Positions 1 through 64,000 of a DNA stretch of 64,000 bases are shown one piece after another. The translations under genes and the position numbers were made by a program. The notes under the pieces were generated by a model. It was not told the DNA's origin. It made no database searches and saw nothing but the letters and a program-made list of their open reading frames with translations. The stretch lies in contig NZ_CP076019.1 of NCBI RefSeq assembly GCF_018623055.1, positions 1,736,001 through 1,800,000 on the forward strand. The letters run 5' to 3'. This DNA comes from Halorubrum sp. 2020YC2 (GTDB lineage Archaea; Halobacteriota; Halobacteria; Halobacteriales; Haloferacaceae). Numbering within the stretch: position 1 is the first letter of the stretch; the number at the start of each line of letters is the position of its first letter.

Positions 1-423
1 AACCAGGCCGTCCTCGTCCGCGAGGACGGCGACTTCCAGCCGTCCGGGTGGGCGGACTTCGAGGGCACCCGGGTAGGCGCGCAGTCCGGGACCACCGGCG
101 CCGCCGAGGTGGAGTCGAACCTCGTCGACGAGGGGATCATCTCGGAGGACAGCTTCTCGACGTACGACAGCTACGTCCTCGCGGTCGAGGACCTCTCGAA
201 CGGGAACATCGACGCGGTCGTCGTCGACACCCCCGTCGCGGACACGTTCACCGCGAGCCGTGACGTGACGGTCGCGTTCGTCGAGGAGACCGGCGAACAG
301 TACGGATTCGGGATCCGTCAGAACGAGTCGGAGCTCCAGTCTGCGCTCAACAGCGGGCTCCAGACCGTCCAAGACGGCGGGACGTTCGGAGAGCTCAGAG
401 ACACCTGGTTCGGGCAGGAGTAG
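1..423 (+). CDS. Polar amino-acid ABC transporter substrate-binding protein, C-terminal part
   Basis: The reading frame is open from the first base and ends at a TAG, so only the last 140 residues are seen. They read as lobe 2 and the hinge of a family-3 solute-binding protein: a GAQSGTT segment near residue 30, the conserved NGNIDAVVVD motif, and a YGFGIRQNESEL segment near the end. Such proteins capture an amino acid outside the cell and pass it to the permeases. The stop is one base before the permease gene, with an ATP-binding protein and second permease following, so this is the first visible gene of a four-gene importer operon. The lipobox or Tat signal lies upstream of the window. Ligand is unknown. 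Confidence 0.85.
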   Translation, partial: NQAVLVREDGDFQPSGWADFEGTRVGAQSGTTGAAEVESNLVDEGIISEDSFSTYDSYVLAVEDLSNGNIDAVVVDTPVADTFTASRDVTVAFVEETGEQYGFGIRQNESELQSALNSGLQTVQDGGTFGELRDTWFGQE

Positions 424-424
424 G

Positions 425-1255
425 ATGTCGGTCGCGGGGCCCCTCGCGCTCGACGCGTCCGATAGCCTCGGCGCTCTCGCGCCGAGTACTGCCTCCGGCG
501 AGACGCCGCCGACGGCCGCCGCCGTCGGGTCCGTGATCGAGTCGATCGACTGGTGGCTGGTCGGCGATCCCGCCGACTGGTGGTTCGTCGTCCGGAACGT
601 CGACTACCTGGCCGGCGGCGTCCTGCTGACGGTCGGGCTCACCGTCGCGTCGATCCTGCTCGGGTTCCTCGTCGGCTTCCCCGCCGGCGCGGTGGAGGTG
701 TACGGCGAGGGGCTCCCGAAGCGGCTCGTGAGTACCGCCGGCGTGGTCCTCCGCGGGACGCCGATCGTCGTCATCCTCCTCGTGATGTACTTCGTGATCG
801 GCGTCCCGCAGGTGAACACCGGCGTCGGGTCGATTTCACCGGCGGTCTCGGCGGGCATCTTGGGACTGGGGCTGCGGAGCGCGGCGTACCAGTCGCAGAT
901 ATTCCGGGCGTCCCTGTCGAGCGTCGACGACGGCCAGCTGGAGGCGGGTCGCTCCGTCGGGCTCTCGCAGTTCGAAGCGATCCGGTACGTCGTCGTGCCG
1001 CAGGCGCTTCGGCGGTCGATCCCGGGGTTCCAAAACGAGTTCACCATCGTGTTGAAGGACACGAGCATCGTCTTCGCGATCGGGCTCGCGGAGCTGCTGA
1101 CCCGCGGGTACGACCTGTTCACGCAGGAGACGACCGCGGTCCTCGAAGTCATCCTGTTCATCAGTGGTATCTACTTCGTCCTCACGTTCACGACGAACCG
1201 CGCGCTCGATTACCTCGGTACCCGGTACGCGATCCCGGAGGGGGAGTCGGCGTGA
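425..1255 (+). CDS. Amino-acid ABC transporter permease (HisM/GlnP type)
   Basis: This 276-residue membrane protein has an unusually long N-terminus of about 60 residues before the first hydrophobic segment (YLAGGVLLTVGLTVASILL). Four or five membrane spans follow. The cytoplasmic EAA loop that docks on the ATPase is visible as EAGRSVGLSQFEAIRYVVV at about residue 178. It would form half of the membrane channel of a polar amino-acid importer. Its stop overlaps the GTG start of the ATPase gene (GTGA, 1252-1255), which indicates coupled translation. The first-domain proline/serine-rich tail is odd but I see no signal peptide function in it. Confidence 0.88.
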   Translation: MSVAGPLALDASDSLGALAPSTASGETPPTAAAVGSVIESIDWWLVGDPADWWFVVRNVDYLAGGVLLTVGLTVASILLGFLVGFPAGAVEVYGEGLPKRLVSTAGVVLRGTPIVVILLVMYFVIGVPQVNTGVGSISPAVSAGILGLGLRSAAYQSQIFRASLSSVDDGQLEAGRSVGLSQFEAIRYVVVPQALRRSIPGFQNEFTIVLKDTSIVFAIGLAELLTRGYDLFTQETTAVLEVILFISGIYFVLTFTTNRALDYLGTRYAIPEGESA

Positions 1256-1998
1256 CTGACGGCGACTTCCTCCGGGTGAGCGACGTCTCGAAGTGGTACG
1301 GCGACGAGCAGGTGCTCGACGAGGTCTCCTTCGAGATGGACCGGGGCGACGTGACCGTGCTGATCGGCCCGTCCGGCTCCGGGAAATCGACATTGCTGCG
1401 CTGCGTCAACCGGCTCGCGGAGGCCCAAGAGGGCTCGATCACGTTCGACGGCGAGGAGGTGCTCTCGCCCGAGACCGACGTCGACAGGCTCCGTCGGGAG
1501 GTCGGCATGGTGTTCCAGAGCTTCAACCTGTTCGCGCACCTGAGCGCGGTCGGAAACGTCGCGCTCGGGCCCCGCCGCGTCCTCGGACTCTCCGAGGACG
1601 AGGCCCGCGAGCGCGCCGCGGCGCAGCTGGAGCGCGTCGGCCTTGGCGACCAGTTCGACTCGTATCCGGCCGAGCTGTCCGGCGGCCAACAACAGCGTGT
1701 GGGGATCGCCCGCGCGCTGGCGATGGAGCCGAAGCTCATGCTGTTCGACGAGCCGACGAGCGCGCTCGACCCCGAGCTCATCGGCGAGGTGTTGGAGGTG
1801 ATGCGGGCCTTAGTCGACGAGGGGATGACGATGCTCGTCGTCACCCACGAGATGAGCTTCGCGCGGGCGGTCGCCGACGAGGTCGTGTTCTTAGACGACG
1901 GTCGGGTCGTCGAGCGCGGCCCGCCGGAGCAGCTGTTCGAACGGCCCGAGAAAGAGCGGACCGGCCGCTTCCTCGAACGCATCGCGAGCCACGAGTGA
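1252..1998 (+). CDS. Amino-acid ABC transporter ATP-binding protein (GlnQ type)
   Basis: This 248-residue protein is the ATPase of the importer. It shows Walker A GPSGSGKST, the Q-loop in MVFQSFNLF, the signature LSGGQQQR, Walker B LMLFDEPTSALD and the switch histidine in VVTHEM. The GTG start is chosen because it overlaps the permease stop and restores normal family length; the open frame extends far upstream in another gene. The stop overlaps the ATG of the second permease (TGATG, 1996-2000), so all three downstream genes are translationally linked. Confidence 0.92.
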   Translation: MTDGDFLRVSDVSKWYGDEQVLDEVSFEMDRGDVTVLIGPSGSGKSTLLRCVNRLAEAQEGSITFDGEEVLSPETDVDRLRREVGMVFQSFNLFAHLSAVGNVALGPRRVLGLSEDEARERAAAQLERVGLGDQFDSYPAELSGGQQQRVGIARALAMEPKLMLFDEPTSALDPELIGEVLEVMRALVDEGMTMLVVTHEMSFARAVADEVVFLDDGRVVERGPPEQLFERPEKERTGRFLERIASHE

Positions 1999-2924
1999 TG
2001 GCGGGGGCGACGCGACCGCAGACGGTGGGCGAGCGCGTGTCCGACGCGGACCCGTCCGCGGGGAGGGTCCTCCTCGTCGCCGTCGGCGCGCTGTTCTGGG
2101 GCTGGCTCGTCGTCAGCTGGGTCAACCGATGGCTCGGCGGCGTGATCGCCCCGGTCGGCGAGCCGTTCGTCTCGCCGGAGGCCGTCGAGAGCGCGTTCGC
2201 CGCGGTGCCGGGGCTCGCCGCGGTGGCTGCCGACGCCGCGTTCGTGGTCGAACTCACGCCCGTCCTCGCGCAGGGGACGTGGCTCACCGTGGTCATCACC
2301 GGCGTGAGCCTCGTCTGCGGCTTCTTCATCGCCGTGCCGCTGGCGGTCGCGCGGGTGTACGGCCGCGCCTCGGCGTGGCTTTCGCTGGGATACACCGAGC
2401 TGTTGCGCGGCACGCCGCTGCTCGCGCAGCTGTTCGTGCTGTACTACGGACTCAACCTCGCGGCGTCGGTGCCCGCGGCGCTGTCCGGCGTGTTTCCGCG
2501 CGACGTGGTCTGGGTCGCTATCTTAGGGTTCACGCTCAACGGGGCCGCCTACCAGGCCGAGTACATCCGCGGCGCGGTCGAGAGCGTCGACGAGGGGCAG
2601 ATCACAGCGGGGCGGGCGATCGGGCTCTCGAAGCTGGAGTCGATCTACTACGTGGTGCTCCCGCAGGCGCTCCGGTACGCGATCCCCTCGTGGACGAACG
2701 AGTTCGTCTACCTAATCAAGTACTCGTCGCTCGCGGGCTTCATCACGGTCCCGGAGCTGTACTACCGGGCCAACCAGGTCGCGACCGACACCTTCCGGTA
2801 CACGGCCGTCTTCCTCATACTCGGCGCGATGTACCTCGCGCTGGTGCTCACGGCGTCGAAGTTCATGGAGCGCGTCGACGCCCGCGTTGCGATCCCCGGA
2901 CTCGGTGCGAACCGGGAGCGGTGA
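1998..2924 (+). CDS. Second amino-acid ABC transporter permease
   Basis: This 308-residue protein is the second permease of the operon. It has an N-terminal hydrophobic segment (residues 24-42), a periplasmic-side stretch, then the family-typical transport domain. The ELLRGTPLLAQLFVLYYG motif and the EAA loop (ITAGRAIGLSKLESIYYVV) are clear. It is distinct from the first permease and longer at the N-terminus, so the importer is probably a heterodimeric channel. The ATG overlaps the ATPase stop. It converges with a dehydrogenase gene, its stop lying 3 bases from the end of that gene. Confidence 0.88.
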   Translation: MAGATRPQTVGERVSDADPSAGRVLLVAVGALFWGWLVVSWVNRWLGGVIAPVGEPFVSPEAVESAFAAVPGLAAVAADAAFVVELTPVLAQGTWLTVVITGVSLVCGFFIAVPLAVARVYGRASAWLSLGYTELLRGTPLLAQLFVLYYGLNLAASVPAALSGVFPRDVVWVAILGFTLNGAAYQAEYIRGAVESVDEGQITAGRAIGLSKLESIYYVVLPQALRYAIPSWTNEFVYLIKYSSLAGFITVPELYYRANQVATDTFRYTAVFLILGAMYLALVLTASKFMERVDARVAIPGLGANRER

Positions 2925-2927
2925 CGC

Positions 2928-4004
2928 TCACCCCTCGAAGTCGGTGACGACCTCGACGCCCCGCACGTCGTACTCGTTCATGGCCGCGAGCCGGTCCGAG
3001 ACCTCCCCCAGCGACAGCTCGCGGGCGACCAGCGCGCCCGGATCGATCCCGGTCGCCTCGACCAGCGCGAACAGGTCCGGGTAGCTCGTCGGCGGCATCC
3101 CGCGCGAGCCGACGAAGGAGATCTCCCACCGAGTCATCCAGTCCGTCGGCAGCGACACCTCGCCGCGCTCGGCGTTCGTCGTGAGCCCGACCTGAACGTG
3201 CGTGCCCCGCGGCCGCAGCGACCGGACGGAGTTGCGGCAGGTCTCCGCGATGCCCAGCGCGTCGAGCGACACGTCGGCGCCGCCGTCGGTGAGGGCGCGG
3301 ATTCGCTCGGGGACGGAGCTCTCCGCCGGCAGCGACTCCGGAGTCACGGTCTCGGCCGCGCCGAACTCGCGGGCGAGGTCGAGGGCGTCGTCGTCGACGT
3401 CGACCGCTATCACGCGCGCGCCGAGCGCCGCCGCGATCTGGACCGCGGAGAGCCCGACGCCCCCGCAGCCGTGGACCGCGACGGCGTCGCCCCCGCCGAC
3501 GGCCGTCCGCTCCGCGAGCGCGTGGTAGGCGGTCATGTACCGACAGCCGAGCGCCGCGGCGGCGGTCGCGTCGAGCCACTCGGGGCGCTCGACGAGGTTG
3601 TAGTCGGCGGCCGGGACCGCCACCCGCTCCGCGAACGCGCCGGGAGCCGCCGGCTCGAACCCCAGCGCGCGTCCGTCCTCGCAGACGTTCCCGGCCCCGC
3701 GGCGGCAGTGCGGACAGGTGCCGTCCCCGAGCGAGAAGGGGACGACCACGCGGTCGCCCGGACGGAACCGGTCCACCTCGCCGCCGACGGCGACGACCTC
3801 GCCGGCGGGTTCGTGTCCGAGGACCTGTCCGCGCGGGACGCGGTCGTCCGCCCACTCGCCGTGGCCGGCCCAGGCGTGCCAGTCGCTGCGGCAGACGCCG
3901 CAGGCGTCCACGCTGACGACGGCGCCGTCGGGCGCCGGTTCGGGGGCGGGGACCTCGCGGACCGCGAGCGGCTCGCCGTACTCCCGCAGGATCGCTGCGC
4001 GCAT
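2928..4004 (-). CDS. Zinc-dependent alcohol dehydrogenase family protein
   Basis: This 358-residue medium-chain dehydrogenase starts at MRAAILREYGEP; an upstream ATG would add nine unconvincing residues. The catalytic zinc site begins with CGVCRSDWHAW, the GHEPAGEV motif follows, and the structural zinc loop reads CPHCRRGAGNVC, with three visible cysteines where four are usual. The nucleotide fold is HGCGGVGLSAVQIA, followed by DVDDDAL, where an Asp at the end of strand 2 suggests NAD preference. The substrate cannot be told from sequence. It is convergent with the ABC operon and divergent from the histidine kinase. Confidence 0.85.
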   Translation of the reverse strand: MRAAILREYGEPLAVREVPAPEPAPDGAVVSVDACGVCRSDWHAWAGHGEWADDRVPRGQVLGHEPAGEVVAVGGEVDRFRPGDRVVVPFSLGDGTCPHCRRGAGNVCEDGRALGFEPAAPGAFAERVAVPAADYNLVERPEWLDATAAAALGCRYMTAYHALAERTAVGGGDAVAVHGCGGVGLSAVQIAAALGARVIAVDVDDDALDLAREFGAAETVTPESLPAESSVPERIRALTDGGADVSLDALGIAETCRNSVRSLRPRGTHVQVGLTTNAERGEVSLPTDWMTRWEISFVGSRGMPPTSYPDLFALVEATGIDPGALVARELSLGEVSDRLAAMNEYDVRGVEVVTDFEG

Positions 4005-4072
4005 GCGACGACCCAGCGCCGCACGCGACAAAGTTCTCCCGGCGTTCCCGGGCTCCGCCGATTATTTCACGC

Positions 4073-4109
4073 GATATTCACTTGTTCTCAGGGCGCGAAA
4101 AGTGATATC
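4073..4109. promoter_or_regulatory. Imperfect inverted repeat in divergent intergenic region
   Basis: GATATTCACTT (4073-4083) is nearly the inverse of AAGTGATATC (4100-4109), with one base missing in one arm. It lies between the divergent dehydrogenase and histidine kinase genes, just upstream of the kinase TATA-like element. It could be an operator. No factor is assigned. Confidence 0.35.
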
Positions 4110-4116
4110 CGAGTAA

Positions 4117-4127
4117 GGTTTATCACG
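4117..4127 (+). promoter_or_regulatory. TATA-like promoter element of the histidine kinase gene
   Basis: GGTTTATCACG is centred about 27 bases before the GTG at 4149. That spacing fits an archaeal TATA box driving a leaderless transcript. Confidence 0.45.
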
Positions 4128-4148
4128 GCCGAGTAACCTCGTTGACAC

Positions 4149-5276
4149 GTGGCGCGTTCGACGAAACGACGGCCCGGGATCGCGTACCGTCGCCCCGAAG
4201 GCGACCCGTCGCGGTTCGTGATCGAGGCCTCCGGGGAGCCGCGACCTGAGGTCGCGGAACGGCCCGACGGCGGGTGGCTCGACCGCGTCGTCGGGGACGA
4301 TCAGGAGCGCCTCCGCGAGGCGCTCGACTCGGACCCCGTCGACGTGGTGTATCGGGTCGCCTCCGACGGGGAGCCGCGGTGGGTCCACGAGCGGGGGCGA
4401 GCGACGGACGACGGCGACGTGGTGGGGTACCTCTTTCTGGCGGACGAACGCGTTCAGCGCCGACGGCGACTGGAGCAACAGCGGGAGCGGTTAGAGGAGT
4501 TCGCGAGCGTCGTCTCGCACGACCTCCGGAACCCCCTCTCCGTCGCGGTCGGGAACATCGAACTGGCCGCCGAACTCGACGAGGACGCGTCGGCCGAGCG
4601 GTTGGACCGAGCCCTCGACGCGCTCGACCGGATGGACGACCTCATCGGCGAACTGCTGACGCTGGCGCGGGAGGGGGAGACGGTCCAGTCCGCCGAGCCG
4701 ACGGAGCTGCGGTCGGTCGTCGAGAGCGCGTGGGAGACCGTCGGCGAACGCGCGGACGCCGCCCTCGTCGTCGACGACCCGCTCGGGACGGTGCCATGCG
4801 ACGCCGACAGGCTCCGGCAGGCCCTCGAGAACCTCTTCCGGAACGCCCTCGAACACGGGACGCCGGAGGACGTCGACGCCCTCCCGGACTCGGATCCGGC
4901 CGGGAACCGGTCCGGGGACCGCGTCGCGTCCGGAACGTTCTCGACGCGCGAGGGGTCGCCGGGAGAGCGCGCCGCGGAGGACGCCGCGGTCCGCGTCCGC
5001 GTCGGCCGGACGGACGACGGGTTCTACGTCGCGGACGACGGGCCGGGGATCGACCCCGACCGGCGGGACGCCGTCTTCGAGCCGGGACACACGACCGCCC
5101 CGGGCGGCACCGGCTTCGGACTGGCGATAGTCGAGCGGATCGCGGAGGCCCACGGCTGGACGGTCTCGGCGGCCCAGAGCCGGGAGGGCGGCGCCCGGTT
5201 CGAGTTCGTCTGCGACGAGCCGATCGAGACCGCGGAGCCGTCCGAGGGCGAGACGAGTCCGACTCGGGGCGTCTGA
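4149..5276 (+). CDS. Sensor histidine kinase with PAS-like N-terminal domain
   Basis: This is a 375-residue soluble kinase with no membrane segment. Residues 15-100 look like a PAS-type fold (YRVASDGEPRWVHERGR is PAC-like). A short basic coiled coil leads to the H-box FASVVSHDLRNPLSV, phospho-acceptor His124. The ATPase domain shows the N-box ENLFRNALEHG, G1 DDGPGID and G2 GGTGFGLAIVERI. An acidic, low-complexity loop of about 40 residues between N-box and G1 is typical of haloarchaeal insertions. No response regulator is adjacent, so the partner is unknown. The GTG start agrees with the TATA-like element upstream. Confidence 0.85.
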   Translation: MARSTKRRPGIAYRRPEGDPSRFVIEASGEPRPEVAERPDGGWLDRVVGDDQERLREALDSDPVDVVYRVASDGEPRWVHERGRATDDGDVVGYLFLADERVQRRRRLEQQRERLEEFASVVSHDLRNPLSVAVGNIELAAELDEDASAERLDRALDALDRMDDLIGELLTLAREGETVQSAEPTELRSVVESAWETVGERADAALVVDDPLGTVPCDADRLRQALENLFRNALEHGTPEDVDALPDSDPAGNRSGDRVASGTFSTREGSPGERAAEDAAVRVRVGRTDDGFYVADDGPGIDPDRRDAVFEPGHTTAPGGTGFGLAIVERIAEAHGWTVSAAQSREGGARFEFVCDEPIETAEPSEGETSPTRGV

Positions 5277-5411
5277 CCGCCTCCGCCGGATCGCTCGTCG
5301 GGTGACGCGTCACAGCCCGACAGCGACGGTGTCGGACGGAGAGCAGGTCACAAGGGGAAGGGTCCGCCTGCCAGCCCCGGAGACCCTCCCCGGCGCGCGG
5401 CCAGAGGCGAC

Positions 5412-6920
5412 TCACATGAAGTCGTTCAGCCCGGCTTGGTCGTCGCCCGCGTCGTCGTCCTCCGCGGCCGCGTCGTCGGTCTCCCCGTCGGCGGGGTCGT
5501 CGCGACCGGTCTCGGCGGCGTTCGCTTCGGAGCCGTCCGCGGCGGAACCCTCGGCGGCGGCCGCATCGTCGTCGCCGTCGTCCGCGCGCCCCCCCGCGTC
5601 GAGCGCGAAGGCGCCGTCGGCGTGCTCCTCGATCAGCTCCTCGCGGCGGGCCTGCGCGTCCTCGACGATGGACGCGACCTTGTTCGTCGACTCGCCCGAG
5701 CCGGTGACGAAGGCGACGCCCGCCTCGTCGAGGTCGTACGCCGCCGCCATCGAGACGGTCAGCTCGCGGGGCTTACAATGGTGGGTGACGGCCTCGAGGA
5801 ACGGTAACACCTCGCGGCGGGCGGTCGCGACGCTACAGCCGCTGGCGGCCGCGATCTTGCCGACCACCTCGTCCGCGGTCGCGTCCGACGACGACCAGAA
5901 CTGCGGGCGGCCGTAGCGGGTCCACCCGCCCTTCTCGCCGTCGCGGGCGGCCGCGACGCCCGCGGCCGCGTTGTCGGTCGCGTAGCGCCAGTAGGAGTAG
6001 TTCTGCGTGGCGCGCACGCGGCCGAGCCACACGTCGGCGTTCGCGAGGAAGTCGTACGCGCGGACCGCCTCCGTCGGCTCGTACACGTCGAGGAGGTTGT
6101 TCTCGATCCAGCGCATCAGGTCGTCGGGCGTCTCGTCGACGGCGTACGCCGACTGCAGCGCCTCCTCGGCGGACTCCTCCTTGAGGACCGCGTCGAGGAA
6201 GGGGAACAGTCCGAGCGCCTTGTCGCGGTCGCCGGTGACGACGTCTTCGACCGCGATCGAGTCGCGCCCCTGCGTCGCGGCCTGGAGGTCGTTGACCGCG
6301 CCGCGCAGGTCGCCGCGGTTCCCCTCCGCGATCCGCTGGAGGGCGTCCGACTCGAACTCGATCCCCTCCTTGCGACAGATGTCCCGGAGGACGGGGACGA
6401 TGGAGCGCGCGGAGACGTCGCGGAACTCGACCTCTTGAGTCGCGTTCCGGAGCCCGCGCGACATGTCGTAGTAGTCGTTGGCGATGAGGACGATGGGCTG
6501 GCCCGACTCCTTGACCAGCTTCGTGATCGCGCTCGCGCCGCCGCGGTCGTAGTTGCCGTGGATGTTGTCGGCCTCGTCGACGATCACGAGTTGGCGCGAG
6601 GCGGTGTCGCCGCCGCTCGCGCCGCCGCCGGCCGCGCTCCCGCCGAGGGTCGCGTTGCGCGCCGCCCGCCCCGCGAAGCGCTCGATGACGTCGGCGGTGC
6701 GCTGGTCGGAGGCGTTCAGCTCCACCGTCTCCCACCCCATGTCGTTCGCGAGCGCGTGCGCCGCGCTCGTCTTCCCGACGCCCGGGCTGCCGTGGAGGAC
6801 GACCGCCTCGCGGTGGTCGTCCCACGAGCGGGCCCACTCCGCGAACGCGTCGCGGGCCTTGTCGTTGCCGCGCACCTCCGAGAGCGTGCTCGGGCGGTAC
6901 TTCTCCGTCCAGTCGGCCAT
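5412..6920 (-). CDS. rfcL: Replication factor C large subunit
   Basis: This 502-residue AAA+ protein is part of the clamp loader that opens PCNA at primer-template junctions. It begins MADWTEKYRPSTLSEVRGN. Walker A is HGSPGVGKTSAAHAL, Walker B is LVIVDEADNIHGN. The lid and collar domains follow. The last 90 residues are an acidic, alanine-rich linker ending in QAGLNDFM, a PCNA-interacting peptide (Q-x-x-L-x-x-F). No intein interrupts the ATPase motifs. The open frame continues upstream, but the ATG at 6920 gives the family start. Confidence 0.96.
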   Translation of the reverse strand: MADWTEKYRPSTLSEVRGNDKARDAFAEWARSWDDHREAVVLHGSPGVGKTSAAHALANDMGWETVELNASDQRTADVIERFAGRAARNATLGGSAAGGGASGGDTASRQLVIVDEADNIHGNYDRGGASAITKLVKESGQPIVLIANDYYDMSRGLRNATQEVEFRDVSARSIVPVLRDICRKEGIEFESDALQRIAEGNRGDLRGAVNDLQAATQGRDSIAVEDVVTGDRDKALGLFPFLDAVLKEESAEEALQSAYAVDETPDDLMRWIENNLLDVYEPTEAVRAYDFLANADVWLGRVRATQNYSYWRYATDNAAAGVAAARDGEKGGWTRYGRPQFWSSSDATADEVVGKIAAASGCSVATARREVLPFLEAVTHHCKPRELTVSMAAAYDLDEAGVAFVTGSGESTNKVASIVEDAQARREELIEEHADGAFALDAGGRADDGDDDAAAAEGSAADGSEANAAETGRDDPADGETDDAAAEDDDAGDDQAGLNDFM

Positions 6921-6963
6921 TACCGGAGCAAAGGAGCGAGCCGCGTTTAGTGGTTGCGGAGCG

Positions 6964-7338
6964 TCAGTCCTCGCTCGGCTCCGCCAGGTCGTATCGCGGC
7001 GCGAAGCCGTCGTACGTACTGTCGCTAGAGACGATAGTGTCGCCGTCGGATTCGACGAGGTGGAGCGCGTCGAACGGCGTGAACCCGTGTTCTTCGACGT
7101 ACGTCGCCGCCGCGACGACCGTGTCCACGTCGCCGCGGACCTCCACGAGATTCGCGGCGTTCGTGACGACGCGCTCCGTGTCCCGGTCCTCGCGGTAGGC
7201 GACCAGGAGGAGTTCGATGAGGGTGAACTGCGACGTCCACAGCTCGCTCCGACGGTCGCGGTACACCTCCTCGGCTGCCTCACCGAGCCAGTCCTCGTCT
7301 TTGATCAGCGCGAGGAGGAAATCGGTCTCCGCGTACAT
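6964..7338 (-). CDS. vapC: PIN-domain ribonuclease toxin (VapC family)
   Basis: This 124-residue PIN protein would be an RNase toxin. The acidic residues expected to bind metal are D6 (MYAETDFLLALI), E42 (SQFTLIELLL), D90 (FTPFDALHL) and D106 (SSDSTYDG). The gene starts immediately after the antitoxin stop (TGAATG), so the two are translated together. The RNA target is not predictable from sequence. It is convergent with nothing and lies 43 bases from rfcL, on the same strand. Confidence 0.82.
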   Translation of the reverse strand: MYAETDFLLALIKDEDWLGEAAEEVYRDRRSELWTSQFTLIELLLVAYREDRDTERVVTNAANLVEVRGDVDTVVAAATYVEEHGFTPFDALHLVESDGDTIVSSDSTYDGFAPRYDLAEPSED

Positions 7339-7569
7339 TCAGCGCCCGGCCTCGTCGAACGCCGCCTCGCGCGCCTCCTCGCGAAGCTCGTCGGCCGTCT
7401 TCTCGACCCCCGCGAACTCGTCTCGGAGGGCGTCGAGCGGGTCTTCCGCGACCGGGATCAGCTTGATCCCGTCGTGGACCTCGACGATGCGATAGCGGTC
7501 GCCGTACCGCTCTCGCAGCTCCTTCGGAAGCGTCATGCGCCCTCGGTCGTCGAGCGTCGCCTCGGACAT
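7339..7569 (-). CDS. vapB: AbrB/MazE-fold antitoxin (VapB family)
   Basis: This 76-residue protein has an N-terminal swapped-hairpin DNA-binding motif (EATLDDRGRMTLPKELRERY) and an acidic helical tail (residues 45-76) that would bind and inhibit the PIN toxin. The start at MSEATLDD is chosen over a more upstream ATG because the family motif begins there and a TATA-like element sits 25 bases before it. It precedes vapC without a gap. Such antitoxins usually repress their own promoter, and inverted GTACCCA motifs flank the TATA element here. Confidence 0.82.
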   Translation of the reverse strand: MSEATLDDRGRMTLPKELRERYGDRYRIVEVHDGIKLIPVAEDPLDALRDEFAGVEKTADELREEAREAAFDEAGR

Positions 7570-7583
7570 ACGCGGACGTAGTG

Positions 7584-7626
7584 TGGGTAGAAATAAGAAT
7601 GTACCCATCGAGGGCATCTGTACCCA
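7584..7626 (-). promoter_or_regulatory. vapBC promoter with operator-like TGGGTA/TACCCA repeats
   Basis: On the minus strand CATTCTTATTTCT (7589-7601) is a TATA-like element about 25 bases before the vapB ATG. It is bracketed by TGGGTA (7584-7589) and TACCCA (7602-7607), a perfect 6-bp inverted repeat with a 12-base spacer. A further GTACCCA copy starts 19 bases away (7620-7626). This fits repeated half-sites for an autoregulating VapB/toxin complex covering the core promoter. The binding itself is inferred. Confidence 0.55.
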
Positions 7627-7890
7627 CGCCCGAGCCGGCCGCCCGCCGACCGGAGGCCGCCGGGGTCACGCGTATTTCGACGGATTCCCCGAAACGGAGG
7701 GGTGTGCCCCCGAACGCGGCGACGCCCGCCGTTCAATTTTCGGCGCTGATATTCGTGCCATTAAGTACATAAGCGAGGTCCGCATCCATATAAGTAACCA
7801 GCAACCGATCGGAACGGAGCCGCGGGCCGCTAAACGATGGCACACGAGGCCTTCGGCGTCCGTTCGTCGGTGAACCGCTGGGTTCAAACA
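7627..7890. other. Intergenic region upstream of pilin gene
   Basis: This stretch becomes AT-rich after about 7735. It contains TATA-like strings (CATTAAGTACATAAG near 7760 and CATATAAGTA near 7789) that could serve the pilin gene about 100 bases downstream. An upstream in-frame ATG at 7837 would add 18 residues lacking pilin character. No gene is seen. Confidence 0.4.
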
Positions 7891-8310
7891 ATGAAACCAA
7901 ACAACCGATCTGACTCGGACGACCGCGCAGTAAGCCCCGTTATCGGGGTCATCCTGATGGTCGCAATTACAGTCATCCTGGCGGCCGTCATCGGGACCTT
8001 CGTCCTCGGGCTGGGCGACCAGTTAGGCGACACCGCGCCGCAGGCGAGTTTCACGATCGACGACAATGGTACGGACACGATCAATATAACCAAAACAGGC
8101 GGCCAGTCGATTGATGGTGGCGATCTCGCGCTTTCTGTTAACGGAGAGAGGGCGAATGAATCCATTGGGGGCGGTCCTTGGGAGACCGGTGTACAAAGGC
8201 AGATCATTAAGGATACCGACGGTGGCTGGACCGGTGGAGAGGCCGAAGTTCGGATAATTCACGACCCGAGCGGAAACGCGATCTTTGAGCGGACGTGGGA
8301 CTTCAGCTAA
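7891..8310 (+). CDS. Archaeal type IV pilin N-terminal domain protein
   Basis: This 139-residue protein has the class III signal of archaeal pilins: a short charged leader, then RAVSPVIGVILMVAITVI, where prepilin peptidase would cut after Ala13. The hydrophobic helix (residues 14-38) is the assembly domain. The remaining 100 residues are a beta-rich, glycine- and Asp-rich head. It would be an adhesion pilin subunit or pseudopilin. The start at 7891 is preferred because the leader length then matches the family. No pilus assembly genes are nearby, as is common for haloarchaeal pilins. Confidence 0.85.
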   Translation: MKPNNRSDSDDRAVSPVIGVILMVAITVILAAVIGTFVLGLGDQLGDTAPQASFTIDDNGTDTINITKTGGQSIDGGDLALSVNGERANESIGGGPWETGVQRQIIKDTDGGWTGGEAEVRIIHDPSGNAIFERTWDFS

Positions 8311-8750
8311 TCGCGTAGTTCGGTTGTAACCCCTGTCGGGTTTCTATTTCCGTTGGACACCAAAATTCGAGAGCGTCGGCGTTGAACCGCTCGACCGTGT
8401 TGGTCGACGCCGGACTTGTCGAGCGCAAAGACCGCGATGTCGGGTTCAGTCGCGTCGAGACCACCGGTCGATCACGACGTGGGGCCGGCTGTACCTGCGT
8501 GAGGAAGTCGGTCCCGGACTCGATGTGCCTGAGCCGGGTCCGTGGCCGCCGCATGCTACGCGGCCGGGTGAGTGGGCGGGGGTCTGGCATCTCGAAAAAT
8601 GTCTCGAATCCGAATAAGCACCCAAACTGGACCGGGAAGGGTTATCAGAACGATTCTCGCGTATGGTACTACGAGGTACTGCTTCCGAACAACACTAGAA
8701 ACGAACTAATGCTTGGAGCGGCGGTTTCGAGATTTCTATTTATACGAAAT
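8311..8750. other. Region without recognisable gene
   Basis: No frame here has convincing haloarchaeal codon use over a full protein. Short open frames exist on both strands (for example 8382-8774 plus and 8303-8590 minus), but none shows a motif I recognise. The stretch directly precedes an IS200/IS605-derived element and may be a decayed gene. Confidence 0.4.
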
Positions 8751-9250
8751 CAGAGAGAATACCCGCAGCTTTAGCCGTGGGACGAATCCGAAGACGTGGG
8801 ATACCCCACGTTCGACGGATTTGTTCGAGTTTCTACTGCGTGCTTTGGACTTCGAAAAAACGACGAGACGATAGTAGGGTCAGGTCGGAACGGAGCGGAT
8901 TCCGAACGACCTCCGGAGGCGGTCTCTCCGCCACTCAATGAGGCAGTATCCGAACCACCGACGCGGTGAACGCGAATTCTCGAAGGGTTCGTCGTTTTGC
9001 CTGTCGGTCAAGCGGACAGGAGATAACTCCGAGTCCGGCGACGCGTCAGCGACTCCCCGCTGGCAAAGACAACGGAGAGGAATTCACCGCGTCGAGGACA
9101 GGAGTACCGACGGTTTGGCGCTGGCAGTCGGCGGCCGACCACGACGACCGGGTGAGGCGTGAACTCCCGTGAAGTGGCGGAGTCATGGTCGCGAACCTGA
9201 AACTCTCCCCGCTCGGGAGTTCTCCACCTTCAGGCGGGGACGGACGTCAA
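8751..9250 (+). mobile_element. IS200/IS605-family derivative without tnpB core (copy A)
   Basis: The left boundary shows GAGAGAAT followed by an imperfect hairpin (CCCGC...TTTA...GTGGG, 8762-8781) and then GAATCCGA. The same order is found at the left of copy C at 48 kb. The right end has GGCGGGG followed by GGACGTCAA (9242-9249), resembling the right termini of copies B and C. A 15-base string, GATAACTCCGAGTCC (9022-9036), recurs in copy C. No transposase can be translated. The interior is consistent with the 3' end of an IS1341-type tnpB plus its omega-RNA region, internally deleted. Exact ends are approximate. Confidence 0.55.
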
Positions 9251-9283
9251 CTCTGTGACGCCGCCGCCGGCGCTATCGACCGC

Positions 9284-10753
9284 TCAGAGCAACTGGTAGT
9301 CGCGCTCTTCGTGCTGGACGGAGATCCACTTGGTCTCGGTCAGTTCGTCCATAATCCACTCGCCGTTGTACCGGCCGAGGCCGGAGTTCTTCATCCCGCC
9401 GAACGGGGCGTTGGGTTCGTCCTGAATCGGGTGGTCGTTGACGTGGACCATCCCGGCGTCGATCTGATCGGCGATGGACCGACCGTGTTCGACATCACCG
9501 CTGTAGACGCCCGCGGCGAGGCCGTACTCGGTGTCGTTGGCGAGTTCGACAGCCTCTTCGTCGGACTCAAACGGGATAACCGGAGCGACGGGGCCGAAGT
9601 GCTCGTTACAGGCCGCGGACATATCGTTGGTACACTCCGAGAGGACGGTCGGTTCGAGGAACAGGTCATCGACCTCGCCGCCAGTTTCCAGCGTCGCGCC
9701 GGCGTCGACGGTCTGCTCGATGAACGAGGTGAGCTGCTCGATCTGGCTCTCGTTGATAATCGGACCGAACTCCACGTCCTCGTCAAGCGGATTCCCGATA
9801 GTCAGCGACTCCGCGTGCTCGACGAGCGTCTCGACATACTCATCGTAGACGTCCTCGTGGACGAGGTGGCGGTTAATTGAGATACACACCTGCCCCTGAT
9901 GACCGAACGCGCCGACCGAGCCGGCCTTTGCGGCTGCTTCGATGTCGGCGTCCTCGGTGACCACAAACGGCCCGTTTCCACCCAGCTCAAGTGCTGGGAG
10001 CGCGAGCGCGTCTCCGGCCTGACTGGCCACGGACCTGCCGACCGCCGTCGACCCGGTAAACGACATCACGCGCGCAGTCGGGTGACCGGCCATCCGGTCG
10101 CCAATGTCGGAGCCGTGGCCCGTGACGACGTTGACGACGCCGTCCGGGAGACCGGCCTCCTCGGCAATGTCGGCCAGCAGGAGCCCGCCGGTAATCGGTG
10201 TGTCCGTCGCAGGTTTGATAACGACAGTGTTCCCCAGCGCAAGCGCGGGGCCAAGCGCTCGCGTCGTGAGGTGTAGCGGAAAGTTCCACGGCGAGATAAT
10301 CCCGACGACACCAGCGGGCTCGCGGACGATGTGATGGTCTTTGTCATCGTGATACATCGAGTCGCGGACCTCTTCTTCCGGCGGGACCATCTCTAGCGCG
10401 CTCTGGAAGTCAGCCAGAGAGAAGTTGGCCTCGGCAGTCGCTTTGGCCTGTACGCTGCCGGACTCCACCGCAAGCAGTTCGACGATTTCGTCGAGTCGGT
10501 CCCGCATCACCCCGATCATCGACCGGACGTACTCGTTGCGTTCCTCGCGTGACAGCGCCGCCCAGTCGGACTGGGCCGCGTCGGCGGCCTGATAAGCGTC
10601 GTTGACATCCCCCTCCGTCCCAGCGGGTACTGCCGCGATCTCCTCGCCTGTCGCGGGGTTCGTCACCGGAACCGTATCCGACGCTCCGGCGTCGCGCCAC
10701 TTTCCGTCAATGTACAGTCGGCTCCACGCCGTCTGGTTATCAGGTTGCGACAC
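9284..10753 (-). CDS. NAD(P)-dependent aldehyde dehydrogenase
   Basis: This 489-residue enzyme of the ALDH superfamily oxidises an aldehyde to the acid. With the GTG start at 10753 (reading SQPDNQTAWSRLYIDGKW) the length is typical. The general-base Glu256 is in LELGGNGPFVV, the catalytic Cys290 in GHQGQVCISINRH, and cofactor-binding motifs PWNFPL and FTGSTAVGR are intact. The best general match is the vanillin/benzaldehyde/lactaldehyde group, but I cannot fix the substrate. Its 3' end lies 35 bases from the right end of IS copy A. Confidence 0.9.
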   Translation of the reverse strand: MSQPDNQTAWSRLYIDGKWRDAGASDTVPVTNPATGEEIAAVPAGTEGDVNDAYQAADAAQSDWAALSREERNEYVRSMIGVMRDRLDEIVELLAVESGSVQAKATAEANFSLADFQSALEMVPPEEEVRDSMYHDDKDHHIVREPAGVVGIISPWNFPLHLTTRALGPALALGNTVVIKPATDTPITGGLLLADIAEEAGLPDGVVNVVTGHGSDIGDRMAGHPTARVMSFTGSTAVGRSVASQAGDALALPALELGGNGPFVVTEDADIEAAAKAGSVGAFGHQGQVCISINRHLVHEDVYDEYVETLVEHAESLTIGNPLDEDVEFGPIINESQIEQLTSFIEQTVDAGATLETGGEVDDLFLEPTVLSECTNDMSAACNEHFGPVAPVIPFESDEEAVELANDTEYGLAAGVYSGDVEHGRSIADQIDAGMVHVNDHPIQDEPNAPFGGMKNSGLGRYNGEWIMDELTETKWISVQHEERDYQLL

Positions 10754-11153
10754 AGTACGCCGTATACGGCGCCACGGAGTGTTATCGCTTTGGTAGCCGG
10801 TGTTCGAACAAGGGTAAAGACGGTCGTGCGCAGAGAAGCTGATTCCATGCGAAAGCGAGTTGTCTCTGCCATCAGTTTCTGCTTCGGCGTTGCTGAAACG
10901 GTTCGAGAAGCTAGTCGTTCCGCGTTTCACCTCACGAAAGACACGTTTGGCGCTGTTCCGATTTCCGTGCCGTTCATATCTAAACTCGAGGCCGTGTTTT
11001 CACAGGTTCGGTGGAGTGAAACCGCACCGTCACGGAGCGAACGTCGACGAGATACCCGACGAGGGTGAATTTTTCGCCTTGGCAATGTACCACAGTGGGA
11101 CCTGAACGGCTGTATGCGGGATCGCGGCGGTAGCGAGAGCATACAGAGATCGG
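10754..11153. other. Intergenic region with a possible gene fragment and an inverted repeat
   Basis: No complete gene is seen. A plus-strand open frame at 10860-11105 ends in NVDEIPDEGEFFALAMYHS, which reads more like protein than noise, but I recognise no family and it lacks a sensible start. CTGTATGC (11110-11117) and GCATACAG (11139-11146) form a perfect 8-bp inverted repeat just past the end of the downstream minus-strand gene, possibly a terminator stem or decayed element end. Confidence 0.35.
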
Positions 11154-11951
11154 TCAATGCCCCATCCCACCGAGAGGCTGATAATGCGGGAACATCGGGT
11201 GTGGAAGGTGGACACCGAGCGCCATCAGCCCGTGCGCGAACAGCACGTACCCTAACACGACGAACACCACGCCGAGCAGCCGATGAACGCGACGCCGGTG
11301 GGCAACGTCGATCGACTGGATAATCGTCCCGTAGAGGAAGACGGCCTGAATCGTCCCGATACCGAGGGCACCGAGAGCGATTCCCCCGGTGGTCGGGGAG
11401 CCGCTCGCGAAGGCGAACAGAGACGCGGGATACAGCATCGGGCAAGGAAGAAACGCGTTGACGGCGCCGAGGCCGACAATACTCGAGCTGTTCACGTGTC
11501 GGTGAACTCTCGCCGCGAGCCACGACGTGACGCGCTGGACGCCGGGTATTCGAATATCGCCTCCGCTTCCCCCACTGACATACCGAACGCCGGTCGCTAC
11601 AATGAACCCTCCGACCGCAAGACCGACAACACCTCGCAGGAGGTCGGCGATCGGTGTCAGTTGATCAGCGGTGACGAACACGACGCTTCCGAGCGCGCCG
11701 AAGACCGCCCCGAGAATCGCGTACGTCGTCGCCCGCCCGAGGTTGAACAAGAAGTGCTGACGAACCTCGTAGGTCGTGAGACGGCCGGCACGTCCTCTAT
11801 CGGCTGTTACTGTTCCACCGTCAGACTGCGGCGTCATCCACTTCGAGTACATCGTCACTAGCGGCCCGCACATCCCGATACAGTGTGCGCCGTCGAACAC
11901 CCCGATGAGGACGAAGAGCGCGACGTCAATCCGGAGGAGCGACTCTATCAT
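11154..11951 (-). CDS. Sulfite exporter TauE/SafE (DsbD-like) membrane protein
   Basis: This is a 265-residue membrane protein with about six spans. The N-terminal GVFDGAHCIGMCGPLVTMY motif (Cys24 and Cys28) is typical of the DsbD-like TauE/SafE subgroup, also annotated as the UreH-like domain. A second motif, NAFLPCPMLYPASLFAFASG, mirrors it in the second half, as in the internally duplicated family. Members move heavy metals, sulfur compounds or electrons. The role here is not fixed by context. A loop of about 30 residues after the first span is charged and haloarchaea-like. Confidence 0.75.
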   Translation of the reverse strand: MIESLLRIDVALFVLIGVFDGAHCIGMCGPLVTMYSKWMTPQSDGGTVTADRGRAGRLTTYEVRQHFLFNLGRATTYAILGAVFGALGSVVFVTADQLTPIADLLRGVVGLAVGGFIVATGVRYVSGGSGGDIRIPGVQRVTSWLAARVHRHVNSSSIVGLGAVNAFLPCPMLYPASLFAFASGSPTTGGIALGALGIGTIQAVFLYGTIIQSIDVAHRRRVHRLLGVVFVVLGYVLFAHGLMALGVHLPHPMFPHYQPLGGMGH

Positions 11952-12131
11952 AGTCGTTCTCGGCTGTGTACGGGTTTGCGTCGTCTGGTGTGTCTCTCGA
12001 ACGGTCCCGGACAGGTATCAGGGACGTATTACGGAGGATAGCGAGGGGTCGCGCTCGGCTGGAGACTTCGCAAGTATCCGGCGCGTAACTTGAGGGAACA
12101 ATTCTTCACGGTAGATGCCGATACGCCAACG

Positions 12132-12428
12132 ATGACGGACGAAATAGACATCCCAACCGAGCCGCGGGCTGCGGTCGACGCACTAGCGACTCATCTAACT
12201 GCGACCGCAGATCGCCCAGTACCGCCAGCGACGAACCGATGGCTCGGAGAGGCCGAAGCCGTCGCCCGTGATGCTACTAGTGACGATCTCGACACGCAAA
12301 CCAGGCGGAAACGGGTTCGGCAAGTTGCGACACTGCTTGAGTCGGCTGACGAAACGGGCGATGCGGTCGCCGACCGCCGCATCGAAGCAGCGATCGAGTG
12401 TTGTCGTATCGTTCTTGCTAACGAGTGA
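12132..12428 (+). CDS. Small acidic helical hypothetical protein
   Basis: This 98-residue protein is predicted entirely helical and acidic, with no cysteine apart from one near the C-terminus (IECCRIVLANE has two adjacent). I chose the ATG of MTDEIDIPTEP; a TTG at 12090 would add 14 residues. Codon use is less GC-rich than in core genes. Its function is unknown. It reads like a conserved haloarchaeal orphan with a DDLDTQTRRKRVRQVATLL helix. Confidence 0.55.
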   Translation: MTDEIDIPTEPRAAVDALATHLTATADRPVPPATNRWLGEAEAVARDATSDDLDTQTRRKRVRQVATLLESADETGDAVADRRIEAAIECCRIVLANE

Positions 12429-12569
12429 CGATGATTCTGTTCGTACGGAATAGCCCTCTCGCTGCGAATTAAATTACACTAAATAGATATACCTAATTAA
12501 ACTACAAAAAGTTATTCATTTCTATTAAAGAAACTAGTATGAGTTACTAACGAGTGTTCTAGCGCACCA

Positions 12570-12580
12570 CACTTATGTTC
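12570..12580 (+). promoter_or_regulatory. TATA-like promoter element of orphan sufB
   Basis: CACTTATGTTC is centred 28 bases upstream of the ATG at 12603. It is the most promoter-like string in the AT-rich 12429-12602 gap and implies a nearly leaderless mRNA. Confidence 0.4.
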
Positions 12581-12602
12581 GTAGTCTCTGAAGAGTACTT
12601 TG

Positions 12603-14033
12603 ATGAGTTCAAAACAAGACGATCTTAAGGAGACGAACACCGAGGCCCGCTTCGAGTTCAAGAAGGAGGAGAAGTCCGCCTTCAAAAGCGAGAAGGGTCT
12701 CACCGAGGAGACGGTCCGCGTCATCTCGGAGGACAAGGACGAACCGGAGTGGATGCTGGAGCGCCGCCTGCGCGCGTTAGAGCAGTTCCAGGAGATGCCG
12801 ATGCCGACCGACTGGCCCGGCCAGCCGGACCTCTCGGAAGTCGACGTCGACGAGATCGTCCCCTATATCCGGCCGGATGTCGATGTCCGCGCCGGCGTCG
12901 ACGACTGGACGGAGCTCCCGGACGACATCAAGGACACGTTCGACAAGCTGGGCATCCCGGAGGCCGAGAAGAACGCGCTCTCGGGCGTCGGTGCGCAGTA
13001 CGAATCGGAGGTCGTCTACCAGAACATGCAGGAGCGGTGGGAAGAGAAGGGCGTCATCTTCTGTAACATGGACGAGGCGGTCCAAGAGCACGAGGAACTC
13101 GTCCGCGAGCACTTCATGACGAACTGCGTCCCCCCGAGCGACAACAAGTTCGCCGCGCTTCACGGCGCCATCTGGTCCGGCGGCTCGTTCGTCTATATTC
13201 CCGAAGACACTACCGTCGACATGCCGGTTCAGGCGTACTTCCGGATGAACTCCGAGGGGATGGGCCAGTTCGAGCACACGCTCATCATCGCGGAGGAGGG
13301 CTCCGAGGTCCACTACATCGAGGGCTGTTCCGCCCCGAAGTATTCGAAGTTCAATCTTCACTGTGGCGGCGTCGAAGTGTTCGTGGGCGAGGACGCCCAC
13401 GTCCAGTACTCGACGGTGCAGAACTGGTCGAAGAACACGTACAACCTGAACACCAAGCGCGCCATCGCGGAGAAGGGCGGGCGCATGGAGTGGATCTCCG
13501 GCTCGATGGGGTCGAAGGCGACGATGCTGTACCCGTCGACGATCCTCAAGGGCCGCGGCGCCTCCGACAACCACATCACCATCGCCTTCGCGGGCGAGGG
13601 TCAGGACATCGACACCGGTGCGAAGGTGTACCACAACGCGCCGGAAACGAAGTCGACCGTCGAGTCGAAGTCGATCGCGAAGGACGGCGGCCGCACGAAC
13701 TACCGCGGGCTCGTCCACATCGCGGACGGCGCGGAAAACTCCTCGACGGCCGTCGAGTGCGATGCGCTGATGTTCGACAACGAGTCGACGTCGGACACGA
13801 TGCCGTACATGGAGATCAACGAGTCGAAGGTCGACGTCGCCCACGAGGCGACCGTCGGCAAGATCGGCGACGAGGACATCTTCTACCTCCAGTCGCGCGG
13901 GCTGGACGACGACGACGCGAAACAGATGATCGTCTCCGGCTTCATCGAGCCGATCACGGAGGAGCTGCCCATCGAGTACGCCGTCGAGCTCAACCGGCTC
14001 GTCGAACTCGAGATGGAGGGCTCGCTGGGGTAA
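12603..14033 (+). CDS. sufB: Fe-S cluster assembly scaffold SufB (orphan copy)
   Basis: This 476-residue protein has the whole SufB length: an acidic N-terminal helical part (residues 1-130), then the right-handed beta-helix core. Conserved strings include GAIWSGGSFVYIPE, QAYFRMNSEGMGQFEHTLI, EGCSAPKYSKFNLHCG and AVECDALMFDNES. SufB normally works with SufC and SufD, and haloarchaea usually keep them together; here no sufC or sufD is visible in the window. Two small zinc proteins follow within 160 bases. It may be a second, accessory copy. A TTG three bases upstream could be an alternative start. Confidence 0.9.
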   Translation: MSSKQDDLKETNTEARFEFKKEEKSAFKSEKGLTEETVRVISEDKDEPEWMLERRLRALEQFQEMPMPTDWPGQPDLSEVDVDEIVPYIRPDVDVRAGVDDWTELPDDIKDTFDKLGIPEAEKNALSGVGAQYESEVVYQNMQERWEEKGVIFCNMDEAVQEHEELVREHFMTNCVPPSDNKFAALHGAIWSGGSFVYIPEDTTVDMPVQAYFRMNSEGMGQFEHTLIIAEEGSEVHYIEGCSAPKYSKFNLHCGGVEVFVGEDAHVQYSTVQNWSKNTYNLNTKRAIAEKGGRMEWISGSMGSKATMLYPSTILKGRGASDNHITIAFAGEGQDIDTGAKVYHNAPETKSTVESKSIAKDGGRTNYRGLVHIADGAENSSTAVECDALMFDNESTSDTMPYMEINESKVDVAHEATVGKIGDEDIFYLQSRGLDDDDAKQMIVSGFIEPITEELPIEYAVELNRLVELEMEGSLG

Positions 14034-14037
14034 TTCG

Positions 14038-14178
14038 ATGCCGGAGTGCGCCCACTGCGGAGCACACGTCTCACGACAGTTCGTGATCGTGTTCGGGTTA
14101 GACGGTGGCGACGTAGTTGCCTGCCCGGCGTGTTCCGGTCGGGCACATATCGCAGAGACGATCGTGGATCGATACTAG
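14038..14178 (+). CDS. Small zinc-finger protein, two CxxC pairs
   Basis: This 46-residue gene encodes CAHCGAH near the N-terminus and CPACSGR near residue 32, spaced as a single zinc ribbon or beta-finger. A beta hairpin (RQFVIVFGLDGGDVVAC) separates the knuckles. This matches a family of tiny haloarchaeal zinc proteins of unknown role (DUF7563-like, from memory). It starts 4 bases after the sufB stop, so it is probably co-transcribed with sufB. Confidence 0.65.
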   Translation: MPECAHCGAHVSRQFVIVFGLDGGDVVACPACSGRAHIAETIVDRY

Positions 14179-14187
14179 TCACAGACT

Positions 14188-14553
14188 ATGGAACACTGCT
14201 TTGCGTGCGAGACCGACTATGGGTACCTTGGGACAGGCCCACACGAGGGATCCTGTCCAGCGTGTGGCTCGACCGCTGTCACTCCCGCAGGCGAACTCGG
14301 TATTGTCGACACGGAGACGTGGGAGAGCGCGAACGGACTCTCGACGATCCACGTGACAGCGACTGACGACCGGTCACGTCGGTTTGAATTTGTTGTTGCG
14401 GCGCGGCGGGGACGAGGGAAACTCGTCTGTCTCGCGATCGATGGAGTGACCGTACCCACCGAGACGGTGTGGTCCGTTCCATCTGCGGTTGCTACGAGAG
14501 TTACCGCGCATGGTATCAGGATCAGCGACTCGACGCCGGCTCAAAGCTCATAA
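14188..14553 (+). CDS. Zinc-ribbon hypothetical protein
   Basis: This 121-residue protein begins with a rubredoxin-like ribbon, CFACETDYGYL then CPACGSTAV (residues 4-28). A predicted beta-sheet domain follows, with a basic patch (RRGRGKL). I do not recognise the C-terminal part. It is 9 bases after the preceding zinc gene and probably belongs to the same unit as sufB. A role in Fe-S or metal handling is guesswork from context. Confidence 0.55.
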   Translation: MEHCFACETDYGYLGTGPHEGSCPACGSTAVTPAGELGIVDTETWESANGLSTIHVTATDDRSRRFEFVVAARRGRGKLVCLAIDGVTVPTETVWSVPSAVATRVTAHGIRISDSTPAQSS

Positions 14554-14784
14554 AGAGTAGTAGAATGAGTGTTTGACCGGCTCAGAGACTACGCCACGGC
14601 TCTGTCGAAATTCTCAGCAGATGATATGTTTTTGGAGACGTGCTGAATACAGGGCGCATACCTCGCAGTTGTCGTATTCGTTTCTTATCATTAGACATCC
14701 TATAGTAGGCGGAACAGTCTGGTTAAATTCGATACTTGGTCAAACCACACAAAACATATAACAAATTAGTAATCAGAGAACTGT
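14554..14784. other. AT-rich intergenic region
   Basis: This AT-rich stretch of about 230 bases holds no convincing gene. Possible TATA-like strings (CATATAACAAATTAG, 14754-14768) precede the membrane protein start. Confidence 0.3.
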
Positions 14785-15465
14785 ATGATACCTATATCCG
14801 CGTTTCAATTTGGTATCCCAGTCGCTATTTTTCTTATTGCTGCCGTGATGGCGTTCCTCCGATCTGATCTGACACGCTATCATATCCCTGTGATTATGTT
14901 AGCGCTGTTTGCGCTAACTAGTGGACTGATGATCCCTGTCGGGGCTGAGCTGATACGGACCGACGCTGAGAGAATCGATTACCGAGTTACATCTCAGCAA
15001 GGGAGCTGTAATGCGACCGCTGATGAGCAAGTCACTAAATTTGACAGCTTATCAACAGAGGCTCAAGACGTGTTTCTCTCAACACTCCAGTCAGACGAGG
15101 AATATACCACAACTGTCCACCCAGACGAATACGAACTCTCAACCGACGTGGGTGCGCAAAATTACATTATATATGAATCAGACTGCTACTCATTAGTTGG
15201 TTCCTCTAGGGGAGGTCTTCACTATGGGATTCTACTCCACGTACTGCCCATCGTGGGGATCCCGATAGCTATCGGGCTCGCCACACTGGCTGGTTTTAGC
15301 TACCGATACAGAAACTTTAGAATTCCAGTCACAGTCGTTTCTGGTATTACTACTGCCATCGGGCTATACACACTCGTTGGTCTCCGCACGCTACTACCGA
15401 TCAGTTTCCTCCTAGCTGCTACCGTGTGGATTATACTGAAAGATTTCGAGCCACTGAAAGGGTAA
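14785..15465 (+). CDS. Membrane protein with central soluble domain, unknown function
   Basis: This 226-residue protein has two N-terminal spans (residues 8-25 and 35-55), an extracytoplasmic domain of about 90 residues with Cys73 and Cys131 likely able to pair (SCNATADE and ESDCYSL), then three C-terminal spans. The domain begins with an RIDYRVTS strand and has a VFLSTLQSDEEY segment, a pattern seen in some uncharacterised haloarchaeal membrane proteins. Its codon use is strikingly AT-rich compared with neighbours, which suggests recent acquisition. Confidence 0.6.
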   Translation: MIPISAFQFGIPVAIFLIAAVMAFLRSDLTRYHIPVIMLALFALTSGLMIPVGAELIRTDAERIDYRVTSQQGSCNATADEQVTKFDSLSTEAQDVFLSTLQSDEEYTTTVHPDEYELSTDVGAQNYIIYESDCYSLVGSSRGGLHYGILLHVLPIVGIPIAIGLATLAGFSYRYRNFRIPVTVVSGITTAIGLYTLVGLRTLLPISFLLAATVWIILKDFEPLKG

Positions 15466-15766
15466 AATGGTCATAATTCGTAAATACGTACGAGAGCGAT
15501 AATTCGGGTTGCTGTCACCAGACACAGAGTAGCAGGGTGGTGCGGTAGATCCGAGGAGAGGATTAATACTGTCCTCGTGCTGAATACACCCTCTGTATCG
15601 GTCATTTCGCTATTGACAACTGTCGGGGAATTTGTTGATGACATGCTGTATAGAGCGCGCGTATCGCACATCGACACTCTGTGATTGTGAACGCGTACTC
15701 GCGCTAGAACAAACGGATGCGTTCTCCACAAAGAAGATACTTGTAGACTAAGAATAAAACTAGATC
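15466..15766. other. Intergenic region upstream of the KaiC-like operon
   Basis: This 301-base stretch holds no gene that I can support. AT-rich sequence just before the KaiC-like ATG (around 15736-15765) probably contains its promoter, but no clear TATA box stands out. Confidence 0.3.
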
Positions 15767-17245
15767 ATGTCAGTTGAACGGATATCAACGGGCGTTAGTG
15801 GTTTGGATGAGGTTCTGGACGGTGGTCTCATTCCGGGCCGAAATGTTCTCGTCCGTGGGTCGCCGGGTTCGGGGAAGACAATCTTCGGATTACACTTCCT
15901 TTCGGCAGGGATAGATGCCGAAGAGACCGCTTTGTACATTAATATGGGTGAGCCGCAGGCGTACGTCGAAGAAACAGCCGACGCGTTCGGTCTCAATACT
16001 GAGCAGATACAATTTCATAACCTCTCGCCGACCCAAGAGCAGTTCTCGGAGCGCAACTCCTACAGCGTCTTCGAATCAGCTGAAGTCGAACAACCGGATT
16101 TTATCGAAGACCTACGCGACGAAGTCGACAAAATCCAACCAGATCGTGTGTTGCTTGACCCGATCACAGAGTTTCGATATCTTACCACCGACGAACGGCA
16201 ATTCCGCTCCGGTGTTCTTGGCCTCCTCGACTATCTCAAAGAGGTTGGCGCGACGGTGATGCTCACTTCGCAGGCTGGCGGTTCGATCACGGACGACGAT
16301 ATTCAGTTCCTCGTCGACGCTGTCATCTCACTTGATGTGACTCCCGAAAGCAGGGCAGTCAACGTCTCCAAGTTCCGAGGGTCGTCGTTCCGACGCGGAA
16401 ATCACTCCTACGATATTACTGACGATGGACTGACGGTCTGGCCGACACTCGTTCCCGGCGAACATGAGCGAGAGGTCGAATCGGGGACGCTCTCTTCGGG
16501 CGTGGCGGAACTCGACGAGTTGCTCCACGGTGGCTTAGATCAGGGAACCGTAACGATACTCAGCGGTCCGACTGGCGTCGGCAAGACCACGACCGGTCTC
16601 CAGTTTCTCATTCAGGCGGCTCTTGAGGGTAAACAGAGCATTCTATTCCAGTTCGAAGAGGCGGAGTGGACCATCCGCAAACGAGCCGACGCGATCGGCC
16701 TCCCGCTACAGGATGCGCTGGACAGCGGACAGCTCTCCATCGTCGGAATCGATCCGGAAGAGTATACGGTCGGCGAATTCGAGGATCTCGTCCGCGAGGC
16801 GGTCACCGACGGTACCGAAGTGGTGATGATCGATGGCTCACAAGGGTTTCAGGAGAATCTCCGTGGGCTTGACAACACGACGGGTGCGTTGTTGCGGATC
16901 GGCCGATTCTTGCGGGCCGCTGGCGTCTCCACGATCCTCGTCAATGAAGTTCACAATATCACTGGAGACTTCCATGCGACCGAAGAGCGGACGAGCAATC
17001 TCGCGGACAACATCATGTTCTTGCGTCACGTTGAGTATCGCGGGAAGGTGCGGAAGGTCATCGGGACGCTGAAGATGCGGACGAGCGACTTCGAACGTAG
17101 CCTCAGGGAACTCGAAATTACGGCGGACGGGATCCGTGTCGGAGAACCTCTTCCGCAGCTTCGGGGTATTCTCACCGGGACGCCGGAGTGGAACGATACG
17201 GATACTGCCAGCAAACACGACGTTGACAACGACGAACAGACGTAA
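15767..17245 (+). CDS. KaiC-like RecA-superfamily ATPase with two ATPase domains
   Basis: This 492-residue protein has two tandem KaiC domains. Domain 1 starts RISTGVSGLDEVLDGG and has Walker A GSPGSGKT (residues 31-38). Domain 2 has the parallel ELDELLHGGLDQG and GPTGVGKTT (about 265). Walker B-like strands read VLLDPITEF and VVMIDGSQG. Archaeal KaiC homologues without KaiA/KaiB serve as signalling ATPases rather than clocks. The C-terminal phosphorylation tail of cyanobacterial KaiC is not evident. Two kinases follow in the same direction, 50 bases away, so an ATP-dependent sensory module is likely. Confidence 0.85.
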   Translation: MSVERISTGVSGLDEVLDGGLIPGRNVLVRGSPGSGKTIFGLHFLSAGIDAEETALYINMGEPQAYVEETADAFGLNTEQIQFHNLSPTQEQFSERNSYSVFESAEVEQPDFIEDLRDEVDKIQPDRVLLDPITEFRYLTTDERQFRSGVLGLLDYLKEVGATVMLTSQAGGSITDDDIQFLVDAVISLDVTPESRAVNVSKFRGSSFRRGNHSYDITDDGLTVWPTLVPGEHEREVESGTLSSGVAELDELLHGGLDQGTVTILSGPTGVGKTTTGLQFLIQAALEGKQSILFQFEEAEWTIRKRADAIGLPLQDALDSGQLSIVGIDPEEYTVGEFEDLVREAVTDGTEVVMIDGSQGFQENLRGLDNTTGALLRIGRFLRAAGVSTILVNEVHNITGDFHATEERTSNLADNIMFLRHVEYRGKVRKVIGTLKMRTSDFERSLRELEITADGIRVGEPLPQLRGILTGTPEWNDTDTASKHDVDNDEQT

Positions 17246-17295
17246 CTGTCGCACGAGATGAGAGACCAGTCATAGGAGTCGCCGATCCGAACATC

Positions 17296-18837
17296 ATGCC
17301 CACGAACGAACAGCATACGAATCGAGAAGCAGTCGACGAATCCAAGCGCGTGCTCACTTTGGTCACTGACCCGGGAAATCAGCGTGTCCTCGAAGAGTGG
17401 CTAACCGCACACGATCAGTACACGCTCGTCGAAACCCCGGATATCGCCGAGGCTACATTCGACTGCTGTCTGCTCGATAGAAAGCAGTTGGACGAACACC
17501 GGTCGAAACTCCTGAACCGAAAAGAAAGCGAGCAGATTATTCTCCCGTATCTCTTGTTGGTTCAGGAGTCAAGACATCGAGAGATCCGCAATCGTCTCCG
17601 GGATGAACATCCGGAACTGTGGGATGCGATTGACGGGTTGATCGACATGCCACTCGCAGAAAGTCAACTCAGTGAACAGCTAGAGACGTTTCTCCGCCTT
17701 CGGGATCAGTCGATCGCCGCATACAATCAGCGAGCACAGCTCCGGCAGATCCGGGATCAACACGCCGGTCACGGAGTGTTAGTCACCGACACAGACGGAA
17801 CAATCGAGTACGTGAACGAAGGATTTGAATCTCAGTCAGGCTATACGAGCGAGGAAGTTGTCGGTACCACCCCGCGCATTCTCAAATCAGGTGAACACGA
17901 TGAGGCGTTCTATGAGGAGTTGTGGAACACCATCGTAGCGGGTGACGTCTGGGACGGGACTGTCATCAACAGTCGAAAAGATGGGGATCGGTATGTTATC
18001 GAACAGACGATCGCTCCGGTAGAAGGCCCTGATGGAGATATTACGCAGTTCATCGCCGTCAACCACGAAATTACTGAGCTTAGAGAACTAGAAGAGAGTC
18101 TCCGCCAGCAACGCGAGCAACTCGACGTGTTGAACCGAGTTCTCCGACACGACATCCGGAACGATATGAACGTTGTTGTCGCGTGGGGCGAAATGCTTGA
18201 AGACGAGGTAACGCCGACTGGACAGGAGAAACTCGACAGGATTCTCCGGGCGGGGCGGCACGTCGTCGAACTCACGAATGTCGCCCGAGACCTCTCAGAA
18301 ATCATTCACGGTGACGGGACGCCGGAGCTTAGCCCAATCCCGCTTCGACAGCTCCTCAGTGAGGAACTCGAAAAGCGCCGGGAAACGTTCGCAAATGCCG
18401 AGATCACGATGGCAGATCCACCCGATCAGAGGACACACGTGCTGGCGAACGAGTTGCTCTCGTCGGTGTTTCGGAACCTCGTCAACAACGCCGTCCAGCA
18501 CAACCATACAGCTCAACCAAATGTAATGATTTCTGTTGAGGAAGCTGACGAGTCAGTCCGCATCAGAGTGGCCGATAACGGGCCAGGAATCTCAGACGAT
18601 GTGAAAGAGAGTCTGTTCCGAGAGGGTAAGAAAGGGCTTGAAAGCGGGGGAACCGGAATGGGCCTGTTTCTCGTCGACAGTCTTGTTGAGAGTTACGGCG
18701 GAAATGTCTGGATCGAGGACAGAGTGGAGAGCGAATTGTTCGATACTCCTGACGAAGCGGATCCAGCCGGCGCAGTTTTTATCGTCGAGTTACGGACGAC
18801 GGCGAAACAGGACAAAATCGATGGAGGACGTGAATGA
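17296..18837 (+). CDS. HTR-like histidine kinase: pseudo-receiver, PAS, kinase
   Basis: This is a 513-residue soluble kinase. Residues 15-135 form a receiver-like domain (VLTLVTDPGNQRVLEEWL, then FDCCLLDRKQ with the possible phospho-Asp), but the Lys expected after LIDMP is missing. A PAS domain follows (residues 150-265; GVLVTDTDGTIEYVNEGFE and a PAC motif). The H-box is LNRVLRHDIRNDMNVV (His near 285), with G1 VADNGPGIS and G2 GGTGMGLFLVDSL. It overlaps the next kinase gene by ATGA. Its partner may be the KaiC-like ATPase or the nearby transducer. Confidence 0.85.
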   Translation: MPTNEQHTNREAVDESKRVLTLVTDPGNQRVLEEWLTAHDQYTLVETPDIAEATFDCCLLDRKQLDEHRSKLLNRKESEQIILPYLLLVQESRHREIRNRLRDEHPELWDAIDGLIDMPLAESQLSEQLETFLRLRDQSIAAYNQRAQLRQIRDQHAGHGVLVTDTDGTIEYVNEGFESQSGYTSEEVVGTTPRILKSGEHDEAFYEELWNTIVAGDVWDGTVINSRKDGDRYVIEQTIAPVEGPDGDITQFIAVNHEITELRELEESLRQQREQLDVLNRVLRHDIRNDMNVVVAWGEMLEDEVTPTGQEKLDRILRAGRHVVELTNVARDLSEIIHGDGTPELSPIPLRQLLSEELEKRRETFANAEITMADPPDQRTHVLANELLSSVFRNLVNNAVQHNHTAQPNVMISVEEADESVRIRVADNGPGISDDVKESLFREGKKGLESGGTGMGLFLVDSLVESYGGNVWIEDRVESELFDTPDEADPAGAVFIVELRTTAKQDKIDGGRE

Positions 18838-20662
18838 ACGACGCGTACCCTACGGACGATTCACCCGATGATGGCGCTGGGCAGGCAGCTTTGTTCCCGT
18901 TGCTCTCTGGGGAGGGGAATCAACGGTTGGTGGTTGAGTGGATCCAAGCTCATGACCGCTATACGCTGGTCGATCCGGACCAGCCGGTCGAAACGGCGAC
19001 GTTCGACTGCTGTATCCTCGACGGGGAGATGCTGCAGACACACGCTGAGACGCTTCGAGCCCGAAAACGCGAGGCGAAGCCGGCTCTGTTGCCGTGTCTT
19101 CTCCTCATACCGGAGGCGGACCTTTCACTCATTGAAACTGACAGCGGGGAAATTGCCGACAGCGTCGTGTTCGAAACCGCCGACGAGGTGGTCTCGATGC
19201 CGATTAAAAAGGCTGAACTGGAGTGGCGGACACAGGCGCTCGTCAGGCTGCGGACCCAGTCGCAGCGCCTCAAAGAACGGACGGAGACGCTGGAACTGTT
19301 CAAGCAGGCCGTCGAAGCCTCCGGTCACGCCATCTGGATATCCGATACGGACGGAACGATCAACTACGTCAATTCGGCGTTCGAATCGATCACGGGCTAC
19401 AGCCGAGATGAGGCCGTTGGCGAGTCACCGAATCTTCTCAACTCCGGAGAGATGGACGACGACTTCTACAGCGACCTCTGGGAGACGATTACCGCTGGTG
19501 ATACGTGGCACGAGGAGATTACCAACCAACGCAGCGACGGCTCGCAGTACGTCGCCGATCAGACGATCGCACCCATCGTCGAAGACGGGGAGCCGAGAGC
19601 GTTCGTCGCCGTCCAGACCGATATTACCGAACGCAAAGAACTCGAAGGTCGGCTCTCGTTGTACCGCGATATCATCGAACGGCTTGAGGATCCGATCATG
19701 ATCCAGACCTGTGAGGGGAGTTTCGGCTGGTTAATGACGCGCTGTGTTCGTTCGCCGGGCTGTCGAGAGATGAACTGCTCGGCGGCGGCGAATACGCGTT
19801 TATCGATGAAGAAACTGCCACGACGATCGCCCGACAGAAACAGCGCGTGATCGAGACTGAACAGCCGGTCGAATACAGCGTTGAGCCGACCTTCAAGCAC
19901 AGCGACAGAGAGGCGATCTTCTATACGAGTCGGTACCCCTACTACGAGGACGGAGAGCTCGCGGGGACGCTGGCGATCTGCCGGAACGTGACTGATCTCG
20001 AAGAACGGACCCGACAGCTCCACGTACTTGATAACATCCTGCGGCACAATATCCGCAACGAGCTGAACGTGATCCACGGTCGAGGCGAGCAGCTTCAAAG
20101 GAATCTTGAGGGCGAACCCAAAGCCGCTGCCGGCACCATCGTTGACCGGGCCGAAACCCTGTTGACGACGAGTGAGAAGTCGCGGGAGATTACGACTGTT
20201 CTCAGTGATTCACAGGGGCCAACCTCTGTAGATATCGGGCAGGTGGTTCGGGTTCTTGCCAAAGAGACGGCCGACGAGTGGCCCAACGCAGATGTCGACG
20301 TTACGGGCCCAACGCAGCTCGTCGTCTCTGCCGCCGAATCGATTACTGCCGCAATTGAAGAGCTGTTGACCAACGCTGTGATCCACAACGACAGCGAAAA
20401 GCCCTGTGTGCGTGTCAACCTTGCTGTCGAGGGATCATGGGGCACTCTTAGCGTGCGGGACAACGGTCCGGGTATCCCAGAATTTGACAGAGATGTCCTC
20501 GAATCGGGAGGGGCTATCGAGACACTCTCACACGGTAGTGGACTGGGGTTGTGGCTGGTCTACTGGACAGTAAACCATTCTGGAGGGAAGATCAACGTCG
20601 ATGAGCGTGAGCCACGCGGCACCGAGATTACAATCTGGTTTCCGCTGGAAACTGGTGGGTAG
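18834..20662 (+). pseudogene. Second HTR-like histidine kinase, split by a frameshift
   Basis: The gene starts in the ATGA overlap with the previous kinase and has the same plan: pseudo-receiver (FDCCILDGEMLQTH), a first PAS (GHAIWISDTDGTINYVN), a second PAS, H-box LDNILRHNIRNELNVI, N-box and G1/G2. The frame breaks in the second PAS. Before the break the frame reads DPIMIQTCEG; after it the other frame continues with FRLVNDALCSFAG. One extra G in the GGGG run at 19715-19718 would rejoin them exactly. The rest (to 20662) is intact. Either a recent mutation or a sequencing error. With the repair it would be about 609 residues. Confidence 0.8.
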
Positions 20663-20688
20663 CAGGTTTGTGGATTAATTATTTCGGC

Positions 20689-20937
20689 TCATCGTAGACT
20701 CAGCGACCTGGAGAGCCTGTCGAAAATGAACGTTTTCTTTTCGAGACCATCGGCTGCGAGCGCTTTCTCAAGATGGACTCGATACCCCTCAGATCGCTCT
20801 GACATATGCTCATTTAGAATGGTATGTAAAATAACCCCGCCTATAATTATCACTATAGATATCAAATATACACTCGAAACGCGGCTCTCATCGACCGGCT
20901 GTTTCAGGTGAGAATACGTTACAGAATTAAACTTCAA
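20689..20937 (-). CDS. Possible small membrane protein
   Basis: This 82-residue frame has one strongly hydrophobic segment (VYLISIVIIIGGVILHTIL) followed by a charged, partly helical tail. AT-rich codons and no recognisable family leave it uncertain. It could be a real single-span protein or the remnant of a larger membrane protein between the kinase and transducer genes. Confidence 0.3.
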   Translation of the reverse strand: MKFNSVTYSHLKQPVDESRVSSVYLISIVIIIGGVILHTILNEHMSERSEGYRVHLEKALAADGLEKKTFIFDRLSRSLSLR

Positions 20938-21053
20938 CAGAACGTGCTCAATGGCACGAAATCCAAGTCGGTCTCTTCCGCCCCATCTCTTGTTTCACGC
21001 TCTCCTAGGGTAGCTCCGTTCCCGTCAAGCCTTCAGAGCCAGTAAGGAGGATC

Positions 21054-22952
21054 TCACTCTGTATTGCCGCCGTCACCTACTGTCCTGACCGAGCTACTAG
21101 CTTGAGGGCCGGCATTGTCACCCCTTACACCTCCGAGCCGGTCAGGCTCTGCATCAATGGTGAACCCGCTGAGGCGGTTTTGAAGCTTCCCTGCTCGCTC
21201 TTTGAGATTGTCTGCGTTCTGAGAGACTTCCGCAAGTGATGAGGTTTGTTCTTCGGCTGCTGCTGAGACATTATCGGACTCGCTGTTCACTTCATTTGCC
21301 GCGTTGGCGACCTCCTCGACGATGCTTACGACTTCCTCTGTAGAGGCGGCTTGACTGTCTGTTGCGTCGCTGATCTCTTGGATACCATCATTCACCCCTT
21401 CGACGGTGGTCGTGATCTCATCGAGAGCAGCGAGGGCCGACTCAACCGTGTCAGCGCCCGAACGAACCCGGTCTTGCATAGACTCCATATCTTCAACGGT
21501 CTCATCGGAGTTGGACTGAACACGCTCTATCCGCTCGGTAACATCATCAGCAGCCTCCGCAGTCTCCTCTGCAAGCCCCTTCACTTCGTCCGCCACCACG
21601 GCGAACCCGGATCCCGCCTCACCAGCGCGAGCCGCTTCTATCGAGGCATTCAGCGCAAGCAAATTCGTCTGCTCAGCAATATCCTCGATCAACTCCACAA
21701 CTTCTCCGATTTCATCAAGCTCACTTGCGAGCGTGTTGACCTGATCGACTGTCTGTTCAGACTGGGACTCGATCTCTTCCATCTCATCAATTGCCTCTGA
21801 CGCGGCTTCTTGCCCGTTATTACTGAGTTTAACAGCATTCTGAGAGGCTGTAGCAACTTCGTCTGCTGAGGACGCAACTTCTTCGACTGTCCCAGAGAGA
21901 TTCTGCATCTCGTTCGATGCCTCTCGGCTCTGTCCGTGCTGTGTATCCGCGTCTGCCGCAATAGCTTGGATAGAGTCCGCAACTTGCTCGCTCGCACGCT
22001 GCGTCTCTGCCGTCGATGCACTCACATCTTCACTCGCAGAAGCGACCTCATCAGCGAAGGCTTGAATCTGCGCGAACGTCAGCTCGAGATCCTCCACCAT
22101 TTCGTTGAACGTGGTGGCTATTTCGGCCATCGCCTCGTTGCTTACATCGGTATCAAGTCGGCGGGTGAAGTCACCGGCCGCACACTCAACCATTACCGAC
22201 TGGTAGTCGGCAGCGGCCTGCTCAAGTTCCGCGTTGAGTTCTTGCATTTCCTCGCGCTGTTCGGCCGCCTCTATCTCCTTCTCTTTGGCACGATCTCTCG
22301 CTTCCTCTGCTTCTTCCAGTTTCTCTTGGACCTTCTCGCGAGCCTGTTGTCGCTGAATTGCGAGAGACTGCCAGAGGAACGTGATTGTCCCCGCGAGCAT
22401 CAGCACCCCAACAGCGTGTATTCCACCCCAGACGACCGGGTTAGCCATCGCAGCCGGATGGTTATAGACTGTGAACCACTCTATGAGCCCGAAGACACTG
22501 TGTTGGAGGGCAACGTACCCAATCGTGATCGCGAACGGTACCCAATCCTCATAGAGTGCGACAACCCCGACTCCAACAAAGTAGATAAAATGTGCCTCGA
22601 TGAATCCGCCAGTAAAGTACGCTAACACCGACCCCTGTACCATGAACGCGACCGCGCCTGTCGCCGCTCTAATTCGGCGGGGAAGTACCGGAATTGCAGC
22701 TATTACTACCAATCCCAACACGATCCCAGTGCCGACCACGGAGTGTAGCATTGGGATGACCGGCAATTCCGCACCAGTGATCGACTCCGCGCCCACCATC
22801 CGACTCACTCCGAAGACAAACGGAAGCAACGCGAGCGTGAACGCCAACACACCGATGTGCCGCCGTCTGAACGTCTCATCCGGAATCTCTTTTCCGTTCG
22901 GCGTGTTCTCTATGTACCGCTGAACTGGCGATTCTACATCTCCTAATTGCAT
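21054..22952 (-). CDS. Methyl-accepting transducer (HTR type) with polytopic N-terminal sensor
   Basis: This 632-residue transducer starts at [16 protein letters not shown], 25 bases after a good TATA box. Residues 30-200 hold about six membrane spans with short loops, so the sensor is membrane-embedded rather than an extracellular ligand domain. A coiled coil rich in E/A/Q leads to a HAMP-like unit ([12 protein letters not shown]) and the signalling hairpin with tip [20 protein letters not shown] and methylation-type Glu/Gln heptads. It would signal to CheA/CheW, not encoded here. It is convergent with the KaiC/kinase operon. Confidence 0.9.
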
Positions 22953-22971
22953 ATACTTCTGCTGTGTGATA

Positions 22972-22983
22972 CCATATATAGTA
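22972..22983 (-). promoter_or_regulatory. TATA box of the transducer gene
   Basis: On the minus strand TACTATATATGG lies centred 25 bases before the ATG at 22952. It is a strong archaeal TATA box implying a leaderless transcript, and it decided the start choice over an upstream ATG at 23051. Confidence 0.6.
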
Positions 22984-23071
22984 CCTCGCACCGAGTTCTC
23001 GTTTTTGAGAATATTTCGCTTTGTTGAACCCGATGACGGCATCGGGGTCACCGGTTGAGCGATCGTTCGAG

Positions 23072-23365
23072 ATTGTAGGCTGTAGGAACGACGGCTGTTG
23101 GGTCGGTGAGTATCGAGCCGACGCGAACGGGGCGATAAACATTACAGACCGCTACCGTAGTGGAGAGGGCAACCGCCGAAGCGACCGGACTTCCGGGCAG
23201 AAGGCCGGTAACGATGACTCGGCTACGGATGGGGCCGTCCGAGAGACGGAGTCTCTCGTGATCACGAAAATCTTCGATTTTCGAACGACCTCTTTGACCG
23301 GGCCACAAGGCAGCCAAGCCGATGCTGAAAACCAGCAGACGACGCTTGGAACGTATGCGTCTTGA
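23072..23365 (+). pseudogene. tnpB: tnpB (RNA-guided nuclease) C-terminal fragment
   Basis: About 97 codons remain. The segment [18 protein letters not shown] followed by INITDRY corresponds to the last zinc knuckle and the final RuvC motif of TnpB, where ADxNGAxNI carries the third catalytic Asp. The hydrophilic tail ends in TTLGTYAS, a tail typical of haloarchaeal TnpB proteins. The rest of the nuclease is missing, so it is inactive. The first knuckle residues also look altered. Confidence 0.65.
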
Positions 23366-23440
23366 AACCAACAGGCCGCTACACTCGGCCTGAAATCCCT
23401 TGGTGGGATTCCTCCGCGTTCACGCGGAGGAGGAGCTCAA
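23072..23440 (+). mobile_element. IS200/IS605-family remnant: tnpB 3' end and right terminus (copy B)
   Basis: The remnant contains the end of a tnpB gene followed by a right terminus. The terminus is a hairpin, CCTCCGCG-TTCA-CGCGGAGG (23411-23430), then AGGAGCTCAA. Its design matches the right end of copy C (CCTCGTCG-TTTA-CGACGGGG, then AGGAGGTCAC). This is the usual place of the omega-RNA scaffold in IS1341-type elements. The 5' part of the element is gone; where the deletion begins, between 22953 and 23072, cannot be fixed. Confidence 0.65.
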
Positions 23441-23590
23441 TGGCTTGATCCAATACGTAACGAGGACCGGATTGTTACCCTTCCAGAGCCGGATTACGGT
23501 GCGCGAATCCGTGACGGCCCTACCGTGAGCGAGATCGTTGACGAAGCACACAGAGAATTAGCCAAGCTCGAACAGGAGCGAGAAGATTAA
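23441..23590 (+). pseudogene. C-terminal gene fragment truncated by IS copy B
   Basis: An open frame starting exactly at the IS right end encodes 49 residues with normal haloarchaeal codon use, ending in the helix SEIVDEAHRELAKLEQ and a TAA. It lacks a start codon. It looks like the tail of a small DNA-binding or antitoxin-like protein whose 5' part was lost when the element inserted. The family is not recognised. Confidence 0.4.
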
Positions 23591-23766
23591 CTCCCGAAAA
23601 CGGACGCCAGACTCGCCGGTAATCTTCTTCAGTCGGTCGATCAGCGAGTTCGTCTTCGTCGGCGTCTCACGGAAGTTCACGAAGCCGCCCGCCTCGTCGA
23701 AACCGCCAATTTGCCGATTTACAACACGTCCCCAAATGCGGTTCTCAGGCGTTAAACGGCGCTAAG
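23558..23766 (-). pseudogene. Gene remnant without start codon
   Basis: An open minus-strand frame reads RVVNRQIGGFDEAGGF, then FRETPTKTNSLIDRLKKI, with protein-like composition, but there is no start codon and a stop lies upstream. It overlaps the fragment on the other strand. It is probably a decayed gene in the boundary zone near tRNA-Pro. Function unknown. Confidence 0.3.
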
Positions 23767-23799
23767 ACTGCCGATGATGAGATCTAGTAAGAATTCGTA

Positions 23800-23870
23800 T
23801 GGGACCGCTGAGAGTCGAACTCAGGTCATACGGACCCCATCCGCATAGGATACCACTACCCCACGGTCCC
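23800..23870 (-). tRNA. tRNA-Pro (anticodon GGG)
   Basis: Acceptor arms GGGACCG and CGGTCCC pair perfectly, with discriminator A and no encoded CCA. The D arm begins GGGTAGTGGTA, the anticodon stem-loop is TGCGG-ATGGGGT-CCGTA (G-U pair in the stem) with U33 before GGG, and the T arm is CTGAG-TTCGACT-CTCAG. No intron. It marks the right edge of the AT-richer accessory region. Confidence 0.92.
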
Positions 23871-23916
23871 TGACTACACGCTGAAAAACGACGGTCCGGT
23901 AATTAAGGACTTCGTT

Positions 23917-25125
23917 TCACTCCTCGTCGGCGTCCCGCGGGACCACGAGGTCGCCGTCGTCCCACACCGCGAGGCTCCCGATCGGATCGCCCTCGTAGAC
24001 GGCCAGCCCCTCGGACCGGCCGAGGACGTACCCGTCGCGCTCGGCGGTGACCGTCGCGCGCTCTTCGCCCCCGGCGTCGACCACGCGAGCGAGGACGTCG
24101 CCCGCGTCGAACGCGTCCCCGGCGGCGACGCGGTGCCGAGCGAGTCCGGGGGTGTCTGTCGTCGGACCGCGGAAGCGCCGCACGGGGAACTCGACGGGCG
24201 CCGGGTCGACGCCGACGCCGGGCGCGCCGACCGACTCGGGGACGTCCTCGCTCGCCAGAAGCCCCAGTTCGACCGCGACGCCGAACGCGCCCGCGACGCC
24301 CGCGGCGAGCAGGTCGTCGTCGACGACGCTGTGGGCGCCTAGCTCCGCGGTGAACGCCGGGATGCCCGCCTCGTTGAGCACGGCGCCGGCGGTCGATCGC
24401 TGGAGGCTCTCCTCGACGTACTCGGCGGCGGGGTACTCCCGGACGGCCGGGAGGCCGAACGCGTCGACGAGGCGGCCGAGGTCCGCGGAGAGCGCGGCGG
24501 CGTCCGCCTCGCTCCGGCGGTCGCCGTAGAGGACGCGGTCGCGGATGGCGAAGGGGACGCTGCCGACCCCCGCGGTGTGACAGTCGATCAGCGCGTCCGC
24601 GGCGGCGTTCGAGCCGACGGTCTCGACGGGGAACTCACTCGATCCGTCCGCGCACTCGCCCGCGTCGTCCGGTACCTCGCCCGTGATCGCGGCGTACAGC
24701 CGGGCGTCGATCCGCTCCTGGAGCTTCGGCGGGCGGGCGGACTCCGCGTCCGCGTCCGGGAAGTGGCGGTTCGGGTCCTTGTCTGCGTAGTACGTCTCCC
24801 GCGCGTTCCGACGCAGCCCCGCCGGGGAGACGACGGGGACCGCGACGACCGCGCCGGCGAGGCGGTCGAGGCGGTCGGAAAAGGCCGCGACCGCGTCCTG
24901 AACGACCGCGACGCCGGTCGCTTCATCGCCGTGGACGCCCCCCGTGAGCCAGAGCGTCGGCCCGGCTTCGGCGCCGTTCGCGACGGCGACCGGGAGCCGC
25001 TCCGAGCCGCCGGTCGGGAGGTCCGCCACCGGGAGCCGGCCGCGGCCGAGCGTTCCCGGCGCCGCGCTCGCGCTCCCGATCGCTATCCGTCCGCCCTCGT
25101 CCCCGTCCGCGTCCGGCTCGTCCAT
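23917..25125 (-). CDS. Succinylglutamate desuccinylase/aspartoacylase family protein
   Basis: This 402-residue zinc hydrolase starts at MDEPDADGDEGG, the upstream ATG adding no family sequence. The zinc motif is GGVHGDEATG (His and Glu ligands) with the third ligand in ALIDCHTAG; an RNARETYYADKDPNRHFP segment supplies substrate-binding arginines. The C-terminal 90 residues form a biotinyl-lipoyl-like barrel (AGDAFDAGDVLARVVD), usual for this deacylase group. It would remove an acyl group from an N-acyl amino acid or similar. Substrate unknown. Confidence 0.82.
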   Translation of the reverse strand: MDEPDADGDEGGRIAIGSASAAPGTLGRGRLPVADLPTGGSERLPVAVANGAEAGPTLWLTGGVHGDEATGVAVVQDAVAAFSDRLDRLAGAVVAVPVVSPAGLRRNARETYYADKDPNRHFPDADAESARPPKLQERIDARLYAAITGEVPDDAGECADGSSEFPVETVGSNAAADALIDCHTAGVGSVPFAIRDRVLYGDRRSEADAAALSADLGRLVDAFGLPAVREYPAAEYVEESLQRSTAGAVLNEAGIPAFTAELGAHSVVDDDLLAAGVAGAFGVAVELGLLASEDVPESVGAPGVGVDPAPVEFPVRRFRGPTTDTPGLARHRVAAGDAFDAGDVLARVVDAGGEERATVTAERDGYVLGRSEGLAVYEGDPIGSLAVWDDGDLVVPRDADEE

Positions 25126-25147
25126 GGTCGGATCCGGTCGCGGCGAG

Positions 25148-26149
25148 CTATAAAAGAACGCGCTCCAAGTCGACGACCGTTCCGCTCTCGCCGTCCGGGT
25201 CACCGACCACGCGACCGAGACAGACCGCCGTGCCGTCGGGCGTGAGACACGCGACGAGCGGCGGATCGGGGTCGGCGTCTCCGTCCGTTTCCGCGCCGTC
25301 GCTCGCCGCCGAGACGGCGTCGTCGTCGACGTCGATCACGCCGGGCGCGTACACGGGCGCGCCGGTCGCGACGTTGCGCGCGGCCGACCGAGCGACCGTC
25401 ACCGCGGGGAGGTGCGTCAGGGCGTCCTCCGCCGGGCGGACGACCTCGCGGAGGAGCGCGTCATCCCCGTCTTCGGCCCACGCGAGCGCGTCCACGAGGT
25501 CCTGGAGCGTGTGGAGGTCGCGGTCGTCGAACGGGTCGGTGGCGCTGCGCCGGAGGTGACCCATGTGCGCGCCGACGCCGGTCGCGAGTCCGACGTCGTG
25601 ACACAGCTTCCGGACGTACGTCCCCGACTCGCAGCGGATCCGGAGGAGGGCCTTCCGGTCCTCGACCGTCAGCACGTCGAGGTCGTGAACCGTCCGCGTG
25701 CGGAGCCGGCGGCTCACGGCGCTTTTCCGGGGCGGCTTCTGGTAGATTTCGTCCTCGAACGCAGCGACCACCTCGCGGAAGTCGGCCGGAGGGGACGCGT
25801 GGAGCTCCAACACCGCGACGTACTCCTTGGCGCCTTCGAGGAACACCTGCGCCATGCGCGTCGCGTCGCCGGTCAGCGTGGGGAGACAACCGGTGACCTT
25901 CGGGTCGAGCGTGCCCGAGTGGGCGACGCCGCCGGTGGGAGGCCCCTCGGGGTCGAGGGCCGCGAGCGTCTCGTCTATCGCGTCGCGCACCCACGCCGAC
26001 ACCTGATGCGAGGAGGGGCCGGCGGGCTTGTCGAGGTTGACGACGCCGAACCGGAGCAGCTCGGGCACCGAGCGCTCTCCGGGCGGGGATCTGAGGGGGT
26101 CATCGCCGTCGACGGGGGCGTCGGCGTCGGTATCGGAAGCGTCTGTCAT
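25148..26149 (-). CDS. cbf5: tRNA/rRNA pseudouridine synthase Cbf5 (TruB family)
   Basis: This 333-residue protein is the catalytic subunit of archaeal H/ACA RNPs and also modifies tRNA U55. It begins the core at GVVNLDKPAGPSSHQVSAWV, has the catalytic Asp in HSGTLDPKVTGCLP, and the RIRCESGTYVRKLCHDVG motif. A PUA domain forms the C-terminus (residues 240-333), interrupted by an acidic loop (DGAETDGDADPD). It lies 17 bases after cmk on the same strand, the usual haloarchaeal neighbour. Confidence 0.93.
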   Translation of the reverse strand: MTDASDTDADAPVDGDDPLRSPPGERSVPELLRFGVVNLDKPAGPSSHQVSAWVRDAIDETLAALDPEGPPTGGVAHSGTLDPKVTGCLPTLTGDATRMAQVFLEGAKEYVAVLELHASPPADFREVVAAFEDEIYQKPPRKSAVSRRLRTRTVHDLDVLTVEDRKALLRIRCESGTYVRKLCHDVGLATGVGAHMGHLRRSATDPFDDRDLHTLQDLVDALAWAEDGDDALLREVVRPAEDALTHLPAVTVARSAARNVATGAPVYAPGVIDVDDDAVSAASDGAETDGDADPDPPLVACLTPDGTAVCLGRVVGDPDGESGTVVDLERVLL

Positions 26150-26166
26150 GCGGGGCTAGTCGATTC

Positions 26167-26745
26167 TCAGAAGTCGTACACGACGCCTTCGACGGGGGCT
26201 TTCCCCTCGTCGTCCGCGGGGTCGTACGCCTCGACGGTCGCGACGAGGACGTCGAGGAACGGTTCGGGTCCCCAGCGGGCGGTGTTGTACGCGGCGTCGT
26301 AGATCGAAAGGTCCTCGATGTCGATGTTGTAGTACTCCCGGTACCGCTTGCGCTCGGAGGCCTCGCGGCGCTCCGTCTCGGCTCGGGCGCGGTCGACCGG
26401 CTTCGCCTCGCGCTCCGCGATCCGCTCCGCGCGGACGCCGAGCGGCGCGTCGAACCAGAAGCGGAAGTCGGCGTGGTCGGCCGCGAGCCACCCGGCGAGC
26501 CGCGATTCGAGGACGACGTCGTCGCGGTCGACGGCGATCTCTCGGAGCCGGCGGTCGAGGTCGCGGTCGATCTGCGGGTCCTCCTCCGCGAACTCGTTGA
26601 ACTCGACGGGCGTCATGTCGCGTTCGGCCGCCATCTCGCGGAAGATGTCGCCGCCGGAGACGTGCCCGAGTCCGAGCGCGTCCGCGAGCTGGACTGCGTT
26701 CGTGCTCTTCCCGCTCCCTGGCGGGCCGGAGACGGTGATCAACAT
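26167..26745 (-). CDS. cmk: Cytidylate kinase, archaeal type
   Basis: This 192-residue kinase phosphorylates CMP/dCMP. Walker A is [16 protein letters not shown] at residues 7-22. The [13 protein letters not shown] segment and [12 protein letters not shown] nucleoside-binding strand are diagnostic of the short archaeal Cmk. Acidic residues replace several surface lysines. It precedes cbf5 by 17 bases and follows a small membrane protein gene, a common haloarchaeal order. Confidence 0.92.
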
Positions 26746-26844
26746 ATCTCCACTCCGCGGGTGCCGTTCAAAACCGTTGTCGTTCGACGCCGGGGGGGAC
26801 GGGCCGGCGACGGCGGGCGAGCCGGCGACGGAGCGCGGGCCCGT

Positions 26845-27240
26845 TCACGCCTCGCCGTCCGCGGTCGCGGCCGTCATCGACCAGACCGCGACGAGCCCGA
26901 GCAGGAGCGCGGGGACGAGCGGGAGCGCGAGGTACGTCGCGAAGAAGGTGAGACCGAACGCGCCCGCCGCGTACGGGTAGGCGTAGATGATCCCCGGGAT
27001 GACCAGCACGCAGGTGAACAGGACGGCCGTCAGCGCCCACCCCTTGCGGCCGAAGCCGTCGGCGGTCGGTTCGCCGGCGGCCGCCGTCGGTCCCCGCGAG
27101 TCGCCGCCGTCGTCGCCGGCCGGGGTGCCGCCGTCGCTCGCGCCGTCGGCGTCGCCCTCGGTTCCGGGGACGTGGACGTAGCCGCCGTCGGTGGTGCCGC
27201 CGGCGGTCTCGTCCGCGTCGGCGTCGGTCTCAGAGCTCAC
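26845..27240 (-). CDS. Two-span membrane protein, unknown function
   Basis: This 131-residue protein has an acidic, disordered N-terminus of about 60 residues and two membrane spans (GWALTAVLFTCVLVIPGII and YLALPLVPALLLGLVAVW). I chose the GTG at 27240, which overlaps the upstream dehydrogenase stop by 11 bases, because the frame before it runs inside that gene. No family is recognised. Confidence 0.55.
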   Translation of the reverse strand: MSSETDADADETAGGTTDGGYVHVPGTEGDADGASDGGTPAGDDGGDSRGPTAAAGEPTADGFGRKGWALTAVLFTCVLVIPGIIYAYPYAAGAFGLTFFATYLALPLVPALLLGLVAVWSMTAATADGEA

Positions 27241-28270
27241 TATTCGGTTTAACCACCACTTTGCCAAAGCCCTCACGGTTTTCTATCATCTCGTGTGCGC
27301 GCGCGGCCTCGCTCATCGGGAGGACCTCGCGCACGCGAGGTTCGAAGGTGCCGTCCCAAACCAACTCCAGCACGTCGTCGACCTCGCCGGGCGTCGCCAT
27401 CGTCGAGCCGAGCACCGACAGCTGGTTCCAGAAGATGCGGTTGAGTCCGGCGCCCGGGTTCCCGCCCGTCGTGGCGCCGCAGGTGACGAGCCGGCCGCCC
27501 TTCGCCATCGACTTGAGGGAGTCCGGATAGGTGGCCTCACCGACGTGGTCGACGACGACGTCGACGCCGCGCTTGCCCGTGATCTCGCTGATCTCGTCCG
27601 CGAAGTCGTTCGCCTCGTAGTCGATGACGTGGTCGGCGCCACAGTCCTCGGCGTGCGAGAGCTTTTCCTCCGTGGACGCGGTCGCGAACACTTCACAGCC
27701 CGCGTGGTCCGCGATCTGGACCGCCGCGTGGCCGACGCCGCCGGAGGCGCCCAAGACGAGCACCTTCTCGCTCGCCTCTATCTCGGCGCGCGTGTGGAGC
27801 ATGCGCCACGCGGTCTGGAAGACCAGCGAGGCGGAGCCGGCGACCTCCCAGTCGACGCCGTCCGGGACCGGGACGAGGTTCGCCGCCGGGACCGTCGCCT
27901 TCTCCCCGTGGACGCCGCGGACGTGTTCCCCGATGATGTGGAAGGAGACGCACAGCGACTCCTGCCCGTTGCGGCAGAACTCGCAGTTCCCGCACGAGAC
28001 GCCCGCGCTCACGGCGACGTGATCCCCGGGCTCGAAGCGCGTCACTCCCTCTCCGACGGCCTCGACGACGCCCGCCGCATCGCTGCCCGGAATGTGCGGC
28101 ATCTCCAGGTCGATGCCGGGCATCCCGCGTCGCGTCCAGATGTCGAGGTGGTTGAGCGCGCCGGCCTTGACGTCGACCAGGACCTCGCCGCGGTCCGGCT
28201 CGGGGTCGGGGAACTCGCCGTACTCGATCACGTCGCGGTCGCCGTGCTCGGAGAACTGAACGGCTTGCAT
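27230..28270 (-). CDS. Zinc-type alcohol dehydrogenase/quinone oxidoreductase
   Basis: This 346-residue MDR-family enzyme begins MQAVQFSEHGDRDVIEYGEF. The structural zinc site is present (CGNCEFCRNGQESLC), and catalytic-site residues fall in GALNHLDIWTRRG, where the usual first Cys is replaced by Asn, as in the quinone oxidoreductase-like group. The cofactor fold is VLGASGGVGHAAVQIAD, with no Asp at the strand 2 end (FATASTEEKL), which suggests NADPH. Substrate unknown. Confidence 0.85.
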   Translation of the reverse strand: MQAVQFSEHGDRDVIEYGEFPDPEPDRGEVLVDVKAGALNHLDIWTRRGMPGIDLEMPHIPGSDAAGVVEAVGEGVTRFEPGDHVAVSAGVSCGNCEFCRNGQESLCVSFHIIGEHVRGVHGEKATVPAANLVPVPDGVDWEVAGSASLVFQTAWRMLHTRAEIEASEKVLVLGASGGVGHAAVQIADHAGCEVFATASTEEKLSHAEDCGADHVIDYEANDFADEISEITGKRGVDVVVDHVGEATYPDSLKSMAKGGRLVTCGATTGGNPGAGLNRIFWNQLSVLGSTMATPGEVDDVLELVWDGTFEPRVREVLPMSEAARAHEMIENREGFGKVVVKPNSEL

Positions 28271-28373
28271 ACCCGGACACTCCGAGTGAACCCACTAAAC
28301 AGTACGCCTCACGGAAACGGGCGGCGCGTGTGGCGACCGTGCGAGACCCCCACAGCGACCCGTCCGTTTCGTG

Positions 28374-28386
28374 ATGTTTAAGTACC
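28374..28386 (+). promoter_or_regulatory. TATA-like promoter of the tRNA-Ser/ribosomal operon
   Basis: ATGTTTAAGTACC lies about 85 bases before tRNA-Ser. No better candidate precedes rps13, so tRNA-Ser and the ribosomal genes may be co-transcribed from here. Confidence 0.4.
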
Positions 28387-28462
28387 GAAAGCGGGAGGTA
28401 ACGAACGCACGAACTGTAGGGGCGTCGGGCCCCGAGTCCGAGAGGGCGATGATACAACGCGG

Positions 28463-28548
28463 GTTGCGGTAGCCAAGCTTGGCCCAAGGCGCAGGGTTGC
28501 TAACTCTGTGGCGTCACTGCCTCCGGGGTTCGAATCCCCGCCGCAACG
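28463..28548 (+). tRNA. tRNA-Ser (anticodon GCT)
   Basis: Acceptor arms GTTGCGG and CCGCAAC pair, discriminator G. The anticodon stem-loop is CAGGG-TTGCTAA-CTCTG, giving anticodon GCT. The long class II variable arm (TGGCGTCACTGCC region) fits serine. The T arm is CGGGG-TTCGAAT-CCCCG. CCA is not encoded. It lies 56 bases before rps13. Confidence 0.95.
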
Positions 28549-28604
28549 CTCGAACGGACGAGTACCGCCGGAATCGCGCCGGTAGGACTCACCACAACCA
28601 ACAC

Positions 28605-29126
28605 ATGAGCACGGAAGAATCACAGGACGACTCGCCGGAGGAGGAGGAAGACCTCCAGTACTTCGTTCGGATCGGGGGCGCGGACCTCGACGGGACGAAG
28701 ACGGTCGAGCGAAGCCTGTCCGAACTCGACGGCATCGGCACGCGCACGGCGCGGCTGGTCGCCGAGAAGGCCGACGTGGACCGAAACGCCACGTTCGGGC
28801 TCCTCGACGAGGATGACATCGACGCGGTGGTCGACATCGCGGAGAACCTCGAAGACCACGTCCCGTCGTGGATGACGAACCGACAGAACGACTTCTTCTC
28901 CGGAGAGACGACGCACCTCGTCGGCACGGACGTCAACGAGAAGCGCCGCCACGACATCAACCGGATGAAGATCATCGAATCGTACAAGGGCGTGCGCCAC
29001 AAGCGCGGGCAGAAGGTCCGCGGGCAGCGCACCAAGTCCACGGGTCGCTCGGAGGGGACCATCGGGGTCAACGTCGAGGAGATCCGCGAGGAGATGGAAG
29101 ACGACGAGGGCGGTGACGACGAATGA
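28605..29126 (+). CDS. rps13: Small ribosomal subunit protein uS13
   Basis: This 173-residue protein of the 30S head contacts tRNA and the 50S bridge. It has an acidic N-terminal extension of about 15 residues, the [20 protein letters not shown] helix region, and the conserved [17 protein letters not shown] tail with added acidic C-terminus. It begins at ATG 28605; the upstream open frame runs through the tRNA gene. It overlaps rps4 by ATGA. Confidence 0.97.
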
Positions 29127-29650
29127 GCACCGGGAAAAACACCAAGGGCTACGAGACGCCGAACCACCCGTACCAGGGCGAGCGGATCGCCGAGGAGTCC
29201 GACCTCCTCTCGCGGTACGGTCTGAAGAATAAAGAGGAGTTCTGGCGCGCCCAGTCCGAACTGCGCAACATGCGTCGAGAGGCTCGACGGCTGCTCGGCG
29301 AGGCGCAGGGCGACGTCGACGCCGCCCAGGACGCCGGCGCGGAGTTCGTCGCGCGGCTCCGCCGCATCGGCATCCTCGGCGACAACGACGACATCTCGAC
29401 GGTCCTGTCGCTCGACGTGACGGACCTGCTGGAGCGCCGGCTCCAGACGGTCGTCTACCGACAGGGCTTCGCCTCATCGACCCAGCAGGCCCGCCAGTTC
29501 ATCGTCCACGGCCACATCACCGTCAACGGCGCTCGCGTCACGCGCCCGTCGGTGAAGGTGGACGTCGACGACGAGGGCGCCATCGCCTTCGACGAGACGA
29601 GCCCGCTCGCGGACGATCTCCACCCCGAGCGCGCGGAGTCACAGGAGTAA
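29123..29650 (+). CDS. rps4: Small ribosomal subunit protein uS4
   Basis: This 175-residue primary 16S-binding protein opens with [20 protein letters not shown]. The S4 RNA-binding domain is visible as [20 protein letters not shown] and then [18 protein letters not shown]. The acidic C-terminus is haloarchaeal. The ATG overlaps the rps13 stop, and rps11 follows after 6 bases. Confidence 0.97.
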
Positions 29651-29656
29651 GCATAC

Positions 29657-30046
29657 ATGAGTGAATCCGAGGACGGAAAGTGGGGCATCGCCCACGTGTA
29701 CGCGTCGTTCAACAACACGCTCATCACGGTCACCGACGAGACGGGCGCCGAGACGATCGCCAAGTCGTCCGGCGGCACCGTGGTGAAGCAGAACCGCGAC
29801 GAGGCGTCGCCGTACGCCGCCATGCAGATGGCGGAGGTCGTCGCCGAGCGCGTCAAGGACGCCGGCTTGGAGGGCGTGCACGTTCGCGTGCGCGGTCCCG
29901 GCGGCAACCTCAACAAGTCCACCGGTCCCGGTGCGCAGGCGACGATCCGCGCGCTCTCACGCGCGGGCGTCGAGATCGGCCGGATCGAGGACGTCACGCC
30001 CATCCCGCACGACGGGACGAAGGCGCCGAAGAACAAGCGAGTCTGA
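29657..30046 (+). CDS. rps11: Small ribosomal subunit protein uS11
   Basis: This 129-residue platform protein contains [19 protein letters not shown], the [18 protein letters not shown] region, [12 protein letters not shown] and the universal C-terminus [18 protein letters not shown]. Length and order are those of archaeal rps13-rps4-rps11-rpoD operons. rpoD starts one base after its stop. Confidence 0.97.
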
Positions 30047-30047
30047 C

Positions 30048-30800
30048 ATGACCGAAGACGAATTCGACGTCCAGTACGTCGAACGGGACGAACGCAGCGC
30101 GCGGGTGCTGATCCGCGGGCTCACGCCGGCGTTCGCCAACGGCATCCGCCGGGCGATGATCGCCGACGTCCCGACGTTCTCGATCGACACCGTTCGGTTC
30201 GTCGAGAACTCCTCGGTCATGTTCGACGAGATGATCGGACTGCGTCTGGGGCTCATCCCCCTGACGACGCCGCTCGACGACTTCGAGGTCGGCGACGAGG
30301 TCACCCTCGCGCTCGACGTCGAGGGACCGGCGACGGCCTACTCCGGCGACATCGAGAGCAGCGATCCGCTCGTCGAGGTCGCGGACGACAACGTCCCGAT
30401 CATCGAACTGAAGGAGGGACAGCGGTTGGAGTTCGAGGCCGACGCGGTCCTCGACACCGGCAAGGAGCACGCCAAACACCAGGGCGGCGTCTCCGTCGGC
30501 TACCGCCACCTCCAGCGCGTCTCGGTCGAGGGCGACCGCGGCGAGTTCGACGACGACGAGCCGAACATCCTCCGCGGGGTCATCGAGACGCCGGACGGAG
30601 AGATCGAACTCACCGACGACTTCGACAACGACCTCTCGGAGCGGTTCCCCGGGAAGGAGGTCGCGGTCGAGGACGTGCCGGGCGCGTTCGTCTTCCACAT
30701 CGAGACGGACGGCTCGTTCGACGTCGAGGAACTGCTGCTCCGCGCCATCGACTCCATCGAGGAGCGCGCGGACGAACTACAGACGAAAGTCGCAGTATAA
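30048..30800 (+). CDS. rpoD: DNA-directed RNA polymerase subunit D (Rpo3)
   Basis: This 250-residue subunit is the archaeal counterpart of one alpha/RPB3 chain and nucleates assembly with subunit L. Diagnostic strings are [20 protein letters not shown] and [12 protein letters not shown]. The inserted ferredoxin-like domain (about residues 150-205) is present, but the whole protein has no cysteine, so the Fe-S cluster seen in some archaea cannot form. It starts at 30048, one base after rps11. Confidence 0.96.
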
Positions 30801-30949
30801 GGAAATGACGGCCCTTCGAACCAACGCCCTGACCGTCGCCCCCGCCGCCAGCCGCGGCCCCGCCCCGACAGTCGGAGCGCCCGCGGCGGGTTCGGCGGAC
30901 GGCGGGACCGAAAGTGGTTTGAAGGGAGCCGGAATACGATGGAGTGCAC

Positions 30950-31034
30950 GCAGGGATAGCCAAGTCAGGCCAACGGCGCAGCGTTCAGGGCGCTGTCCTG
31001 TAGAGGTCCGCAGGTTCAAATCCTGCTCCCTGCA
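30950..31034 (+). tRNA. tRNA-Leu (anticodon CAG)
   Basis: Acceptor arms GCAGGGA and TCCCTGC pair, discriminator A. The anticodon stem-loop is CAGCG-TTCAGGG-CGCTG, anticodon CAG. A class II long variable arm (TCCTGTAGAGGTC region) and the T arm GCAGG-TTCAAAT-CCTGC support leucine. It lies between rpoD and rpl18e as in other haloarchaea. Confidence 0.95.
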
Positions 31035-31073
31035 CTCCGTTTTCCACGAACTCTCCGTTCAGGAGGGACAGCT

Positions 31074-31427
31074 ATGAGTAGCAAGACGAACCCGAAACTA
31101 CAGAACCTCATTGCCGATCTGAAGTCGGTCTCGCGCGACTCCGGTGCCAACGTGTGGCAGGATGTCGCTGACCGACTGGAGAAGCCACGGCGCACGCACG
31201 CTGAGGTCAACCTGGGCCGTATCGAACGATACGCGCAGGAAGACGAGACGGTCGTCGTCCCCGGCAAGGTGCTGGGCAGCGGTGTGCTCGAAACGAACGT
31301 CACCGTCGCCGCCGTCGACTTCTCCGGGACCGCCCGGACGAAGATCGACCAGGCCGGCGAAGCGGTGACGCTTGAACAGTACGTCGAACAGAACCCCGAA
31401 GGAAGCAACGTGCGGGTGATCCGATGA
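31074..31427 (+). CDS. rpl18e: Large ribosomal subunit protein eL18
   Basis: This 117-residue archaeal/eukaryotic 50S protein begins [20 protein letters not shown]. The conserved [20 protein letters not shown] core and [20 protein letters not shown] segment are present. It overlaps rpl13 by ATGA and follows tRNA-Leu by 39 bases. Confidence 0.96.
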
Positions 31428-31873
31428 GCCTCGCGAAGATAGACGCGGACGTCGTCGTCGACGCCCGCGACTGTATCCTCGGTCGCGTCTCCTCTGAGGT
31501 CGCACAGCGCGCCCTCGCCGGGGAGACCGTCGCCGTCGTCAACGCCGAGCGCGCCGTCATCACCGGCAACGAGGAGGCGACGATGGAGACGTACCACAAG
31601 CGCGCGGAGCTCGGCTCGGACAGCGGGCCGTACTACCCCAAGCGCCCCGATCGAATCTTCAAGCGCGCCATCCGCGGCATGCTGCCGTACAAGTCGGAGG
31701 ACGGCCGCGAGGCGTTCTCGAACGTGCGCGTGTACGTCGGGAACCCCTACGAGCGCGACGAGGACGTCGAGAGCGTCGTCCTCGACGGCACCTCGCTCGA
31801 CCGCCTCTCGAACATCAAATTCACCACGCTCGGGTCGATCTCCGAGTCTCTGGGAGCCAACGTCACATGGTAA
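31424..31873 (+). CDS. rpl13: Large ribosomal subunit protein uL13
   Basis: This 149-residue 50S protein shows [19 protein letters not shown], the [12 protein letters not shown] strand, [18 protein letters not shown] and an acidic C-terminus. It overlaps rps9 by 7 bases, giving coupled translation within the eL18-uL13-uS9 unit. Confidence 0.96.
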
Positions 31874-32265
31874 CGAACACCTCAGGCAAGAAGAAGACGG
31901 CCGTCGCCCGCGCCACCGTGCGCGAGGGCGAGGGCCGCGTGCGCATCAACTCCCAGCCAGTCGAGCTGGTCGAACCGGAGCAGGCGCGGCTCAAGATGCT
32001 GGAGCCGTTCCGCATCGCGGGCGAGGAGCTCCGCGACGGCGTCGACATCGACATCGACGTCGAGGGCGGCGGCTTCAGCGGGCAGGCGGACGCGACGCGG
32101 ACCGCCATCGCGCGCGGTCTCGTCCAGCACCTCGGTGACGCCGAGCTGCGGGACGCGTACATGAACTTCGACCGCACCCTGCTGGTCAACGACGTGCGCC
32201 AGTCCGAACCCAAGAAGTGGGGCGGACCCGGCGCGCGCGCTCGCTACCAGAAGTCCTACCGCTGA
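31867..32265 (+). CDS. rps9: Small ribosomal subunit protein uS9
   Basis: This 132-residue 30S protein has the [19 protein letters not shown] start, [19 protein letters not shown] helix and the basic C-terminal tail [14 protein letters not shown], whose final Arg reaches the P-site tRNA. rpoN follows after 12 bases. Confidence 0.97.
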
Positions 32266-32277
32266 GGTGATCCAGTC

Positions 32278-32472
32278 ATGATGATCCCCGTCCGGTGTTT
32301 CACGTGCGGCAACGTCGTGGGTGAACACTGGGAGGAGTTCAAAGAGCGGGCTCGCGAGGGCGACGAGGACCCCGGCGAGGTGCTTGACGACCTCGGGGTC
32401 GACCGGCACTGCTGCCGGCGCATGCTGGTGAGCCACCGCGACCTCGTCGACGTCGTCTCGCCGTACCAGTAA
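32278..32472 (+). CDS. rpoN: DNA-directed RNA polymerase subunit N (Rpo10)
   Basis: This 64-residue zinc-binding subunit carries the atypical CFTCGN...CC site: [20 protein letters not shown] and then [12 protein letters not shown]. It helps assemble the D/L/N/P subcomplex. Two ATGs lie at the start; either may be used. rpoK follows after 3 bases. Confidence 0.97.
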
Positions 32473-32475
32473 ACC

Positions 32476-32652
32476 ATGTCAGAACAGCGATACAACCGAT
32501 ACGAGAAGGCACGAATCCTCGGCGCGCGAGCGCTGCAGGTGTCCTACGGGGCGCCCGTGCTGATCGAGACGGACCAGACGGAGCCGATCCTCGTCGCCGC
32601 GGAGGAGTACGATGCGGGCGTGCTCCCGTTCACGGTCCGGAGGGACAACTAA
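32476..32652 (+). CDS. rpoK: DNA-directed RNA polymerase subunit K (Rpo6)
   Basis: This short gene encodes 58 residues: [20 protein letters not shown], then [20 protein letters not shown], the core of the omega/RPB6 family. It clamps the large-subunit C-terminus. The stop overlaps the enolase ATG by one base (TAATG), linking transcription and glycolysis genes in one transcript, as is usual in haloarchaea. Confidence 0.96.
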
Positions 32653-33854
32653 TGACCCGAATCACGAGCGTTTCGCTACGACGCGTGCTCGACTCGCGCG
32701 GAAACCCCACCGTTGAGGCCGACGTGCTCACCGAGTCCGGCGGCTTCGGCCGCGGCGCGGCCCCAAGCGGGGCCTCGACGGGCGAGTACGAGGCGATCGA
32801 ACTGCCCGCCAGCGAGTCCATCGCGAAGGCCCGCGAACACGCGGTGCCGCGCCTCGAAGGCGTCTACGCGGGCGACCAGCGCGCGGTCGACAACGCCTTA
32901 CGCGCCGCCGACGGGACGGACGACTTCTCCGCCATCGGCGCCAACAGCGCGGTCGCCATCTCGATGGCGGCGGCGAAGGCGGCCGCCGACGTGCTGGGCG
33001 CGCCGCTGTACCAGCACCTCGGCGGCGCGTTCCGCGGCGAGAACTTCCCCGTTCCGCTCGGCAACGTCGTCGGCGGCGGGGAGCACGCCAAGGAGGCGAC
33101 CCACATCCAGGAGTTCCTCGCGGCGCCCGTGGGCGCGCCCAGCGTCTCGGAGGCCGTCTTCGCGAACGCCGCGGTCCACGCGGCGGTCGCGGACGTGCTC
33201 GACGAGCGCGGCGTGCCCGCGGCGAAGGGCGACGAGGGCGCGTGGGCGCCCCCCATCTCGGACGCGGACGCGTTCGAGGTCGTCGACGAGGCGGTCGACC
33301 GCGTCTCCGAGGAGGTCGGGTTCGAGATCCGCTTCGGCCTCGACATGGCGGCCGCGGAGCTGTACGACGACGACGCCGAGGCGTACGTGTACGGCGACGA
33401 GACGAAGTCGGCCGACGAACAGATCGAGTACGTCGCCGGGCTCGTCGACGAGTACGACCTCGCGTACGTCGAGGACCCGCTCGACGAGAACGACTACGAG
33501 GCGTTCGCGGAGCTGACCGACCGGGTGGGCGACCGGACGCTGATCTGCGGCGACGACCTGTTCGTCACCAACGTCGAGCGGCTCGAAGACGGAATCGACG
33601 CGGGCGCGGCCAACAGCATCCTGATCAAGCCGAACCAGATCGGGACGCTGTCGGACGCGTTCGACGCGGTCGAACTCGCCGCTCGCAACGGGTACGAGAC
33701 TGTCATCTCCCACCGTTCGGGCGAGACCGAGGACACGACCATCGCACACCTCGCCGTGGCGACCGACGCCGGCTACATCAAGACCGGCACGGTCGGCGGC
33801 GAGCGAACGGCCAAGCTGAACGAACTGGTCCGCATCGCGGACGACGCGGTATGA
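32652..33854 (+). CDS. eno: Phosphopyruvate hydratase (enolase)
   Basis: This 400-residue glycolytic enzyme interconverts 2-phosphoglycerate and phosphoenolpyruvate. It has [20 protein letters not shown], the mobile loop [13 protein letters not shown], a magnesium site ([36 protein letters not shown]) and the catalytic Lys in [15 protein letters not shown], with [19 protein letters not shown]. All catalytic residues appear intact. Confidence 0.97.
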
Positions 33855-33870
33855 CGGACCGACACCACGC

Positions 33871-34692
33871 ATGAGCGAAGACAACGACGCGGTCGAACTC
33901 GACGACGACGCGGAGACCGAGGCGGTCGACGCGGCGGTCGAGGAGGAGGCCGACACGACCGAGGAACCGACCGCTGACGCGGCTGCCGAAGGGGCGTCCG
34001 CCGACGCCGAATCAGGGGCATCCGCCGACGCCGAGACCGACGAGGCGGCCGCCGAGGCCGACGAGGAGGAGGACGCCTCCCCGTTCGACGACGACGTCAT
34101 GCCGGACGACGACGTCGACCTGCTGATCCCCGTCGAGGACTACCTCTCCGCCGGTGTCCACATCGGGACCCAGCAGAAGACGAAGGACATGGAGCGGTTC
34201 ATCCACCGCGTCCGCGACGACGGGCTGTACGTCCTCGACGTGAGCCTGACGGACCAGCGGATCCGCACGGCCGCGGACTTCCTCGCGAACTACAACCCCG
34301 AGCAGATCCTCGTCACGTCCTCGCGGCAGTACGGCCGGTTCCCGGCCGAGAAGTTCGCGGACGCCATCGGCGCCCGCGCCCGCACGGGACGGTTCATCCC
34401 GGGCACGCTGACGAACCCCGACTACGCAGGCTACATCGAGCCGGACGTCGTCGTGGTGACCGACCCGATCGGTGACGCGCAGGCTGTCAAGGAGGCCATC
34501 ACCGTCGGCATCCCGGTGATCGCGATGTGCGACTCCAACAACCAGCTGTCGAACGTCGACCTCGTCATCCCGACGAACAACAAGGGTCGCCGCGCGCTGT
34601 CGGTCGTCTACTGGCTCCTCGCCAACGAGACGCTCGACCGCCGCGGCGCCGACACCGTGTTCGCCCTCGAGGACTTCGAGGACGAACTCTAA
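33871..34692 (+). CDS. rps2: Small ribosomal subunit protein uS2
   Basis: This 273-residue protein has an extremely acidic, low-complexity N-terminal extension of about 75 residues (Asp/Glu/Ala), then the uS2 core: [57 protein letters not shown] and [18 protein letters not shown]. It starts 16 bases after eno and ends the operon before a change of strand. Confidence 0.96.
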
Positions 34693-34775
34693 GGCGGTCG
34701 GTTTTCGAGTCTACTTTCGTTTCGTTCGTTCACGACCCGCGAGCTTCCGGCAAATCGCTCGGGAGCGCGGCGCGC

Positions 34776-35114
34776 TCAGACGATGTCCGGCGTGAAGGGG
34801 CACGAATAGACCTGCCCGTAGTTGGCCTTCACCGTGGCGACGAGGACCAGGATCAGGTCGACGACCGCGATGACCGGGAACAGCAGGAGCCCGATGAACA
34901 CGAAGCTCAGGACGGCGGCGATCATGAGGGCGACGAAGACGACGATCTGGAAGTTCAGCGAGTTCTTGGCGTTCTGTTTGACGAGCTCGTCGTCGTCGTC
35001 CGCGAGGAGCAAGAACAGGATCGGGCCGAGGAACGACGCGAAGAGGGCCGACGCGTGCGACAGCGCCGCGAGCGTCGTGTCGCCCTCGACGCGCTCGGAG
35101 GATACTGATGACAT
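34776..35114 (-). CDS. DUF4870 family membrane protein
   Basis: This 112-residue protein has three membrane spans and the family motif NAKNSLNFQIVVFVALMIA at about residue 50. An N-terminal LAALSHASALFASFLGPILF span precedes it. Function of the family is unknown. It is convergent with rps2. Confidence 0.8.
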   Translation of the reverse strand: MSSVSSERVEGDTTLAALSHASALFASFLGPILFLLLADDDDELVKQNAKNSLNFQIVVFVALMIAAVLSFVFIGLLLFPVIAVVDLILVLVATVKANYGQVYSCPFTPDIV

Positions 35115-35199
35115 GACGAAAGTGGGGTTTCGGAGCTAGCTGATAAGCTTTGGGAGAGAAACTCGGTTCGGTCCCGCGCCAGTCCGGCGTCAGCGCCGG

Positions 35200-35775
35200 T
35201 CAGTCGGCGGTCGACGGCCCCTCGTCGGCGGGCTCCGCCTCCGGCACGTCGTGCGTCCAGCGCGGCTCGATCTCCCGGTTCGCCACGACGACGCGGTCGC
35301 CGTTGTCCGCGTCGATCCGCGTCTTCCGAAGTTCGATGGCGGCGACGGTGCCGGTCATGCCCTTCGCCTCGACGCGGTAGCCGACGTTGAAGTCGGGGTC
35401 ACGCAGGAGGTAGACGCCCGCCACGGTGTCTTCGATCATCTCGGAGAGCGCGTACGAGACCCCTAAGGCGATGAAGCCGACGGCGGTGCCTAAACTCGCC
35501 GCGATGTCGCCCATGCCGAGCACCTTCAGGAACGTGAGCGCGACGCCGAACCACAGGAAGATGGAGACGAGCGTGACGATGAGATCGCCCACCAGTTCGC
35601 GGTCGCCGACGTACATCCGCTCGATCGACGTGCGGACGAGCGAGAGGACGACCCGGACCGTCACGTACGCTAAGGCGAGGAAGACCAGCCCCGAGAGCAG
35701 CCGGGGAATCGCGACGGCGAGCCCCTCGACGAAGTCGGTGAGCGAACGGGTCAGAACCGACGGGATCGCGGTCAT
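35200..35775 (-). CDS. MscS-family mechanosensitive channel-like protein
   Basis: This 191-residue protein starts at MTAIPSVLTRSLTDFVEG; upstream frame is shadow of the mevalonate kinase gene. Three membrane spans precede the pore-lining helix (GMGDIAASLGTAVGFIALGVSYAL) and the beta domain (GYRVEAKGMTGTVAAIELRKTRID), with NREIEPRWTHDV near the end. It is short of the C-terminal alpha/beta domain of full MscS. It would release osmolytes on hypo-osmotic shock or act as a small ion channel. Confidence 0.8.
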   Translation of the reverse strand: MTAIPSVLTRSLTDFVEGLAVAIPRLLSGLVFLALAYVTVRVVLSLVRTSIERMYVGDRELVGDLIVTLVSIFLWFGVALTFLKVLGMGDIAASLGTAVGFIALGVSYALSEMIEDTVAGVYLLRDPDFNVGYRVEAKGMTGTVAAIELRKTRIDADNGDRVVVANREIEPRWTHDVPEAEPADEGPSTAD

Positions 35776-35901
35776 GACGCGCACGACGCCGGCCGCCGGT
35801 GAAAAGCTGACGGGGGCGAGGAGATCGCCGTTCCGTCGGGCCGTTCGCTCGCCCCGCCCACAAGCGCAACGCCTGTAAGCGCGGGGGGAGAGGGTATTCG
35901 T

Positions 35902-36918
35902 ATGACCGTCTGCGAAGCGCCGGGGAAGGTGTACCTCTTCGGCGAACACGCCGTCGTCTACGGCGAACCCGCCGTGCCGGCGGCGATCGAGCGCCGGGCC
36001 GCGGTGACCGCCGAGCCGCGCGAGGACGACCACGTGCGCGTCGAGGCCGAGGACCTCTCCCTCGACGGGTTCACGGTCGAGTACTCGGGCGGCACCGGCG
36101 ACCGACCCGACGTCGACGTGCCGACGCCGCTCGTCGAGGCCGCGATGGGCTACGTCGACGCGGCCGTCGAGCAGGCGCGGGAGGCGGCCGACGCGCCCGA
36201 CGCCGGCTTCGACATCACCGTCGAGAGCGACATCCCGCTGGGGGCGGGGCTGGGGTCGTCGGCGGCCGTCGTCGTGGCCGGCATCGACGCCGCGACCCGC
36301 GCGCTGGGCGAGCCGCTCGACCGCCGGGAGCTGGCCGACCGCGCGTACCAAGCCGAGTTCGAGGTCCAAGACGGACAGGCCTCCAGAGCCGACACCTTCT
36401 GCTCGACGATGGGGGGCGCGGTCCGCGTCGAGGGCGACGACTGCGAGCTGATCGACGCCCCGAACCTCCCGTTCGTCGTCGGGTTCGACGGCGGCGCGGG
36501 GGACACGGGCGAACTGGTCGCCGGCGTCCGGGAGCTTCGCGAGGAGCACGGGTTCGCCGCGGACACCGTCGAGTCGATCGGTGACGTCGTCCGGACGGGC
36601 GAGGAGCTGCTGGCCGAGGCCCCGGCCGACGCGGACCCGGAGCCGGCGCTGCTCGCGGAACTGGGAGAGCTGATGGACTTCAACCACGGGCTGCTCGCGG
36701 CGCTCGGCGTCTCCGCCCGGTCGCTCGACGCGATGGTGTGGGCAGCACGCGACGCGGGCGCGCACGGCGCGAAGCTCACCGGCGCGGGCGGCGGCGGCTG
36801 TATCGTCGCGCTCGACGAGAGCGACGCCACGGAGACCGCGCTCTCGTTCACGCAGGGCTGCGAGGAGGCGTTCCGCGCCGAGCTTGCGACCGAGGGCGTC
36901 CGGGTGGTGGAGCCGTGA
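35902..36918 (+). CDS. mvk: Mevalonate kinase
   Basis: This 338-residue GHMP kinase phosphorylates mevalonate in the archaeal isoprenoid pathway. Motifs are PGKVYLFGEHAVVYGEPAVP, the phosphate loop DIPLGAGLGSSAAVVVAG, and KLTGAGGGGCIVALD near the C-terminus. It overlaps the isopentenyl phosphate kinase gene by GTGA, so consecutive steps of the modified mevalonate pathway are coupled. Confidence 0.95.
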   Translation: MTVCEAPGKVYLFGEHAVVYGEPAVPAAIERRAAVTAEPREDDHVRVEAEDLSLDGFTVEYSGGTGDRPDVDVPTPLVEAAMGYVDAAVEQAREAADAPDAGFDITVESDIPLGAGLGSSAAVVVAGIDAATRALGEPLDRRELADRAYQAEFEVQDGQASRADTFCSTMGGAVRVEGDDCELIDAPNLPFVVGFDGGAGDTGELVAGVRELREEHGFAADTVESIGDVVRTGEELLAEAPADADPEPALLAELGELMDFNHGLLAALGVSARSLDAMVWAARDAGAHGAKLTGAGGGGCIVALDESDATETALSFTQGCEEAFRAELATEGVRVVEP

Positions 36919-37745
36919 CGGAGCGCGATCCGACGGGCGCGTCCGGGGAGGAGGCCGCAGCTTCCGGGGAGGACGTTCCCGACGGCGCCGCGCCCCCCGT
37001 CGTCCTCAAGCTCGGCGGGAGCCTGATCACGGAGAAGGACCGCCCCGAGACGCTCGACGACGCGGCGCTCGACGACGCCTGCGACGCGGTCGCGGACGCG
37101 CTCGCGGCCGGCGAGGTCGGCCGGCTCGTCGTCGTCCACGGCGGCGGGAGCTTCGGCCACCACCACGCCAGCGAGCACGGGGTGTCGACGACGGACGGAA
37201 CGCGCGACGCCGACGCGGTGGCCGCGGTCCACGGGGCGATGAAGCGGCTGAACGCGCGCGTGTTAGGGCGGCTCCGCGAGCGCGGCGTGCCCGCGGTCCC
37301 GGTTCACCCGCTGTCGCTCGCGGCGCGGGCCGAGGGGACCGACGGCCCGCTCGACCTCCCGCTCGGGTCGACGGCGACGCTGCTGGGCGAGGGGTTCGTT
37401 CCGGTCCTCCACGGCGACGGGGTGGCGACCGCCGGCGACGGCGTCACCGTCGTCTCGGGCGACGAACTGGTCGTCGAACTCGCCGCCGGCCTGGGCGCGC
37501 GCCGCGTGGGCGTCTGCTCGACGGTCCCCGGGGTCTTCGACGGCGACGGCGACGTGATCGACGAAATCGACGACTTCGCGTCGGTCGCGGACGCGCTCGG
37601 CGCGAGCGACGTCACCGACGTCTCGGGCGGGATGGCCGCGAAGGTGCGGGAGCTGCTCGCGCTCGACGCGCCCGCGTACGTGTTCGGCGCGGGCGGTCTG
37701 GCGCCGTTCCTCCGCGGCGAGGACGCCGGGACCCGGATCGACTGA
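36915..37745 (+). CDS. ipk: Isopentenyl phosphate kinase
   Basis: This 276-residue amino-acid-kinase-fold enzyme makes isopentenyl diphosphate from the monophosphate, the archaeal variant of the pathway. The GTG start at 36915 overlaps the mvk stop. Motifs: VVLKLGGSLITEKDRPE at about residue 29, the HGGGSFGHHHASEHG loop with the catalytic His, and DVSGGMAAKVRELL near the end. The N-terminal 25 residues are an acidic extension. Confidence 0.94.
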   Translation: MTERDPTGASGEEAAASGEDVPDGAAPPVVLKLGGSLITEKDRPETLDDAALDDACDAVADALAAGEVGRLVVVHGGGSFGHHHASEHGVSTTDGTRDADAVAAVHGAMKRLNARVLGRLRERGVPAVPVHPLSLAARAEGTDGPLDLPLGSTATLLGEGFVPVLHGDGVATAGDGVTVVSGDELVVELAAGLGARRVGVCSTVPGVFDGDGDVIDEIDDFASVADALGASDVTDVSGGMAAKVRELLALDAPAYVFGAGGLAPFLRGEDAGTRID

Positions 37746-37795
37746 GCGGGTGGCCGCGGGCGCGTCGCGAACGGCGGCGCGCCCGGGTACAGAAC

Positions 37796-37804
37796 CCTTA
37801 TTCG
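37796..37804 (+). promoter_or_regulatory. TATA-like promoter element of the Mrp gene
   Basis: CCTTATTCG is centred 27 bases before the ATG at 37827, as expected for a leaderless archaeal transcript. A near-identical element precedes the isomerase gene at 55656. Confidence 0.5.
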
Positions 37805-37826
37805 ACCCACGGCCCTCCCAGCGATT

Positions 37827-38870
37827 ATGAACGAATCGGACGTGCGGGAGCGGCTCGCGGACGTGCGGGACCCGGACCTCGGCGGCGACATCGTCTCGCT
37901 CGGGCTGGTGAACGACGTCGAGGTCGACGAGGCTGCCGGGACCGTCAGCGTGTCGCTCGCGCTCGGCGCGCCCTTCTCGCCCAACGAGTCGGAGATCGCC
38001 GACGACGTGCGGGAGGCGCTCGCGGACACCGGTCTCGACGTGGAGCTGTCAGCCGCCATCCCGGACGACCTCTCGGCGGACGAGCAGGTGCTCCCGGGCG
38101 TCCAGAACGTGATCGCGGTCGCCTCTGGCAAGGGAGGCGTCGGGAAGTCGACCGTCGCGGTGAACCTCGCCGCCGGCCTCTCGGAGCTGGGCGCCCGCGT
38201 CGGCCTGTTCGACGCCGACGTGTACGGCCCGAACGTGCCGCGGATGGTGTCGGCCGAACAGCGGCCGGAGACCGACGGCGAGACGATCGTTCCCCCCGAG
38301 CGGTTCGGCGTGAAGCTGATGAGCATGGACTTCCTCACCGGCGAGGACGACCCCGTCATCTGGCGCGGCCCGATGGTCCACAAGATCATCACCCAGCTCG
38401 TCGAGGACGTGGAGTGGGGCGAACTCGACTACCTCGTAATGGACCTCCCGCCGGGCACCGGCGACACCCAGCTCACCATCCTCCAGACGCTCCCCTTGAC
38501 GGGCGCCGTCATCGTCACGACGCCGCAGGACGTGGCGCTCGACGACGCGGTGAAGGGACTCCGCATGTTCGGCAAACACGACACGAACGTCCTCGGCATC
38601 GCGGAGAACATGGCCGGGTTCCGGTGTCCCGACTGCGGCGGGTTCCACGAGATATTCGGCTCCGGCGGCGGGAAGGCGCTCGCACAGGAGCACGACCTCC
38701 CGTTCCTCGGCGGGATCCCGCTCGACCCCTCCGTACGCACCGGCGGCGACGACGGCGAGCCGGTCGTCTTGGAGGACGGCGAGACCGCGGACGCGTTCAA
38801 GGTGATAGTCGAGAACGTCGCGAACAACGCCGGCGTCGTCCGCCGCCGCGGGGTGAGCGACGGGCGATGA
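37827..38870 (+). CDS. Mrp/ApbC family Fe-S cluster carrier ATPase
   Basis: This 347-residue protein has an N-terminal MIP18-type domain (ADVRDPDLGGDIVSLGLVND, residues 10-90), then the ParA-like ATPase with deviant Walker A GKGGVGKSTVAVNLA and LVMDLPPGTGDTQLTIL. The cluster-bridging CxxC is in FRCPDCGGFHEIF. It would deliver Fe-S clusters to target proteins. It overlaps a small acidic gene by ATGA. Confidence 0.93.
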   Translation: MNESDVRERLADVRDPDLGGDIVSLGLVNDVEVDEAAGTVSVSLALGAPFSPNESEIADDVREALADTGLDVELSAAIPDDLSADEQVLPGVQNVIAVASGKGGVGKSTVAVNLAAGLSELGARVGLFDADVYGPNVPRMVSAEQRPETDGETIVPPERFGVKLMSMDFLTGEDDPVIWRGPMVHKIITQLVEDVEWGELDYLVMDLPPGTGDTQLTILQTLPLTGAVIVTTPQDVALDDAVKGLRMFGKHDTNVLGIAENMAGFRCPDCGGFHEIFGSGGGKALAQEHDLPFLGGIPLDPSVRTGGDDGEPVVLEDGETADAFKVIVENVANNAGVVRRRGVSDGR

Positions 38871-39217
38871 CCGACGCGTCGGAAGGCGACGGCGGGAGAA
38901 CCGAGGGCCGGAGTGAGTCAGACGGAACGGCGAGCGGCGACGACAGCGAGGACCCTCTCGCGGCCGCGGGCGTCGACCCGGTCGTGCCGGACGAGGCGTC
39001 TGACGCGGAGTTCCCCGCGGACGCGGAGGTGCGAGAGTTCCTCCGAGACGTGGCCGAGGACGTTCGGGGGGACAGTTCGGAGAGCAAGCAGCTCTCGGCG
39101 GTCCTCTACCGCGTCTCGGACCTGTACGACGAGACGGAGGAGACGTCGCCGGAGGAGATATACCTCAACGTCCGGCACATCATGCGGATCAAAGCCGAGG
39201 GCGGGCTGCGCCGCTGA
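38867..39217 (+). CDS. Acidic hypothetical protein downstream of Mrp
   Basis: This 116-residue protein has a disordered acidic N-terminus (45 residues) and a helical C-terminal domain containing AEVREFLRDVAEDVRGD and EEIYLNVRHIMRIKAEGG. It is coupled to mrp by ATGA overlap and so may assist cluster delivery, but that is context only. No cysteine is present, so it is not a cluster carrier itself. Confidence 0.7.
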   Translation: MTDASEGDGGRTEGRSESDGTASGDDSEDPLAAAGVDPVVPDEASDAEFPADAEVREFLRDVAEDVRGDSSESKQLSAVLYRVSDLYDETEETSPEEIYLNVRHIMRIKAEGGLRR

Positions 39218-39243
39218 GTCGACCGAACGCGGAATCTCTTCCT

Positions 39244-41238
39244 TCAATCGTCCGACTCGGTCGCTGCGGCGGGGTCGATCGCGTGCCCGTCCAACGGGGT
39301 CGCGTCGTCGACGACGCCCGCGAGGCCGAGCCGATCGAGGGTGTCCGGCGTCGGAAGGCCGCGGTCCCCCCAGCCGCGCGCCGCGTAGTACCGGTCGAGC
39401 AGGCGGTCGAACGCGTCGGCGTCGACGCCCGGCGTCCCGTCGGCCGCGGCCGAGCGGAGCGGCTCGGGGAGCGCGTCGTCCGCGCGGTCGAACCCCTCGC
39501 GGGCGTTGAACAGCCGGGTGAGCGTCCAGATCCGCTCGCCCGTCGTCGCGAGCGCCGCGACGGGGTCCCGCGAGTCGTCCGGGGAGTCGCCGCGGTCGAC
39601 GTTGACGTCGGCGTCGCGGTCGACATCGGCACCGCGGTCGATGTCGTCCACGGCCGGATGGTCGACCGCCGCGAGCCACTCCGCGCCGAGGTCGGTCCAG
39701 ACGGCCTCGCCCACGAAGTCGTCGACGACGAGGCTCCACAGCACGGACCGGGCGTTCTGCTCACCGACCACGTCGCGCACCCGGTCGACGGGCGAGCGGT
39801 CCGGGCTGGCGAGGGGTTCGCGGTCCTGCGGCCGCGCGCGTCGGTGGCAGGCCCCGCGGTCGCTCGTGGCGTACGCGAGCGCGACGCCGACCGCCGCGCG
39901 CGGGTCGAAGCCGGGCAGCGCCATCGACTTCACCGTGGGCACGAGTTCCGCGCCGCCGAACCGGGCGACCGCGGCGTCGATCCCGTCCGCGAGCGCGTCC
40001 GGCAGGTCGGGGTGGACGTCGAGGTCGGCGGGGGCCTCGCGCGCCGCGATCGCCTCCAGCAGGCGCTCGGCGCCGTCGGCGTCACCGAACGCGACCGGGC
40101 AGTCGACGACGCCTGCCTCCCCGGCGCGGACCGCCCACGCGACCGCGTTGCCCGCGCCGATCACGTCGAGGCCGAGGCGGTCGCAGACCCCGCAGAGCTC
40201 GACGACGCGGTCGAAGTCGTCGACGCCGAGCCCGGCCCCGAGCGTGATCGGCGCCGCGCCGCGCGGGACCACCTCCCCCTCCGAGGTGTCGATCCGGAAG
40301 CCGTCGGAGCGGGCCGGGTCCGTCTCTCCGGGGTCGCCGTCCGCGGTCTCTCCGGCGTCGCCGTCCGCGGTCTCCCCCCGGTCACCGTCCGCCGCCTCGT
40401 CGTCAACTCCCTCACGCCCCGTCGCGCGCGCTAACGCGGCCTCGACGCCGATGTCGTCGGTGCCGTCGAAGCCGGTCCCCGTCCACCCCTCCGCCGCGAG
40501 GATCCCGACCTCGTTCGCGTAGTCGACCGTCTCGACCGTGCCGCCGGCTGCCTGCCACTCGCCGGTCGAATCCCGCCTGTAGGCCGCGGCATCGCGGTCG
40601 CGGAGGGCCGCGAGGTCGTCCGGGACCGTCGGCGCCGGGTCGCGGGCGACGACGGCCTTCAGCCCCTTCGCGCCCATCACCGCGCCGGCGCCGCCGCGCC
40701 CCGCGTGGTGGTCGCCGCCGTCGCTCGCTATCGTCGCGTACGCCGCCTCGCGCTCGCCGGCCGGGCCGACGCAGGCGACCCCGGCGTCCGGGAACCGCGC
40801 CGCGGTCTCGGCGGCGTCGGCGCCCCACGTGTCGCTCGGTTCGATCCGGGCGCGGCCGCCCTCGACCTCGATCCGGACCGGTCGGTCGGCGGCGCCGGTC
40901 ACGAGCAGCCCGAGGCAGTCGTCGAGCGACCCCGCCAGCCGGTCGGCGAAGGCGCCGCCGGCGTACGAGTCGAGGAAGCCGCCGGTGAGCGGCGACTTCG
41001 TCACCGCGGCGTAGCGCGTCTCGCCCGGGAGGGAGCCCGCGAGCGGGCCGACGAGGAACGCGAGGAGGTTCGCCGGGCCGGTCGGGTCCGTCCCGGGCGA
41101 CAGCTCCTCGTAGAGGTAGCGCGCCCCGAGCCCCTTCCCGCCGACGTAGTCGCGCTGCCAACCGCGCGGGACGCGCTCGCGGGCGGTCTCGCCCGTCGAG
41201 AGGTCGACGCGGAGGACGCGGGTGCGACTCCGAGCCAT
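39244..41238 (-). CDS. Aldehyde ferredoxin oxidoreductase family protein lacking the Fe-S ligands
   Basis: This 664-residue protein has the AOR fold signatures: YVGGKGLGARYLYEEL, LTGGFLDSYAGGAFADRLAG, the pterin motif HAGRGGAGAVMGAKGLKAV (178-196) and ALAYATSDRGACHRRARPQ (454-472). The usual CxxCxxxC that holds the [4Fe-4S] cluster should fall around residues 270-330. It is absent; the place is taken by an acidic repeat (three DG...GET units, 283-306). The fourth ligand Cys, expected after residue 485, is also missing (ARSVLWSLVVDDFVG). It may bind a tungsten or molybdenum pterin without a cluster, or be inactive. Divergent yqeC-like gene next door. Confidence 0.82.
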   Translation of the reverse strand: MARSRTRVLRVDLSTGETARERVPRGWQRDYVGGKGLGARYLYEELSPGTDPTGPANLLAFLVGPLAGSLPGETRYAAVTKSPLTGGFLDSYAGGAFADRLAGSLDDCLGLLVTGAADRPVRIEVEGGRARIEPSDTWGADAAETAARFPDAGVACVGPAGEREAAYATIASDGGDHHAGRGGAGAVMGAKGLKAVVARDPAPTVPDDLAALRDRDAAAYRRDSTGEWQAAGGTVETVDYANEVGILAAEGWTGTGFDGTDDIGVEAALARATGREGVDDEAADGDRGETADGDAGETADGDPGETDPARSDGFRIDTSEGEVVPRGAAPITLGAGLGVDDFDRVVELCGVCDRLGLDVIGAGNAVAWAVRAGEAGVVDCPVAFGDADGAERLLEAIAAREAPADLDVHPDLPDALADGIDAAVARFGGAELVPTVKSMALPGFDPRAAVGVALAYATSDRGACHRRARPQDREPLASPDRSPVDRVRDVVGEQNARSVLWSLVVDDFVGEAVWTDLGAEWLAAVDHPAVDDIDRGADVDRDADVNVDRGDSPDDSRDPVAALATTGERIWTLTRLFNAREGFDRADDALPEPLRSAAADGTPGVDADAFDRLLDRYYAARGWGDRGLPTPDTLDRLGLAGVVDDATPLDGHAIDPAAATESDD
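40322..40393. repeat. Three tandem 24-bp repeats inside the AOR-like gene
   Basis: Units at 40322-40345, 40346-40369 and 40370-40393 are imperfect copies of 24 bases. They encode the in-frame acidic repeat of the AOR-like protein (residues about 283-306) exactly where the cluster motif would be expected. Expansion by slippage is likely. Confidence 0.75.
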
Positions 41239-41364
41239 TCAACTGACGTGCGCGGCGGAGACGTATCAATCTGTTCGGCACCGAGATCGGGTCGCCCGGC
41301 TGACGGTCCCGGCCCCCGCCGAGTGACCGCCAGAGTGACGCCGTCCGCGGTCGAACGACCGGAC

Positions 41365-42096
41365 ATGGACCTGACGACCGCGCTCGACGCCCGCGACGCG
41401 ACCGTCTGCGTCGTCGGCGCCGGCGGCAAGAAGTCGACGCTGTTCGCGCTCGCCGACCAACTCGCCCGGTCGGTCGTGACCGCGAGCGTCCGGATACCGA
41501 TCTTCGACGACCGGGTCGCCGCGGTGCGCGTGACCGAGGACCCGGTGACCGCGCTCGACGAGGCGGGCGACGGCGACTGGCCGCTCGGGCTGGTCCCTGA
41601 GCGCGAGCGGTCGGACCGGTACCTCGGGTACGACGCGGACACCGTGGCCGATATCTCCGACGCGGCGCCCGGCGCGACGCTCGTGAAGGCGGACGGGGCG
41701 CGCCTCCGGGAGTTCAAGGCGCCGGGCGACCACGAGCCGCAGATCCCGCCGAACGCGGACGTCGTCGTTCCGATCGTGAGCGCGCACGTCGTCGGGGAGC
41801 CGCTCACCGAGGACCTCGTCCACCGGCCGGAGGAGGTCGCCGCGATCACGGGCCGGGAGGTCGGGTCGGAGATCCGCCCCGTCGACGTCGCGACCGTCCT
41901 CGCCAGCCCCGCGGGCGGGCTGAAGGGCGTCCCGAGCGGCGCGACCGCCATCCCGGTCGTGAACAAGGTCGACGACGAGGCGGACGCCGCCGCGGCCCGG
42001 GCGGTCGCGAGGGAGATCCGCTTCCGCGCGAACGTGCCGCGCGTCCTCCTCACGCGCCTGATCGCGGACGACCCGGTCGTCGAGGTCGTCGAATAA
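41365..42096 (+). CDS. YqeC-like putative selenium/molybdenum cofactor accessory protein
   Basis: This 243-residue protein has a P-loop-like VCVVGAGGKKSTLFALADQL at the N-terminus, then VKADGARLREFKAPGDHEPQIP and the VVPIVSAHVVGEPLTEDLVH motif, ending VPRVLLTRLIADDP. This matches the YqeC family, found with selenium-dependent molybdenum hydroxylases. In haloarchaea its role is unproven. It is transcribed away from the AOR-like gene (127-base divergent gap), suggesting a shared pterin-metal job. Confidence 0.75.
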   Translation: MDLTTALDARDATVCVVGAGGKKSTLFALADQLARSVVTASVRIPIFDDRVAAVRVTEDPVTALDEAGDGDWPLGLVPERERSDRYLGYDADTVADISDAAPGATLVKADGARLREFKAPGDHEPQIPPNADVVVPIVSAHVVGEPLTEDLVHRPEEVAAITGREVGSEIRPVDVATVLASPAGGLKGVPSGATAIPVVNKVDDEADAAAARAVAREIRFRANVPRVLLTRLIADDPVVEVVE

Positions 42097-42098
42097 CG

Positions 42099-42713
42099 CT
42101 ACGAAGAGTCGCCCGGAAGCTCCGCGAACGAGCGCCACAGCGCCCGGTACAGCGTCCACGCGTCGACGCCGGTCCGGTCGGTCACGGTCCGACAGGCGTC
42201 GTCGAACCGACGGTAGTCGGCGGGCGACGGCGGGTCCGGGTAGTCGCCGTCGAGTTCGCCGGCCGCGACCAAGACTGTCCAGGTCCGGCGGTCGATCGCG
42301 ACGAACCGCGACGGCGCGAGGAACTGACAGAAGCCGGACGCGACCGCGACGTCGACCCCGTCGAGCGCGGTGAGCGCGTCGAGGGCGGCGGTGACGTCCG
42401 CCTCCTCGGCGTCGGCCCCCTCGCTCTCCCCGGCGCCCACCGCCTCGACGGCGGCCTCGATGGCGGCTATCACGTCGTCGAACCCGTTGTCGCGGAACGA
42501 CTCCTCGCGCTCGCGCCGCTCGCGGTCCGGGTACTCCCCGAGGTACCGCCGGAAGTACCACCGGACGATCCACTGGGCGTCCCGGCGGCCGTACTCGTCG
42601 CCGGCGAACGTCTGCGGGACGGTCTCGACGTGCTGGCGCTCCACGTCGTACAGCGGTTCCGACTCCGCGTACGCCCGCGCCCGGTCCCGGACGGTCGACT
42701 CGCTCAGGTCCAT
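42099..42713 (-). CDS. Helical hypothetical protein with a DNA-glycosylase-like HhH segment
   Basis: This 204-residue soluble protein starts at MDLSESTVRDRARAYAESEP. Residues 130-165 (LDGVDVAVASGFCQFLAPSR) resemble the helix-hairpin-helix stretch found in HhH proteins, followed by FVAIDRRTWTVL. No catalytic Lys/Asp of the glycosylase family is clear. Function unknown. Its end lies 2 bases from the YqeC stop (convergent). Confidence 0.6.
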   Translation of the reverse strand: MDLSESTVRDRARAYAESEPLYDVERQHVETVPQTFAGDEYGRRDAQWIVRWYFRRYLGEYPDRERREREESFRDNGFDDVIAAIEAAVEAVGAGESEGADAEEADVTAALDALTALDGVDVAVASGFCQFLAPSRFVAIDRRTWTVLVAAGELDGDYPDPPSPADYRRFDDACRTVTDRTGVDAWTLYRALWRSFAELPGDSS

Positions 42714-42803
42714 CGCCTCGCGGTACGGCGGTGGGACGGATGAACGTTCGTCTCGATCGTCCCGATCGATCGTTTCATACTGTCGTGGCGGGTGATAGCA
42801 CAC

Positions 42804-43930
42804 ATGACAGACGACCGGATCCCGGTCACCGTCCTCAGCGGCTACCTCGGCGCCGGGAAGACGACGTTGGTGAACCACCTGCTCGCGAACCCGGGCGACA
42901 GGCGGATCGCGGTCATCCTGAACGACATGGGCGAGGTGAACGTCGACGCGGAGCTCGTCGCCCGCGAGAACGACGAGGAGGGCGTCGTCGACCTCTCGAA
43001 CGGCTGTATCTGCTGTCGGCTCCAGGACGACCTCCTCTCGGAGGCGGCGTCGCTCGCGGCGTCCCGGGAGTTCGACTACCTGCTCGTCGAGTCGTCGGGC
43101 ATCTCCGAGCCGGTCCCGATCGCGCGGGCGTTCACCGAGGGGACCGAGGACAGCGACGTCAACCCGACGGAGCGCTTCCGGCTCGACACATTGGTGACCG
43201 TCCTCGACACCTACGGGTTCTGGAAGGAGTTCGACGCGGGCGAGGACATCCCGGGCGACGGGGAGCCGGCGGCCGACCGCCCCCTCGCGGACGTGCTCGT
43301 CGAGGGGATCGAGTTCTGCGACGTGCTCGTGATGAACAAGACGGACATGGTCCCGGACGGCGTGCTCGACGAGATCGAGTCGGTCGCGGACCGGCTCGGC
43401 CCGCGGGCGAAGCGGATCCGGACGAGCTACTCCGAGGTCGACCCCGGCGACGTGCTCGACACCGGCCGGTTCGACTTCGAGACGGCCAAGCGGTCGCCGG
43501 GGTGGAAGCGGGCGATAGCCGAGAGCGAGGGCGACGAGGGGGGGACGGCCACGCGCACGACCACGACCACGCCGAGGGGGCCGCCGCGGCCCACGGCGTC
43601 GACTCGTTCGTCTACCGCTCGGCCGAGGCGCTCGACCCGGAGCCGTTCGCGGCGTGGCTCGACGACTGGGACGGGGCGATCGTGCGGGCGAAGGGCGTGG
43701 CGAACGTCGCGGGCACCGACGAGGTCATCGGCGTGAGTCAGGCCGGCCCCTCGGTACAGGCGGGGTCAATCGGCGAGTGGGACCCGGACGACGACCGCCG
43801 GACGCGGCTCGTGTTCATCGGCAGCGAGATGGACGAGGCGAAGGTTCGCGGCGAACTCGACGATCTGGCGACCGGGAGCGGGGAGACGGCGGCCGTCGAG
43901 GAGGCGGCGGCCGACGCCTTCCCGCTTTGA
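42804..43930 (+). pseudogene. CobW/COG0523 GTPase metallochaperone, split by a frameshift
   Basis: The N-terminal GTPase ([20 protein letters not shown], then [14 protein letters not shown] with the metal-binding CxCC, and [12 protein letters not shown]) is intact to about residue 246. The frame is then lost in a run of seven G (43538-43544); one added G restores a His-rich linker ([10 protein letters not shown]) and the complete CobW C-terminal domain ([20 protein letters not shown] to 43930). The repaired protein would be about 375 residues. Such proteins insert metal, often zinc, into clients using GTP. Either a real mutation or a homopolymer sequencing error. Confidence 0.85.
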
Positions 43931-43940
43931 GGCCGGCGGG

Positions 43941-44093
43941 TCAGATCCCGAGTTCAGCCTGTAGATCGTCCCAGTCCTCGTGGAACCCGTGGGTGGACTC
44001 GGTCTCGGCGCCGACCGCCGACTGGTAGACGTCGTCGTACTTCAGCAGCTGGCCCCACTCGTCGTGGAACGCCCAGTTACAGTACTTACACAT
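43941..44093 (-). CDS. 50-residue protein with one CxxC, unknown function
   Basis: This short gene begins MCKYCNWAFHDEWGQLLKYD and ends DDLQAELGI. Good codon use and the closing TGA support it. One Cys pair is present, so metal binding would need a dimer. It is convergent with the CobW gene, 10 bases away. Confidence 0.5.
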   Translation of the reverse strand: MCKYCNWAFHDEWGQLLKYDDVYQSAVGAETESTHGFHEDWDDLQAELGI

Positions 44094-44230
44094 ACGGGTC
44101 ACCACGCGGGGGATCGACATACCGGTTTCGGCGGGCGCGATGAGGTGAGAGCCCCGCGGCGGCCGACAGAGTGAACCGAGTCCGTGCTGTACGGTACCTA
44201 TCGACGCGGGTCGGCCGCGGCGGGAACCCC

Positions 44231-44398
44231 ATGGTCACATACAGACGCGGCGGACACGTTCACGGCGACGACGAGGCGGTCGAGCGCACCTGCGACCACT
44301 GCGAGTGGCACTGCGTGGCCGACGGGTATCCGGAGCTCGTCTCGCGGTACCAGTCGCACCTCCGCGCGGAACACCCGAAGGCGTGGCTCAGGGTCTGA
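44231..44398 (+). CDS. Small C2H2-like zinc-finger protein
   Basis: This 55-residue protein has CDHCEWHCVADGYPEL and SHLRAEHPKAW, that is a Cys pair followed by two His in classical C2H2 spacing. The ATG at 44231 is preferred over 44171, whose extension is not protein-like. Tiny C2H2 proteins of this type are common in haloarchaea; their role is unknown. Confidence 0.65.
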   Translation: MVTYRRGGHVHGDDEAVERTCDHCEWHCVADGYPELVSRYQSHLRAEHPKAWLRV

Positions 44399-44453
44399 CG
44401 CACGCTGCGCGCCGCAAAAAGCCGGAACGGCCGCGTGGCGATTCCTCGGCGGG

Positions 44454-45623
44454 TCAGGGCTCCAGCAGGACCTTCGTGACGCCCTCCTCGCGGGCGTCGA
44501 ACGCCTCGTACATCTCGGGGGCCTCCTCTAAGTCCACGCGGTGCGAGACGACCCACGTCGGGTCGGCGCGCCCCTCGATGATCATGTCGCGCAGGTACCG
44601 GTTGTACTCCTTGACGTTGCACTGGCCGGTCCCGCACTTGAGTCCCTTCTCGAAGAACTTCCCGAAGTCGATGCCGAGCCGCCCCTGTGCGGCCATGTCG
44701 TCGGGCGCGCCGGGGTCCTCGGGGACGTAGAGGCCGGGAATTCCGAGTTCGCCGGTCGGTCGGACCACGCGGATGAGGTTGTTGATCACGACCGCCGGGT
44801 TCTCCTTGGCCGGCTGGTAGGAGTAGTCCTCGGTCTCGGTGTCGACGTCGTCGGGGTCGGTCGCCTGGTAGCCGACCGCGTCGACGCCCTTGTCGACCAT
44901 CCCGCCGTGCTCCTCGATGATCTGGTCGACCGGGTCGCCCTCGGAGAAGTCGATCGGGTGGGCGTCGCAGTGCTCCTCGGCCAGTTCGAGCCGGCTCGGC
45001 ACCTGGTCGACGACGTAGATCTCGGCGGCGCCTTTGATCTTCGCGCTGTAGGCGGCCATCAGCCCGACCGGCCCCGCGCCGAAGATGGCGACCGACTCGC
45101 CCGGCTGGAGGTTCGCCAGTTCGGTGCCGTGCCAGCCCGTCGGGAAGATGTCCGCGAGCAGCGAGAACGCGTCCTCGTGTTCCCGGCCCTCCGGCAGCTT
45201 CAGCGCGTTGTGGTCGGCGTACGGGACGCGCAGTTTCTCGGCCTGTCCGCCCGGATACGGGCCCATGGCGACGTAGCCGTACGCGCCGCCCGCGAAGCCG
45301 GGGTTGACGTTGGTACAGAAGCCGGTGTACCCCTCCTCGCAGTTCTGACAGAAGCCGCAGGAGACGTTGAAGGGCATGACCACGCGGTCGCCCTCCTCCA
45401 GCGTCGAGACCGCCTCGCCGACCTCGCTGACGATCCCCATGTTCTCGTGGCCGAAGACGATCCCCTCCTCGGCCGCGGTCCGCCCTTCGTACATGTGGAG
45501 GTCGGAGCCGCAGATACACGAGGTCGTGATGTCGACGACGACGTCGTTCGGGTGTTCTATCTCCGGTTCGTCCACGTCCTCGACGGCCACGTCGTACGGG
45601 CCTTGATAGACAACTGCTCTCAT
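44454..45623 (-). CDS. fdhA: Glutathione-independent formaldehyde dehydrogenase-like zinc MDR enzyme
   Basis: This 389-residue enzyme closely follows the FdhA/formaldehyde dismutase family: MRAVVYQGPYDVAVEDVDEP, catalytic-zinc CICGSDLHMYEG, structural-zinc CGFCQNCEEGYTGFC, a cofactor fold IFGAGPVGLMAAYSAK, and the long insertion near residue 260. It would oxidise formaldehyde (or other aldehydes) to formate with NAD. The formate dehydrogenase gene is divergent 268 bases away, giving a likely formaldehyde-to-CO2 route. Confidence 0.85.
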   Translation of the reverse strand: MRAVVYQGPYDVAVEDVDEPEIEHPNDVVVDITTSCICGSDLHMYEGRTAAEEGIVFGHENMGIVSEVGEAVSTLEEGDRVVMPFNVSCGFCQNCEEGYTGFCTNVNPGFAGGAYGYVAMGPYPGGQAEKLRVPYADHNALKLPEGREHEDAFSLLADIFPTGWHGTELANLQPGESVAIFGAGPVGLMAAYSAKIKGAAEIYVVDQVPSRLELAEEHCDAHPIDFSEGDPVDQIIEEHGGMVDKGVDAVGYQATDPDDVDTETEDYSYQPAKENPAVVINNLIRVVRPTGELGIPGLYVPEDPGAPDDMAAQGRLGIDFGKFFEKGLKCGTGQCNVKEYNRYLRDMIIEGRADPTWVVSHRVDLEEAPEMYEAFDAREEGVTKVLLEP

Positions 45624-45890
45624 GTTGATTCCGATTGTAAGGAGTTACCAAACCGTAGTAAATGTTTTTCCATTATATTTACGTTTAATAACACTTATCA
45701 GCAACATGTTAACGGTACGGGATCGTGAAAACGTCGCTCGGACGAGGGGAGTAGATACCCGAAAGTTGCGTTTAGCGGCTTCGAAACGCCCGGTATCGGA
45801 TAACAGACGGATCCGCGAGGGTCACCGATACACTCATTGACTGCGACGATAGATCATGTGGTATGAGCACACAGAGGGGCGGTGAGACCG
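45624..45890. promoter_or_regulatory. Divergent promoter region of fdhA and formate dehydrogenase
   Basis: This 267-base gap is AT-rich at 45640-45705. On the minus strand a TTTACTACGG string lies about 35-45 bases before fdhA and may be its TATA box. The formate dehydrogenase side is less clear. No operator is obvious. Confidence 0.35.
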
Positions 45891-48032
45891 ATGTCCAGTG
45901 AGCCGGACGACGCGACGAAGACGATCTGCCCGTACTGCGGCGTCGGCTGCGGGATCCGCGTCCTCGAGGGGGACGAGCCCGGCGAGATGCGCTTCATGCC
46001 GTGGGGCGACGCGCCGGTGAACGAGGGGAGCGTCTGCATCAAGGGCGGCGCGGCGACGCAGGTCGTCGACCACGAGGACCGGCTGACGGAGCCGCTGATC
46101 AAGGAGGACGGCGAGTTCCGCGAGGCGACCTGGGGAGAGGCGCTCGACCGCGTCGTCGACGAGATGGAGTCGATCCGCGAGGAGCACGGTCCGGACGGGA
46201 TGGGCTTTTTCGGCTCCTCGAAGACGTTCAACGAAGAGAACTACCTCATCCAGAAGCTCGCGCGGCGGTACGGCACCAACCAGGTCGACAACTGTACGCG
46301 GATGTGTCACGCCTCCACCGTCTGGGCGCTCCGGACCAGCCTCGGGATGGGCGCGATGACGAACAGCATGGCCGACCTAGAGGACTCCGCGGACGTGCTG
46401 TGGATCCAGGGCGCGAACCCGGGCGAGCAGCACCCGATCGCCAACAGCCAGTACTTCCGGCAGGCCGTCTTGGAGGGCGCGACCGTCATCCAGGTCGACC
46501 CGCACGCGAACAAGACCACCCGGTCGTTCGAGATAGACGACACCGACCGGCACATGCACCTCCAGCTGAAGCCCGGCACCGATATTCCCCTGCTTAACAT
46601 CGTCCTCAAGACGATACTGGAGCGCCACGAGGAGGAGCCGGACGCGGGCTGGATCGACGAGGCGTTCGTCGCGGAGCGCACGAAGGGTATCGACCACCTG
46701 AAAGAGACCCTCGCGGACTTCGACGTGGAGGCGGCCGCCGAGGAGTGCGGCGTCCCGCTGGAGGACATCGAACTCGCCGCCGAGAAGTACGCGATGGCGA
46801 ACGACGCGGCCATCTTCACCGGAATGGGGATGAGCCAGCACACCTGCGGGGTCGACAACGTCCAAAACGAGATCAACCTCGCGCTGATCACGGGGAACCT
46901 CGGTCGCCCGGGTACCGGCGTCAACCCCCTGCGCGGGCAGAACAACGTCCAGGGCACCTGCGACGTGGGCGCGATGCCGAACGTCCTCCCGGGGTACCAG
47001 CTCGTCGACGACGACGAGGCCCGCGAGTCCGTCGAGGACGTGTGGGGCTTCGATATCCCCTCGGAGCCGGGGCTGACGAACGTCGAGATATCCCACGCGA
47101 TCGGCGACACCGTCCACGGGCTCTACGTCATGGGCGAGAACCCGATCATGAGCGAGCCGGACGGCAACCGGACCGAGGAGCGGTTCCGCGAGGACCTCGA
47201 TTTCATGGTGGTCCAAGACATCTTCATGACCGAGACCGCCGAGCTGGCGGACGTGGTCCTCCCCGCGACGACGTGGGCCGAACGCGACGGCACCGTCACC
47301 AACACCGACCGCCGCGTCCAGCGAATGCGCGGCGTCCACAAGGTCCACGAGAACACGCGTCACGACCTCGACATCCTCTGTGAGGTGGGGACGCGGCTGT
47401 TCGGCGGTGACGAGTTCGCGTTCGACGGTCCCGAGGACGTGTTCGAGGAGCTGCGCGAGGTCTGCCCGATCATGCACGGGATGACCTACGACGCGCTCGG
47501 GGAGACGGGGCTGCACTGGCCCTGCTACGAGGAGGGCGACGAGGGTGACCCGTTCCTCTACGAGGATGAGTTCGAGACCGAGGACGGTCTCGGCCGCATC
47601 GAGGGCGTCGTCCATCAGGAGCCGAAGGAGGTCCCCGACGATGAGTACCCGCTCGTGTTGACCACGGCGCGGCTCGAAGAGCACTACAACACCGGGACGA
47701 TGAGCCGCCGGTCGCCCACGCTCTCGAAGCAGCACCCCGAGAACTTCGTCGACGTTCACCCGAACGACGCCGAGCGGTACGGCATCGAGGACGGCGAGGA
47801 CGTGGTGTTGAAGTCCAGACGCGGCGAGATCACCGTCCGCGCCGACGTGACCGAGGACATCAAGGAGGGCGTCGTCTGGACCACGCCGCACTTCGCGGCC
47901 GCCTCCGCGAACCGCCTCACCAACGACGTGCTCGACGAGCGCGCCAAGATCCCCGAGTACAAGGCCGCCTCCGCCGAGATCGAGGTCGACATCGAGACTG
48001 CGGGCGACGACGCGGCGTCCGCCGACGACTGA
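45891..48032 (+). CDS. fdhF: Formate dehydrogenase catalytic (alpha) subunit, molybdopterin type
   Basis: This 713-residue enzyme oxidises formate to CO2. The N-terminal [4Fe-4S] site is CPYCGVGCG then GSVCIKGG. The catalytic residue is Cys139 in NCTRMCHASTVWAL (Sec or Cys in the family, so no Sec needed). The bis-molybdopterin motifs GANPGEQHPI, MGMSQHTCGVDNVQNEIN, GRPGTGVNPLRGQNNVQGTC and TTARLEEHYNTGTMSRRS are intact. A GTG at 45882 is an alternative start. No beta or gamma subunit is adjacent. Confidence 0.9.
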   Translation: MSSEPDDATKTICPYCGVGCGIRVLEGDEPGEMRFMPWGDAPVNEGSVCIKGGAATQVVDHEDRLTEPLIKEDGEFREATWGEALDRVVDEMESIREEHGPDGMGFFGSSKTFNEENYLIQKLARRYGTNQVDNCTRMCHASTVWALRTSLGMGAMTNSMADLEDSADVLWIQGANPGEQHPIANSQYFRQAVLEGATVIQVDPHANKTTRSFEIDDTDRHMHLQLKPGTDIPLLNIVLKTILERHEEEPDAGWIDEAFVAERTKGIDHLKETLADFDVEAAAEECGVPLEDIELAAEKYAMANDAAIFTGMGMSQHTCGVDNVQNEINLALITGNLGRPGTGVNPLRGQNNVQGTCDVGAMPNVLPGYQLVDDDEARESVEDVWGFDIPSEPGLTNVEISHAIGDTVHGLYVMGENPIMSEPDGNRTEERFREDLDFMVVQDIFMTETAELADVVLPATTWAERDGTVTNTDRRVQRMRGVHKVHENTRHDLDILCEVGTRLFGGDEFAFDGPEDVFEELREVCPIMHGMTYDALGETGLHWPCYEEGDEGDPFLYEDEFETEDGLGRIEGVVHQEPKEVPDDEYPLVLTTARLEEHYNTGTMSRRSPTLSKQHPENFVDVHPNDAERYGIEDGEDVVLKSRRGEITVRADVTEDIKEGVVWTTPHFAAASANRLTNDVLDERAKIPEYKAASAEIEVDIETAGDDAASADD

Positions 48033-48060
48033 TCGGCGGCGGTCGCTATCTTTCTTCGAG

Positions 48061-48480
48061 GAGAGAATCCCGCCGTTTACGGCGGGAGTGAATCCGACAA
48101 GCCCTCTACAGACCACGTTCTGACGCTGATGCGGATATTTATGTAGCGTCACGTCGGAGCATGACGTACACCGAGGCGGTTTCACCGCCACCTAAATACA
48201 CAATATCGGGACTCCGAGAATCAGAACGTTCGAGACACCCTCTCGAACCGCTGTGGTGTCTCGGTCAAGATAACTCCGAGTCCCCCCTGCCGGGGGATAG
48301 GAGTAACGGCGGTGTGGCCCCGTCCTCAGAAATCGAAGATTTCTGATGGGCTGCACGAGAACAGCGTTCTCGTGAACGCCATCGGCTCGTCATGCCGACG
48401 AGTCGTCAACCAGCAAATATCCCAACTCAGCGGTGCGGTACCGTGGGAAGCCTCGTCGTTTACGACGGGGAGGAGGTCAC
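48061..48480 (+). mobile_element. IS200/IS605-family derivative without tnpB core (copy C)
   Basis: The left end is GAGAGAAT then a perfect hairpin, CCCGCCG-TTTA-CGGCGGG (48069-48086 region), then GAATCCGA. The right end is CCTCGTCG-TTTA-CGACGGGG then AGGAGGTCAC, ending at 48480. The 15-base string GATAACTCCGAGTCC (48269-48283) also occurs in copy A. A frame around it (GQDNSESPLPGDRSNGG) resembles the hydrophilic tail of haloarchaeal TnpB. Several inner hairpins (for example AGAAATCGAAGATTTCT) are present. No transposase is encoded. Confidence 0.65.
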
Positions 48481-48944
48481 ACGGTTTCTTCCAGTGTCGT
48501 CTCGTCGCCGTGCCGGACGGCGACGCGGTTCGGGACACTCGCCTCGGTGAACGCGACGGCGACCGAGTACGGGTGCTCCTGTGCCACGTCCGGGCAGGCC
48601 TCCCCTTCCCACTCCGGGTCGTTTCTGGTCTCGACGCGGAGCGTCAGCGTTCCCTCGTCAAGCGCGGCGTCGATCAGGGCGGGCCGGTAACACTCCCGCG
48701 CGCCCTCGAGGATCCGCCCCGCGACGACTAGTCCGGGCGGATCCGCGTCGAGGTCGCCGCGTAGCTCGGCGGCGTCGACGGGACCGTGATCGGGACCCGG
48801 TCGGTCGCCGTCGTACTCTCGCCGGAACGTCACCTCGGCGCCGTCGATCGCCGTCGGGTCGTCGGTCCGCGACGGAGTCGGACAGCCAGCGAGCGAGGCG
48901 GTCGAGAGAGCGGCCACGGACGCGAGGAGGGCTCTGCGGCGCAT
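48477..48944 (-). CDS. Tat-type lipoprotein, unknown function
   Basis: This 155-residue protein starts MRRRALLASVAALSTASLAG with Cys21 as lipobox cysteine; the Arg triplet suggests Tat export, usual in haloarchaea. The mature part is acidic with Cys87-type pairs (ARECYRPALID and GEACPDVAQEH). I recognise no family. Its stop codon lies in the last bases of IS copy C (TCA at 48477-48479), so the insertion replaced or supplied its 3' end. Confidence 0.72.
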   Translation of the reverse strand: MRRRALLASVAALSTASLAGCPTPSRTDDPTAIDGAEVTFRREYDGDRPGPDHGPVDAAELRGDLDADPPGLVVAGRILEGARECYRPALIDAALDEGTLTLRVETRNDPEWEGEACPDVAQEHPYSVAVAFTEASVPNRVAVRHGDETTLEETV

Positions 48945-49005
48945 GTCGCGAGCCACGCGGAGCGCCGTGAAGTGTCTTCTGTGGCCGGCCGGGGAGCGCC
49001 GCGGA

Positions 49006-51411
49006 TCAGTCGTCGCCGGGCGCGGCCTCGCCGTCGCCGTCCGCACCGAACTCGAACTCGGTGGTCTCGGTGTCCGCCTCCGGCGGTTCGTCGGGAGCGT
49101 CCCCGGTCTCGACGCCTCCGAGGTCGACGGCGTCCGCCTCGGCGGCGGCCTCCTCGCGCGCCTCGAACTCGTCCGCGAGCGTCCGGAGGTCGTCGGCGCG
49201 CGACGACAGCGACTCCGCGCTCGCGGAGATCTGTCCAATCGCCGCGGTCTGCTCCTCGGCGGCGGCGGAGACGTTCTGCGCCTCGCTCGCGGTCTCGACG
49301 CTCACCTCCGCGACCTCGTCGATCATCGAGACGGCCTCCTGAGTCGACTCGGCCTGCTGGTCGGTAGCGTCGTTGATCGACTGGACTCCCGCGTTGGCGT
49401 CCTCGACGTCCTCGACGATCGATTCGAGCGTCGCGACGGTCTCCTCGACGACCGCTCGGCCGGCCTCGACGTCGTCCTCCATCGAGAACAGGCCGTCCGC
49501 GACCGACTCGGTGGACCCCTCGACGCCGGCGATCAGCTCCTCGACCTCGGTGGTCGCCTCGGCCGTCTCCTCCGCCAAGTCCTTCACCTCGCGGGCGACG
49601 ACGGCGAACCCCTCCCCGGCCTCGCCCGCGCGGGCCGCCTCGATGGAGGCGTTGAGCGCGAGGATGTTCGTCTGCTCCGCGATGTCGTCGATCAGCTCGA
49701 CCACCTCGCCGATGCGCTCGACCTCGTCGCGCAGGTCGCGCATCTCGTCGACGGTCTGGCCGACCTCGTCGTCGATCCGGTCCATGCGGTCGATCGCCTC
49801 GCCGGCCTCCTCGCGGCCCGCCTCGCCCGCTTCGGCGGTCGCGGCCGACCGCTCCGCGAGCTCGTCCGTGGAGGAGGCTATCTCCTCGACGGTGGCCGAG
49901 AGGTCGTCCAGCTCGGCGGCCGCGGTCGCGAGCGTCTCCTCCTGTCGCTCCGTGCCGACCGATATCTCCTCGACGCTCTCCGCGACGTCGACGCTCGTCG
50001 ACTCGACCTCCGCGGCGGCGGAGGTCACCTCGTCGCTCTGTTCCCCGACCGTCTCGGCGGCGTCCTGGATCGCGACGACGAGCGCCTCCAGCCGGTCGAG
50101 CGTCTCGTTGAGCGACTCCGCGATGGCGGTCATCGCCTCGCTCTCGCTCTCCGGGTCGAGCCGGCGGGTGAGGTCCCCCTCCGCGACGGCGTCGATGTCG
50201 GTCTCGTACTCGTCGGCCTTCGCCTCTAAGTGCTCGGAGAGCGACTCCGCCTCCTCGCGCGCCGCGGCGGCCTCGTCGGCGGACGCCTCGACCGCCTCGA
50301 TCTGCTCGCGCATCGTCTCGCGGATGCGGTCGAACAGCGCCGAGAGCTGGCCGAACTCGTCGGCGCGCTCGTGCTCGATGTCGATGTCCAACTCGCCGGC
50401 TTCGATCGCCTCGGCGTACTCCCGGAGGTCGTCGACGGACCCGTTCACGTCGCGGACGACGAACGCGCCCACCGCGAGCAGGCCGACGACCGAGATGGCG
50501 ATCAAAAGCAGCACGGTCCGGGTCACGTCACCGACGGTGCCGTACACCGCGTCTTCCGGGGCCGCGACGACGACCGCCCAGGACTTCCCCTCGATGGGCG
50601 CGGTCGCCGTGGCGACCGCCGACCCGTTCACGACGGTCTGTTCGTCGTCGGTGACGTCGACCGCGACCGGCTCGCTGACGTCGGTTCTCAGGTGCGACAG
50701 CTCCTCGATCAGGAAGTAGTCGTCCAGGATAACGTCGCTGTCCGACGCCAGCGCGACCTGCCCGGTGCCGGTGGAGACGACCTGCATGTCGCCGCCGTCG
50801 ACGGGGGCGGTCAGGAGCGAGCCCCGCTCCGACAGGTCGACGGTGATCACGACCGCGCGGTCGGAGACGCCGTTGATCGGGCTGACGAAGCCCAGTCGGT
50901 TCTCGCCGTCCGCCTTGTACGGCTCGAACGAGCGGACCTCGTCCGGACCGGCGAACGCCGCCGGTCCGACCGCCCACGGTCGCTCGTCCTCGGAGAACGT
51001 CGTTCCCTCGGCCATCGGAGAGGTGCTCACGGTGACCTCGTTCGACACGGTGTCGTAGTAGTGAACGTCGACCACGTACTCCGGGAGCATGTCGGCGTTC
51101 CGCCGAAGCTCGTCGCGGATCCGCCCCTCGCTGGACGACTGGACGCCGGACGACGACGAGACGCGGAGCGCGTACCCGTTCATGTCGTCGATGAACCCGT
51201 CGATCCCCTCGGCCTCTCGTTCGGCGGCGCTCAGCATCGTCTCTTGGGCGTCCGACTCGACGCTCCCCTGAACCTGATCGACGGCGAGCGCGCCGGTGCC
51301 GAGCAGCACGGCGGACACGACGATGACCGCGGTCGCGATTTTGAACAGATAGCGACTACGAAGTCGATCGGAGAGACGTCGAAAGACGTTGCGTCGGTCG
51401 TCAGCGGGCAT
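49006..51411 (-). CDS. Methyl-accepting transducer (HTR type) with extracellular Cache-like sensor
   Basis: This 801-residue transducer has a first span at residues 25-45, an extracellular domain of about 240 residues with Cache-like strings (DVHYYDTVSNEVTVST, VVITVDLSERGSLL), a second span at about 305-330, HAMP (NGSVDDLREYAEAIEAGELD), a second HAMP-like unit and the signalling hairpin ([20 protein letters not shown]). The acidic C-terminus ends in DGEAAPGDD. It would detect a small ligand or ion outside the cell. Confidence 0.9.
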   Translation of the reverse strand: MPADDRRNVFRRLSDRLRSRYLFKIATAVIVVSAVLLGTGALAVDQVQGSVESDAQETMLSAAEREAEGIDGFIDDMNGYALRVSSSSGVQSSSEGRIRDELRRNADMLPEYVVDVHYYDTVSNEVTVSTSPMAEGTTFSEDERPWAVGPAAFAGPDEVRSFEPYKADGENRLGFVSPINGVSDRAVVITVDLSERGSLLTAPVDGGDMQVVSTGTGQVALASDSDVILDDYFLIEELSHLRTDVSEPVAVDVTDDEQTVVNGSAVATATAPIEGKSWAVVVAAPEDAVYGTVGDVTRTVLLLIAISVVGLLAVGAFVVRDVNGSVDDLREYAEAIEAGELDIDIEHERADEFGQLSALFDRIRETMREQIEAVEASADEAAAAREEAESLSEHLEAKADEYETDIDAVAEGDLTRRLDPESESEAMTAIAESLNETLDRLEALVVAIQDAAETVGEQSDEVTSAAAEVESTSVDVAESVEEISVGTERQEETLATAAAELDDLSATVEEIASSTDELAERSAATAEAGEAGREEAGEAIDRMDRIDDEVGQTVDEMRDLRDEVERIGEVVELIDDIAEQTNILALNASIEAARAGEAGEGFAVVAREVKDLAEETAEATTEVEELIAGVEGSTESVADGLFSMEDDVEAGRAVVEETVATLESIVEDVEDANAGVQSINDATDQQAESTQEAVSMIDEVAEVSVETASEAQNVSAAAEEQTAAIGQISASAESLSSRADDLRTLADEFEAREEAAAEADAVDLGGVETGDAPDEPPEADTETTEFEFGADGDGEAAPGDD

Positions 51412-51610
51412 GATTCGCTCTTCACATAGCCGTTAATAAACGTCGGTGATTAGACATCGATATTGATAATTTGAGGTCGGAACGCCGAACGGGCGTCGCG
51501 TTCGACCCCGGGTGCGCGCGGTCGAACTGGACGGTCGGGAGGATCGACCCGCGACCCCGCCCGACCGCCCCATCCGAAACCACTATCCCCGATCCGGCGG
51601 ATCGTTCGAT

Positions 51611-51928
51611 ATGGACTGGCCACACGACCCCGACGGCGAGCAGGGGAGCGAGGGCATGCGGCAGTACGGCCACGCCGTGCTCGCGAAGAAGATCGACGAG
51701 GAGGAGGACTTCCCGCTCACGGCGGCGGAGTACGTCGAGCAGTACGGCGACCACCCGATCCGGATCGACTACGAGACGGTCGTCTCCGTCGAGGAGATCT
51801 TCGAGCACGTCGAACAGGAGGAGTTCGCGGACTTCGTCGAGTTCCATCAGGAACTCGGCCGGGCGATGCGCGAGAACGGCTACTGGTTCTACGAGGGCGC
51901 CGACCAGTTCGTCGACGGCAGCGCTTGA
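51611..51928 (+). CDS. DUF5785-like haloarchaeal protein
   Basis: This 105-residue acidic protein begins MDWPHDPDGEQGSEGMRQYG. It contains FPLTAAEYVEQYGDHPIRID and the aromatic end GYWFYEGADQFV. I match it from memory to the small family DUF5785, function unknown. A T6 run follows the stop (51935-51940) and may terminate transcription. The upstream frame from 51512 is not protein-like. Confidence 0.7.
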   Translation: MDWPHDPDGEQGSEGMRQYGHAVLAKKIDEEEDFPLTAAEYVEQYGDHPIRIDYETVVSVEEIFEHVEQEEFADFVEFHQELGRAMRENGYWFYEGADQFVDGSA

Positions 51929-51972
51929 TACGCGTTTTTTGAGTTCGGTGTGGTTCTTTTAGACGAAGCTCT

Positions 51973-52086
51973 AGCCGATCACTTATAAATGGCTGCTGAC
52001 AGATCGACGGCAAGCACCGCCAAAGCCCCAGCCGCTTACTTATAAATGACTGACCGTGGATCGGCGGTGACTTCCTCCAAAGCCCC
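51973..52086. repeat. Two tandem 57-bp imperfect repeats with TATA-like core
   Basis: Units 51973-52029 and 52030-52086 each begin AGCCG, contain ACTTATAAATG at the same offset and end in CAAAGCCCC. The next AGCCG (52087) starts a large inverted repeat. The pattern looks like a haloarchaeal dispersed element or array of promoters/small RNAs. No protein is encoded. Confidence 0.7.
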
Positions 52087-52178
52087 AGCCGGGAGGCGGG
52101 CGCACGCTCGCTGCGCTCCTCGTCACTCGCTTCGCTCGTTCCTGCGGTGCTTACGTCGCCTGCGCCCGCCTCCCGGCT
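52087..52178. repeat. Inverted repeat with perfect 18-bp arms
   Basis: AGCCGGGAGGCGGGCGCA (52087-52104) is the exact inverse of TGCGCCCGCCTCCCGGCT (52161-52178); the 56-base loop holds further GCTCGCTGCGCTC-type palindromes. It follows the tandem TTATAAATG units and could form a strong hairpin in RNA or a cruciform. It probably belongs to the same dispersed element. Confidence 0.75.
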
Positions 52179-52451
52179 GCCCCTTTGAGTCCCGCCCCGC
52201 ACAGCGACCGCACCGCACCTCACGCCTCCCCAGCCTCGTCAGCCGGCCTCCGCTTCGCTCCGGCCGGCTGACTCCCTCGCGCGTGCTGTCTCGCGCCCGA
52301 TGGGCGCTCGCAGGCACGCGCCACCGCACAGCGTTTATTTATAAATGCCGCAGCGATGGTCGGGGTCTCGTCAGATGGAATCGGTACGGTCGAGCCGACC
52401 CCTCGACCAGCCCTCGACTCTTTTAAGAACTCCCGGAGCGAGCGACCCACC
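52179..52451. other. Rest of the dispersed element and upstream region of the DgcN-like gene
   Basis: A third TTTATTTATAAATG copy lies at 52334-52347, after more GC-rich palindromes (CCTCCGCTTCGCTCCGG near 52245). CTTTTAAGAAC (52420-52430) is a TATA-like element 27 bases before the ATG at 52452, suggesting a leaderless transcript. No gene is seen. Confidence 0.5.
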
Positions 52452-53510
52452 ATGGACCACGAGCGGATCGCCGTCCTCGCCCACGAGAAGTTCCCCGACC
52501 GCGCGAAGACCGCGCTCGGCGTGATGCGCTACGGCGACCAAGACGTCCGGGCCGTCCTCGACCGCGACCGCGCCGGCGACCGAGTGAGCGACCACGTCCC
52601 GGACATCGCGGACGCGCCGATCGTCGCGTCGTTCGCGGACGCGCACGCGGCCGCCGACGGCGACCTCGACGCGCTCTACGTCGGGATCGCGCCGATCGGC
52701 GGCGGCTTCGACGAGTCGTGGCGGTCGGACGTCGAGGCCGCGGTCGAGGCCGGCTGCGACGTGGTGAGTGGCCTCCACTACTTCTTGAACGAGGACGAGA
52801 CGCTGGCCGCGCTGGCCGACGAGCACGGCGTCGACCTCGTCGATGTCCGCAAGCCCGACGACGACCTCACGGTCGCGACCGGGGCGTCCGGCGACGTCGA
52901 CGCCGACGTAGTGTGTACGGTCGGCACCGACTGCTCGGTCGGGAAGATGACCGCCTCGCTGGAGGTCGTCGCGGCCGCCCGCGAACGCGGGATCGACGCC
53001 GCGTTCGTCCCGACGGGACAGACCGGGATCATGATCGCCGGCTGGGGGAACCCGATCGACCGCGTCGTCTCCGACTTCGCCGCGGGCGCGGTCGAGGAGA
53101 TGCTCGTCGAGGCCGGCGACGACCGCGACCTCCTCGTCGTCGAGGGGCAGGGGAGCATCGTCCACCCCGCCTACTCCGCGGTCACCTGCGGCATCCTCCA
53201 CGGCTCGATGGCGGACGGTCTCGTCCTCTGTCACGCCGCGGGCCGCGAGGTCGTTCACGGCTACGAGTCGTTCGACCTCCCGCCCCTCGACGACTACGTC
53301 GACCTCTACGAGGGACTCGCGGGGGCGGTCCACGAGACGGGCGTCGTCGCCGGCGCGCTCAACACGAAGGACGTGGCCGACGACGCGGCCGCCGCGGACG
53401 CCGTGGCCGACTTCGGCAGCGAGATCGGAGCCCCGGCCGCCGACCCGGTCCGGGACGGCGCGGACCGGATCGTGGACGGAATCGTCGACGCGGGGCTCGG
53501 CGGCGAATGA
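52452..53510 (+). CDS. DUF1611 protein, DgcN-like N-acyltransferase candidate
   Basis: This 352-residue protein has an N-terminal Rossmann-like domain and a DUF1611 C-terminal P-loop domain: CTVGTDCSVGKMTASLEVV (about residue 155), VPTGQTGIMIAGWG and VEGQGSIVHPAYSAVTCGIL. Bacterial DUF1611 proteins named DgcN act with an enolase-superfamily partner, DgcA, in D-glutamate use (DgcN acetylates, DgcA racemises). The next gene is an enolase-superfamily member joined by ATGA overlap, so the same pair is likely here. Confidence 0.8.
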   Translation: MDHERIAVLAHEKFPDRAKTALGVMRYGDQDVRAVLDRDRAGDRVSDHVPDIADAPIVASFADAHAAADGDLDALYVGIAPIGGGFDESWRSDVEAAVEAGCDVVSGLHYFLNEDETLAALADEHGVDLVDVRKPDDDLTVATGASGDVDADVVCTVGTDCSVGKMTASLEVVAAARERGIDAAFVPTGQTGIMIAGWGNPIDRVVSDFAAGAVEEMLVEAGDDRDLLVVEGQGSIVHPAYSAVTCGILHGSMADGLVLCHAAGREVVHGYESFDLPPLDDYVDLYEGLAGAVHETGVVAGALNTKDVADDAAAADAVADFGSEIGAPAADPVRDGADRIVDGIVDAGLGGE

Positions 53511-54553
53511 GCCTCGAAACCGGGTTCGAACGGGTCTCGCTGCCGCTGGCGAACCCGTTCACCATCTCGCGGGGGACCCAGACGGCGGCCGAGAACGTGG
53601 TCGTCCGCGTGACCGACGACGCGGGGATGACCGGGGTCGGGGGCGCGGCCCCCTCGGCGCACTACGGCGAGACGGCCGACACCGTCGAGGCGGTGCTGCC
53701 GGACCTGCTCGACGCGGTCGAGCGCGTCGGTGACCCCCACGCGCTCCACGCGGTCGAGGCCGAGCTACGAGGGGTCGTGAACGGCAACCCCGCCGCCCGC
53801 TGTGCCGTCTCGGTCGCCGTCCACGACCTCGCGGCCAAGCGGCTCGGTGTCCCCCTCTACCGCCTGTGGGGACTCGACCCGAGCGACGCGCCGAAGACGT
53901 CGTTCACGGTCGGCCTCGACGAGACGGACCGCGTGCGGGAGAAGGCGGTCGACGCCGTCGAGGCGGGCCACTCCGTGCTGAAGATCAAGCTCGGGACCGA
54001 CCGCGACCGAGAGCTGATCGACGCGGTCCGCGACGCCGCGCCCGACGCGCGGCTCCGCGTCGACGCCAACGAGGCGTGGACGCCGAAGGAGGCGGTGGCG
54101 AAGAGCGCGTGGCTGGCCGACCGCGACGTGGAGTTCGTCGAACAGCCCGTCTCCGCCGACGATCCGGAGGGGCTCCGATACGTCTACGAGCGCTCCGAGC
54201 TACCGATCGCCGCCGACGAGTCCTGCGTGACCGCGGCGGACGTGCCGGCGATAGCCGACCGCTGTGACGTCGCGAACCTGAAGCTGATGAAGACCGGCGG
54301 CCTGCTGGAGGCGCGGCGGCTGATCGCCGCCGCGCGGGCGCACGGGCTGGAGGTGATGTGCGGCTGTATGGTCGAGTCGAACGCCTCCATCGCGGCGGCC
54401 GCGCAGCTCGCGCCCCTGTTGGACTACGCCGACATCGACGGCTCGCTGCTGCTCGCGGAGGACCCGTACGAGGGCGTCGACCTCACGGACGGAGCGATAC
54501 GACTCGACGAGCAGGACCTCGCGGGGACCGGCGCGCGCCCGGCGTCGGAGTGA
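53507..54553 (+). CDS. Enolase-superfamily epimerase/racemase, DgcA-like
   Basis: This 348-residue protein has the dipeptide-epimerase layout: an N-terminal lid with LPLANPFTISRGTQTAAENV, catalytic SVLKIKLGTD (KxK), metal ligands RVDANEAW, EFVEQPV and AADESC, and the second catalytic Lys in VANLKLMKTGG, then GCMVESNASIAAAAQL. Two catalytic lysines fit 1,1-proton transfer, i.e. racemisation of an amino acid derivative. Coupling to the DUF1611 gene supports N-acetyl-D-glutamate racemase over Ala-Glu epimerase or muconate cycloisomerase. Confidence 0.8.
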   Translation: MSLETGFERVSLPLANPFTISRGTQTAAENVVVRVTDDAGMTGVGGAAPSAHYGETADTVEAVLPDLLDAVERVGDPHALHAVEAELRGVVNGNPAARCAVSVAVHDLAAKRLGVPLYRLWGLDPSDAPKTSFTVGLDETDRVREKAVDAVEAGHSVLKIKLGTDRDRELIDAVRDAAPDARLRVDANEAWTPKEAVAKSAWLADRDVEFVEQPVSADDPEGLRYVYERSELPIAADESCVTAADVPAIADRCDVANLKLMKTGGLLEARRLIAAARAHGLEVMCGCMVESNASIAAAAQLAPLLDYADIDGSLLLAEDPYEGVDLTDGAIRLDEQDLAGTGARPASE

Positions 54554-54627
54554 GCGGTCGGGGTCGGGGGTGGGGACACGTGGAGGCGGTGGGGACCGCG
54601 GGGACCGAACCCGGACCGGGACGGGGC

Positions 54628-55524
54628 TCAGTTCCGCGGTTCGTCGGCCTCGGACTCCGACTCCTCTAACTCGACGTCGAGCTCCTCGTCGAGGTCGGCG
54701 TCCCCGGAGCCGCCGTTGCCGTCGAGGTCGGCCTCCAGGTCGGCGCCGTCTATCTCCGCCTCGATGTCGGCAAGCTCGTCGTCGACTTCCTCGTCGCTGA
54801 CGTCGGCGTCGCCGCTCGACGACTCGCCTTTGCCGAGTTCGCCTTTGAGCGTCTCCAGCTCGGCGTCGACCTCGCTGTTCGTCGACAGCCCCTCCAGCTC
54901 GCGGTCGATGCTGTCCTTGTCGGAGAGCGCGTCCTCGAAGGCGCCGGAGTCTTCCAGCTCGTCCATCGCCTCCGAGCGCGCCTCCATCTCCTCGGTCCGC
55001 TCCTCGGCGCGTTCGATCGAGCGGCTCACGTCCTCCATCTCGTCGCCGACGCCGGTCATCGCCTCCGAGACGCGAGTGGACGCCTCCGCGGCCTCGTAGC
55101 GGGCCTTCATCGTCTCCTTCTTCGTGCGGAACTCCTCGATGCGGTTCTGGAGCTTGTTCTTCTTCTCGACGAGCTGGTCCTGCGTGTCGTTCAGCTTCGC
55201 TATCTGACCCTCCAACTCCTCGATCTGGGTCATCTTCGACTTCTTCTTTTCGAGCGCCTTCCGCGCGAGGTCGTCGCGGTCCTGCTGGACCGCCTCGCGG
55301 GCCTGCCGGTTGTGCTTCTCGACGTTCTCTTCGAGCTTGCGCTTCTGGATCTCCAGACGCTTCTTCTGGGTCGTCAGGTCGGCGATCCCCTGTTTGACGT
55401 CCTGAAGCTCGTCGCGCATCTGTTCGTACGAGTAGTCGAGCGATTCGGTCGGGTCTTCCGCCCGGTTGAGGAGGGCGTTCACCTTCGAACGGATGACGTA
55501 GGAGGCGCGCGAGAGGATTCCCAT
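54628..55524 (-). CDS. PspA/IM30 family membrane-remodelling protein
   Basis: This 298-residue protein starts MGILSRASYVIRSKVNALLN, the membrane-binding amphipathic helix of PspA. A long coiled coil (residues 30-180; DQLVEKKNKLQNRIEEFRTK) follows, then an acidic C-terminal tail of about 80 residues (Asp/Glu/Gly). It would polymerise on the membrane under stress. It stands alone, divergent from the sugar isomerase. Confidence 0.87.
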   Translation of the reverse strand: MGILSRASYVIRSKVNALLNRAEDPTESLDYSYEQMRDELQDVKQGIADLTTQKKRLEIQKRKLEENVEKHNRQAREAVQQDRDDLARKALEKKKSKMTQIEELEGQIAKLNDTQDQLVEKKNKLQNRIEEFRTKKETMKARYEAAEASTRVSEAMTGVGDEMEDVSRSIERAEERTEEMEARSEAMDELEDSGAFEDALSDKDSIDRELEGLSTNSEVDAELETLKGELGKGESSSGDADVSDEEVDDELADIEAEIDGADLEADLDGNGGSGDADLDEELDVELEESESEADEPRN

Positions 55525-55623
55525 ACCACGTCGTACGCGTTCCACCCGTTAAAACCTCATGCGGTTCGTCGGCGGAACGGGCGGTTCGCGGCGGGAGCGA
55601 GGGCCGCGGCGGCGCTTCCTGAA

Positions 55624-55633
55624 CACTTATTCG
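55624..55633 (+). promoter_or_regulatory. TATA-like promoter element of the sugar isomerase gene
   Basis: CACTTATTCG is centred 27 bases before the ATG at 55656 and nearly matches the element upstream of the Mrp gene. Confidence 0.5.
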
Positions 55634-55655
55634 CGGTGTGGCCGTACGACCGCGC

Positions 55656-56627
55656 ATGGATATCGGCGTGCTAACAGTTCCCTTAGGCGGCGAAGCGATC
55701 GACGACGCGGCCGCGTACCTCGACGGTCTCGGCGTCGACGCCGTCGAACTCGGCGTCGGTGGGTGGCCCGACGAGGACCACGTCGACCGCGAGACGCTCC
55801 TCAACGACGAGGGCGCGCGCGAAACCCTCCGAGCGCTGCTCGACGACCACGGCCTGCGGATCTCCGCGCTGGCGACGCACAACAATCCGCTTCATCCCGA
55901 CGAGGAGCGGGCCGCCGCGGCCGACCGCGAACTGCGCGAGGCGATCGAGTTGGCCGACCTGCTCGGCGTCGACGCCGTGACTTGCTTCTCCGGGCTTCCC
56001 GCGGGCGCGCCCGGCGACTCGACGCCGAACTGGGTCACGGCGCCGTGGCCGGCCGAACACGCCGACGCGCTCGACTACCAGTGGGACGAGGTCGCGGTCC
56101 CGTACTGGACGGAGCTGGCGGCCCACGCCGAGCGTCACGGCGTCGACGTGGCGATCGAGATGCACCCGAACATGCTGGTGTACGAGCCGACCGGGCTACT
56201 CGCGCTCCGCGAGGCGACGAACGACCGGATCGGCGCCAACTTCGACCCCTCGCACCTCTACTGGCAGGGGATCGACGTGACCGAGGCGATCCGCTTCCTG
56301 GGCGAGCAAGACGCGATCCACCACGTCCACGCCAAGGACACGAGGGTGTACGAGGCGAACGCCCGGGTGAAGGGCGTCCTCGACACGACGGGCTACGCCG
56401 AGGAGGCCGACCGCTCGTGGCTGTTCCGTTCGATCGGCTACGGCCACGGCGAAGAGCACTGGAAGGACGTGGTCTCGACGCTCCGGATGGTCGGCTACGA
56501 GGGCGCGCTGTCGATCGAACACGAGGACTCGCTCACCTCCGCGCGAGAGGGGTTAGAGAAGGCCGTCGACGTGCTGGAGCGCGCGGTCTTCGAGACGGAA
56601 CCGGGCGACGCGTACTGGGCGGAATGA
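55656..56627 (+). CDS. Sugar phosphate isomerase/epimerase (xylose isomerase-like TIM barrel)
   Basis: This 323-residue protein begins MDIGVLTVPLGG. Metal-ligand motifs are VAIEMHPNMLVY (Glu), NFDPSHLYWQG (Asp and His), HHVHAKDTRVYE (His) and LSIEHEDSL (Glu), all intact. It would isomerise a sugar or inositol derivative. It precedes an NAD-dependent Gfo/Idh/MocA dehydrogenase by 24 bases, an arrangement used in carbohydrate or inositol catabolism. Confidence 0.85.
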   Translation: MDIGVLTVPLGGEAIDDAAAYLDGLGVDAVELGVGGWPDEDHVDRETLLNDEGARETLRALLDDHGLRISALATHNNPLHPDEERAAAADRELREAIELADLLGVDAVTCFSGLPAGAPGDSTPNWVTAPWPAEHADALDYQWDEVAVPYWTELAAHAERHGVDVAIEMHPNMLVYEPTGLLALREATNDRIGANFDPSHLYWQGIDVTEAIRFLGEQDAIHHVHAKDTRVYEANARVKGVLDTTGYAEEADRSWLFRSIGYGHGEEHWKDVVSTLRMVGYEGALSIEHEDSLTSAREGLEKAVDVLERAVFETEPGDAYWAE

Positions 56628-56651
56628 GATGACGACCGCGGACCACGGACA

Positions 56652-57785
56652 ATGACCGACGAACCGCTGAAGATCGGCGTGCTGGGGTATCGATTCATGG
56701 GCAAGGCGCACGCGAACGCGATGGCGCGGCTCCCGATGTTCTTCCCGGACGCGCCCGAAATCGAGCGACACACGCTCGTCGGGCGCGACGAGGAAGCCCT
56801 CGCGGACGCGGCCGAGCGGTTCGGCTTCGCGCACGCCGCGACGGACTGGGAGGCCGCGCTCGACGAGGTGGACGTCTTCTACAACCTCGGACCGAACCAC
56901 GTCCACGCGGAGCCGTCGATCGCGGCCCTCGAGGCGGGGATTCCCGTCCTCTGTGAGAAACCGCTCGCGCCGACGCTGGAGGAGGCCGCGGCCATGCGCG
57001 ACGCCGCGGCCGCGGCGGACGTGCCGGCCGGAACCGCGTTCAACTACCGGTTCGTCCCGGCGATCCGGTACGCGAAGGGGCTGATCGAGGACGGCGAGTT
57101 GGGCGAGATCCGGCAGGTCCGCGGGCGGTACCTCCAAGACTGGCTCGTCGACCCCGAGGCGCCGTGGGCGTGGCGGATGGACGCCGAGATGGCCGGCTCC
57201 GGCGCCCTCGGTGACTTGGGCGCGCACACGATCGACCTCGCGAACTTCCTCGTCGGGGACGCCGTCGGCGGGATCGACCGCGTCTCGGGGCAGTTGACGA
57301 CGTTCGTCGACGAGCGCCCCGTCTACGACGACGAGGGAGAGGTCGCGGAGTACCGCGACGTGACGGTCGACGACGCCTACTCCGCGCAGGTCGCCTACGA
57401 GTCGGGCGCGACCGGGAGCTTCGAGGCCAGTCGCGTCGCGGAGGGGCACAAGAACGACCACACGGTCGCGGTCCACGGGACGGGGGGGAGCCTGACGTTC
57501 TCTCTGGAGCGGCTCAACGAACTGGAGGTGCTCCGCGAGGGGAACCGCGGCTACGAGACGGTGTTAGTCACCGAGGAGACGGATCCCTACGTCGACCGCT
57601 GGTGGCCGCCCGGTCACGTGATCGGCTGGGAGCACACGTTCGTGCACGAGGGCTACGAGTTCCTCTCGGCGGTCGCGGAGGGGGGGTCGTTCGAGCCGTC
57701 GTTCGCGGACGGCTACGAGGTCCAGCGCGTGCTCGCGGCGATCGAACAGGCGGACGAGCGCGGCGAGCGGGTCGCCGTCGAGTGA
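56652..57785 (+). CDS. Gfo/Idh/MocA family oxidoreductase
   Basis: This 377-residue dehydrogenase has the Rossmann motif GVLGYRFMGKAHANA, the VLCEKPLAPTLEEA motif with the catalytic Lys, and GDLGAHTIDLANFLVGD with the conserved Asp/His. The C-terminal sheet domain is complete. NAD(P)-dependent oxidation of a sugar or polyol is likely; the exact substrate is unknown. It forms a two-gene unit with the isomerase. Confidence 0.87.
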   Translation: MTDEPLKIGVLGYRFMGKAHANAMARLPMFFPDAPEIERHTLVGRDEEALADAAERFGFAHAATDWEAALDEVDVFYNLGPNHVHAEPSIAALEAGIPVLCEKPLAPTLEEAAAMRDAAAAADVPAGTAFNYRFVPAIRYAKGLIEDGELGEIRQVRGRYLQDWLVDPEAPWAWRMDAEMAGSGALGDLGAHTIDLANFLVGDAVGGIDRVSGQLTTFVDERPVYDDEGEVAEYRDVTVDDAYSAQVAYESGATGSFEASRVAEGHKNDHTVAVHGTGGSLTFSLERLNELEVLREGNRGYETVLVTEETDPYVDRWWPPGHVIGWEHTFVHEGYEFLSAVAEGGSFEPSFADGYEVQRVLAAIEQADERGERVAVE

Positions 57786-57832
57786 GCGCCCGCGGCGGAG
57801 GGGAGTGAGTCGGGTCGCCCGCCCGCTCCGCT

Positions 57833-58300
57833 TCAGACGCCGACGCCGCCGCCCGGCGTGCTGCCGCCGTTCTCCTCACTCCACTCCTCGATGGCGGAGT
57901 CCTCGCCGTCGTAGCTGCCGAGCGTCTCGCGGGTGTCGAACGCGACCGGCTCCCAGACGACCTCGAAGTTCTCGTTGCCGGTGGCGTTGGGAACGGGCAC
58001 CCGGTCGCCCGGCCGGACGACGCCCTCGCCGGGCCACGCGCCGAACTGGACGTTGCCGTCCGGGTCCTCGCCGCGGACGTACAGCTCCTCCGCGGGGACC
58101 GGTTCGGGACCGAGCGCGACGACGACGAGCGAGCCGTTCTCCTGTTGCCCCTCGAACTCGGCGTCCGGCGGGGCGACGCCGTCGATGAGCCCGAACACCG
58201 CCGCGCCGACGATCGCCAGCAGCAGCACGACGATCCCGACGAGCAGTCCCGTGCCCGCCAGCGGGGTGAACCCTCGCTCGTCGTTCCGGAACGCGACCAT
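57833..58300 (-). CDS. Pilin-like (type IV signal) secreted protein
   Basis: This 155-residue protein has an N-terminal FRNDERGFTPLAGTGLLVG segment then a hydrophobic helix (residues 14-40), like archaeal pilin-type signals, although the usual SPxIG motif is weak. The rest is a soluble beta-rich domain with a low-complexity C-terminus (GGSTPGGGVGV). I infer membrane-anchored or pilin-like export. Function unknown. Confidence 0.6.
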   Translation of the reverse strand: MVAFRNDERGFTPLAGTGLLVGIVVLLLAIVGAAVFGLIDGVAPPDAEFEGQQENGSLVVVALGPEPVPAEELYVRGEDPDGNVQFGAWPGEGVVRPGDRVPVPNATGNENFEVVWEPVAFDTRETLGSYDGEDSAIEEWSEENGGSTPGGGVGV

Positions 58301-58461
58301 TCAAGCATCACTCAGACGGCGGCAATATAAGTCTTTCCGCGCCGCGTATCAGCGCTGATAAGATCCGAGAGCGCCGGGGACCGGACGCGCGGGCCGAGGC
58401 GCCGCCTCGGACCCCCGGACCGAACCGGAAACGGGTTATTTCGCGCGACCGAACTCCGACC

Positions 58462-59085
58462 GTGACGTTCCGGATCGACGGTTCGACGGGCGGGCGCCCC
58501 CGCGGGCTTCGCGGCATCGCGCGCACCTGGGCGGCGGTGCTCGTTCGGCCGCGGCAGGCGTTCGCGAACGGCATCACGCCCGGCGATCAGGCGCCCGCGC
58601 TGACGTTCGCGGTCGCGGTCGCCGCGGCGTTCACGCTCGGGCTGATCGCGACGGACCCCGCCGCGATCCCCGGCGTCGTCCCTTCCTCTCCGGCGTTGAC
58701 GGCGCTCGTCGTCTTCGTCGTCGTCGTGGTGGTCGGGCTGCCGGTCGGCCTCCACCTGACCGCCGCGGTCGCGACCGTCTCGGTCGTGGTCGCGAGCGTC
58801 GAGGTCGCGGACGGACGCTTCGCGCTGCGCGACCGCGGGGGCGTGAGCGAGACCGTTCAGGCCGTCGCGTACGCCAGTTCCCCGATGGCGCTGGCCGGCC
58901 CGGCGATTCCGGAGTTGCGAGTCGTCTGCGGCGCGTACGCCGCGGTGCTTCTGTTCGTCGGGCTCCGGGCGGTCCACGGACTTGGACCGGTCCGAACGGT
59001 CGTGGCCGCGCTCCCGCCGGCCGCGCTCGGCTACGGCGTGGGGTACCGCGCCGTGGCCGCGGCGCGGACGCTGTTCGGCGCGTGA
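58462..59085 (+). CDS. YIP1-family membrane protein
   Basis: This 207-residue protein begins with a GTG start and has ARTWAAVLVRPRQAFANGITPG, typical of the YIP1 N-terminus, then five hydrophobic segments with little charge. The family is not functionally assigned in archaea. It is separated from the next gene by 74 bases. Confidence 0.7.
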   Translation: MTFRIDGSTGGRPRGLRGIARTWAAVLVRPRQAFANGITPGDQAPALTFAVAVAAAFTLGLIATDPAAIPGVVPSSPALTALVVFVVVVVVGLPVGLHLTAAVATVSVVVASVEVADGRFALRDRGGVSETVQAVAYASSPMALAGPAIPELRVVCGAYAAVLLFVGLRAVHGLGPVRTVVAALPPAALGYGVGYRAVAAARTLFGA

Positions 59086-59126
59086 CGCGTCGGCGCCTCG
59101 TCGCGGCCCCAGCGGGCTTTCGACAA

Positions 59127-59136
59127 CCGTTTTAGG
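59127..59136 (+). promoter_or_regulatory. TATA-like promoter element of the RecJ-like gene
   Basis: CCGTTTTAGG is centred 28 bases before the ATG at 59160, fitting leaderless transcription. Confidence 0.4.
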
Positions 59137-59159
59137 CCCGAGACTCTCGGTGTATTCAA

Positions 59160-61358
59160 ATGGGATCCTGTATCATCTGTGGCACCGACGTCGGGGGCGG
59201 TCGCGTCTGCGATTCGCACCAGGAAGACGTCGTGTTCGACTTCCGCGGCAACTCCCCCGACGACCTAGTTCCGAGCCGGTTCTACCGGGGCGTCGTCGAC
59301 GGGTACGCCGAGTTCGGCGTGTTCGTCGACCTCGCGCCGGGCGTCACCGGACTGCTCCACCGCTCAGAGCTGGACCGCCGCCTCGACAGCCTCGACTGGG
59401 AGCCGGGCGACGACGTGTTCGTCCAGGTGAAGGGCGTCCGCGACAACGGCAACGTCGACCTCGGCTGGTCGATCCGACAGGCCGACCGCGAATTCCGCGG
59501 CGTCCTCGTGCAGGAGTCCGCCGGCGAACACCTCCCGGACGAGGAGGCGAGCGAGGGCGACGAATCCGAGGAGGCGACAGACGAGGGGGCGACAGACGAG
59601 GTTCAACCCGACGAATCGACCGAAGAGGACGGGGACGAAGAGCGGTCTGACGACGCGGTCGAGTCCGAGGCGCCCGCCGGCGACAACGTCGTCGAGTCCG
59701 ATGCCGACCCCGACCCGAGCGGTGAGACGATGTCCGGCGAGGTCGCGCAGGCCGACGAAAGCGAGGCCGAGGCGACCGACGACGACGGGGAGCCCGGCGA
59801 CGTCGACGCGGCGTCCGCCTCCGGCGACGACGCGGTCGGCGGCTCCGACGAGGAGCCCGAGCGCGTGTCGATCGCGACCCTCGAAGACGCGATAGGCGAG
59901 TCGGTCCGGATCGAGGGCGAGGTCGTCGGCGTCCGCCAGACCGGCGGGCCGACGGTGTTCGAGGTCAGCGACGAGACGGGCGCGGTCGACGTGGCCGCGT
60001 TCGTCGAACCGGGCGTCCGAGCGCACCCGGACGTCGAGGTTGGCGACGCGGTACGGGTCGACGGCGAGGTCGAGAGCCACCGCGGCGACGTTCAGGTGGA
60101 GTCAGAGGCGCTCGTCCTCCTCGACGGCGAGGGGGCCGAGACGGTCCGCCGCCGGATCGCGGAGGCGCTCACCGACGAGGCCCGCCCCGAGGGGCTTCAG
60201 CCGCTGGGCGGCGACGAGACGGTCGCGGCGCTCGCGGACGGCCTCCTCGACGCGGCCGAGGCGGTCCGCCGCGCGGTCCTCGAGTCGCGACCGATCGTCG
60301 TCCGTCACCCGGCGACGGCCGACGGCTACGTCGCGGGCGCCGCGGTCGAGCGCGCCGTCCTCCCGCTGATCCGCGACGAGCACGCGAAGAGCGACGCGGA
60401 GTACCACTACTTCACCCGCCGTCCGCTCGACGAGCCGGTGTACGGGATGGACGCGGCCACCAACGACGCGACCCGGATGCTCCAAGACCGGGACCGCCAC
60501 GATGAGAAGCTCCCACTCTTCCTGCTCGTCGGCGCCGGTTCGACGACCGAGTCCGCCGACGGCATCGACCTGCTGTCGGTGTACGGGGTCGACGCGGTCG
60601 TCGTCGACGCCGCGGTCGCGGACCCAGAGGCCCGGGACGCGGTCGACACGCTCGTCTCGCCGGAGCTGGCCGACGGCGACGGCGACGAGACGCTCTCGAC
60701 AGGCGCGCTCGTCGCCTCGCTGGCGTCCGCGATCAACGACGAGGTCCGCGCCGACCTCCGGCACCTGCCGGCCGTGAGCTACTGGGCGGACGTCCCCGAG
60801 CGGTACGTCGACCTCGCGCGCGACGCGGGTTACGACGCCGAGCGCGTCGCGGAGCTCCGCGAGGCGGTCGCGCTGGAGGCGTACTACCAGTCGTATCAGG
60901 ACAAACGCGAACTGATCGCGGATCTCCTGTTCTCGGACGACGGGAACCTCGCGGCGCACGTCTCCGAGCAGTTCAGAGAGAAGCTGGAGACCGAAATCGA
61001 GACTGCGGACGCGAACGTGGTGACCGAGGCGGTCGACGGCGTCGAGTTCGCGCTACTCGACACCGACGGCTACACGCACCGCTACGACTTCCCGCCGACG
61101 GCGCTCATCTTGGACGACCTCCACCGCCGGCGCGCCGACGGCGAGCCGTTCGCGACGGTCGGGGTCGGCACCGACGAACTGTACGTCCGAACGACCGCGG
61201 ACGTCTCCGTCCGCGACGTGGCCGAGCGCGCGGCCGAGATCGCGCCGAAGGCGGACATCGCCATCGCGGGCGTCCGTGAGGGGAAGATCGAGTTCCTCTC
61301 GGGCGAGCGCGACGCCGTCGAGGACGCCGTCGTCGCCGCCGTCGCAGAGGCGTTCTGA
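59160..61358 (+). CDS. RecJ/DHH-like protein with zinc finger, S1 and OB domains; catalytic motifs degenerate
   Basis: This 732-residue protein has CIICGTDVGGGRVC zinc knuckles (residues 4-17), an S1 RNA/DNA-binding domain (25-100), a long acidic linker, an OB fold (VRIEGEVVGVRQTGG at about 257), and a C-terminal DHH/DHHA1-type region. In the DHH part, the first motif reads HPATADGYVAG, not HxDxDG, and the DHH site reads VVVDAAVADPE. The metal-binding residues are therefore largely lost, so nuclease activity is doubtful. Inactive RecJ relatives serve as Cdc45-like or scaffold partners in archaeal replication, a possible role here. Confidence 0.78.
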   Translation: MGSCIICGTDVGGGRVCDSHQEDVVFDFRGNSPDDLVPSRFYRGVVDGYAEFGVFVDLAPGVTGLLHRSELDRRLDSLDWEPGDDVFVQVKGVRDNGNVDLGWSIRQADREFRGVLVQESAGEHLPDEEASEGDESEEATDEGATDEVQPDESTEEDGDEERSDDAVESEAPAGDNVVESDADPDPSGETMSGEVAQADESEAEATDDDGEPGDVDAASASGDDAVGGSDEEPERVSIATLEDAIGESVRIEGEVVGVRQTGGPTVFEVSDETGAVDVAAFVEPGVRAHPDVEVGDAVRVDGEVESHRGDVQVESEALVLLDGEGAETVRRRIAEALTDEARPEGLQPLGGDETVAALADGLLDAAEAVRRAVLESRPIVVRHPATADGYVAGAAVERAVLPLIRDEHAKSDAEYHYFTRRPLDEPVYGMDAATNDATRMLQDRDRHDEKLPLFLLVGAGSTTESADGIDLLSVYGVDAVVVDAAVADPEARDAVDTLVSPELADGDGDETLSTGALVASLASAINDEVRADLRHLPAVSYWADVPERYVDLARDAGYDAERVAELREAVALEAYYQSYQDKRELIADLLFSDDGNLAAHVSEQFREKLETEIETADANVVTEAVDGVEFALLDTDGYTHRYDFPPTALILDDLHRRRADGEPFATVGVGTDELYVRTTADVSVRDVAERAAEIAPKADIAIAGVREGKIEFLSGERDAVEDAVVAAVAEAF

Positions 61359-61499
61359 GGCGGCCGCTCGTCGCGGGAGTTCGAGGGACGACCCCGAGCG
61401 GACCTCTCCTCCGCTCCGCAAGGGTATGCGCTGTAGTTTTATTTCACTCGCGGTTGAGAACTGGCGGGAATCGAACCGGCCGGTGGATTCTTGCTGGTG

Positions 61500-61527
61500 T
61501 GTGACACTCCCTCAGACTGGTGTCACA
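61500..61527. promoter_or_regulatory. Inverted repeat just before the DoxX gene
   Basis: TGTGACAC (61500-61507) and GTGTCACA (61520-61527) are a perfect inverted repeat with a 12-base spacer, ending 2 bases before the ATG at 61530. The best TATA-like string, GTTTTATTTC, lies about 90 bases upstream of the ATG. It may be an operator or an mRNA hairpin hiding the start. Confidence 0.5.
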
Positions 61528-61529
61528 AG

Positions 61530-62111
61530 ATGGCTACACGACCCTCGGAACGAACGCTCCGCGCGGAGCTGCTCGGCCGTAACGTGGACTTCAGCTACTC
61601 GGAGACGTGGCTCGCGTACTCGATGCTCGGCCTCCGAGTCGTGATGGCGTGGGTGTTCCTCCAAGCCGGGTTAGAGAAGCTGTTCGAGGGGGGGTTGGCC
61701 GACCCCCTCGCGTGGAGTTCCGTCGGGTTCCTCCAGAACGCGATCGCCGACGCCAACCCGCTTCAGGGGCTGTTCCTCTTTTTCGCGGACTTCGCCGCGA
61801 TCATCGACCCGATGGTGGTGTTCGGACAGATCCTGATCGGGCTGGCCCTGCTCTTCGGCGTCCTCTTCCGGTTCGCGGCGCTGATGGGCGCGATCATGAT
61901 GTCGATGTTCTGGACCGCGGCCTGGCAGGGCGGGCTCACCGACGGGTTCCCGGTCGCGCACGGCTACTTCGTCGACAGCTCGCTCGTGTACATGCTGATC
62001 CTGTTCGGGCTGGGCGCGTGGGGCGCCGGCCGGATCGTCGGGGTCGACCGAGCGCTAGAGGAGACGGAACTGGTCGAGAACGCCCCGTGGCTGCGGTTCC
62101 TGCTCGGGTGA
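61530..62111 (+). CDS. DoxX/TQO-like membrane protein
   Basis: This 193-residue protein has four membrane spans typical of DoxX: GLRVVMAWVFLQAGLEKLFE is the first, then a span with VFGQILIGLALLFGVLFR, another with LMGAIMMSMFWTAAWQGG, and the last with VYMLILFGLGAWGAGRIVG. It may be linked to thiosulfate or quinone chemistry, but that is family-level only. ATG 61530 is chosen over an upstream one. Confidence 0.8.
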   Translation: MATRPSERTLRAELLGRNVDFSYSETWLAYSMLGLRVVMAWVFLQAGLEKLFEGGLADPLAWSSVGFLQNAIADANPLQGLFLFFADFAAIIDPMVVFGQILIGLALLFGVLFRFAALMGAIMMSMFWTAAWQGGLTDGFPVAHGYFVDSSLVYMLILFGLGAWGAGRIVGVDRALEETELVENAPWLRFLLG

Positions 62112-62165
62112 GGAGTCGGCGGCGACCCGCTGCGAGATTTTTGCCGTCGGTCGGTGCCCGCCCAG

Positions 62166-62822
62166 TCACCGGCGTGTGAACGGTCCGGGCGGGAGGATGA
62201 GGTCGTCGAGTTCGGGTCGCTGTTTCACGTTGAACACGACCGACAGCTCGTCGGTCAGGGGGTAACCGTTACAGGAGAGCCGGAACCCCCGCTCCGCGAG
62301 GTCGTCGGGCATGATGTGGTCGGTGGGCTGCGAGAGCTCCCCCTCCGCGAGGTACACCGCGCAGTTCGCGCAGGCGCCGCCGCGACACGAGAAGGGCCAC
62401 GCGAAGCCGCTGCGCTCGGCCGCCTCCAGCAGGCTCTCGTCGGGGTGGACGAGCAGCCGACCGTGGGCGTCGGGGCCGAGGTCGGCGTGGGCGGCCTTCC
62501 GGAACAGCTCGTCGTCGTCGAGCGACCAGCCGTAGTCGACGATGGCCTCGTAGTCGAGGAACTCCACGCGGGTCGAGCGCGGCTCCCGCGCGTCGCCCCC
62601 CTGAGAGAGGTCGACGTCCGCCGGGTCGACCTCGTCGTCGCCCCCGTCGCCGTCTCCGTCGCGCTCCGACAGCTCTCGGTAGGCGCGGCGGACCAGCTGG
62701 AACTCCTCGGTCGAACCCCCCTGGTCGGGGTGGGCGCGCTTCACGCGCTCGCGGTAGGCCCGTTCGACCGCGTCGTCGTCGGCGTCCTCGTCGACGTCCA
62801 ACACCTCGAACGGGGAGACCAT
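62166..62822 (-). CDS. J-domain and [2Fe-2S] ferredoxin fusion
   Basis: This 218-residue protein starts with a J domain (MVSPFEVLDVDEDADDDAVE) holding the HPD motif at residues 31-33 (RAHPDQGG). An acidic linker is followed by a plant-type ferredoxin with cluster ligands C146, C151, C154 and C184 (PFSCRGGACANC and RLSCNGYP). The DYGWSLDDDELFRKA helix is the haloarchaeal ferredoxin insertion. The fusion could target a Hsp70-type chaperone to an Fe-S or redox process. Confidence 0.88.
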   Translation of the reverse strand: MVSPFEVLDVDEDADDDAVERAYRERVKRAHPDQGGSTEEFQLVRRAYRELSERDGDGDGGDDEVDPADVDLSQGGDAREPRSTRVEFLDYEAIVDYGWSLDDDELFRKAAHADLGPDAHGRLLVHPDESLLEAAERSGFAWPFSCRGGACANCAVYLAEGELSQPTDHIMPDDLAERGFRLSCNGYPLTDELSVVFNVKQRPELDDLILPPGPFTRR

Positions 62823-62925
62823 CCGGTTACCTACCGTACGCGCGTGAGGCACATAAACTGCCCAGAAGTCGGCAGGCGGATCACGGGGCGAGCCGGCGGG
62901 CGGCCGGACCGCCGCGGACCGGTCA

Positions 62926-62936
62926 GCGTTTAAGAG
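62926..62936 (+). promoter_or_regulatory. TATA-like promoter element of fen1
   Basis: GCGTTTAAGAG is centred about 28 bases before the ATG at 62959, implying leaderless transcription of fen1. The divergent ferredoxin gene starts 136 bases away. Confidence 0.5.
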
Positions 62937-62958
62937 CGCCGCGCCCCAGAGACCGGTA

Positions 62959-63936
62959 ATGGGAAACGCCGACCTGCGCGACCTCGCGTCGATCCGCGAC
63001 GTCTCCTTCGCGGAGATCGAGGGGAGCGTCGTCGCCGTCGACGCGCACAACTGGCTGTACCGCTACCTCACGACGACGGTGAAGTGGACCTCGGACGAGA
63101 AGTACACCACCGCCGACGGCGTCGAGGTGGCGAACCTGATCGGCGTCGTCCAGGGGCTCCCGAAGTTCTTCGAGCACGACCTGATCCCCGTGATGGTGTT
63201 CGACGGCGCCGTCACCGACCTGAAGGCCGACGAGGTGGCGGAGCGCCGCGAGAAGCGCGAGGCGGCCGAGGAGCGGCGGGCGGCCGCGGAGGATCGCGGC
63301 GACGCGGTCGAGGCCGCGCGCTTAGAGGCCCGGACCCAGCGGCTCACGGACACGATACAGGAGACGACCCGCGAGCTGCTGGAACTGCTCGACGTGCCGG
63401 TCGTCGAGGCGCCCGCGGAGGGGGAAGCCCAGTGCGCGCACATGGCCGCGACCGGGACCGTCGACCACGCGGGTAGCGAGGACTACGACACCCTCCTGTT
63501 CGGCGCGACGACGACGCTCCGTCAGCTGACGAGCAAGGGCGACCCCGAAATGATGGACCTCGCGGCGACGCTTTCGGACCTCGACCTCGACCGGCAGGGG
63601 CTCGTCGACGTCGCGATGCTCTGCGGCACCGATTTCAACGAGGGCGTCCGCGGGATCGGCCCGAAGACCGCGGTGACGGAGGTACGGGAACACGGTGATT
63701 TGTGGAGCGTCTTGGAAGCCCGAGACGCCGAAATCCCGAACGCGGCGGCGATCCGAGAGCTGTTCATGGACCCGCCCGCGGAGGACGTCGCGGTCGACGC
63801 CGACGTGAACCCGGACGTCGAGGCCGCCCGCGAGTACGTCGTCGACGAGTGGGGGGTCGCCGCCGACGAGGTCGAGCGGGGGTTCGAGCGCGTCGCGGAG
63901 TCGCAGGTCCAGACCGGGCTGGACCGGTGGACCTGA
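62959..63936 (+). CDS. fen1: Flap endonuclease 1
   Basis: This 325-residue nuclease removes 5' flaps in Okazaki fragment maturation. It shows [14 protein letters not shown] and [15 protein letters not shown] (first metal site), [33 protein letters not shown] and [19 protein letters not shown] (H2TH region). The C-terminus, QTGLDRWT, is a PCNA-interacting peptide ending in an aromatic residue. The gene is complete and the product of normal length. Confidence 0.96.
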
Positions 63937-64000
63937 CGGGGGCGGACCGCCGGACCCGACTGGCCACGACCGGCGGACCTGACCGGACGCGACCGACCGG

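Follow-up and report, generated by a model that had tools for sequence, protein, structure and literature searches.

Borders and layout of element A

The window (a 64,000-nucleotide stretch of the 3.06 Mb haloarchaeal genome of Halorubrum sp. 2020YC2) carries two short elements, designated A and C, all features of which are given here on the + strand. Alignment of family copies placed element A at 8744-9250 (507 bp), directly after the tetranucleotide TTAT (8740-8743, the TAM position) and ending in GTCAA; the first-pass annotation had the right border exactly, while the left border lies at 8744 and not at 8751. The element is non-autonomous, having no transposase or tnpB gene. The longest ORF wholly within A is 74 amino acids, and protein-coding ORFs were rejected, as none is long enough. 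Joining the flanks of 27 copies was also tried as a way to recover an interrupted reading frame, but the translations read, 4 of the 27, look like nothing more than off-frame ORFs of GC-rich DNA, and this line was not used. Searches with tnpB queries found no TnpB similarity within the tnpB-less family copies (L015-L064).

The left end carries an imperfect palindrome (8761-8782), which is kept in the family and is followed by GAATCCGA, and the right end carries a hairpin (9220-9241; alignment columns 376-397) which precedes GTCAA. These near-terminal palindromes match an IS605-type element, as is the case for PATEs (palindrome-associated transposable elements). In IS200/IS605 elements, terminal hairpins act as transposase signals. 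Between the two ends lie a spacer (8792-8872), a 5' RNA domain (8883-9020) made up of a hairpin and two nested helix pairs, and a core and 3' region resembling the sot0042/omega-RNA (9021-9241). A candidate promoter (8827-8849; a GAGTTTC box followed by a TTTnAA-like box) was picked out by eye in 26 upstream stretches out of the 27 full-length copies, with the box of A reading TTTGGA, off the TTTnAA-like consensus.

Among the 27 full-length copies, mean pairwise identity was 0.81-0.89 across the ends and the RNA part (0.82-0.89 for the RNA alone) and just 0.57 in the spacer, and fell to 0.25 and 0.27 outside the borders. TTAT was present in 25 of the 27 copies when a few bases around the left end were searched, and GTCAA in 34/36 aligned copies, with the remaining two reading ATCAA and GTCAC.

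The family has been mobile. A filled site in genome G151 (L064) reads GATCTTAT-element-TCGTC, while the corresponding empty site in the 2020YC2 genome (L184) reads GATCTTAT-TCGCC. The insertion lies exactly behind TTAT, which is present once, so that the element was inserted 3' of a short target without target duplication, in the manner of a PATE. The joined flanks of this copy matched all 52 genomes of the genus (52/52), many of them contiguously. A classical MITE was rejected, since the ends of A have no inverted repeats and the family empty site shows no target duplication.

For A itself, each border is supported from one side only, by two different relatives. Up to 8743 the left flank is homologous to a 210-amino acid ORF which runs uninterrupted in genome G121, and from 9252 onward the right flank is homologous to genome G112. 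As these homologies belong to different loci, the surroundings of A appear to have been rearranged after insertion. The stretch at 8589-8743 is a remnant of the G121-type gene and ends exactly where A was inserted.

As a query, A matched 89 of 170 genomes of the taxonomic family (E<=1e-3), a count which includes left-end-only matches to tnpB elements, and it gave no match at E<=1e-5 in the phage collection. A belongs to a large haloarchaeal family of tnpB-less IS200/IS605-type elements (PATEs). Elsewhere in the 2020YC2 genome, a lone A-type left end was seen with no recognised right end (L088, rc 2863).

Element C and the tnpB-bearing relatives

Element C (48050-48480; 431 bp), defined from its sequence and its relatives, has the target CTAT and the end GTCAC. 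Its length includes a small inserted palindromic repeat (48323-48376), which is missing in relatives whose alignment passes straight from 48045-48322 to 48377-48480. This repeat also occurs inside A-family copies in other genomes (L041 and L043) and is reminiscent of the SMR-A repeats, for which PATEs are said to be targets in Haloquadratum.

The first-pass annotation had grouped A and C on the basis of their ends and a common 15-mer. Reading of both sites confirmed the left-end order, namely GAGAGAAT (8753 and 48061), a hairpin and GAATCCGA (8784 and 48090), and the 15-mer GATAACTCCGAGTCC is exact at 9022 (9022-9036) and 48269. It occurs nowhere else in the window even when 2 mismatches are allowed, and shuffled sequences average 0.27 such matches. 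The right termini, taken to be the same, are only alike (GTCAA in A, GTCAC in C), and the target sites differ (TTAT and CTAT). Both are non-autonomous IS200/IS605-type elements as proposed, but a single family with one set of ends (TTAT/GTCAA versus CTAT/GTCAC) was rejected and each element matches a tnpB class of its own. The view that the interiors differ holds only in part, as A and C share, besides the 15-mer, a related 5' RNA domain and the omega-RNA layout.

Full-length tnpB elements with A-type ends were found in relatives, as tnpB-only elements in the same genus (L068 and L075) and in the family (L087 and L069); their absence from all relatives was one outcome that would have spoken against the first-pass annotation. 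The TnpB of L068 carries the Pfam OrfB_IS605 and TNB domains. Such IS1341-type tnpB-only IS605 elements have the same target, left-end hairpin and right end as A, whereas in A the 5' domain stands in place of the missing tnpB. The CTAT/GTCAC class of C is likewise represented by tnpB elements (L004 and L005) and by an element with both tnpA and tnpB (L065). Where an element has tnpB, the 15-mer (or a version with one base changed) codes for ITPSP or ITQSP close to the C-terminus of TnpB, and sot0042 (RF02656) begins there. Judged by these sequences, the 15-mer is no private mark of A and C but an ancestral piece of omega-RNA/tnpB 3' sequence.

Five C-type copies of approximately 370 bp with CTAT/GTCAC were found elsewhere in the 2020YC2 genome (L192-L196, at 1106621, 1469011, 1492292, 1572798 and 2422440), of which four are identical and one differs by a single base over 373 bp, which indicates a recent spread of the C-type. 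One of these five copies splits another tnpB gene, the frame of which, by eye, is restored on reading ACTAT-CAACGG.

The omega-RNA-like region

A covariance-model search, which had been suggested as a check for an omega-RNA, matched A to RF02656 (sot0042) at 9021-9241 over model positions 1-174 of 174, weakly (23.6 bits, E 2e-4). As this score does not reach the curated gathering score of 88 bits, the region is called omega-RNA-like and not a member of the Rfam family. Element C was matched over the same model positions (1-174 of 174) with 45.8 bits (E 9.4e-11), its omega-RNA-like region being at 48268-48471. The proposal that A keeps an omega-RNA-like 3' region thus stands by way of a whole-model match, and more than this region is kept, since a covarying 5' domain lies in front of it.

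All 18 loci scanned, a selection from the loci collected, were matched by sot0042 over its full length at the element. The tnpB elements L004, L068 and L075 exceed 88 bits, while the tnpB element L072 scored 66 and the C-type L009 65. The 13 A-family loci scanned (L016, L018, L020, L022, L024, L026, L029, L032, L036, L038, L040, L049 and L054) all matched at 35-57 bits, A itself being lower than its relatives. Both A and C match the haloarchaeal omega-RNA from its GATAACTCC start to the right-end hairpin. In tnpB elements the omega-RNA overlaps the 3' end of tnpB; unlike sot0042 members, A and C are sub-threshold, have no overlapping tnpB gene and carry a 5' domain in front. A-type copies further differ from sot0042 in an enlarged first helix.

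At the gathering threshold, the Rfam search of the window returned two tRNAs only. ARAGORN additionally placed a tRNA-Asn and a tRNA-Leu at 4501-4589 and 30950-31035, both below the Rfam gathering score. Sub-threshold matches to HgcC (RF00062; up to 31.6 bits, threshold 50) were seen over IS605 right ends, one at 48353-48492 of the window and others in several loci. In its 3' half the HgcC consensus resembles the right-end hairpin of an IS605 element together with GAGGAGGTCA, and HgcC may therefore itself be an RNA of this kind.

Covariation was assessed with RNAalifold on 36 tnpB-less sequences (alignment A1), consisting of A and 35 of 42 family stretches; truncated or odd copies (L039, L042 and L059) and copies with inserts (L041, L043, L061 and L062) were omitted, and a second alignment (A2) of 33/36 also left out the near duplicates L027, L048 and L064. 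Both sides were changed in 29 of 82 pairs. In the 5' domain 10/29 pairs changed on both sides, with 96.3% of cells paired and a covariation of 0.274, compared with a mean of 0.173 in shuffled controls, which ignore kinship, and 0.043-0.115 in slid versions, a control that favours the structure because the structure was derived from the same alignment. For the core and 3' part the figures were 19/44 pairs, 97.2% of cells paired and a covariation of 0.304 (shuffled 0.165, slid 0.048-0.092; the same limits apply). Compensatory changes thus maintain both the 5' domain and the omega-RNA-like fold in these 36 sequences, and A retains 69/73 of the predicted pairs (28/29, 23/24 and 18/20).

Folds kept in this way could in principle act at the level of DNA, as single-stranded structures used by the transposase, and not in an RNA. 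The terminal hairpins of IS200/IS605 elements are indeed described as transposase signals in the available text on Haloquadratum PATEs (PMC3119063), yet the conserved folds lie well inside the element ends, an Rfam RNA model is matched over its whole length, and many G-U pairs are among those retained, which speaks for an RNA over a DNA fold; we regard a role in DNA as very improbable.

A 5' domain common to tnpB-less elements

Two models were used to trace the 5' domain, R1 (built from 33 A-family domains) and, in the reverse direction, R2 (built from 26 C-type domains). R1 matched C at 48152-48277 (E 4e-5) and found the right place in 20/25 further C-type loci (E up to 1). R2 matched A at 8901-9018 (E 1.8e-4) and found the A-type domain in 31/35 further A-family loci (E up to 1; some of these matches span just 40 positions). 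Neither model gave any match in the same 41 tnpB or tnpA control loci. Two R1 matches look like chance (window 50809, E 0.0029; L105 2718, E 0.59), so that the E-values are to be read as rough. Besides C, the sole other match of R2 was a further element in L030 (51 bits).

The A- and C-type domains (8883-9020 in A; 48156-48275 in C, from the R1 match, alignment A4 and pair counts) were given the same topology by RNAalifold, a helix enclosing a hairpin followed by a long helix enclosing another. Covariation in the C-type is slight (4/30 pairs) because the copies are alike. The domain was found by R1 in 65/170 genomes, and by R2 at 10 places in the 2020YC2 genome, which include A and the five C-type copies given above. 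A further element of this genome (L199) is tnpB-less and carries the 5' domain; it shares TTAC/GTCAA with the tnpB element L002, and the cores of both begin with AGTATCTC. The structured 5' domain of A and C, elements of two target classes, is a new observation, and the third class (TTAC/GTCAA) also has it. These class-wise matches indicate that target and ends follow the TnpB class, while the 5' domain is shared by the tnpB-less elements and did not turn up alongside tnpB. Another tnpB-less element with the 5' domain and a GTCAA end was also seen in the 2020YC2 genome (L200).

The distribution of the domain bears on whether A is a passive remnant, that is, the internal-deletion product of a tnpB element which moves by its ends alone and has merely inherited an RNA-like interior. 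Core deletions from IS605-type elements to PATEs are described for Haloquadratum in the available text of PMC3119063, and such an origin would also suit the ancestral tnpB/omega-RNA nature of the 15-mer and the low sot0042 score of A. Simple deletion, though, does not yield the 5' domain, given its occurrence in 0/41 tnpB/tnpA control loci; the changes on both sides of pairs were found within tnpB-less copies, the RNA is more constrained than the spacer, and its fold is retained in A. A passive remnant is therefore considered unlikely, and the element has the look of an RNA gene under selection, not of debris.

Candidate partners and the guide position

The 2020YC2 genome has 13 PF01385 matches (11 above the cut-off), among which the TnpB nearest to that of L068 is L002 (60% identical), whose element reads TTAC/GTCAA. 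Three Y1_Tnp matches were found, one of them with stop codons, and no TTAT-type tnpA was recognised among the tnpA matches of this genome. Across genomes, a close TnpB was present in 29/65 R1-positive and 26/105 R1-negative genomes (P = 0.011, with kinship ignored), while within the genus the figures were 15/33 and 6/19 and the difference was not significant (P = 0.39). The association of the 5'-domain RNA with a close TnpB partner is weak.

As the first-pass annotation had it, the guide of A would be read from the right flank (9251-9270, where the homology of the relative begins at 9252). Allowing up to 3 mismatches, the only target for this guide in the 2020YC2 genome was the right border of A itself. 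Since this genome has no close TTAT-type TnpB and the two flanks of A trace back to different ancestral loci, homing by this copy is probably no longer active, and the copy is probably a survivor with no current partner.

It might also be asked whether the RNA is a decoy, which would bind TnpB while offering no useful guide and reduce nuclease activity, thereby protecting the element or the host. Such a role has been proposed for circular omega-RNAs in the available text of PMC12558985, and it would agree with an omega-RNA core that is kept though the partner is often missing and with the want of a target for A in its own genome. A decoy would not need the right end to stay beside the flank, as a guide requires, nor the arrangement of the empty site of the G151 copy, which consists of the TAM and the guide-side flank; a decoy function appears distinctly unlikely.

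The reading we favour, and judge to be probably correct, is that A is a tnpB-less IS200/IS605-type PATE whose cargo is a structured RNA that borrows TnpB and TnpA. The RNA would be transcribed inside the element, from the conserved box ahead of 8883 (which in A departs from the consensus), and would be processed or bounded near 9021. Its last bases, taken from the right flank, would act as the guide, and a TnpB of matching target class would load it in trans. By cutting the empty site, TnpB would help to retain the element while a TnpA moves it. The 5' domain may replace what the tnpB mRNA usually supplies, be it a start, stability or processing.

A wider version of this proposal is put forward tentatively, as a possibility somewhat short of an even chance: these elements would be mobile guide-RNA genes, transposons with no other cargo than an omega-RNA fused to a dedicated 5' domain, by which it becomes independent of the tnpB mRNA. 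There would be several target classes, each with the target and ends of one TnpB class, and the elements would parasitise TnpB and TnpA in trans.

Comparison with known elements

The PATEs of Haloquadratum walsbyi (Dyall-Smith et al. 2011, PMC3119063), as described in the available part of that report, resemble A in having no terminal inverted repeats, near-terminal palindromes, a 4-5 base target without duplication, a length too short for a transposase and IS605-type ends. One of them, HqIRS71, is said there to be non-coding and to hold a stretch of the tnpB C-terminal region. The comparison is by description, and the same part of the report mentions no omega-RNA fold and no 5' RNA domain shared between classes. 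From the accessible portions of two other reports, sotRNAs are processing products of IS transcripts (PMC8303175) and also have circular forms (PMC12558985).

A PATE of 489 bp in the virus HRTV-DL1 has IS605-like ends, as A does, and is reported to be strongly transcribed in the available text of PMC10544981; unlike A, it was matched by neither R1 nor sot0042. Its reads are reported there as antisense to ORF3, while by eye the element (OP630574.1, approximately 598-1093) runs from left to right end on the + strand; library strand or an antisense RNA are possible reasons for this mismatch. The same text credits Gomes-Filho 2015 with showing a PATE to be active as an ncRNA, and to that extent the idea has a precedent. 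In the literature searched, no description was found of a PATE combining an omega-RNA with a 5' domain, or of a domain shared between target classes.

PATEs have been listed until now as repeats without a transposase. Should they prove to carry working guide RNAs, the supply of guide and of nuclease in OMEGA systems would be separable in nature, and this parasite-of-a-parasite arrangement would be directly testable in Halorubrum or Haloferax. The 5' domain itself is a concrete, testable RNA motif which may help to express the omega-RNA apart from tnpB.

Follow-up and report, generated by a model that had tools for sequence, protein, structure and literature searches.

The window under study, a stretch of 64,000 nucleotides from Halorubrum sp. 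2020YC2, contains on its reverse strand (positions 39244-41238) a gene for a 664-residue protein (P0001) which, by its open reading frame, domain profiles and alignment, is an AOR/WOR-family protein (AOR, aldehyde ferredoxin oxidoreductase) devoid of the [4Fe-4S] ligands. The AOR-like gene is followed in the window by genes for YqeC, a conserved protein, a CobW/ZigA-like GTPase, a formaldehyde-dehydrogenase-like enzyme and formate dehydrogenase (FDH). YqeC (TIGR03172; 41365-42096, forward strand) is the divergent neighbour, at a distance of 126 bp. The conserved protein (42099-42707, reverse strand) has no Pfam or NCBIfam match and is a recurrent neighbour at FDH and AOR-like loci, seen in 9 of the 40 regions compared. 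The GTPase (42792-43930) is split over two frames near a seven-G run within its His-rich linker (about position 43540); since the gene is in one frame in ten relatives, the split is either a frameshift particular to this strain or an error of sequencing. The next gene (44454-45623, reverse strand) codes for a zinc dehydrogenase whose match to glutathione-independent formaldehyde dehydrogenase (TIGR02819) is close but, at 334.6 bits, below the cut-off. The FDH alpha subunit (45882-48032, forward strand) scores 721.7 bits against TIGR01591, which is above cut-off, and carries its Cys-His active-site motif at C142.

The AOR-like protein matches both domains of its family, PF02730 (AFOR_N, 194.6 bits) and PF01314 (AFOR_C, 221.5 bits), far above cut-off. 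The domain search matched these AFOR domains only, with no FdhD-NarQ domain and no DNA-binding or other signalling domain. Its AF2 model (pLDDT 79) superposes on the AOR of Pyrococcus furiosus (PfAOR, 1aor) with a Z score of 38.4 over 551 aligned residues; confidence is low in the loops where the active site and the cluster would be expected. By domains and fold, the protein is thus a member of the AOR superfamily.

The residues discussed here follow PfAOR numbering (C288, C291, C295, T243, E313, D338, Y427, H448, D489 and C494), taken from alignments with 1aor; a joint alignment combined the window protein, 16 members of its clade and 21 other AORs. The sequence-only reading of this locus had noted that the CxxCxxxC motif and the fourth cysteine were missing, and the alignment bears this out. 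Known members of this tungsten-enzyme family pass electrons by way of the [4Fe-4S] cluster. The protein has six cysteines and no CxxCxxxC, and none of the four PfAOR ligand positions (C288, C291, C295, C494) holds a cysteine. In PfAOR the first three fall in 'pcyacpigc', and the corresponding segment is free of cysteine in the window protein and in all clade members compared. The fourth ligand column is occupied by Asp in every clade member (D506 in the window) and by Cys in 21 of 21 other AORs. The sequence-only reading would have been refuted had the CGVC at residues 349-352 aligned with the ligand columns. It does not: C352 corresponds to C337 of PfAOR, which belongs to the pterin motif (CDELGLD), and C349 is three columns ahead of it, so that neither is a ligand.

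A linker (residues 262-328; 40255-40455, reverse strand) takes the place of the CxxCxxxC segment in the joint alignment. The acidic tandem repeat that was originally thought to replace the motif is real, consisting of three 24-bp units coding for GETADGD (40322-40392, reverse strand), yet it is a local, lineage-specific expansion within the linker and not the general replacement. Most clade members have a linker of 37-45 residues with the conserved end 'PGGFRV...GESVPRGA' (GFRI...VPRGA in the window), which forms two short paired strands in the model.

The losses extend beyond the cluster. The E313 column holds Ala, Gly or Ser in 17 of 17 clade proteins compared (A328 in the window) and Glu or Asp in other AORs. 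The first pterin motif (DxxGLD) is kept, with D/N and G/A variation in the clade, and appears in the window protein as CDRLGLD (residues 352-358, aligned with PfAOR C337-D343; 40165-40185, reverse strand). The second (DxxGLC) is altered: in WSLVVDDF (residues 501-508; 39715-39738, reverse strand), which spans this motif and the fourth ligand site, W501 stands for D489 and D506 for C494, and the change of D489 to Trp is found in all 17 clade proteins compared. The equivalents of T243 and H448 are conserved across the clade, and H465 (PfAOR H448; 39844-39846, reverse strand) is invariant in it. The Y427 column holds Phe in the window protein and Tyr in the others compared. The second-shell set T243/E313/Y427/H448, whose four residues are nearly invariant in AORs (PMC12096430), is therefore incomplete, E313 being absent in all members compared and Y427 being Phe in the window. 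As judged from the residues, the loss of the cluster, E313 and D489 argues against ordinary aldehyde oxidation, and conservation of the fold, of the first pterin motif and of T234 and H465 argues for a retained pocket. The earlier suggestion of another electron path, or of a protein that has ceased to be an oxidoreductase, can be drawn from the sequence; the losses of E313 and D489 appear to favour the second option.

These features are shared by a whole clade. CxxCxxxC is absent from 39 of 39 haloarchaeal loci, most of which represent one genus each, and from 80 of 80 loci of a second, partly overlapping collection (the best 80 of 571 matches, from haloarchaea or archaeal bins), and this recurrence excludes a sequence error as the cause. 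FastTree separates the cluster-free clade from cluster-bearing AORs with a support of 1.000, and thus the cluster was most simply lost once in the clade, as far as the tree can tell. Across 38 clade sequences the mean column identity is 52%, with more than 100 invariant columns, which implies that the protein is being maintained. No cluster-free member was seen outside the haloarchaea: 18 of 18 best matches from the other classes of the phylum retain CxxCxxxC, in a search which covered the best 80 of 571 matches and could miss distant cluster-free members. The motif is also retained in two other AOR genes of the same genome (L001 and L002) and in a haloarchaeal paralogue (L072:5880-7874) of about 40% identity. 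A protein search at E<=1e-60 mixes this cluster-bearing paralogue with true members, and the profile search separates them (E<1e-245 for true members, about 1e-182 to 1e-186 for paralogues, with one member truncated by a contig end); four genomes (G032, G162, G244 and G262) were left out as paralogues by profile score alone.

The L072-type AOR is the nearest cluster-bearing relative among the sequences of the tree. In common with the clade, it has an Asp following the C494 column, and its D489 is replaced by Phe; unlike the clade, it retains CxxCxxxC (CYNCPVAC), C494 and E313. The cluster-free clade may have descended from an ancestor most closely related to this paralogue. The Class I WORs, or AORs sensu stricto (P. 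furiosus AOR, 1aor; Haloferax WOR83, 9q1t), share with the clade AFOR_N and AFOR_C, the fold, the first pterin motif and the T243 and H448 equivalents, whereas the AOR-like protein is without the four ligands, E313 and D489 and is linked to YqeC, FDH and MobA. A Class I WOR is a single large subunit with a [4Fe-4S] cluster, and the cluster defines the class (PMC13328260); by its sequence the protein would thus belong neither to this class nor to the aldehyde-oxidising AORs. In WOR5/ASOR of P. furiosus one ligand is also Asp, but the three Cys and the cluster are kept (PMC12096430). Tungstoenzymes are described as carrying at least one nearby [4Fe-4S] cluster in a 2025 review (PMC12096430), and a 2026 classification reports very little variation of the WOR cluster ligands (PMC13328260). 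The cluster-free clade is an exception to this rule, and one that occurs in about half of the sampled haloarchaeal species. In open-licence PMC papers we found no earlier description of cluster-free AORs, of an association of YqeC with FDH in haloarchaea or of the lack of FdhD, and the clade appears undescribed in that literature.

Recurrent neighbours of the AOR-like gene in the 40 regions (about 14 kb each) are YqeC, the FDH alpha subunit, a MobA-like protein, a TorD/NarJ-type chaperone, DUF7124 and a 4Fe-4S/FlpD protein. The 39 clade loci include, within about 6 kb of the gene, YqeC in 19 cases, FDH in 22, MobA in 12 and a TorD-like protein in 10; yqeC, FDH or mobA is found in 31 loci and none of these partners in 8, where a single-copy gene would be expected by chance inside such a span in less than 1% of genomes. 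YqeC may be located on either side of the AOR-like gene, in either orientation, and at distances from immediate adjacency to several kb, and this varied placement indicates that the linkage is not simply inherited as one block. The formaldehyde-dehydrogenase-like gene occurs near the AOR-like gene in 5 of the 39 loci, and formate-THF ligase in some. A DUF7124 protein adjoins the AOR-like gene in 12 of 39 loci (e.g. L063:5413-6330).

Among 292 haloarchaeal genomes, 159 code for the AOR-like protein, 201 for YqeC and 208 for FDH, the latter called by TIGR01591 at E<=1e-200. YqeC is present in all 159 genomes with the AOR-like protein; 42 have YqeC only and 91 neither (Fisher 3e-43, kinship ignored). 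In the genus of the window (g1), 31 genomes have both and 4 have neither, and six other genera (g2, g6, g7, g24, g28 and g44) each mix both-present genomes with neither-present ones. FDH accompanies the AOR-like protein in 152 of the 159 genomes; no TIGR01591 match at threshold occurs in the other seven, one of which carries a Tat-type FDH beside the gene (L067). YqeC and FDH occur together in 191 genomes, 39 of them without the AOR-like protein, which is thus not essential for every FDH. NarG (TIGR01580), used as a control molybdoenzyme, gave no match in 232 genomes, its model being unsuited to haloarchaeal enzymes. The cofactor link suspected at the outset from the divergent YqeC-like gene is strongly supported by the presence of YqeC in 159 of 159 genomes with the protein and by the proximity of the two genes in 19 of 39 loci, and the homologue search has found the ligand loss to be clade-wide, with yqeC always present in the same genomes. 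A functional link of the AOR-like protein to YqeC, FDH and cofactor genes is well supported, though co-occurrence alone cannot separate a maturation factor from a metabolic partner. The losses of E313 and D489, the breadth of the clade, the linkage to FDH and MobA and the absence of FdhD go beyond what the sequence-only reading had noticed.

YqeC is also part of the YqeB/YqeC/YgfJ module of selenium-dependent molybdenum hydroxylases (Haft and Self 2008, PMC2276186), in which YqeC and a MobA-type nucleotidyltransferase stand beside a Mo enzyme, as they do here. In the haloarchaea, by contrast, the neighbour is FDH and not a hydroxylase, SelD is mostly absent and the AOR-like protein is additional. 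SelD scored above cut-off in 12 of 145 genomes and not in that of the window. A selenium link for the main YqeC copy was considered and rejected, given the general absence of SelD and the fact that the YqeC copy at two loci of SelD genomes is only about 42% identical to that of the window. In 20 regions from genomes without the AOR-like gene, 18 of which include YqeC, YqeC is accompanied by MobA in 13 of 18 and by FDH in 12 of 18 (L154-L171). The haloarchaeal YqeC-MobA pair thus looks like an FDH-associated module to which the AOR-like protein is a frequent addition, and this company provides a functional context for YqeC outside the selenium hydroxylases. In the selenium hydroxylase setting, a C. 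difficile deletion gave no obvious phenotype (PMC11448449).

In bacteria, the FDH cofactor is sulfurated and delivered by FdhD (PMC13197769). FdhD (PF02634) was detected in none of the 292 haloarchaeal genomes, in a search that recovered it from 8 of 14 controls; on 20 genomes, TIGR00129 gave the same result. About 70% of these FdhD-less genomes carry FDH. The question is thus raised of how FDH is matured in haloarchaea without FdhD, and the vacancy could be filled by YqeC, MobA and the AOR-like protein.

The explanation to which we assign an even chance is that a former AOR has been repurposed, as a carrier or insertase, to mature or deliver the Mo/W-pterin cofactor of FDH together with YqeC and MobA. 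The AOR fold would still hold a metal-pterin or its precursor, by means of the N-terminal domain, the CDxLGxD motif, T234 and H465; the bound metal-pterin would not be turned over by the protein, and would be presented to YqeC for a finishing step and/or to apo-FDH. YqeC carries a GAGGKKST motif, resembling an NTP-binding loop. We infer the binding of pterin, the absence of aldehyde oxidation and the role of carrier or insertase; with the second pterin motif deprived of D489, binding of the cofactor by the AOR-like protein is itself uncertain. A broader and more tentative proposal is that YqeC and MobA, joined in most YqeC-bearing species by the cluster-free AOR-fold protein, replace FdhD, finishing (e.g. 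sulfurating) the Mo/W-bis-MGD and delivering it to FDH, with the AOR fold as the cofactor carrier. The job proposed is that of FdhD, with which the AOR-like protein has no sequence match.

Alternatively, though somewhat doubtfully, the protein may be a cluster-free Mo/W-pterin enzyme of C1 or formate metabolism, either redox-neutral or with a soluble carrier or partner protein as its direct electron acceptor. Conservation of T243 and H448, and of Y427 outside the close relatives of the window protein, is consistent with such an enzyme, as are the neighbouring genes for FDH, the formaldehyde-dehydrogenase-like enzyme and formate-THF ligase. However, E313, to which the mechanism proposed for AORs in general assigns a part, is missing throughout, and Y427 is Phe in the window; a conserved redox partner subunit was not seen among the neighbours, and the protein nests strictly with YqeC and not with one metabolic gene. 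It is unlikely that the AOR-like protein is simply the client of YqeC, with FDH nearby only because both need the Mo/W cofactor. The presence of YqeC in every genome with the AOR-like protein, and the frequent adjacency of the two genes, would fit this relationship, but where the AOR-like protein is absent (the 42 genomes with YqeC only) YqeC is mostly found with MobA and FDH, and FDH thus appears to be its basic partner. Still less probable is a regulatory or storage role, with the protein acting as a sensor or store of pterin, tungstate or molybdate and making no delivery to FDH; conservation of the fold without known catalytic equipment is compatible with this, and the lack of signalling domains speaks against it. 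A pseudogene, an assembly error or a misalignment is ruled out for practical purposes by the same loss in more than 100 loci, by the more than 100 invariant columns and by the open frames.

Several counts speak against the repurposed-AOR reading: the 39 genomes with YqeC and FDH that do without the AOR-like protein, the seven AOR-like genomes with no TIGR01591 match at threshold, the 8 of 39 loci with none of the partners nearby, and 17 genomes that code for FDH without YqeC. Where the latter were read, their FDH is of another subtype, 757-806 aa long, and lies close to NuoF-like genes. At loci L171, L174-L176, L178-L180, L182 and L183, mostly from YqeC-less genomes, a 757-806 aa FDH with a NuoF-like gene has as its neighbour a further FDH-like catalytic subunit of about 620-820 aa with the motif DNRxRxCH.
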